DNA of 25,873 nt, taken from positions 1-25,873 of IMG/VR virus record IMGVR_UViG_3300038441_000080; one strand, 5' to 3'. A model generated the notes under the pieces. It did not search any database. It worked only from the letters and a program-made list of their open reading frames with translations, and was not told the origin of the DNA. Numbering within the stretch: the first letter of the stretch is position 1; the number at the start of each line of letters is the position of its first letter. The position numbers and the translations under genes were made by a program. This document shows, in pieces, positions 1 to 25,873 of the stretch. Origin of the DNA: a virus.

Positions 1-3
1 GTA

Positions 4-1323
4 TTATCCCTCCTTTGATATTAAATATTTGTAATTTATAGATTTCGGGATACCTTCTACTGCAAGAACAGCATCCACCTGTATCCCTTGGCCTATGTCG
101 AACACCTCCAAGGCTACTACCTCAACTACTCGAATGTCCATCTTAAGCACTTTAGACACCTCTACCCTAACCTTCTGATCCCAAGCTACATCCTTAGTAG
201 CGCCAATGAGTTTCTTGAGACCGTTTCCGTAGTTAGGGTGGAATGGAACTGTACCTACCTCAACTGCAAAGCGGTTGTTAAGGTCTTGGACTAAGCAGTC
301 CACACCCTCCACTATTTGCAAGTCCCCATAGGTATTTCCGTCAAGGTCGCCCCCACTGATGTCCCTATCTACTATCTTAAGATCGGCTCCAATATGGTCA
401 ATGTCCATAGGCTGTTCCTCAGTGCTAAAGGTTGGCACCTTCAACACGTCACCCATAGTCTTGACTCCTACCTGTGGAGGGTCGCTAAACTGACGTATAA
501 AAGGGTACTGAAGGTCGTTGAGCATAATGATGTCAATAGCCTTAGAAGCATCCCCCAGCATACGTTGAGCTATCATGTGAATAGTATCCCCATCCGCTAT
601 GGTATAGTCTAGGGTTGAGTAAGGGGTGTTGTAGCTGTCCAAGCTGTTTGATAGCTCTGCTAGGTCTTTAAGTGCTGAATTGCTCTTAGTATCGAAGATT
701 TCGGTAATAGAGCTGACATAGTAGACTATCAACTGTATATCCCTAACAACCTCTACCAAGTCATAAGGCACACGCTCGAAGGATTCTAGCCGGAACGTAA
801 TCCACCTAGTATTCCTTGATATACGATGTAAATCCTCTATGCTTATCGTCAGAGGTATCTCCTGAGTAACCCCAAGCAACTCCTTGTATAGTGCTAGGCA
901 CTCTACAAATAATGCGTTGATAGCATTCTTCATGATAGGAGGCATATCCAGAGATAGGGTTAGGAGTAAGCTGTTGATGCCTACGTCAGAGTCATTGACA
1001 GCCACTACTAGGTCTTGGTCAGACACCTTCAATCTAGTGTAGATGTCGAAGGCTCTACGAGAGGTGTCCACAGCATACTCATCTTCTATGAGGATGTCGT
1101 TTCCTGTGTCATCTTCTACGTTCTCCCCAAGTACCAATACCCCTGGGGATACGATCTCCAGACCGGACAGGACTTGGGATAGAAGACCTGTGGATATCCT
1201 GCCATCCAAGTCCGACAGCACACAGCTCAGATTGTAGCACGGCAGATATATCTTGTCGAACAAGGTCTTATCTATAGCACTCCTGATAAACTCATCTGAC
1301 GCTCTTGGATATTGTGCTGGCAT
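4..1323 (-). CDS. Baseplate protein with LysM-like and gp25-like domains
   Basis: A 439-residue protein. Residues 1-230 are mostly unassigned, with a helical stretch (YDLVEVVRDIQLIVYYVSSI). Residues about 239-297 look like a LysM domain (YTIADGDTIHMIAQRMLGDA, then IIMLNDLQYP). Residues about 330-425 match the GPW/gp25 family: YGDLQIVEGVDCLVQDLNNR, then TVPFHPNYGNGLKKLIGA, and KVRVEVSKVLKMD. In T4, gp25 joins the sheath to the baseplate wedge, and gp53, which has a LysM fold, binds nearby. Here both appear in one chain. AAGGAGTG precedes the ATG; the stop lies 3 bases from the window edge, so the next baseplate gene starts just outside. Confidence 0.85.
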   Translation of the reverse strand: MPAQYPRASDEFIRSAIDKTLFDKIYLPCYNLSCVLSDLDGRISTGLLSQVLSGLEIVSPGVLVLGENVEDDTGNDILIEDEYAVDTSRRAFDIYTRLKVSDQDLVVAVNDSDVGINSLLLTLSLDMPPIMKNAINALFVECLALYKELLGVTQEIPLTISIEDLHRISRNTRWITFRLESFERVPYDLVEVVRDIQLIVYYVSSITEIFDTKSNSALKDLAELSNSLDSYNTPYSTLDYTIADGDTIHMIAQRMLGDASKAIDIIMLNDLQYPFIRQFSDPPQVGVKTMGDVLKVPTFSTEEQPMDIDHIGADLKIVDRDISGGDLDGNTYGDLQIVEGVDCLVQDLNNRFAVEVGTVPFHPNYGNGLKKLIGATKDVAWDQKVRVEVSKVLKMDIRVVEVVALEVFDIGQGIQVDAVLAVEGIPKSINYKYLISKEG

Positions 1324-1992
1324 CTATACCACTCCTTTCGGCATGGTTCTTAAGTCAAACTTTGGTAGAGCGACCGCCAGAGTATCAGACTCCCTTAAGA
1401 CTTCTTGAGGGGTGTCTGCGCTTCGGATACAAAGTAGCTGTATATTGTATTGATATAACAGCGGTCTTGACACCGATCTCATAAGCTCGAATGTGACAGG
1501 AACTACTACCCAGTGCTCTTCATCTGTGTAGTTGTGGAATATCAGTTCCTTGTCTGCTGTCAGAGTGCGTCCTGAGGGCATCTTGTTGTAGTACTTCCTA
1601 ACCAAGTCCCTAAGCTCCTTGAACTTTAGAAAGCCTGTTAGGGTTGACTCTAACTGATTGATAGCCCAGCGACGTGATCCAGGGGTATATTGTCCACTGT
1701 CATTACGCAGGATATCCTCTAGATATCGTTGCTGGTTATTGTTGGTTTCTGTACCGTTGTTAAGGTAAGCCCTCATCTCAGGTGACCTAAAACCAGTGGT
1801 ACCGTTGAACATAATGGTCTGTATACCAGCACCAAAGTCATCAACCCATGCACCAGTCTTAGTCTGGGTTACAGTTACCCTAGACGGCTCTGATTGTTTA
1901 TACTCTTCCGGATTGAGTACAAACTTGTAAGCCTTTCCCATAAACTCAAACTCAATACGTCTCAGTTTGTGAACGCCATCACTTTGTGGCAT
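1324..1992 (-). CDS. Baseplate protein (XkdP/gp53-like N-domain, without LysM)
   Basis: A 222-residue protein between the PAAR tip and the LysM/gp25-like protein. The N-terminus (RIEFEFMGKAYKFVLNPEEY, then KTGAWVDDFGAGIQTIMFNG) resembles the N-terminal domain of XkdP-like tail proteins, which use an NP-x-E segment followed by a strand pair. A helical middle (YLEDILR, then FKELRDLVRKYYNKM) and a strand-rich C-terminus (WVVVPVTFELMRSVSRPLL, then YNIQLLCIRS) follow. No LysM segment is visible in it. I chose ATG 1992 with GGGGGGTGAG before it; a GTG at 2001 overlapping the PAAR stop is the alternative. Its role in the baseplate is inferred from place and family shape. Confidence 0.65.
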   Translation of the reverse strand: MPQSDGVHKLRRIEFEFMGKAYKFVLNPEEYKQSEPSRVTVTQTKTGAWVDDFGAGIQTIMFNGTTGFRSPEMRAYLNNGTETNNNQQRYLEDILRNDSGQYTPGSRRWAINQLESTLTGFLKFKELRDLVRKYYNKMPSGRTLTADKELIFHNYTDEEHWVVVPVTFELMRSVSRPLLYQYNIQLLCIRSADTPQEVLRESDTLAVALPKFDLRTMPKGVV

Positions 1993-1997
1993 GATAC

Positions 1998-2345
1998 TCA
2001 CCCCCCAATAAATACATTAGCACTACCTGCATTAACGGATGCTGACCCATTGTGAGGGGTGACTGAATCCCCCATACGTATTGCTGGGTTACCGTTAATG
2101 AAAACTGTAGAGCTCCCATGTGTTAAACTGCCAGTACCAGGGCCACAACAGTCTGTTTCCTGTATAGCCCCTCCTAGCATCGCAGCAGGCTTTCCGTTAA
2201 TGAAGACATTAGGTGAGCCACCTGATATGATACCAGATAGCTGACAGGAGCCATGAATAGGATCTCCCTCACTGTCATAGTGACCATGGTGCTCACCAGT
2301 AGTCTGCCCAAGGGTGGTGTCATCTTTACGGGCTGCTTTAGGCAT
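1998..2345 (-). CDS. PAAR-repeat spike tip protein
   Basis: A 115-residue Gly-rich protein with PAAR-like repeats: SPNVFINGKPAAMLGGAIQE, SSTVFINGNPAIRMGDSVTP and a last SANVFIGG. The His-rich GEHHGHYDSEGDPIHGSC and the H in THGSS fit a metal-binding tip. PAAR proteins cap the gpV/VgrG spike as a sharp cone that pierces the envelope. The gene follows the spike gene, with the ATG four bases after its TGA. Its own stop TGA lies inside the ribosome binding site of the next gene. No effector extension is fused to it: it is just the tip. Confidence 0.92.
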   Translation of the reverse strand: MPKAARKDDTTLGQTTGEHHGHYDSEGDPIHGSCQLSGIISGGSPNVFINGKPAAMLGGAIQETDCCGPGTGSLTHGSSTVFINGNPAIRMGDSVTPHNGSASVNAGSANVFIGG

Positions 2346-2349
2346 GACA

Positions 2350-3456
2350 TCATCCCCCTTCGTTTATCCTTACATGCCGCTGTGCCTGAATAATAATATC
2401 ACCGTTAGCGTCCATTTTTATATAGCTACCACTAGCATGCTTAAGTGTGATATTATTGTCTTTGTCTATTTCTATGGAGCTAGTTGTACCGTCTGTTCGG
2501 GACACTTTTACGGCTCCATCCTTGTCGATGCCAATTGATGTGTTCTTGCCCTGTTTACTCTTTAGGATTTTATAGGCTGCATCCTTATCGAGCTTGACTT
2601 GGGTATAATCTTGACCTTGACCGTGCTCGGCGCTATCTTGTTGCCTACGAATTAGATACTCTCCTTCTTCTGTAAGCTCTTTATAGGTAAGCTTGTTGTC
2701 CCGATTGTCCCTAGTGACTCTGAACATACCTGACTGGTCAAGGAAGAATTTAGTCCAAGTAGTAACCTCGTCATCAAAGTTGCTCCTATGGACGAACAAC
2801 ATGCTTACTGGCATGATAGACTCTTCCGATAAACCAGATCTAGTTCTGGTAGTAGATGGGTCTTTTTCCTCTAGGTCTTCATGGTCAAATCCCATGTGCT
2901 TGTCGCTGAACGTATCGTTAGCAAACATGTGATTGTCTAGCTTAAAGAATGTCTTGGATGGATGGGATACCTCCACCCCACCAACCCCATCTACTCTATG
3001 GTACATTTGGGAAGGGAATACCCTCAAGTACTTAGTGGCTTCCACATAATCTTCCATGGATTTCTTAGGGTTGAGTGGATATATACCAGGTAATACATTC
3101 TGTTCGGGCTTCTGTGTGTCATGGAAGCTACCCAGGATAATGGGCTGAGCCTTTAGACCATCTAGGAAGGCCAGTATAACCAACTGACCTTCCTGAATAG
3201 GTTCTATGACACCAGATGCCGACATAAGTTCCCTATTGAAATGGGCTGTAGACACCGCTACTCTAGCAGCGAATCTACCCTCGTTCTCCTCACCTGATGT
3301 TATGGCATCATTGGTCTTCACAATCATAACGTCAACAGTGTTGTGTTTGTGGTGAACCTTGACTACCTTGGCAAGGGCTAGGTAACCTACATTAGAGTCC
3401 GCTTTGTAGTTGTTCTCAAAGCGCCCTAGATGTGGTTGTAGGTTCATGTCGTTCAT
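2350..3456 (-). CDS. Tail spike, gpV/gp5-like with OB-fold and C-terminal spike
   Basis: A 368-residue protein that would form the trimeric needle under the hub. Residues 20-130 look like the gpV/gp5 OB-fold (LALAKVVKVHHKHNTVDVMI, then EGQLVILAFLDGLKAQPIIL, GSFHDTQKPEQ). Residues 130-270 form a middle domain. The C-terminal 120 residues alternate short strands with G/D turns (TSIGIDKDGAVKVSRTDGT, SSIEIDKDNNITLKHASG, SYIKMDANGDIIIQAQRH), as in trimeric beta-helix spikes, ending HVRINEGG. A PAAR gene follows immediately, which should cap the tip. GGAGGG precedes the ATG at good spacing. I see no enzyme domain in it, so wall cutting would come from the hub. Confidence 0.87.
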   Translation of the reverse strand: MNDMNLQPHLGRFENNYKADSNVGYLALAKVVKVHHKHNTVDVMIVKTNDAITSGEENEGRFAARVAVSTAHFNRELMSASGVIEPIQEGQLVILAFLDGLKAQPIILGSFHDTQKPEQNVLPGIYPLNPKKSMEDYVEATKYLRVFPSQMYHRVDGVGGVEVSHPSKTFFKLDNHMFANDTFSDKHMGFDHEDLEEKDPSTTRTRSGLSEESIMPVSMLFVHRSNFDDEVTTWTKFFLDQSGMFRVTRDNRDNKLTYKELTEEGEYLIRRQQDSAEHGQGQDYTQVKLDKDAAYKILKSKQGKNTSIGIDKDGAVKVSRTDGTTSSIEIDKDNNITLKHASGSYIKMDANGDIIIQAQRHVRINEGG

Positions 3457-3467
3457 GGGTGTCCCTC

Positions 3468-5561
3468 CTAGTTCAGTATAGTTATCTTAACTTCCCTCTT
3501 ACCGAATTGGTACATACGTTGTCGGGCAAGGTTAGCATCGGCAGATAGGTCATTGAAGTAGATGTCTATGCGTTTAGCTTTGATAGCCCCACCTGTATCC
3601 TCTGCCACGTATACCCCATTGATCTGTGGGTAGCTGGAACATTCGATACGCAATTGAGTGCCTAAAGGTATAACGTTAGGGTCAACGGCAACTGTATAGC
3701 CTTCTCTTGGGACTGTCCCGCTGGCTGTGAGCCCTGTACCTGCTCCACCATTCATTACTGTGGCTCCATAGGCTGTGGCGGTCATAGTGTACTGACCTGC
3801 GGCTGTGGAAGGTTGCAGAACCCTTCTACCCATCAACCAATGTTCAACCCAGTAACTGCTGCTTAGGTTGGCTACTACAATGCCACCAGACCCACTAGAG
3901 TTGTGTATGAATTGACCATTACCAATGTAGATACCCACATGGGACACCCCATACACATGAGGGCTGTTATACGTGTTCTTAAAGAACACTAAGTCCCCAG
4001 CCATTAAATCAGCCTTCTTGACCTCTACACCCTTGGTAACCTGATTACCAGTGGTTCTGCCAATTGCCATGCCAGCATAGGTTTTGTAAATGTACTGAGT
4101 GAAGCTAGAACAGTCCAGCTTACCAGCACCTACGTTGTCAGCTCCAAACACATACCGGACTGTACCCTGCTCCATGAGGTACTGGGCTCCGGCTACAACG
4201 TCTTGGGCTTTAGTCAGGTAGGTTCCACTTATTGGATTGACTAAATACTTGGATGCCTGTGTAGCTCTGCGTGCTTCTGCTGGGTTATAAGGAACCATGC
4301 CAAGACCAGTATACTCTGTACCAGCCCCATATGGAACCTTAAACCTTTCGGCTGGGGTCATACCCCTTACTACACCTATCTCAGTAGTCCATGAGCCAAA
4401 GTTAATAAAGCTGTGTACTACTCTTGTGATGTAGTACTCCATGTCATTGTACTTAAGCCGATGACCAATCTTGAACCTGTTGCTACCCTTAACTGTGAAC
4501 GACCCATTAAACATAGAGTTGTTCTTGACGTTCCAGTTATATAGGTCGTCTCTTAGGGTTATCAGGGCATCTGTACTATTCAAGTCATTTTCACTACCCA
4601 TAGCAGCGTACAGGGTTTCAAAGTGAAGTCTGCGGATACCATACTTAGCTGCATAAGGTTTATACCACAAAGGAGCTATGCCAAAGGTCTTGAATACGTC
4701 TGCATCGGCATACAGAGCCTTGGCACCCACTGAGAACAGGGTATAGGTTTCGACATCACTCCTACCTATACTGTCAATATTGACTTCCTCATCGGTTATC
4801 TCCAGCACAGGTAAATTGATCCATATGTCCTGACTGAACGGTGTAGGACGGTGTATGAGGGTAGGTTTACCCTCCTCTATCTCCCAATAAACCTCATTGA
4901 AGGGCTCGTCGGCTATCTCCTTGATAAATGACCACATACTACCTTGCCAGTTGATTAACTGAGCGGAGTCTAGCAGAGTCAGACCAGGTCTAGCCGTTAG
5001 GTTATGGGTAATGACATCGAATAACTGCTGTCCATTCTCCCACTTGTAGTTGACGTGTTTCTTGGCTATATTGTCCCATAGCGCTGAGATAACTTCCTTC
5101 CCTGTCTTGCCTGCTATAACCACATTGTTGGCATACAACCAACCTATGCTATTGTCCTGATACTCCACCTCGGGCACATGACCTACATCGAATTGAATGA
5201 AAGCCTTAGCCATCCCTCTCCCAGTGACCGTTACTACACGCTGAGAGTTGCTAGATGCCATTACGACTTTCTTACGGATGTCATCCACTAATCCAAAAAA
5301 TACCGTAGCCTTAGCTTCTGGTGGTCTACACATGGTTATAGTAACCATATCGTTAGGTGTCACCCACTCCTGCCAAGGCTTACGGTTCACTAGGTTTATA
5401 GAAAAAGTGGGGGCATCAGCCCCCATATCCCTCACAGTCTGTATGCTTATAACGTCATCATCGAACTTTTTAGACTCGATACCACTTGCCCGAGCTATTA
5501 GCTCACCTGATTCCGTGTAGAAGGTAACAACTGCTTCCGGTAGGTAGTGAGTAACCTTCAT
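3468..5561 (-). CDS. Baseplate hub fused to NlpC/P60 endopeptidase and 3D lytic domain
   Basis: A 697-residue three-part protein. Residues 1-420 resemble the XkdQ/gp27-like hub (VVTFYTESGELIARASGIES, then QTVRDMGADAPTFSINLVNR, FFGLVDDIRKKV, SWTTEIGVVRGM). Residues about 455-580 form an NlpC/P60 domain: C484 (LDCSSFTQY), H541 (SHVGIYIG) and H553 (FIHNSS) make the expected triad. Residues about 595-697 form a 3D domain with its three aspartates: D627 (AVDPNVIPLG), D655 (AEDTGGAIKA) and D666 (RIDIYF). NlpC/P60 enzymes cut peptide stems; 3D domains are linked to lytic transglycosylase activity on glycan. The hub lies at the tail tip, where it could open the wall during injection. GGGGTGAC precedes the ATG. 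The domains are clear; their joint use is inference. Confidence 0.9.
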   Translation of the reverse strand: MKVTHYLPEAVVTFYTESGELIARASGIESKKFDDDVISIQTVRDMGADAPTFSINLVNRKPWQEWVTPNDMVTITMCRPPEAKATVFFGLVDDIRKKVVMASSNSQRVVTVTGRGMAKAFIQFDVGHVPEVEYQDNSIGWLYANNVVIAGKTGKEVISALWDNIAKKHVNYKWENGQQLFDVITHNLTARPGLTLLDSAQLINWQGSMWSFIKEIADEPFNEVYWEIEEGKPTLIHRPTPFSQDIWINLPVLEITDEEVNIDSIGRSDVETYTLFSVGAKALYADADVFKTFGIAPLWYKPYAAKYGIRRLHFETLYAAMGSENDLNSTDALITLRDDLYNWNVKNNSMFNGSFTVKGSNRFKIGHRLKYNDMEYYITRVVHSFINFGSWTTEIGVVRGMTPAERFKVPYGAGTEYTGLGMVPYNPAEARRATQASKYLVNPISGTYLTKAQDVVAGAQYLMEQGTVRYVFGADNVGAGKLDCSSFTQYIYKTYAGMAIGRTTGNQVTKGVEVKKADLMAGDLVFFKNTYNSPHVYGVSHVGIYIGNGQFIHNSSGSGGIVVANLSSSYWVEHWLMGRRVLQPSTAAGQYTMTATAYGATVMNGGAGTGLTASGTVPREGYTVAVDPNVIPLGTQLRIECSSYPQINGVYVAEDTGGAIKAKRIDIYFNDLSADANLARQRMYQFGKREVKITILN

Positions 5562-5577
5562 CTTTTGTCACCCCTAT

Positions 5578-8388
5578 TTATCTTCTCTTCTGATCAAACA
5601 TCAGATTAAGATTGAATGGATTGTACTGACCATTCTGGAAGAATGGTATCATAGCGTCCTTAACCTCGTTCTGATTCTCAGGTGTCATACCGTCTATCTT
5701 ACCATCTATGACAACCTTGACTGTGTGCTCCTGGGTTATAGTAGCCTTCTTGTCTAGGGATTTCTCCCAGTTCTCGATGGCATCAGAGAAGTCTACCAAC
5801 CAGTTAGGTTGCTGGAATCCCATTTCCTTTAGGGCTGCTTCCTTAGTCAATGGCCCCTTACCAAGAGATAGGATATCCGGGGTATTGGTCAAGGAGGGTA
5901 TTACAGGAGCAGGAGTAGGCTGTTTAGCATGAGCCTTTAGCATTTCTCCAAATCTAGCAGCATCCCCATTTGGGTCTAACATCTTACGGAATTCCTCTTG
6001 CTTCCTAACGCTCTCGTCTTTGGATAGCTGTAGTATCTCCTCGTTGGACTTGCTAGCCGACTCTGGATGATTGAACTTGTAGTTACGCACAGCTAGATCA
6101 TCAGCCGCTTCTTTACGACCTTCCTTACTGAAGCGATCTGACACATCATCCCATAGGCGTTTACCTACCCAAGACTTGGTTTCCTTGTGTACCTCCTGTT
6201 GTGCAAAGGGATTGTCGAATAGACCAGGAGTATTGTACTTATCTCCTTCCCTATGCCCCCAGAACCAGTCTGCGAAGTCATAGCCTATTTTGTCTACGAA
6301 GTCAAAGGTCATTACTTGACCTACTGGGCCAAGTACCTTTCCCCCACCCTTGAGTAGGTTCTTCCCACCCTTGCCAAGACTGTTCCAGAAACCACCCTTA
6401 GGAGGTGCAGGTGGAGTAGGGGGAACAGGTGGAGTACTAGGGGGTAGAGGTTGACCATTTGGGCCAAGTATAACAGGAGGTCTAGCCCCACCTGTAGGTG
6501 GTGTACCGCCCGTAGGGGGTACTGGAGGTGTTCCTGTGGGAGGGGTACCTCCACCTCCACCACGTAACCTATTCCACCATCCTGCTATACCACCACCTGC
6601 ACCTGCCGCTCCACCTGCTGCCCCAGCAGCACCTATAGTAGGTCTAATAGCCTTGTAGCCCTTTTGCAGTAGACTGCCAGCACCACGTATAATCTTACCT
6701 CCAAACAACATGCCACCTAGAGCACCACCAAATACGGCAGTCTTTTGAGCCCAGTCAGGCATACTGTTGAACTTATCCATGACCCAGCTACCAGTTGCCT
6801 CATACTCGTCTGCTACGTTACGCTGACGAATCTCTTGGGCAGCGTCATTCACTTGCCTTGTAGCCGTTTCAGAGTCCTTATAGGAGTCTGTTTGCTCAGA
6901 CAGCTTTTGAGTACCTAAGTTCTCTAGCATGTCTGGAGTAAACTCCATTTCCCCATTCTTGATCTTATCAAAGGTGCCGTTCTTTTCTAGCTCCTCTATT
7001 TGGTGCAATGACAGACCGAAATTCCTCAAGGCTAGGTTACGCATCTCTCTAGTTCCTAGACCCTTGTCTGTATTCTGTAGAATACGTTTAAGGTTGTCTG
7101 GGTTAGATAGACCTTCCTCCTTCAATAGCTGGAGTTGGTAGTAACCTTCAATCCCTGTGAATTCAGTACCCTTACCCATTAGAAGTTCTAGGTTGTGGTC
7201 AGCTCCCTTGATACCTTGGTCAAGATTAGTAAGCATAGCGGCACCACGGTCACCTCTAAGCTCAGGGGTAGCGGAGCCAATAGCTGCTTGTAGGGAAGCA
7301 ATGTTACCAAATTGCTGTTCGCTCATCTTAACTAACCCTTGGCTTACACTGCTGGCTAAGAGGGTAGTAGACCGGATCATTTCTTCCTGCCTACCGTCCA
7401 TGTTAGTGGCTGATATAGCACCTGCAATCAACTCAGCAAAGTGCTTCATATCACCTTCTTCCATAGTACCCATTTGCCTAAACATGTTAAACCCAGGAGC
7501 TAGAGCATCAGAGCCTACACCGAAAGCCCTACCAAACTGCTGACCAGATTCAACGTCCTGCAAGGACTTGGCACGGTCTCCAGTACCCCCCTGCATCAGT
7601 AGGGATTGTAAGGCAACAGTATCAGAGGAGTTGTAGCCGTATTCACGACCTACCTTTTCTAGGCGGCTGATGTTAGACTCATCACTACCATCATAAGCTC
7701 CACGTTGAGTAATGTCACGCACCCTAGCCTCACGGTCACGTACAAGGTCTTTACCAGTTCCTAGGTAGTTGACTAGGGCACCTATGGAAGATATAATTCC
7801 AGTGCTGCCCGCCACGTTGACCATAGCTTGCATCTGGTGCTTGGTATAAGGGTCTAGCTCATGCAAATTGTTTACACGATCCGCATGAGTACCTCCCCTA
7901 TTGCGCTCTCCCTCTATCTGACGCATGATCTCAGCCATACGGTCAAGTTCAGCCTTTAGAGGTCTGAGAGTATCCACATTCCCCTGTGCTTCCTTCAGCT
8001 TGCGCTCATGATACTCAACGATCCTAGGAGACGCTACGTCCCCCCATTTGTTACCACCTTGTGCCCTATTGAGGGCTTGTTGTCGCCTAGCCAGATCAGC
8101 TACAGCCTTCTGCTGTTTAGCATGATAATCCTGACTCATCCTACCCAAGTTGTCATAATGCTTGTCGTAAGTCTTCTCTATTTCGGCTAGAATCTTACGA
8201 TACATAGCAACCTGTTTAGGGCTAAGGAAGCCCTTTTGTTGACGCTCCCCTTGGTCTGCTAGGTCGCCTATCTTGTTGACCTGACGTTCCAGTTGGGATA
8301 AGTTACGTAGGGCTTCCTGTATCTCAGCTGTGACCTTTACATTCACCTTACGCTGAGACCCACTATTGGGCGAATTAGAAGCTGCCAT
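5578..8388 (-). CDS. Tape measure protein
   Basis: A 936-residue protein spanning the tube lumen and setting tail length. At about 1.5 angstroms per residue it predicts a tail of roughly 140 nm. The N-terminal 180 residues are coiled coil (EALRNLSQLERQVNKIGDL, then MYRKILAEIEKTYDKHY). The middle is helical with NMFRQMGTMEEGDMKHFAEL. A hydrophobic Gly-rich stretch lies at about 543-569 (AVFGGALGGMLFGGKIIRG), followed by Ala/Gly-rich and then strongly Pro/Thr/Gly-rich low-complexity segments (about 586-662). I chose ATG 8388, directly after GGAGGTG; the frame extends six codons upstream, overlapping the chaperone end. It is the longest gene in the cluster and sits just after the chaperones, as expected. 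I see no peptidase domain in it. Confidence 0.92.
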   Translation of the reverse strand: MAASNSPNSGSQRKVNVKVTAEIQEALRNLSQLERQVNKIGDLADQGERQQKGFLSPKQVAMYRKILAEIEKTYDKHYDNLGRMSQDYHAKQQKAVADLARRQQALNRAQGGNKWGDVASPRIVEYHERKLKEAQGNVDTLRPLKAELDRMAEIMRQIEGERNRGGTHADRVNNLHELDPYTKHQMQAMVNVAGSTGIISSIGALVNYLGTGKDLVRDREARVRDITQRGAYDGSDESNISRLEKVGREYGYNSSDTVALQSLLMQGGTGDRAKSLQDVESGQQFGRAFGVGSDALAPGFNMFRQMGTMEEGDMKHFAELIAGAISATNMDGRQEEMIRSTTLLASSVSQGLVKMSEQQFGNIASLQAAIGSATPELRGDRGAAMLTNLDQGIKGADHNLELLMGKGTEFTGIEGYYQLQLLKEEGLSNPDNLKRILQNTDKGLGTREMRNLALRNFGLSLHQIEELEKNGTFDKIKNGEMEFTPDMLENLGTQKLSEQTDSYKDSETATRQVNDAAQEIRQRNVADEYEATGSWVMDKFNSMPDWAQKTAVFGGALGGMLFGGKIIRGAGSLLQKGYKAIRPTIGAAGAAGGAAGAGGGIAGWWNRLRGGGGGTPPTGTPPVPPTGGTPPTGGARPPVILGPNGQPLPPSTPPVPPTPPAPPKGGFWNSLGKGGKNLLKGGGKVLGPVGQVMTFDFVDKIGYDFADWFWGHREGDKYNTPGLFDNPFAQQEVHKETKSWVGKRLWDDVSDRFSKEGRKEAADDLAVRNYKFNHPESASKSNEEILQLSKDESVRKQEEFRKMLDPNGDAARFGEMLKAHAKQPTPAPVIPSLTNTPDILSLGKGPLTKEAALKEMGFQQPNWLVDFSDAIENWEKSLDKKATITQEHTVKVVIDGKIDGMTPENQNEVKDAMIPFFQNGQYNPFNLNLMFDQKRR

Positions 8389-8390
8389 AT

Positions 8391-8798
8391 CTACACCTCC
8401 TCCCATTCTCTCTTATCAAGATTTGTAGGAGTTTCCCCATCGGAGGTTGCGACCTCCCCGAAGGATTCGGAAGGGGTGACGGACGGAGATTCGCCTACAA
8501 TGTTGCTATCAAGTTCCCCATCCGGTTCGTCGGCGTCCCACTCCTTGTCAAAGTCTGGGTCGTGGTAATGCTCTGGTTCATCGTCCTTATACTCTGGATC
8601 GTTTGTATTACCGTTCCTAGGCTTCTTAGCCGCTTGGATGTCCAGTTCCCAATGGTGATATAAGAGCTGTAGCTGCTCCTCGGTCAGATTAAGAAACCTG
8701 TCCTCCGTTGGTAGCACCTTGAACTCCTTCATTACCCACCACTGGAACCTCGCTTCGTCCGTCTGTGCTAGGCTCTTTAGGTTGATCTCCTGTAGGCT
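8391..8798 (-). CDS. Tail assembly chaperone, frameshift extension (gpT-like part)
   Basis: In the +1 frame relative to the gpG-like gene, an open stretch without stops runs from 8813 to the stop at 8391. Its first residues are coherent protein (SLQEINLKSLAQTDEARFQW, then WVMKEFKVLPTEDRF) and lie upstream of the only in-frame ATG, at 8732. That ATG has no good ribosome binding site. So this half is probably made only as a fusion of about 261 residues: 126 residues of the gpG-like protein plus 135 from this frame. The C-terminal 80 residues are acidic and disordered (EHYHDPDFDKEW, DADEPDGELD). In lambda the T part recruits the tail tube protein. If translated independently from ATG 8732 it would be 113 residues. 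Confidence 0.72.
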   Translation of the reverse strand, partial: SLQEINLKSLAQTDEARFQWWVMKEFKVLPTEDRFLNLTEEQLQLLYHHWELDIQAAKKPRNGNTNDPEYKDDEPEHYHDPDFDKEWDADEPDGELDSNIVGESPSVTPSESFGEVATSDGETPTNLDKREWEEV

Positions 8799-9177
8799 TT
8801 TTGCGAAAGGAGTTTACCCATTCCATGTATTCTAGGAATACAGCCTCCAGGATATCATAATCCAGGTCAGGGTCTTCTACATCAAACCATGTTGGCTTCT
8901 CATCAATTACAACATCGAGGGTAGCCATGATGTGAGACAGATTGTCTGTGATATTGTCAAGTGGCATTACGCCACCTAACAGGACAGACTTGTTCACACC
9001 TATTTGCATACGCTCTAGCTGGGTTGGGTGGTGGACTACGAACTTGCCCTTAGTGAACTTAGGGTTGATATCAGTGAACTCAGCATAGAACGCATGAGTA
9101 CGTTTATTACCCTTTGTTACCTCTGCTAGGGCTTTACTTCTAATGGTTTTCAGCACTTCCGGCTGTATGTTAGACAT
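8689..9177 (-). CDS. Tail assembly chaperone, short form (gpG-like)
   Basis: A 162-residue protein between tube and tape measure, the standard slot of tail assembly chaperones. The first 126 residues look folded (FYAEFTDINPKFTKGKFVVH, then HHPTQLERMQIGVNKSVLLG and YDILEAVFLEYMEWVNSFRK). The rest, past K126, is low-complexity (Pro, Gly, Ser, Glu), as expected for the part read only when no frameshift happens. The start is chosen at ATG 9177: GGAGG lies 10 bases before it, whereas the ATG at 9186 is only one base after it. The chaperone would coat the tape measure during tail assembly and would not be in the virion. The fused form is described in the next entry. Confidence 0.8.
   Translation of the reverse strand: MSNIQPEVLKTIRSKALAEVTKGNKRTHAFYAEFTDINPKFTKGKFVVHHPTQLERMQIGVNKSVLLGGVMPLDNITDNLSHIMATLDVVIDEKPTWFDVEDPDLDYDILEAVFLEYMEWVNSFRKKPTGDQPKEPSTDGRSEVPVVGNEGVQGATNGGQVS
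8798..8808 (-). promoter_or_regulatory. Probable programmed +1 frameshift site
   Basis: The minus strand reads UUU CGC AAA AAG in the gpG-like frame. A +1 slip of the Lys tRNA on AAA_A re-pairs perfectly (AAA to AAA) and enters the gpT-like frame as AGC CUA. A +1 slip on UUU_C to UUC is an alternative at the same place. A stop in the +1 frame at 8814-8816 forbids an earlier shift. No normal -1 heptamer would enter the right frame; a -2 slip on A5G is formally possible. Confidence 0.62.
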
Positions 9178-9206
9178 GTGGCTCATTCCTCCTAAATAGT
9201 ATTCAC

Positions 9207-9254
9207 AAATAAAATAGGAGCATGAGATGGATGAACCATACTCATGCTCCTATT
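9207..9254 (-). terminator. Rho-independent terminator after the tail tube gene
   Basis: On the minus strand a 14-bp stem (ATAGGAGCATGAG-type arms, with a further inner helix beside a bulge) is followed by TTTTATTTG. It lies about 17 bases after the tube gene stop and before the chaperone gene. It likely reduces transcription of the low-copy chaperone and tape-measure genes. Confidence 0.88.
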
Positions 9255-9270
9255 ATAGGGCTCGTCGCTA

Positions 9271-9753
9271 TTAGGCGAGAAGCGTACCAGGTGCAGTACC
9301 GCCAGTTCCACCAGTGGTTGGTGTAGTGTCTTCCGCTGCTCCTTTGGCATACAGGTAAGTGAATGTAGCATTCTCACCTGCAATGGAGTTTACACGGAAC
9401 GTCTCACGATACGTTACGATTGTGCAACCGTGGTAGGCACGTACTGTCTTCTGAGTATACTTGTCGATAATCTCGATCGTAATAGTACCCTTCTTCAGAA
9501 CGTCCTCACCTACAGCAGCCATACCCAGTTTCACTAGGTCAGACTTACGAACGAAGAATCGCTCTAGGTTAATAGAGCCCTCGTAACGTAGGTTGATGTG
9601 CTCCTGTGGCATGATGGAACCGATTTCATATACGCCCTCGGTACCGAAGTTACGCTCACCGTCAATACCTTGTGCTTTACCCACGATTGCGGTACCCACT
9701 TTGATATTGATGGTATGCCCCGAGTGTACTGTTTGATCATCAACTGTAGCCAT
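9271..9753 (-). CDS. Tail tube protein
   Basis: A 160-residue protein that stacks as rings to make the inner tube of the tail. The order sheath then tube, the size and the beta pattern fit the family of contractile tail tubes. Key stretches are HTINIKVGTAIVGKAQGIDG, YEIGSIMPQEHINLRYEGSI, a long strand TITIEIIDKYTQKTVRAYHG and GCTIVTYRETFRVNSIAGEN. The final 20 residues are a flexible Gly/Thr/Pro-rich tail. GGAGGTGACCT precedes the ATG. A strong terminator follows, consistent with a protein needed in hundreds of copies. Confidence 0.92.
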   Translation of the reverse strand: MATVDDQTVHSGHTINIKVGTAIVGKAQGIDGERNFGTEGVYEIGSIMPQEHINLRYEGSINLERFFVRKSDLVKLGMAAVGEDVLKKGTITIEIIDKYTQKTVRAYHGCTIVTYRETFRVNSIAGENATFTYLYAKGAAEDTTPTTGGTGGTAPGTLLA

Positions 9754-9769
9754 GTCAGGTCACCTCCTA

Positions 9770-11464
9770 TTATACAGTCTCAGGTACAAAGTGGCTGGTT
9801 ACCAGAATGTAGTTGGTAGGTTCAGCAGGAGCTACTTGGTAATCCACGTAGATCACAGTGCCGACTACACGAACCACAATGTTGCGGTATGACGTGATGT
9901 CACCATCTTTGATAGCCTGTTCCAGAATGTCGATTGTAGCAGTAGTGACAGAAGCGGATGTAGCACGTAGACCTTTCTTACCGACAAAGCGGTCTTCCAG
10001 AGTCTTACGTACACGTTCGGATAGGCTGTCTGCCCCGCGACGTACTGAGATTTCACGATACAGGGTATTGTTGCCACCAAGGTAGGAAGTGATACCCTGT
10101 ACTAGGCGGAAACCACCGTTCTGTACTCGTTCCAGTGTCGCTACCCCCGATGTGATCAGATCGTCTACCTCAGGGTCACCTGCTAGCAGCTCTTTTTCAA
10201 GCCCTAGGATGCTGAAGTAGTCAAACGTGATAGGTTCGGAAGCAGGTAGTCCAGCTACACGTCCTGCCAACATAGCTGCTGTGAAGAATGCTGGGAGTGG
10301 GACTAACCCACCTTGGTGTGCCCGATGGTAGATACCAGGATAAGCTACTACAGCTCTAGAGCTGTTCATAGCTGCCGCACGTTGCTTAACGGCTGTAATG
10401 GACTCGTTTACTCCACCACCAACGAATAGCAACTGCTTCTGGTTACGGCGCTCCATTACTCCCACATGGCTTAGAGCCTCTGCATGGATAGAAGCGTCAT
10501 CGGTTAGCACCACAAGGATGTCAGAGAACTGACGCTTGATAGTGTCGAAGTATGCAGACCATGAAGATGGGGTAGTACCAACTGATCCTCCAGTTAGGTA
10601 TGTGGAGTCGAAGTCTGTAATAGCACCACCTACCTCAACAGATACCAACTCGGAGTTATTGTTGACACGGTACTCAAGATCAGCTTTAACAGCCTTCAAG
10701 TACCCTCCAGTCTTGATGTTTACGTCTGCGACAGCATCGAGCTTAGTTACGTCCAGCCCAGCGCTAGCTAGCTCAACGAACTTAGCCGTGTATCCAGATA
10801 CGCCGGAGATATGAGCGATGACATCGTCGATGGTAGCGAACTGTCCAGTAGTGAGGTTGATCTCAAGGTCTACTGTAGCGGCAGCGGCATCTACACCAGT
10901 CTCTACTGTGATCTTAGTGGCTTTGGAGTCAACCACAGTAACCGTAACCACCGCATACGCGTCAGCCCCAGTGTACTCAAGGTCGATTACCGCCCCCACA
11001 TTGTCGTACACTTCCGCTTTGTCCAAGTCCCAACGGGTTACAGTGTATTTCTTGCTACCTGTAATAGTGCCCGCTTCCAGCTTAGCTAGAATGCGATTAC
11101 CACCGTCACCATACTCGACAGATTTTTGTTCAATGCCACCTGCTGTAACAGCAGCCTGTGTAGTCTCATTGGCTACAACAACACCAACTCGGCTAGCACC
11201 GCCACCACCCTCAGGAGTAGGAGAGAACATAAGTTCCAGAGCGGTCATCAAGTCTCCACCGCGCAGGTACTCTCTAGCAGTATCAGTACCAGAGAAGTAT
11301 TTGATTTCCCCAGCCTTACCTGCCAAAGCTTTTCCCACCACTACAGGCAAGTTAAGCCCACCAGGAGTGACAGCAGTCATAGCCGAAGCATCAATGCTAT
11401 CATAAGCCCCCGGATGCACAATTCTACGTCCATTAAAGTTTACGCCGTAGTCGTTAAGTGCCAT
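9770..11464 (-). CDS. Tail sheath protein
   Basis: A 564-residue protein forming the contractile outer tube. It begins FNGRRIVHPGAYDSIDAS and ends with the conserved sheath end region (TIDILEQAIKDGDITSYRNI, then a beta strand and a VAPAEPTNYI tail). The conserved core is visible: HVGVMERRNQKQLLFVGGG, VAYPGIYHRAHQGG, a LAGRVAGLPASEPITF segment, and LVQGITSYLGGNNTLYREIS followed by SERVRKTLEDRFVG. The middle, about residues 110-290, is a beta-rich insertion likely on the outside of the tail. GGGGTG precedes the ATG. The tube gene follows directly, as in other contractile phages. On contraction it drives the tube through the cell envelope. Confidence 0.95.
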   Translation of the reverse strand: MALNDYGVNFNGRRIVHPGAYDSIDASAMTAVTPGGLNLPVVVGKALAGKAGEIKYFSGTDTAREYLRGGDLMTALELMFSPTPEGGGGASRVGVVVANETTQAAVTAGGIEQKSVEYGDGGNRILAKLEAGTITGSKKYTVTRWDLDKAEVYDNVGAVIDLEYTGADAYAVVTVTVVDSKATKITVETGVDAAAATVDLEINLTTGQFATIDDVIAHISGVSGYTAKFVELASAGLDVTKLDAVADVNIKTGGYLKAVKADLEYRVNNNSELVSVEVGGAITDFDSTYLTGGSVGTTPSSWSAYFDTIKRQFSDILVVLTDDASIHAEALSHVGVMERRNQKQLLFVGGGVNESITAVKQRAAAMNSSRAVVAYPGIYHRAHQGGLVPLPAFFTAAMLAGRVAGLPASEPITFDYFSILGLEKELLAGDPEVDDLITSGVATLERVQNGGFRLVQGITSYLGGNNTLYREISVRRGADSLSERVRKTLEDRFVGKKGLRATSASVTTATIDILEQAIKDGDITSYRNIVVRVVGTVIYVDYQVAPAEPTNYILVTSHFVPETV

Positions 11465-11480
11465 TGGTTACACCCCTTTA

Positions 11481-11693
11481 CTAGAGTTTACGATTCTTGT
11501 ACTGTTCAAGCAACTCACGCCACTCGCTAAGCCGCATCCACTCTTTACCACCCGCATAGGCGATAAATCCAGCCTTCTGTACCTCAGTCATGTCTCTGAC
11601 TGTGAACAGGAACTCTTTTCTATGGATACGAGGTTGTGGTGGCTGTAGGGAAATGGGAGTGCGAGTTACCGATTCTTGCACTTTCTTAGTCAT
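11481..11693 (-). CDS. Small hypothetical protein before the sheath
   Basis: A 70-residue protein starting MTKKVQESVTRTPISLQPPQ. The N-terminal half is Pro/Gln-rich and probably extended. The C-terminal half (EFLFTVRDMTEVQKAGFIAY, then WMRLSEWRELLEQYKNR) is helical. I chose ATG 11693 because GGAGGT precedes it at good spacing; the longer frame begins inside the previous gene. Its start overlaps the last 8 bases of that gene. It sits directly before the sheath gene, so a tail role is likely by position, but I do not recognise the family. Confidence 0.58.
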   Translation of the reverse strand: MTKKVQESVTRTPISLQPPQPRIHRKEFLFTVRDMTEVQKAGFIAYAGGKEWMRLSEWRELLEQYKNRKL

Positions 11694-12537
11694 CGGTACG
11701 ACCTCCTGTGTCAAAGGATACCGACTGGTTAACCTCCACACCGCCTACATAGGTGATGTCCTCTATAGGAACGGATGGGGCGATCTGACACCAGAAGGTT
11801 AGAGCTCTTCTATATACGAATTCAGGGAAGTAGCTAGTAGCTGGCTCGAAGTCAGTTCCACCTAGCTTCTGTCTGAACAAGCCCTTGCCGTCTAAACCAT
11901 CCCTACCGGACAGTAGAGACCACTTCACAAGGTGGTAAAGGTCTACAGTCAAGTCACCATTCTGTGACCAGCATTCCAGCCTATAGTTGACCTCATATAA
12001 GGTTTCCATATGGACTTTAGCCGTATGTCTATAATCGAAGGTGATCTCTACTATGTCCTCATCCTCTACCTCGTCTGTGGTGAAGGCTATCAGACCTTGA
12101 GACTCATTGGCTACGTAGTATCCATCTGGGTCTAATACAAAGCCTTTAGTTTTGTTAACGACTTGGTAGACTCCTACCAAAGGTACGTTTGGTACCCTTG
12201 TATAGGGTGCTCCCATGTCGCCATCAGCCCTGAATACGACCTCTCCCTCAGCAGTATGCTGACGGATGTCTGCATCCTCGTCATCTATATAGTCACCTAG
12301 CCCAATCTGACTTTCCTCCTCATTTGAGAGCAGTATGCACACACATGGGAGTTCATTAGGTGTTCTAGGATAACCTTTGATGACTTTGATAGGCGTGGAC
12401 TGTAAATACGCCCTAAGTTTAGCTAGCCTAGTCTCACTGGTGGACAACACGGAACCAACGTATTCCGGATTAGCCTTCAGATAACCTAGCTTGCTTTGTA
12501 TCAACTCACTTAAATAATCTTCAACTAAAGGTATCAC
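11686..12537 (-). CDS. Tail completion/terminator-like protein
   Basis: A 283-residue protein just before the sheath genes. It starts with GTG: GAGGGTGA lies 6 bases before it and no better ATG is near. Residues 1-70 form an N-terminal helical region (LIQSKLGYLKANPEYVGSVL, then LAKLRAYLQS), followed by CVCILLSNEEESQIGLGDY. Beta-rich segments follow (VVNKTKGFVLDPDGYYVANE, then HMETLYEVNYRLECWSQNGD), and LVKWSLLSGRD is a helix-like turn typical of tail-terminator folds. The protein may cap the tail tube and join it to the neck. The last 8 bases overlap the next gene. Family membership is inferred from size, order and general shape. Confidence 0.62.
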   Translation of the reverse strand: MIPLVEDYLSELIQSKLGYLKANPEYVGSVLSTSETRLAKLRAYLQSTPIKVIKGYPRTPNELPCVCILLSNEEESQIGLGDYIDDEDADIRQHTAEGEVVFRADGDMGAPYTRVPNVPLVGVYQVVNKTKGFVLDPDGYYVANESQGLIAFTTDEVEDEDIVEITFDYRHTAKVHMETLYEVNYRLECWSQNGDLTVDLYHLVKWSLLSGRDGLDGKGLFRQKLGGTDFEPATSYFPEFVYRRALTFWCQIAPSVPIEDITYVGGVEVNQSVSFDTGGRTDD

Positions 12538-12543
12538 CTATTA

Positions 12544-12999
12544 TCACCCTCTATCTTTCCCAAATGACTGAGCCATACCAGATTGTATTACGTTGGCAAA
12601 GGTGTCATATACATTGCTGTTGCCCTTCCCATTACTGCGTACCACACTAGTATGGTGATATAGCACACTAGAGGGGTCAGGCATGCTAACCTTAGCAGAA
12701 GGAACAGCCTGTTTAGGTTGCATCCTATGGGTTCTACCCCAAGTTGGAGTAGCTGCTACTGGTGTAGCTGACCTACCCCACTGTAGTAGCTTTGCGGGAT
12801 TGGCTATGGCTGGTTTTATGGACAGCCCTTGATTCATCAAAAGCCAGTTATCCTTAGCCTTGACTAAAGATTTAGACCTCTTATATCCTGCCCCAGAACC
12901 CGTAGATTTCTGTCGGTAGGACTTTTGAAGGTCTAGTAAAAGCTGGGTGACTTCAGGGGCTAGAGAGAATGTACTATCGCTGGATAGTTGTAGAATCAT
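12544..12999 (-). CDS. Hypothetical neck-region protein
   Basis: A 151-residue basic protein rich in S, K, P and Q, which I do not recognise. The first 30 residues (FSLAPEVTQLLLDLQKSY) could form a helix. The middle has PATW-like segments (LLQWGRSATPVAATPTWGR), and the C-terminus has VYDTFANVIQSGMAQSFG. It starts 26 bases before the end of the previous gene, with GAGGAC 9 bases before its ATG. In the neck cassettes of contractile phages this slot usually holds a tail-completion or HK97-gp10-like protein, so that is the best guess. Confidence is high that it is a gene and low for function. Confidence 0.55.
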   Translation of the reverse strand: MILQLSSDSTFSLAPEVTQLLLDLQKSYRQKSTGSGAGYKRSKSLVKAKDNWLLMNQGLSIKPAIANPAKLLQWGRSATPVAATPTWGRTHRMQPKQAVPSAKVSMPDPSSVLYHHTSVVRSNGKGNSNVYDTFANVIQSGMAQSFGKDRG

Positions 13000-13684
13000 C
13001 TAGGAAGTCCTCGCGCTTGATCTGGAATTGCTTAGGCAGCTTTACAAACTGCTCCATTCCACCAGCCTTGTACATGGTGTATGTCCCCCGCAACTCATGT
13101 ATTGGGTTAATAGCAATGTACACAGCTTGGGTATCATATAGAACAGAGTATTGAGTTGCCTCATCCATAACTTCCCTTAGCCATGTGATCTGCTTACCAT
13201 CGTGAGACAGATCGAAGTCTATGCCCCTTTTATAGACCTCGTTCAGCAGTCTTAGGCAGGTGATGTCATTAGCTGGATATCTGAGTATATCAGGGTCACC
13301 AGGAGCCCCTCTTATAAGTAGCTGAGAGAACTTCATAGTGAAGTCTAAGAATGTAAACCTGTCTCGGAAGCCTACATTGTCAGTACTGAGAGGTGTCAGG
13401 TATGCCCCACCGACCTCATTCAGACCTATATGCTCTTGCTCCTTACGACCATTGATAGACGTCACTATAGCCCTTGTTTCTTTAGGGCTGAAGTATACAT
13501 ATCCCTTACCCTTGCATGCGGGGCAGGAGTAGTCCGGCTGTCCAGAGTCAGAGGAGTAGCATGAGCAAAACATACCTTGCTCCCATATAACCTTGTAACC
13601 CTTCTGGGTGATGAGGGTATCAAAGGTCTCTGGCTTAAGGTCTGCCCTAGGAACCATAAACCCCATCGCGTTCTCTTGATTCAT
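12974..13684 (-). CDS. Neck protein with four-cysteine zinc motif
   Basis: A 236-residue protein of the neck region. Near the N-terminus it carries C40-x-C42 and C54-x-x-C57 (MFCSCY, then SCPACKGKGYVYF), a good zinc-ribbon-like knuckle with a KGKGYVY tail. The rest is beta-rich, with TFLDFTMKFSQLLIRGAPGD, then DILRYPANDITCLR and HELRGTYTMYK. It could be the stopper or head-closure protein, given its place between the adaptor and the tail-completion protein. GGGGGTGAGGG precedes the ATG. Its last 26 bases overlap the start of the next gene in another frame. Zinc binding is inferred from the motif; the role is inferred from position. Confidence 0.68.
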   Translation of the reverse strand: MNQENAMGFMVPRADLKPETFDTLITQKGYKVIWEQGMFCSCYSSDSGQPDYSCPACKGKGYVYFSPKETRAIVTSINGRKEQEHIGLNEVGGAYLTPLSTDNVGFRDRFTFLDFTMKFSQLLIRGAPGDPDILRYPANDITCLRLLNEVYKRGIDFDLSHDGKQITWLREVMDEATQYSVLYDTQAVYIAINPIHELRGTYTMYKAGGMEQFVKLPKQFQIKREDFLDDSTTIQR

Positions 13685-13695
13685 ACCCTCACCCC

Positions 13696-14433
13696 CTATA
13701 GCACCCCGAGATTAATCCCGAGATACGTATCCTTAAGACGTCTTTCCAGCTCTTTCATGTCATCCATATAGTTCTTGATACGGGCACCCGCACCAGAGAA
13801 CTCAGGAGACTGTGTAGTACCGATAGACTGAGACAGCCCATCAATACTGATGGTTTGGTTGGCTATACCCGCACCTATGATAAGGTCACCCCATACCTGT
13901 AGGATACCGACCGAAGCACGCTTCATGATATACTCTACTAGGTCTTCAGGTATATCCTCCATACCAGCCTTGTAACTAACCCTCCACAAGCTAGGAGCGT
14001 TTTGGTACTGTCCAAGCAGGACAGGCATAAACGATCCATTAGCAGTAAGGATCAAGCTACCAGATGAGCCCGATACTGGGAATAACTGAATCTGACCAGA
14101 GTTAGGGTAAGACCGAATCCAGTCTTGCGGTATACGGAACATTTCAGTGCCCCCAAAGTACATTGAAAGAGCACTTACTTCAAGGATAGGTCGCTTATGC
14201 AGTACCAAGAATGCCCACTGTAAGAAGTCATTTGCATAGTAATCATGCACTTCATTCTCTATCTCAACAGGCTCAATGACTATCTGCAACATGCGCTGGG
14301 TATGCTGTACAGCAGAACGGATGTAGTGCTCTAACATACCTTCCTTCATCTTGTTACCGTACATATCCTCCAGAGGAACCCCGAATAGGTAGTTCTCTCT
14401 AAGGAACTGGCTATTAACCTCAGTGAACTTCAT
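13696..14433 (-). CDS. Head-tail connector (adaptor-like) protein
   Basis: A 245-residue protein in the first neck position after the capsid genes. The N-terminal helices (about 1-70, with EHYIRSAVQHTQRMLQIVIE), a beta-rich middle (FRIPQDWIRSYPNSGQIQLFP, then GSLILTANG) and a C-terminal helical part (DLVEYIMKRASVGILQVWGD, then IKNYMDDMKELERRLKDTY) resemble the helical adaptor that docks under the portal in other myoviruses. GGGGTG lies before the ATG. A short gap of 11 bases separates it from the next gene. The call rests on position and general architecture, with no diagnostic motif. Confidence 0.7.
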   Translation of the reverse strand: MKFTEVNSQFLRENYLFGVPLEDMYGNKMKEGMLEHYIRSAVQHTQRMLQIVIEPVEIENEVHDYYANDFLQWAFLVLHKRPILEVSALSMYFGGTEMFRIPQDWIRSYPNSGQIQLFPVSGSSGSLILTANGSFMPVLLGQYQNAPSLWRVSYKAGMEDIPEDLVEYIMKRASVGILQVWGDLIIGAGIANQTISIDGLSQSIGTTQSPEFSGAGARIKNYMDDMKELERRLKDTYLGINLGVL

Positions 14434-14446
14434 TCGGTATCACCCC

Positions 14447-14836
14447 TTACTTCTTGGAGCTAGTGGCAGACTTCTTAACTTCCTTAGAGGATTCTTCGGC
14501 TTTCTTAGCTTCCTCTGCCTTTTTAGCCGCTTCTGCTGCTTCAGCCGCTTCTATAGCTGCTTGTTGTGCCTTCTCCTGCTCTTCCTGCAACCTAAGGGCT
14601 TCCGCTTCCTCAGCCGCTCTAGCTTCTTCAGCTAGCTTAGCCGCTAATTCCTCTTCTTCCTTAGCCTTAGCTTCTGCTTCGGCATCGAATGCAAAGAAGT
14701 TAGGGAAGGTTAGAACCTCATGGTACATTGCTTCGGACTGGATTTCCCCTACGCCGTTAGCATCGAACTGTACGTCCTCCATGGAGATTCCTACGAGCTT
14801 TCCAGCTAATTTCAGGTTGACTACTTTGAACGACAT
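14447..14836 (-). CDS. Small head-region protein with Ala/Glu/Lys-rich helical tail
   Basis: A 129-residue protein in two halves. Residues 1-52 form a small folded-looking domain (MSFKVVNLKLAGKLVGISME, then a NGVGEIQS turn and EVLTFPNFFAF). Residues 53-129 are almost only A, E, K and Q and should form one long charged helix, ending in KKSATSSKK. It follows the capsid gene after a terminator and has GGAGGT before its ATG. A position just after the capsid gene is often taken by decoration or head-completion proteins. The N-terminal domain could bind the capsid while the helix reaches outward or inward, but this is inference and I do not recognise the family. Confidence 0.65.
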   Translation of the reverse strand: MSFKVVNLKLAGKLVGISMEDVQFDANGVGEIQSEAMYHEVLTFPNFFAFDAEAEAKAKEEEELAAKLAEEARAAEEAEALRLQEEQEKAQQAAIEAAEAAEAAKKAEEAKKAEESSKEVKKSATSSKK

Positions 14837-14892
14837 ATTTGTTACCTCCTAAATAGATATAGGTTTCACTCATTTATAATCGCTTTATGTCC

Positions 14893-14931
14893 AGAAAAAC
14901 ATAATAGGGAGTGAATTGTATTCACTCCCTA
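14893..14931 (-). terminator. Rho-independent terminator after the capsid gene
   Basis: On the minus strand an 11-bp perfect stem (TAGGGAGTGAA / TTCACTCCCTA) with a 5-base loop is followed by TTATGTTTTTC. It lies about 30 bases after the capsid gene stop, in the longest gene-free stretch of the window (about 125 bases). I see nothing else convincing in that stretch. Confidence 0.87.
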
Positions 14932-14961
14932 CTAGGATGTTACGCAGCTATCGCTGGTATA

Positions 14962-16383
14962 TTAGGCTCCGATGAAGCCAGGTACGTCGGCTTTAATGTT
15001 CGTGAAGCGCATCCATTTACGTGGAGCGTACAGAACAGGTACACCGTACAGCAGGATCATCCAGCGGATTACTGGGCCAAGGGTAGCCAGATCCATCTTC
15101 ATCATAGGCGCCAATTGCTTGAACGCTAGGATGTCAGGGCTCATTTCACCCATGAACGCTGTGTACGTGTTGGCGATTACTTCGCCCTTGTCCACGAATA
15201 CAGTCTCGCCGCTAGATACCGGAGTCGTTACAGCAACCTTAGCTACCTCGTACAGCGCATCACCGTCTTTTTCAGAACGGTAGATACGAATGAACTCGAT
15301 AGGGAACGCTGTGGAAGCTGGGTTAGTGACATGGAGCTGAACGCTCTTAGCCAGATCGGAGCTACCAAGAGTTACAGTAACCTCATTGGAAGGGATCGAC
15401 TCGCCGTGTGCGTTATTGAACGTTACACGGAACTTGTACACACCAGCACCTTGCTTACCGAATTGACCCGCAGTACCCACAAGGTCTACCCCACCACCAG
15501 CGGTGTAAGTCAGAGTTCCTACCGCAGGGGACTTGAAGCTGCTAGCGTTCATGCTCAGTGGGCGAGTTTTGTTAAGGAAGATATTCGGATTGAACTCTAC
15601 CTCACCGCCGTGTGTCATGAACTTGTTAACAACTACGCCCGCTTGGTAACCAGTCGCCGTAGGCATGATAACACGCTCTTTAGGGAAGAACTCTTGGCTG
15701 AACTGTGCCATAACCTCGAACGGCAGGTACAGGTCAGTAGGAGTACCGTAGTTCTGGATGATCATCTGAGCGCCCCAGTTGATATGCTTCTCTTCGAGAT
15801 ACGTACCCTTGAGGTCGATCGTATTGATCGGGTCGATCATCTTATTCAGACCATCGAACTCCAGTCCTTCGTTACCGCCAGGAGCTAGTTTGCTATCGCC
15901 CCAGAAGAGGGATTGCTCTAGCTGTTTCAGCATCCAAAGGATACCGTCTTGGTTCTGACGTGCAACCACGTTACCGAATGCGCTGTTTACGAGCGTCATT
16001 GGGTGGGATACTTCACGTGTCGTTCCTAGGAACTTCACGAAAGCAGCCTTACGTGCGTAAGTAGAATCGTTGCTGTCTGGCAGCACACCCTCACCTACGA
16101 ACGCCCCTTGCGAACGACCGTAGTCGATCAATTGCCCGTATTGCTCAACGGTACTGTAAGCCGTTTGTTTAGGAATTTTCTTCCAGAATTTGATATGTTG
16201 ATCGCCGTAAGTCAGCACTTTAAGGCTGTTCTCTAGGGACTCAACACGGAACGCGCCACCGCCCTCAAGGTTAAGCGGGTTAACCTCATAGCCAGCTTCC
16301 AACGCTTTGTTAAGCGTGTCCACTTCGGCTTGGGTAGCGTTACCGAAACCAGTATGCCCGTTAGTCAGCATGTTCTGTAGCAT
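14962..16383 (-). CDS. Major capsid protein (SPO1/Twort-like, HK97 fold)
   Basis: A 473-residue capsid subunit. It resembles the Herelleviridae-type capsid protein as I recall it: an N-terminal KALEAGYEVNP...GGGAFR segment, then LENSLKVLTYGDQHIKFWKK, STVEQYGQLIDYG, EGLEFDGLNKMID and EEKHINWGAQMI. Residues about 312-405 look like an Ig/FN3-type beta domain (VYKFRVTFNNAHGESIPSNE, then IEFIRIYRSEKDGD) placed before the final LAPMMKMDLATLGP part of the fold. Such a domain could face outward on the shell. The N-terminal 60 residues are a probable delta domain cut by the protease. GGAGGTG precedes the ATG. A terminator follows the gene, consistent with high expression. Confidence 0.93.
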   Translation of the reverse strand: MLQNMLTNGHTGFGNATQAEVDTLNKALEAGYEVNPLNLEGGGAFRVESLENSLKVLTYGDQHIKFWKKIPKQTAYSTVEQYGQLIDYGRSQGAFVGEGVLPDSNDSTYARKAAFVKFLGTTREVSHPMTLVNSAFGNVVARQNQDGILWMLKQLEQSLFWGDSKLAPGGNEGLEFDGLNKMIDPINTIDLKGTYLEEKHINWGAQMIIQNYGTPTDLYLPFEVMAQFSQEFFPKERVIMPTATGYQAGVVVNKFMTHGGEVEFNPNIFLNKTRPLSMNASSFKSPAVGTLTYTAGGGVDLVGTAGQFGKQGAGVYKFRVTFNNAHGESIPSNEVTVTLGSSDLAKSVQLHVTNPASTAFPIEFIRIYRSEKDGDALYEVAKVAVTTPVSSGETVFVDKGEVIANTYTAFMGEMSPDILAFKQLAPMMKMDLATLGPVIRWMILLYGVPVLYAPRKWMRFTNIKADVPGFIGA

Positions 16384-16411
16384 TGGCGTTTACACCTCCG
16401 AATTAATATGA

Positions 16412-17203
16412 TTACTTACTGTTTACGTAAGCCACAGCATTGGCCGACAGAGCGCCCATAGTGCCAAGGGACTCAAACGCTAACAGCTCGTCTTGGGTAA
16501 CCTTACCTTCTTGGATACCTTGGAACAGCTTAGCAGACACTTGAGACTTGGATAGCTGAGTACTAGCCGCCGCATTGTCTCCACCGAAAGCTTTCTCTAG
16601 TACCTGAGCCTGTGGAGCCGTAGCTACAGACTTACGTACCTGAGGTTGGGCTTCGATCTTCTGAAGACGAGTGCTTAGAGCACGTACCGACTTAAGAAGT
16701 TCCGCCTGTGTCTCCAGTACCACTCTCTGAGACTTAGCGATACCCACAAAGGACTTCGCTAGAAGCTCGTTAGAATGGCTAGTGGATTCGATCGACTTAG
16801 ACAACTCAGCACGCTGAGCTAGCAGATCACCGGAGATACCCTTTACTAGAGTATCAAGGAATTCACTAACTTCCAGTGCCTTTTTGACATTGTCGTTAGA
16901 CTTTAGAGTGCCCTCTAGGGACTTCTCTACTTCCTCGTCTTCCTGTTCGTTCTGCTCGGGCTCTGCATCTGTATCTACGTCAGCGTCATCCCCAACACCT
17001 TCATCACCTGCACCTGCATCGTCGCCAGCACCTTCGGTACCATCGTCAGCAGCGGGAGCGTCATCGGATACATCCTCAGGCGCTAGGTCTTCGTCTCCTA
17101 CAGCTTTAGATAGCTCCGCTTCCGTATTTCCCTTCTTAATTTCCGATACGATAGCGTCGATCTCATCTAAAGACTTGTTAATGATTTCGTCTACTTTAGA
17201 CAT
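16412..17203 (-). CDS. Capsid scaffold protein
   Basis: A 263-residue protein with the composition of a scaffold. A short helical N-terminus is followed by a long acidic, Ala/Gly/Asp-rich disordered stretch (about residues 35-95), then a long heptad-like helical region (about 95-190, with LLAQRAELSKSIES and ALSTRLQKIEA), and a C-terminal domain with LFQGIQEGKVTQDELLAFE. Scaffolds organise capsid subunits in the prohead and are removed by the protease. Position between protease and major capsid gene supports the role. GGAGGTG lies 8-9 bases before the ATG, and the protease stop lies inside the same stretch. There is no catalytic signature, so the call rests on position and composition. Confidence 0.82.
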   Translation of the reverse strand: MSKVDEIINKSLDEIDAIVSEIKKGNTEAELSKAVGDEDLAPEDVSDDAPAADDGTEGAGDDAGAGDEGVGDDADVDTDAEPEQNEQEDEEVEKSLEGTLKSNDNVKKALEVSEFLDTLVKGISGDLLAQRAELSKSIESTSHSNELLAKSFVGIAKSQRVVLETQAELLKSVRALSTRLQKIEAQPQVRKSVATAPQAQVLEKAFGGDNAAASTQLSKSQVSAKLFQGIQEGKVTQDELLAFESLGTMGALSANAVAYVNSK

Positions 17204-17217
17204 GTAGGGCGCACCTC

Positions 17218-17976
17218 CTATTTGATATGGTTAGCTATGAAGTCCATGGACTGATCCCTAGACCATCCTTGCGTTAGGTGCAAGTACAGGGCTAGTTCAT
17301 TCGTATTCATGGATTTCTTAGTGGATAGCTTCTGCTTTAGAATTTTCTTCTTCTCCTCATCGCCGATCACATAGGATAAATTGTGGAGGTCTTTTTCTAA
17401 GTCCTCCTTACGAAATACCCCACCGCCTTCAAGCTCTAGCGGATTGACCTCATGCCCTGCTTCTAGTGCCTTACTCACTGGCTCCAAAGCGGCAGTCCCA
17501 TTAAAGGACTTCACTATAGCTTCCCATGAGCAAGTTGTATTAACAGGGTTTACTGTAATAGCGACATTATAAATTTTCGCCTTGACGATACGCCCACCAT
17601 CACGCTCCAAAACCTTACCCTCGACAGAGAATCCTACTTTGCGAGGTGCATTGGATTTCTTTAGCGCTATAGCTAAGTCCCAGATACGATCAGCTACCGG
17701 AATACCTTTCAATAGCTCACCCTCTACCCAGAACCCCTTATCATCAACGCGACAGCCATCTACTGGATATCCTAGGATGATGCTGTTATCATGGTCATAG
17801 TTGAACCAACCGTGACGCATGAAGTCCGATATATCCAGACCCTTTTGTACCAGAGTCTCACCCTGTCTATCCTCAGTCTCAGTGGATGCGTATCCTCTAA
17901 TGAACCTACGTCCTTCGTCGGCTCCCTCAGACTTTACTACATCTGCATCCAGTCGGAACTTGAATAAGTCTTGCAT
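17218..17976 (-). CDS. Prohead maturation protease (HK97/U35-type)
   Basis: A 252-residue serine protease that would trim scaffold and capsid proteins inside the prohead before DNA packaging. Residues 1-150 are the protease domain: RRFIRGYASTETEDRQGE at the start, then NYDHDN with the likely catalytic H62, and KVGFSVEGK with the likely catalytic S117, then YNVAITVNPVN, all typical of the phage prohead protease fold. Residues 166-203 are unusual because they closely match the N-terminus of the major capsid protein (24 of 34 positions identical by eye). The last 50 residues are a Lys-rich helical tail. A GGGGGTGAG ribosome binding site precedes the ATG. It sits between portal and scaffold, as in many phages. 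Confidence 0.92.
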   Translation of the reverse strand: MQDLFKFRLDADVVKSEGADEGRRFIRGYASTETEDRQGETLVQKGLDISDFMRHGWFNYDHDNSIILGYPVDGCRVDDKGFWVEGELLKGIPVADRIWDLAIALKKSNAPRKVGFSVEGKVLERDGGRIVKAKIYNVAITVNPVNTTCSWEAIVKSFNGTAALEPVSKALEAGHEVNPLELEGGGVFRKEDLEKDLHNLSYVIGDEEKKKILKQKLSTKKSMNTNELALYLHLTQGWSRDQSMDFIANHIK

Positions 17977-18004
17977 ATGCTCACCCCCTTGACAATATAG
18001 AATA

Positions 18005-18044
18005 TCAAAATGACCCTATGCTTATAAAATCACATAGGGTCATT
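18005..18044 (-). terminator. Terminator-like hairpin between portal and protease
   Basis: On the minus strand a 12-bp perfect stem (AATGACCCTATG / CATAGGGTCATT, 12-base AT-rich loop) ends in TTTTGATATT. The U tract is short and the loop long, so termination is likely partial. An RNA-processing or mRNA-stabilising hairpin is the alternative. Confidence 0.6.
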
Positions 18045-18060
18045 GATCGGATTATATACG

Positions 18061-19629
18061 CTACTTACTATACTGATCGTCTATGCTGTCCGATATCTGC
18101 TGGTCTTGTTGTTGCTGTTGTGCCTCTTCTGGGTCTACTTCCTGATCATCTGGAGGAGCACCACCGCCATTAGGGTCGTTAGGGTCTCCACCACCCATCT
18201 GTGCCATCTGATCTGCCTGTTCTTTCTGTAGCACATAGTTGGTGTAGGTAGGATCAAGTACAATATCCCCATTGTCCAGAGGTGGCATGTCCTTTTCCTT
18301 ACGAATCTCATTGATAGTCTTGAAGGAGCGTACTTGCTTATCGGTAACAGTAAGCTTTTCAGTCTCCGACTCCTTATCCAGTCCTACAAAGTTGAATGTG
18401 TAGTCGGAGCCAAAGCGCCGTATGATAAACCTGTTGATGACCGACTCTATGAACCTTAGTAAGGGTCTTAGCCCCTTATCCTTAGAGTTCTTTAGACGGT
18501 CTTCAATACCACCCTCACCTAGACCACCACCACTACCACCACTACCTCCACGGTTAGGGAAGTTAATCTCGGCTGGGTCGATCTGGTATACAGCACAGCA
18601 GATATTGATCAGGTAGTTCATCCACATTTCATATTCCATCTCACGGTTCGATTGGGATACGTTAATGTACTCCAAACCGTCAACGGATACTACCGGAGTC
18701 TTCCATGCCCCTGTCATACCTGCGATTTGAGCTGTCCATTGCCTACGGAAGGCATCCAACTGCTCCTTAGAGATATTCTGACCCTTGAGGTTCAAGATAC
18801 CCTTGGTGGTACCCCCTTGAGAGAAGTAACGTGAGTTATACTCTTCTGCCCATAGATGTGACGTCACCTGATGTATAAGAACCTCTAGCTCTGAAAATCC
18901 ATATGGCTGGATATTAATGTCCGTGCGTGGGTTACGCACAGCAAAGGCTAACTCTTTACCAGAGAACTCCGCTATAGGAGTACTGTTGTTGATCTGAACC
19001 CAGCGTATGCCATCCTTGTCCACTGTAGTAGGATGGATAAACCCATCGTCATCAGCATTATCCTGACTAGAAGCAGCACGAATAGTGGCAGCATCTACAG
19101 CATGTATCTCTGCCGGACGTCCAGCCCTATCAGGCACTATTTCAAAGGTCAACTGGTCGTATACAAGAGAATCCCGTACCACCTTACGTAGGAAGGAGTC
19201 AAAGTTATCCCTTGATGGGTCATAATCGTATCCGCAGTTCTCCAAGAAGGACTCCATAGCCATGATGATACGATTCTGATCATCCGTAGGGTTAGCCTTA
19301 GGATCACGTAGGGTAATCTCGAATCCCACCCCATCCTTAGAGTACCTAGCTGGCTGGGAGAACGTGGACACCTGATTGATCCTAGTGGTAACGATAGAAG
19401 CTATAACAGAGTTGCGATTCGACATCTTCTTTAGAGTATCGAACGTAAGAGAATATGGCTTGTCCTTATATCCCAAACTCTGCACTAGGGCAAGAGGGTC
19501 TTCTATAATGGATTTAGCTTCTTGTACACGCTCAGACTTAGAGAGGTTGTCGCTAATGTCTGCCGTGTTATGGGTAATCGAAGTGGTGCCTAATCGAAGC
19601 GACCTAAACAGATTATCCATCAGTCCCAT
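18061..19629 (-). CDS. Portal protein
   Basis: A 522-residue protein that would form the 12-subunit ring at the capsid vertex through which DNA is packaged and to which the tail attaches. It has the look of the phage portal family PF04860: an N-terminal segment with [18 protein letters not shown], then [20 protein letters not shown], a central [11 protein letters not shown], the QLDAFRRQW helix, the [17 protein letters not shown] wing segment, a Gly/Ser loop near residues 355-375 and the [12 protein letters not shown] helix. Past residue 460 the C-terminus is low-complexity, with Gly/Pro/Asp and then a poly-Gln run. The ATG is chosen because AAGGAGGTG precedes it at ideal spacing. Protease, scaffold and capsid genes follow, the normal order. 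Length is typical. Confidence 0.93.
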
Positions 19630-19664
19630 GGTAACACCTCCTTAGTAAAAAATCTCTCACTAGC

Positions 19665-19673
19665 ATAATATCA
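19665..19673 (-). promoter_or_regulatory. Possible extended -10 promoter element upstream of the portal
   Basis: The minus strand reads TGATATTAT, which fits the extended -10 form TG-N-TATAAT with one mismatch. It lies between the preceding terminator and the portal ribosome binding site, the right place for a promoter that restarts transcription. No good -35 hexamer lies 17 bases upstream, so this is tentative. Confidence 0.25.
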
Positions 19674-19682
19674 GTGTTGGAG

Positions 19683-19709
19683 CAAAAATAGCATACACGT
19701 AGTGTATGC
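19683..19709 (-). terminator. Rho-independent terminator before the portal gene
   Basis: On the minus strand a GCATACAC / GTGTATGC stem with a very small loop is followed by TATTTTTG. It begins about ten bases after the stop of the charged helical protein. Confidence 0.75.
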
Positions 19710-19719
19710 CACCCTCCTA

Positions 19720-20265
19720 CTATTTCGGGTTAATGATGAGCTGTTGTTCTGCCTTATTATCAGCTCTAGTCTGGTCAGACTGACCATACCTACTGTGCTT
19801 GCTATCCTTTTTCTTTTCCTTCTTATTGTCCTTATTCTGTGACTCCTTGCGCTTCTCGTCCTCTTTCTTACGATCCTTAGCGCGTTGTTTAAGCTTCAGC
19901 TTATATTCCTGCATCTGCTTATCAGTCACATGATGTACCCTACCGTGTTGGGACTCACTCTCTTCCTCAGCACGAGCCTTAACCTTCTTACGGGCACGCT
20001 TATCCTGGTTAGCCTTCTTCTCATTGTTATCAGCAATATCCCGTTTGCGTTTAGCATCCTCACGCTCTTGTTCCTCTAGGATAGTCTTTTTCTTCTCTTC
20101 CTCGTTCTTCTTAGCGTGGTCTGCAAACTCACTACGAACCCACTGCTTACGGGTGACGGTATGACCGTCACGCACGTAAGTAATAACCTGTTGAATAAGA
20201 CCATCCCGATTGTTCTTACCCTTCAGTAAGTCAGCACCCTCATCGGTGGTTACTAGCAGCAACAT
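19720..20265 (-). CDS. Highly charged helical protein with a relic of the shared FTRxQWV module
   Basis: A 181-residue protein. Residues 1-45 contain LLLVTTDEGADLLKGK and then ITYVRDGHTVTRKQWV, which resembles the QVHGK..G..FTR.QWV module of the two genes before it. Its first lines also recall the VTVTPKGREGLMKG start of the 548-residue protein. From residue 50 it is almost purely K, E, D, R, Q and N and should form one long charged helix or coiled coil, ending LIINPK. I chose ATG 20265 (GGGGGTG then 6 bases) instead of the GTG at 20274, which overlaps the previous stop as GTGA. It lies directly before a terminator and the portal. Basic, charged head proteins can bind DNA or act in scaffolding; no function can be assigned from sequence. 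Confidence 0.6.
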   Translation of the reverse strand: MLLLVTTDEGADLLKGKNNRDGLIQQVITYVRDGHTVTRKQWVRSEFADHAKKNEEEKKKTILEEQEREDAKRKRDIADNNEKKANQDKRARKKVKARAEEESESQHGRVHHVTDKQMQEYKLKLKQRAKDRKKEDEKRKESQNKDNKKEKKKDSKHSRYGQSDQTRADNKAEQQLIINPK

Positions 20266-20270
20266 ATGTC

Positions 20271-21917
20271 TCACCCCCAGTTGATAATCTCGTACTCATC
20301 TAAGGACTTCAATACGTCATCTGAGCTCTTTCCACCTTCTAAGAAGGTCTTAACTTCAGATAAGTTGATCGTATGTTCATCCCAGCTCTCCCCATCCTTA
20401 CCAGTGTCTACTACTGACAGTATAGGCTTTCCTGAGTCATCCATTTCCCTACGAACGAAGCTACTGTCCCCGAATGCCCATTCCACTCCAGGCTCTACGT
20501 TTCTAACGTCTCCCACACCCTTGAGCTGTAGGAACTGTCTCAAAACCCTAGCCATGTTCTTGTTACCAATTGTGAGCTTCATTAGGCTTTCATTATTAGC
20601 TTCTCCCTTGTGCTTATCCATAAGCTCTGGATGCTTTTCAAATATCTGACGTAGAGCGGATACTTTGTGCATATTATCCACATGGGAGTGCTCAGACTTT
20701 ATACGGTTCTTCATTATAGGGTGATCGCTGTAACCCTTAGCCACACTATGTTTTAGCTCAGGGCTCATACTGTCTAGGAAGTCCTTTACAGACTGCCTGT
20801 GCTTCTGGGAGTCATCCATACCAGCCCTCTGTTCAGCTTCATGCCCATGAGAGCTAAAGTTTTCGTCTAGGTTCAGTACATGTGGACTGGTTTCAACGAA
20901 CTTCTTAAGCTGTTGCATATTACGCATGTGCTTGATAGGGGCTACCTTGTCATTAGGATCGACCTCCAGTGGGTCAGCTTCAGCGATGCCATGTTGCTTC
21001 ATTAGGCTGTATAACTCAGCCCTGCTCATGGACTTCATAACACCCTCAATGGTGTTACCACCCTTTTCAGCTCTGGTCTGGGTGCTACTATTAGCCTTAG
21101 GTTTGGCAGACACACTAGGCTGGTGATCAGGGTCTTCCATATGGTGGGGATTGTCCTTCAGGTAGCCCTTAAACTTCATCATATTATGCATATGCTTAAT
21201 AGGATGAGCTTTGTCGTCTGGATTAGCTACCTTAGGGTCTTGATCTGCTATGCCAAACTTGGACATAAGCTGATACAATTTCTCCCTATCATTCTTAGCA
21301 AAGTTGTTAGACCACTCGTTGATACGATCCGTACCTTCCGAGTTCTTATCCTCATGGGTAGGTAGGTGCTCAGCCCCAGCCAAGTGAGGATTCTTGTACA
21401 AGTGCTGTTTAACCGCCTCAACCTTATTCTTGTGTAGAATGGCTGCATGGTCATTGTGCTTCCACTCTACCTTATGATCCATCAGATGTTTATACTTCTC
21501 GTCCGTTGACATCTGCTTCACATGTTGATCTATGAAAGCCTTCTGATTGGCGTTATGCTCAGCTACAGGCTGGCCAGTGGTGGCATCCACCCACTGCATA
21601 CGGGTAAATGTCGTACCGTTCTTACCATGCACTTGAATAGGCTTCTTAACTAACTTAGAGGTGTTAAGGTGACCCATAGACTTCCCTAAGTCAATATATA
21701 GACCCAAAGACTTGTCTACGTCCTTCTCAGGCTTCAAGGTGCGGTATTTCATATTTATAGCTCTATTCGTGTTGCGCTCATAGTCGTCTGATAGTACCTC
21801 ATGGTGGAGCCACGAATCGTCGTGTACAGTGCTGCCGTCTTCACCCTTCATAAGACCTTCTCTGCCTTTAGGGGTGACGGTTACAGTTGGTATGACCTGT
21901 ATTACTTTACCAGCCAT
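20271..21917 (-). CDS. Head-region protein with shared module and internal helical repeats
   Basis: A 548-residue polar, His- and Lys-rich protein, paralogous to the previous one over one module: residues 73-121 contain LYIDL, NTSKLVKK, QVHGKNG, FTRMQWVD and QPVAEH. Before it lies a separate N-terminal segment (VTVTPKGREGLMKG). After it come repeats of about 48 residues, clearest at 210-257 and 299-346, sharing LY.LM, GIA..DP, PIKHM.NM and a P-H near the end; weaker copies lie at about 139-180 and 387-434. The C-terminal 100 residues look like a compact alpha/beta domain (VEWAFGDSSFVRREMD). The ATG comes 3 bases after the previous stop, with GGGGGT overlapping that stop. The gene lies in the slot where many phages encode minor head or ejected proteins. 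I do not recognise a named family; a structural or co-injected role is an inference. Confidence 0.65.
   Translation of the reverse strand: MAGKVIQVIPTVTVTPKGREGLMKGEDGSTVHDDSWLHHEVLSDDYERNTNRAINMKYRTLKPEKDVDKSLGLYIDLGKSMGHLNTSKLVKKPIQVHGKNGTTFTRMQWVDATTGQPVAEHNANQKAFIDQHVKQMSTDEKYKHLMDHKVEWKHNDHAAILHKNKVEAVKQHLYKNPHLAGAEHLPTHEDKNSEGTDRINEWSNNFAKNDREKLYQLMSKFGIADQDPKVANPDDKAHPIKHMHNMMKFKGYLKDNPHHMEDPDHQPSVSAKPKANSSTQTRAEKGGNTIEGVMKSMSRAELYSLMKQHGIAEADPLEVDPNDKVAPIKHMRNMQQLKKFVETSPHVLNLDENFSSHGHEAEQRAGMDDSQKHRQSVKDFLDSMSPELKHSVAKGYSDHPIMKNRIKSEHSHVDNMHKVSALRQIFEKHPELMDKHKGEANNESLMKLTIGNKNMARVLRQFLQLKGVGDVRNVEPGVEWAFGDSSFVRREMDDSGKPILSVVDTGKDGESWDEHTINLSEVKTFLEGGKSSDDVLKSLDEYEIINWG
20880..21290 (-). 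repeat. Two coding repeats inside the 548-residue protein
   Basis: Two copies of an approximately 48-residue unit are encoded at 21147-21290 and 20880-21023. Shared positions include LY-x-LM, GIA-x-x-DP, D-K, PIKHM-x-NM and a closing P-H. They are separated by a Ser/Lys/Thr-rich linker. The copies have diverged at the DNA level, so this is an old duplication. Confidence 0.65.
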
Positions 21918-21920
21918 GTG

Positions 21921-23312
21921 TTAACCCCCTATTCTGCCAGCATGCTCCAAGCTTAAAGAGTGTATCTCTTCATGAGGATGATCACTGCTATTGAGCGTTT
22001 TAACTCCATACCATGAGTCCTTGCCTGTAAGCATAAAGGCTTTTCCTAAATGTCCATTACCGTTCACGTCCTTGAATCGGGCACCATTATTATCCTTAGT
22101 ACCCTTAAAGTCATACTTATTGCCATCATCCAGAGCGGCAAACTGCCAAGTATGCTTAATGTCATTTATGCTCTTGTACCCGCAGGATTCTAGGGTTTCT
22201 GTAAGGTCTAGTTGGTTCTTAGACACCCACCTCTTCAGTTCATCCCTAGCCCTGTCAGCCATAGACGGATGAGCGAAGTCGAAACCTTTCTTAGCCCAAG
22301 CGTACATGCCTACTGAGATATTGGCAAGCAGGTTAATATGAACCGGATTACCACTACCAAGGTGTCTCCACAAGGCTTCCGTACGATTGTACAAAGTCTC
22401 TGCCATACCCTTGCCCTGATATTTCTTCTCAAGCTCCAAGGTATGATTTTCCACATGCAAGCCATCTTCCTTACGGGTAACTACCCTTGTGACACTACCA
22501 ACTTTATTACCCTTGGCGTCTTTAAAGGAGAACCCCACATCAGCATGGACATAGCCTTTGTCATGATAGACTTGCACATCGACCATGGTAGCCTTCCAGT
22601 GCCCCTCAGGGTGACTAAACACATCCTCCAAGAACTCCACACTAGCACCCTTGAATAGATTATTGAAGACCTTATCAGCCTTAATACCCTTTCCCTTGGT
22701 CGATCCATACTTGCTATCGTTAGAGCCTCTATTAAGCTCATGCTGGGAGCTGTCAAGCTCTGTAGAGAATACATCTGACACCTTGCTTCCCTTAGTCATG
22801 TTAGAGAAGTCTATGCCAGCACCTTCACCTGAACGCTTTGCTAGCTCTTCATCAGACAGCCCATGATCAGTGTCCTTAATATGAGGTGGTGCTATGCCCT
22901 CCCTACTAGGGTGATCTGTTTCGTGGGGCGCTAAGAATTTCAGATGATCCCTTATATGACGCATAGGAATCTTGTCAACGTGTTGCATAATATGGTTTCT
23001 TAGGGCAATTGGGGACTCATGACCTTCGCCATCCAAACCTGTGGCATGTGCCATTTTGACCGCTTTGTCCTTATGATCCCTTATATAATTTCCCACAAGC
23101 TCATGCTTCTGCATAACGTCCAATCTGCCGATACGTTCCATGTGGGGGTCTTCATGATGACTACTGTGCTCTACAACAGGTTGGTTGTCACTGGGGTCTA
23201 CCCATTGCTGTCTGGTAAAGATTTTACCACCTTTACCATGAACCTGAACTGCCCTTTTTACCAGCTTGGTAGTATTCATTGTGCCCTTGGCCAGATCTAT
23301 ATAAAGATTCAT
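21921..23312 (-). CDS. Head-region protein with shared QVHGK/FTRxQWVD module and embedded GNAT acetyltransferase-like domain
   Basis: A 463-residue protein in three parts. Residues 3-49 hold a module (LYIDL, NTTKLVKR, QVHGKGG, FTRQQWVD, QPVVEH) that recurs in the next gene. Residues 50-210 are helical, polar and His-rich, with HIRDHLKFL-like stretches. Residues about 242-350 look like a GNAT fold: successive beta strands, then LELEKKYQGKGMAETLY, where QGKGMA at 299-304 fits the acetyl-CoA-binding Q/R-x-x-G-x-G/A motif, then N331, Y337 and KKGFDF, matching the usual N...Y.k.GF motif. The remaining C-terminus is polar. I chose ATG 23312, after GGGGGTG, over an in-frame GTG at 23321. It lies in the block just upstream of the portal. 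GNAT enzymes transfer acetyl groups to amines; substrate and role here are unknown. Whether it is carried in the virion is inference. Confidence 0.72.
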   Translation of the reverse strand: MNLYIDLAKGTMNTTKLVKRAVQVHGKGGKIFTRQQWVDPSDNQPVVEHSSHHEDPHMERIGRLDVMQKHELVGNYIRDHKDKAVKMAHATGLDGEGHESPIALRNHIMQHVDKIPMRHIRDHLKFLAPHETDHPSREGIAPPHIKDTDHGLSDEELAKRSGEGAGIDFSNMTKGSKVSDVFSTELDSSQHELNRGSNDSKYGSTKGKGIKADKVFNNLFKGASVEFLEDVFSHPEGHWKATMVDVQVYHDKGYVHADVGFSFKDAKGNKVGSVTRVVTRKEDGLHVENHTLELEKKYQGKGMAETLYNRTEALWRHLGSGNPVHINLLANISVGMYAWAKKGFDFAHPSMADRARDELKRWVSKNQLDLTETLESCGYKSINDIKHTWQFAALDDGNKYDFKGTKDNNGARFKDVNGNGHLGKAFMLTGKDSWYGVKTLNSSDHPHEEIHSLSLEHAGRIGG

Positions 23313-23340
23313 GTAATTCACCCCCTAGCGGAATGCTCTG

Positions 23341-23377
23341 TAAAAATAAAATAAGCCATGGATTGCTCCATGGCTTA
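23341..23377 (-). terminator. Rho-independent terminator
   Basis: On the minus strand an 11-bp perfect stem (TAAGCCATGGA / TCCATGGCTTA, 4-base loop GCAA) is followed by TTTTATTTTTA. It separates the small-gene group from the three-gene family upstream of the portal. Only about 28 bases remain before the next start codon. Confidence 0.88.
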
Positions 23378-23393
23378 CAGCACGTTCCTCATA

Positions 23394-23624
23394 TCAGAAT
23401 GCTATTGGCTCCAACTCGGGTACAGTTTCATTACCAAAGTCCTGCCAATCCTTGATCTGTGGGTCAGCTGATAGATCAGCCTTAGTCCAAACTAGATCCT
23501 GGGTACGTCCTGGGGTAAATACCGCTTGCTGACCGTTAGAGTTGTCTCTAACGATGAACTTAGCGGGAGACCCATACTGCCCATTCCATTTAAGGAAAGT
23601 ATAGCCAGTGGATTGATCTGCCAT
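23394..23624 (-). CDS. Hypothetical 76-residue protein
   Basis: A 76-residue protein beginning MADQSTGYTFLKWNGQYG. It looks like a small beta-rich domain (short alternating hydrophobic stretches such as AKFIVRDN and QAVFTPG) with an acidic C-terminal end. I do not recognise a family. GGAGGT stands 8 bases before its ATG, and the ATG overlaps the previous stop as TAATG. It is the last gene of its transcription segment: a strong terminator follows about 17 bases after its stop. Function unknown; the ribosome binding site and tight packing make it a credible gene. Confidence 0.6.
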   Translation of the reverse strand: MADQSTGYTFLKWNGQYGSPAKFIVRDNSNGQQAVFTPGRTQDLVWTKADLSADPQIKDWQDFGNETVPELEPIAF

Positions 23625-23806
23625 TATTTCATACCTCCTTTGAACAAGTCCATTTCTACGCGCTTCTGCATAGAATCAGACTTCCCCATAGTGTTGCCTA
23701 GCTCTTTCCGTCCATTCATTTCTTTTAGGGACTTAGATGCTTCATCTTCTTCCCTACTAGTGAATGGCTTAACGTTAGGATACCATCCGGCTTTTGTCTC
23801 CTGCAT
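23624..23806 (-). CDS. Hypothetical small charged protein
   Basis: A 60-residue hydrophilic protein rich in K, E and M, which I do not recognise. It has no hydrophobic segment and no cysteines. I chose the ATG at 23806 because GAGGTG lies 8 bases before it. A GTG at 23815, in a 4-base GTGA overlap with the previous gene, is the alternative and would add three residues. Its end (TTC AAA GGA GGT ATG AAA TAA) contains the GGAGGT ribosome binding site of the next gene, so translation of the two is probably coupled. It is part of a compact set of small genes between nrdB and the three-gene family upstream of the portal. Function unknown. Confidence 0.55.
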   Translation of the reverse strand: MQETKAGWYPNVKPFTSREEDEASKSLKEMNGRKELGNTMGKSDSMQKRVEMDLFKGGMK

Positions 23807-23811
23807 AGTGT

Positions 23812-23997
23812 TCACACCTCGATTCCGAATACTGTAGCGTACCCAAGAAGAGTGATAAAATATACCATACCGATCTTCTTGAGGTCTAAAGTATAATTAT
23901 CTTTGGCTACTAGAGACAACACCATATTGACGATGAGGACAATTGTGCCTGGTATAGCTACCCCTAGTCCTAGAATCATCCAGAATATACTAGTCAT
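23812..23997 (-). CDS. Small membrane protein, two predicted transmembrane segments
   Basis: A 61-residue protein of unknown function. Residues 3-31 (FWMILGLGVAIPGTIVLIVN and onward) and residues 43-58 (GMVYFITLLGYATVFG) are strongly hydrophobic and are joined by a short charged stretch containing KDNYTLDLKK. This predicts a two-pass membrane hairpin. It starts in a 4-base ATGA overlap with the stop of the nuclease-like gene, so the two are probably translationally coupled. Small two-helix proteins in phages can be holins, superinfection-exclusion proteins or unrelated membrane proteins. No endolysin lies beside it, so a holin role is not supported by context. Confidence 0.6.
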   Translation of the reverse strand: MTSIFWMILGLGVAIPGTIVLIVNMVLSLVAKDNYTLDLKKIGMVYFITLLGYATVFGIEV

Positions 23998-24656
23998 TTC
24001 TTCACCACCTTACATCTGAAGTGTAGCCTTCTCTTCCTAACTGAATGTTCACACCAGCCGTGTTCCCATTCCTTAAGGGACTTAGCCAGCGATGACCGCA
24101 CGTTCCCAGTGTAGTGAGTCTTGCAGGCTGCTATGATGTCATCTATTGAGACCCACTGTGATCCTTTAGACTCCAAGAACTTTTGAACCATCATTATAGT
24201 TGCTTTGTAACCTGTAAGGTAACCACCGCCATAGTGTCCACCCTGAATGTCTATCTCCTCATGTAGAGGAGTAATAGACTTGGATATATCATACTTATCG
24301 TTTACTAGGTGAGACTTGGACTGTATATGTTCGATACACCCATCAGGATGCACTGTGATTAGTCCTAAGCCAACCTTAAGCAATAAGTCATTTATGTCCT
24401 CTGGTATGGGTCTGGTTCGCTTTGGGCTAGCCAAGTATATGAGATTGGCTGATCCTCTTGACCTCCACCTAAGTCCTTGATCTATCAAGTCCCTAGAAAG
24501 AGAAGTCTTTAGCTCAACTATGATTGATGAGCCTTCCTTGATACCCACTACATCAGCTCTGGTACCACGAAGCTCTATCTCAGGGAATACCTTATAACCC
24601 TTGGCTTCAAGCCACTTCTTCACGGGCTCATATAGGTCAGTCTCCTTCACGTCCAT
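23994..24656 (-). CDS. DUF2161-like PD-(D/E)XK nuclease candidate
   Basis: A 220-residue protein. Residues 5-75 match the pattern I know for DUF2161, putative PD-(D/E)XK phosphodiesterases: ETDLYEPVK near the start, then GYKVFPE, RADVVGI, SIIVELK and a YLASP segment. The likely catalytic residues are D35 and the E48-x-K50 pair. The C-terminal 80 residues are basic and helical with a KRRLHFRCK end, and could bind DNA; I do not recognise them. The start is uncertain. AAGGAG sits only 3 bases before ATG 24656 (after an in-frame TTG), but 9 bases before a GTG at 24650, which may be the true start. The last base of the stop region overlaps the next gene as ATGA. Nuclease activity is inferred from the motif only; target and role are unknown. 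Confidence 0.6.
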   Translation of the reverse strand: MDVKETDLYEPVKKWLEAKGYKVFPEIELRGTRADVVGIKEGSSIIVELKTSLSRDLIDQGLRWRSRGSANLIYLASPKRTRPIPEDINDLLLKVGLGLITVHPDGCIEHIQSKSHLVNDKYDISKSITPLHEEIDIQGGHYGGGYLTGYKATIMMVQKFLESKGSQWVSIDDIIAACKTHYTGNVRSSLAKSLKEWEHGWCEHSVRKRRLHFRCKVVKK

Positions 24657-24663
24657 CAACTCC

Positions 24664-24699
24664 TTATAAAAAGGAAAGGGAGAAGCCTAGACTTCTCCC
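24664..24699 (-). terminator. Rho-independent terminator after nrdB
   Basis: On the minus strand an 8-bp perfect stem (GGGAGAAG / CTTCTCCC, loop TCTAGG) is followed by TTTCCTTTTTAT. It begins a few bases after the nrdB stop. The ribosome binding site of the next gene starts at the very end of the T tract, so there is no room for a new promoter between them. The next genes therefore depend on read-through or on a promoter inside nrdB. Confidence 0.85.
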
Positions 24700-24706
24700 C
24701 TGCCTA

Positions 24707-25747
24707 TTATAGGTCGTCTAGGTCGTTGTCACCGTCAACCTTCTTGTAGTTCCTAGATTTCTGCTCAAACGTATCTGTCTTGGTATTTTGGTCGGAGTTG
24801 TCATCGAAGGCTATCATCCATGTCATAGCGTTATCTATGCCCTCATAGTGGTCTTCCAGTCCAAGACCACGCAGTCTACGGTTACAGAGCTTCTTGATAT
24901 ACCCTTCAAGGTCATCAAGGTCGATACCATCAACTCCATGAAGAGCGTATCGTGACCACTCGATTTCCAGTTCCGTAGCTTCGATAAGCATATCGTAAAT
25001 GAACTGAACGTTAGCTTCTGTATTCAGTTCTGGCATTTCAGCCAACAGGAACCGTACCATCTGACTGAATACATAGGCGTGTTGTACTTCATCACGATGG
25101 ATGTACCCAATCATTGTAGACGATCCAAGCATCATCTGATTACGTGCAAAGTTGTAGAACAAAGTGAACGCTGTATAAAAATTCACACCCTCAAGCACAA
25201 CTGTGCCTATCAAAGCCTCAAAGAAGTTCTGTGGTGTAGGATCATTGATGAATTTATCATAAAGCTGCTCCACCCTAGCATTACGCTTCTGCACCATAGG
25301 ATCATGTTTAGCATCGTGGAATACCTTGTTCTGTACGTCAAGTGGAACTAAAGAGGACAGGACATAGGAATAGGACTCGTTATGGATGGCTTCCTGAGCA
25401 GCTATTTGAGCAGCAATAGGGGCATAAGTAGGTTCGGATACATACAGTGCGAATGCAAGTACAGCCCTAGTCTGTTTAGAGTCCAGGGTAGCTAACTGGC
25501 CAATAGAGGTCAGGAACGCTTCTTTCTCTCTATCCTTCAATAAGGGAAACTGCTTTGCATCGTTGGTCATGGAGATTCGCTGAGGAATCCAGAAGTTCGA
25601 TACAATGTTCTTATAAGACGTGTACATTTGCGGGTATCGGATGTCGTTCCAGTTCACTAGCCCAGACATTTCACCCCCGATAACAGCAGTACCCCTATCG
25701 GGGTACCGTGCTACCATGAGCTTAACTTTTGGTAATGGTTTACTCAT
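24707..25747 (-). CDS. nrdB: Ribonucleotide reductase class I small subunit (R2)
   Basis: A 346-residue beta subunit that generates and stores the radical used by the alpha subunit. The expected dimetal ligands of class I R2 are all visible: D89 (LATLDS), E119 and H122 (QEAIHNES), E186 (LEGVNF), E220 and H223 (RDEVQHAY). A tyrosine (Y126) sits four residues after H122, where the family's radical tyrosine lies. The length fits the family (roughly 320-375). The acidic C-terminus ending in NDLDDL would be the peptide that docks into the large subunit. I chose the ATG at 25747, not the in-frame ATG at 25780, because AAGGAGGATATC lies directly before it; the upstream ATG lies inside nrdA. The gene is co-transcribed with nrdA and followed by a terminator. 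It looks intact and should be active. Confidence 0.95.
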   Translation of the reverse strand: MSKPLPKVKLMVARYPDRGTAVIGGEMSGLVNWNDIRYPQMYTSYKNIVSNFWIPQRISMTNDAKQFPLLKDREKEAFLTSIGQLATLDSKQTRAVLAFALYVSEPTYAPIAAQIAAQEAIHNESYSYVLSSLVPLDVQNKVFHDAKHDPMVQKRNARVEQLYDKFINDPTPQNFFEALIGTVVLEGVNFYTAFTLFYNFARNQMMLGSSTMIGYIHRDEVQHAYVFSQMVRFLLAEMPELNTEANVQFIYDMLIEATELEIEWSRYALHGVDGIDLDDLEGYIKKLCNRRLRGLGLEDHYEGIDNAMTWMIAFDDNSDQNTKTDTFEQKSRNYKKVDGDNDLDDL

Positions 25748-25757
25748 GATATCCTCC

Positions 25758-25873
25758 TTATTGGCATGCTTCGCAGTCATCTACCAGATTGGCAGTACCA
25801 CGGACATAGTAAGTGGTTTTCAGCTTATTTCTCCAAGCCTTACGGTGCAACTGCATCAAGTCCTTAGCCTTGA
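25758..25873 (-). CDS. nrdA: Ribonucleotide reductase large subunit, C-terminal end only
   Basis: Partial gene: only the last 37 or so codons are inside the window, and the 5' part lies beyond position 25873. The frame ends in TTYYVRGTANLVDDCEACQ and then TAA. A C-terminal C-x-x-C pair (CEAC) preceded by a TYY.RG-type segment is the hallmark of the class I ribonucleoside-diphosphate reductase alpha subunit. In that family the flexible tail cysteines re-reduce the active-site disulfide after each turnover. The next gene downstream is a clear beta subunit, starting 10 bases after this stop, which supports the call. The protein would convert ribonucleotides to deoxyribonucleotides in the cytoplasm to feed phage DNA replication. 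What is seen is the tail motif and the context; the catalytic barrel is not visible here. Confidence 0.88.
   Translation of the reverse strand, partial: KAKDLMQLHRKAWRNKLKTTYYVRGTANLVDDCEACQ

Follow-up and report, generated by a model that had tools for sequence, protein, structure and literature searches.

Does a gene in the head cluster of a large phage encode an acetyltransferase, and might such an enzyme be carried in the virion and act in the infected host? The question is raised by a 25,873-nucleotide virus sequence (IMG/VR record IMGVR_UViG_3300038441_000080, positions 1 to 25,873; this whole stretch is referred to as the window), for which an initial annotation, made from the letters alone, proposed a GNAT acetyltransferase-like domain in a protein made with the head genes. 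The proposal of a GNAT fold in a head-cluster protein was borne out by predicted models, matches in the PDB, and gene context. Positions of the features discussed are given in Table 1.

Results

Phage and gene order

The window derives from a Herelleviridae-like phage of the large SPO1 type, with relatives among Bacillus and Exiguobacterium phages; the nearest annotated record in protein searches was Exiguobacterium phage vB_EalM-132 (Herelleviridae, Spounavirinae). The order of transcription on the minus strand is RNR small subunit (24707-25780), small genes, GNAT gene, 548-aa gene, 184-aa gene, portal, prohead protease, scaffold, major capsid protein, and tail genes. The order in vB_EalM-132 matches (RNR, small genes, GNAT protein, 1098-aa protein, two more genes, portal, protease), and in both the GNAT gene sits between RNR and the portal, protease, scaffold, and major capsid protein genes. 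It thus shows a trait of polyvalent proteins, that of being encoded with virion and packaging genes. A terminator-like hairpin ahead of the gene suggests a separate transcription unit. A further hairpin was seen by eye between the 184-aa gene and the portal gene (window ~19675-19715; GCATACAC-TAC-GTGTATGC, then TATTTTT), and vB_EalM-132 has an annotated terminator at the equivalent spot. Near RNR, positions 23994-24659 encode a protein of 221 aa, residues 13-61 of which show a weak MmcB-like match (E 0.014); it carries GTRADVV...IIVELKT, which resembles a nuclease-fold motif.

As judged from the sequence, the ATG at 23312 is a likelier start of the GNAT gene than the GTG at 23321, because AGGGGG, resembling a Shine-Dalgarno sequence, closely precedes it and homologues have their first residue at the same point. 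The protein is composed of an N-terminal module, a helical linker, the GNAT domain, and a conserved C-terminal extension; it matches phrog_25452 (E 1e-97) and has an orthologue in vB_EalM-132 (36% over 95%).

Table 1 Features of the GNAT gene and its neighbours in the window. Residue numbers follow the 466-aa numbering where indicated; PDB, Pfam (PF), and PHROG (phrog) matches are given with E-values.
Feature	Position	Strand	Description
GNAT gene CDS	21921..23312	-	463 aa from ATG; 466 aa from GTG at 23321
N-terminal ~50-aa module KLVKRAVQVHGKGGKIFTRQQWVDP	23166..23312	-	HMM matches in other head-cluster proteins, mostly E 1e-20 or better
Predicted GNAT fold core	22275..22598	-	Residues 242-349 (466 numbering); domain model; top 50 PDB matches
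QGKGMA, putative acetyl-CoA pyrophosphate-loop motif	22401..22418	-	Residues 302-307 (466 numbering); aligned with RimI YQRQGLG (hhalign)
ANISVGMYAWAKKGFDF, near-invariant signature, beta5-alpha4-beta6	22275..22325	-	Alignments A3 and A5
C-terminal extension, H-x-GKAFM...W motif	21990..22274	-	Invariant in 13 homologues (alignment A5); modelled at high confidence
Next gene, 548 aa, with module (~21555-21701)	20271..21917	-	phrog_23829 E 8e-93 over its first half
Third gene, 184-aa Lys/Glu-rich protein	19720..20274	-	Degenerate module copy DGHTVTRKQWV
Portal protein	18061..19629	-	PF04860 E 9e-27; directly downstream of the three module genes
Terminator-like hairpin ahead of GNAT gene	23351..23378	-	Not enriched vs shuffles; counterpart terminator annotated in vB_EalM-132

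Predicted fold

According to the models, residues 242-350 of the 463-aa protein almost certainly adopt a GNAT fold. These residues correspond exactly to 22263-22589, the span first proposed, and the residue positions named with it (QGKGMA 299-304, N331, Y337, KKGFDF) are likewise exact in 463-aa numbering. The full-length model (AlphaFold2, 11 sequences) was of moderate quality (pLDDT 67.7), with GNAT folds in 50/50 of its best PDB matches; the domain-only model (AlphaFold2, residues 210-447, 13 sequences) reached pLDDT 88.3 and pTM 0.80. Its best 50 PDB matches were all GNAT acetyltransferases or related acetyl-CoA-binding domains: nourseothricin and streptothricin acetyltransferases, SpeG, YhbS, Naa50/Naa60/NatA, Rtt109, and isocitrate lyase ICL2, the C-terminal domain of which we take to be GNAT-like. 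The best E-value was 6e-5, and TM-scores of ~0.4 (mostly 0.36-0.46 of target) denote a match of the core only. Matches of the predicted structure, the check that had been advised for this domain, include the CoA complexes 7ypu, 4rs2, and 5hh0. The beta strands read from the sequence recur in the domain model, as four long beta strands, a helix, a strand, a short helix, and a strand, in the GNAT order beta2-4, alpha3, beta5, alpha4, beta6.

No GNAT model was found at E<1 in a Pfam search with the full sequence, and the isolated window domain scored E 0.16 against PF00583 (12.7 bits, under the curated cut-off of 20.7). PF00583 was the model most often matched among 13 homologues (4/13, best E 0.0026, all under the curated cut-off), with E-values in relatives of 0.006 (L072), 0.014 (Microbacterium phage Jera gp5), 0.016 (Aeromonas phage 65), and 0.085 (vB_EalM-132). 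Such sub-cut-off scores reflect a limit of sensitivity, a match above the cut-off not being a defining trait of the GNAT fold. In profile-profile comparison (hhalign) with E. coli RimI and SpeG, LELEKKYQGKGMA fell in register with RimI motif A (P 3e-4, probability 38%). Direct sequence search of solved structures gave no significant match, arylalkylamine NATs aligning at motif A only (E 1.1); a scan of genome contigs with the domain alignment gave 39 pattern matches, none of them confirmed.

CoA loop and catalytic position

In the domain model QGKGMA is placed after beta4, between strand 287-297 and helix 304-322, and has the Q/R-x-x-G-x-G/A form of motif A. The pattern [QR]xxGx[GA] was found in 36% of shuffles of the GNAT protein; followed in order by N...Y...GF it was found in 0.1%, a figure that is optimistic, the pattern having been set after the sequence was viewed. 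Since the motif alone is not significant, the GNAT assignment rests on fold and homologues, which rule out a chance motif as the explanation. Close homologues keep the CoA loop in recognisable form with single-position drift (QGKGMA, QGKGIA, QGKSLA, HGKGVA, HGKGHA, TGSGMG, QNIGIA, QDKGIA, QGTNVA), as the initial annotation had required of them; in HGKGVA sequences a simple pattern match shifts the register to QYHGKG, and alignments were taken as reference. The most constant parts of the alignments are ANI(S/T)(V/I)GxYAW(A/S)..KGFD and HxGKAFM; R279, N292, Y311, and R313 (466 numbering) are likewise invariant in alignment A5.

N331, Y337, and KKGFDF had been described as having the order and spacing of a GNAT fold; the order stands, and the spacing is non-canonical compared with RimI (N108...Y115...GF), with six residues from N to Tyr (seven in RimI) and six from Tyr to GF (four in RimI). 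Because of this difference the place of the RimI Tyr falls on a Trp: counted back from GF, the Y115 position is an invariant Trp (W339 in 463, W342 in 466 numbering), and the invariant Tyr stands two residues before it. One paralogue group has an extra two-residue insertion in the Tyr-to-GF region, and no general base was identified. On these grounds we regard the modelled domain as a probable, not a certain, active acyltransferase; some family members may have weak or no activity, given the Trp and the drift of the loop (QGKSLA, TGSGMG, QGTNVA).

The same observations could instead mean that the GNAT fold has degenerated and serves a minor head protein as a binding or structural part, transferring no acetyl group. 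The Trp at the usual Tyr position and the motif drift in several homologues are consistent with this, as is the concentration of conservation in ANIxxGxYAW..KGFD and HxGKAFM and not in the CoA loop. The Tyr is, however, absent from many active GNATs, and the loop Q/H/T-x-x-G/S/N-x-A/G is kept in all aligned members with no obvious structural need. We hold this reading to be rather unlikely.

A module shared by neighbouring genes

A profile was built from residues 4-52 of the GNAT protein. In profile searches the following gene of the window carried this module too (E 6e-24). HEFAH-bearing proteins of ~1030-1107 aa also have it, as do ParB-like/DUF3626 proteins and a second GNAT protein; in all it is present in 84 distinct ORFs of the loci analysed (GNAT, HEFAH, ParB/DUF3626, and basic-protein genes). 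Those instances among the 84 whose neighbours were inspected lie by the portal or directly after the terminase large subunit. Contigs found with a DNA-pattern search for the module were mostly relatives of the window phage. In the window, three consecutive genes before the portal share the N-terminal module, the third in degenerate form (23166-23312, 21555-21701, ~20125-20229).

As a short form, the 548-aa protein belongs to a family of 1029-1107 aa. HEFAH occurs in some of the long members, and the 1089-aa members of the JL/Shanette type are without HE[FL]AH. A frameshift is an unlikely cause of the short length, the same short form (570 aa) being carried by L008 and L022. Orthologues of the 184-aa protein matched a module profile built without them at E 0.003-0.007; a later profile included one such orthologue, and the lower E-values of that group are therefore partly by construction.

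The shared module is a candidate head-docking or packaging signal. The logic would be comparable to that of the T4 capsid-targeting sequence, to which the module is unrelated in sequence; nor is the module exclusively N-terminal. Profile search detected no module in GNAT relatives fused to MuF, and head association as such therefore does not depend on it.

Relatives of the GNAT domain

Bacillus phage JL S5MSI3 ('PE-PGRS family protein', 437 aa) and vB_EalM-132 gene 60 are of similar length to the window protein (36-38% identity), the latter in the same gene order; a Bacillus phage CP-51 homologue (539 aa, 25%) matches by predicted fold. The records of all three are without acetyltransferase annotation. 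A second GNAT paralogue occurs in Bacillus JL/Shanette-type phages directly after the terminase large subunit (L058 3933-5843; L055-L067; profile-checked in L058), and in L071 (1110-3338) ParB-like, module, and GNAT parts form one 743-aa protein, also directly after the terminase large subunit.

Fusion to a head protein had been considered unusual for a phage GNAT. This view was not upheld: the same domain is fused to MuF or minor head proteins in unrelated phages, and polyvalent GNATs were described in 2017 (PMC5512222). Homologous GNAT domains lie N-terminal to MuF/head-morphogenesis domains in Pseudomonas phages AIIMS-Plu-RaNi and Lucjan (both of which share YAW..KGF with the window GNAT) and Alteromonas phage R7M, at the C-terminus of a Phage_min_cap2 protein in Jera gp5, and within PHROG 4611 minor head proteins; these differ from the window protein in the position of the domain, N- or C-terminal to MuF, and in the absence of a detectable N-terminal module. 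The upstream half of L072 aligns with the final part of a long THSA-485A record named 'portal protein'; a portal fusion is not claimed, as Pfam and PHROG searches gave no head domain in that half. Aeromonas phage 65 has a free-standing 189-aa relative (L074 3293-3862, phrog_18050) outside the head cluster, a few genes from alc and rIIB.

Co-location with head genes and fusion to structural MuF, minor capsid, and minor head proteins would also fit an enzyme that works late in the producing cell and whose substrates are phage proteins (capsid, scaffold, or neighbouring cargo) at the time of head assembly, with no need for ejection. We consider this improbable, since the neighbours that carry this module recall, by their zincin motif and ParB parts, polyvalent domains directed at the host, and since the Aeromonas phage 65 relative lies away from head genes.

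Discussion

Our best reading, held at somewhat less than even confidence, is that the GNAT protein is a virion-packaged and ejected protein acetyltransferase. It is favoured because of the fold, the sub-cut-off PF00583 and hhalign results, the head-gene context, the shared module, the head-protein fusions, and the polyvalent precedent. Association with the virion is quite probable; a role as an ejected effector acting on a host protein is more tentative. From predicted fold, homologues, shared module, and gene context, we infer docking, packaging, ejection, catalysis, and substrate as follows. The protein would belong to the internal (cargo) proteins of the head in a lytic, Herelleviridae-like phage. 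Docking to the prohead would be the task of the N-terminal module, in this protein as in its neighbours; the middle would serve as linker, and the C-terminal half consists of the GNAT domain and a family-specific extension. Packaged with the DNA, the protein would be ejected into the host at infection, where it would bind acetyl-CoA of the host and modify a host protein by acetylating its amino groups in the early phase of infection, forming part of a polyvalent-type effector set from the same cluster.

We think an ejected protein acetyltransferase the likeliest role, followed by a non-catalytic binding domain and then by a late enzyme in the producing cell. Acetylation of a small molecule or nucleic acid (e.g., polyamines packaged along with the DNA, or a defence signal) is very unlikely, SpeG spermidine and streptothricin acetyltransferases being among the top structural matches but the protein acetyltransferases Naa50/Naa60/NatA being in the top 50 as well, and the ranking not predicting substrate.

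GNAT families and MPTases have been described in virion-packaged polyvalent proteins [Iyer et al. 2017, PMC5512222]; the phage GNATs in that study were from gammaproteobacterial phages, usually beside an ART domain, or solo in some mycobacteriophages, and phage-type MPTases had an aspartate three residues after HEXXH. The HEFAHAVD of the vB_EalM-132 neighbour protein has this aspartate. The window protein resembles polyvalent proteins (PMC5512222) in having a GNAT in a multidomain, head-cluster protein of a kind thought to be packaged and delivered, with zincin-motif and ParB neighbours; it differs in its occurrence in SPO1-type phages, behind a shared N-terminal module. Polyvalent proteins have several effector domains per polypeptide; the window protein has module and GNAT only, and its relative L071 has ParB, module, and GNAT. 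T4 Alt and the T4 internal proteins, which are packaged in the head and ejected, are alike in the proposed delivery logic; Alt is an ADP-ribosyltransferase. The theme of a GNAT in a packaged protein is thus known for phages, and as far as we found this protein family has not been described; fusion of GNAT and head protein is not exceptional, and the feature is ordinary in kind and new in detail.

More speculatively, SPO1-type phages may run a dedicated cargo system, in which the ~50-aa module LVKRxVQVxGKxGxxFxRMQWVxP would load about five proteins per phage into the head for ejection (two GNATs, a zincin-type protein, a ParB/DUF3626 protein, and a basic protein).

An unannotated protein family of SPO1-type phages thereby becomes a testable candidate for an ejected acetyltransferase. 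Of the new leads, the shared module, which may be a packaging tag, is the most useful. If the tag works, the cargo proteins of this phage group would be predictable from sequence, which would give a handle on what these phages deliver with their DNA into Gram-positive hosts.
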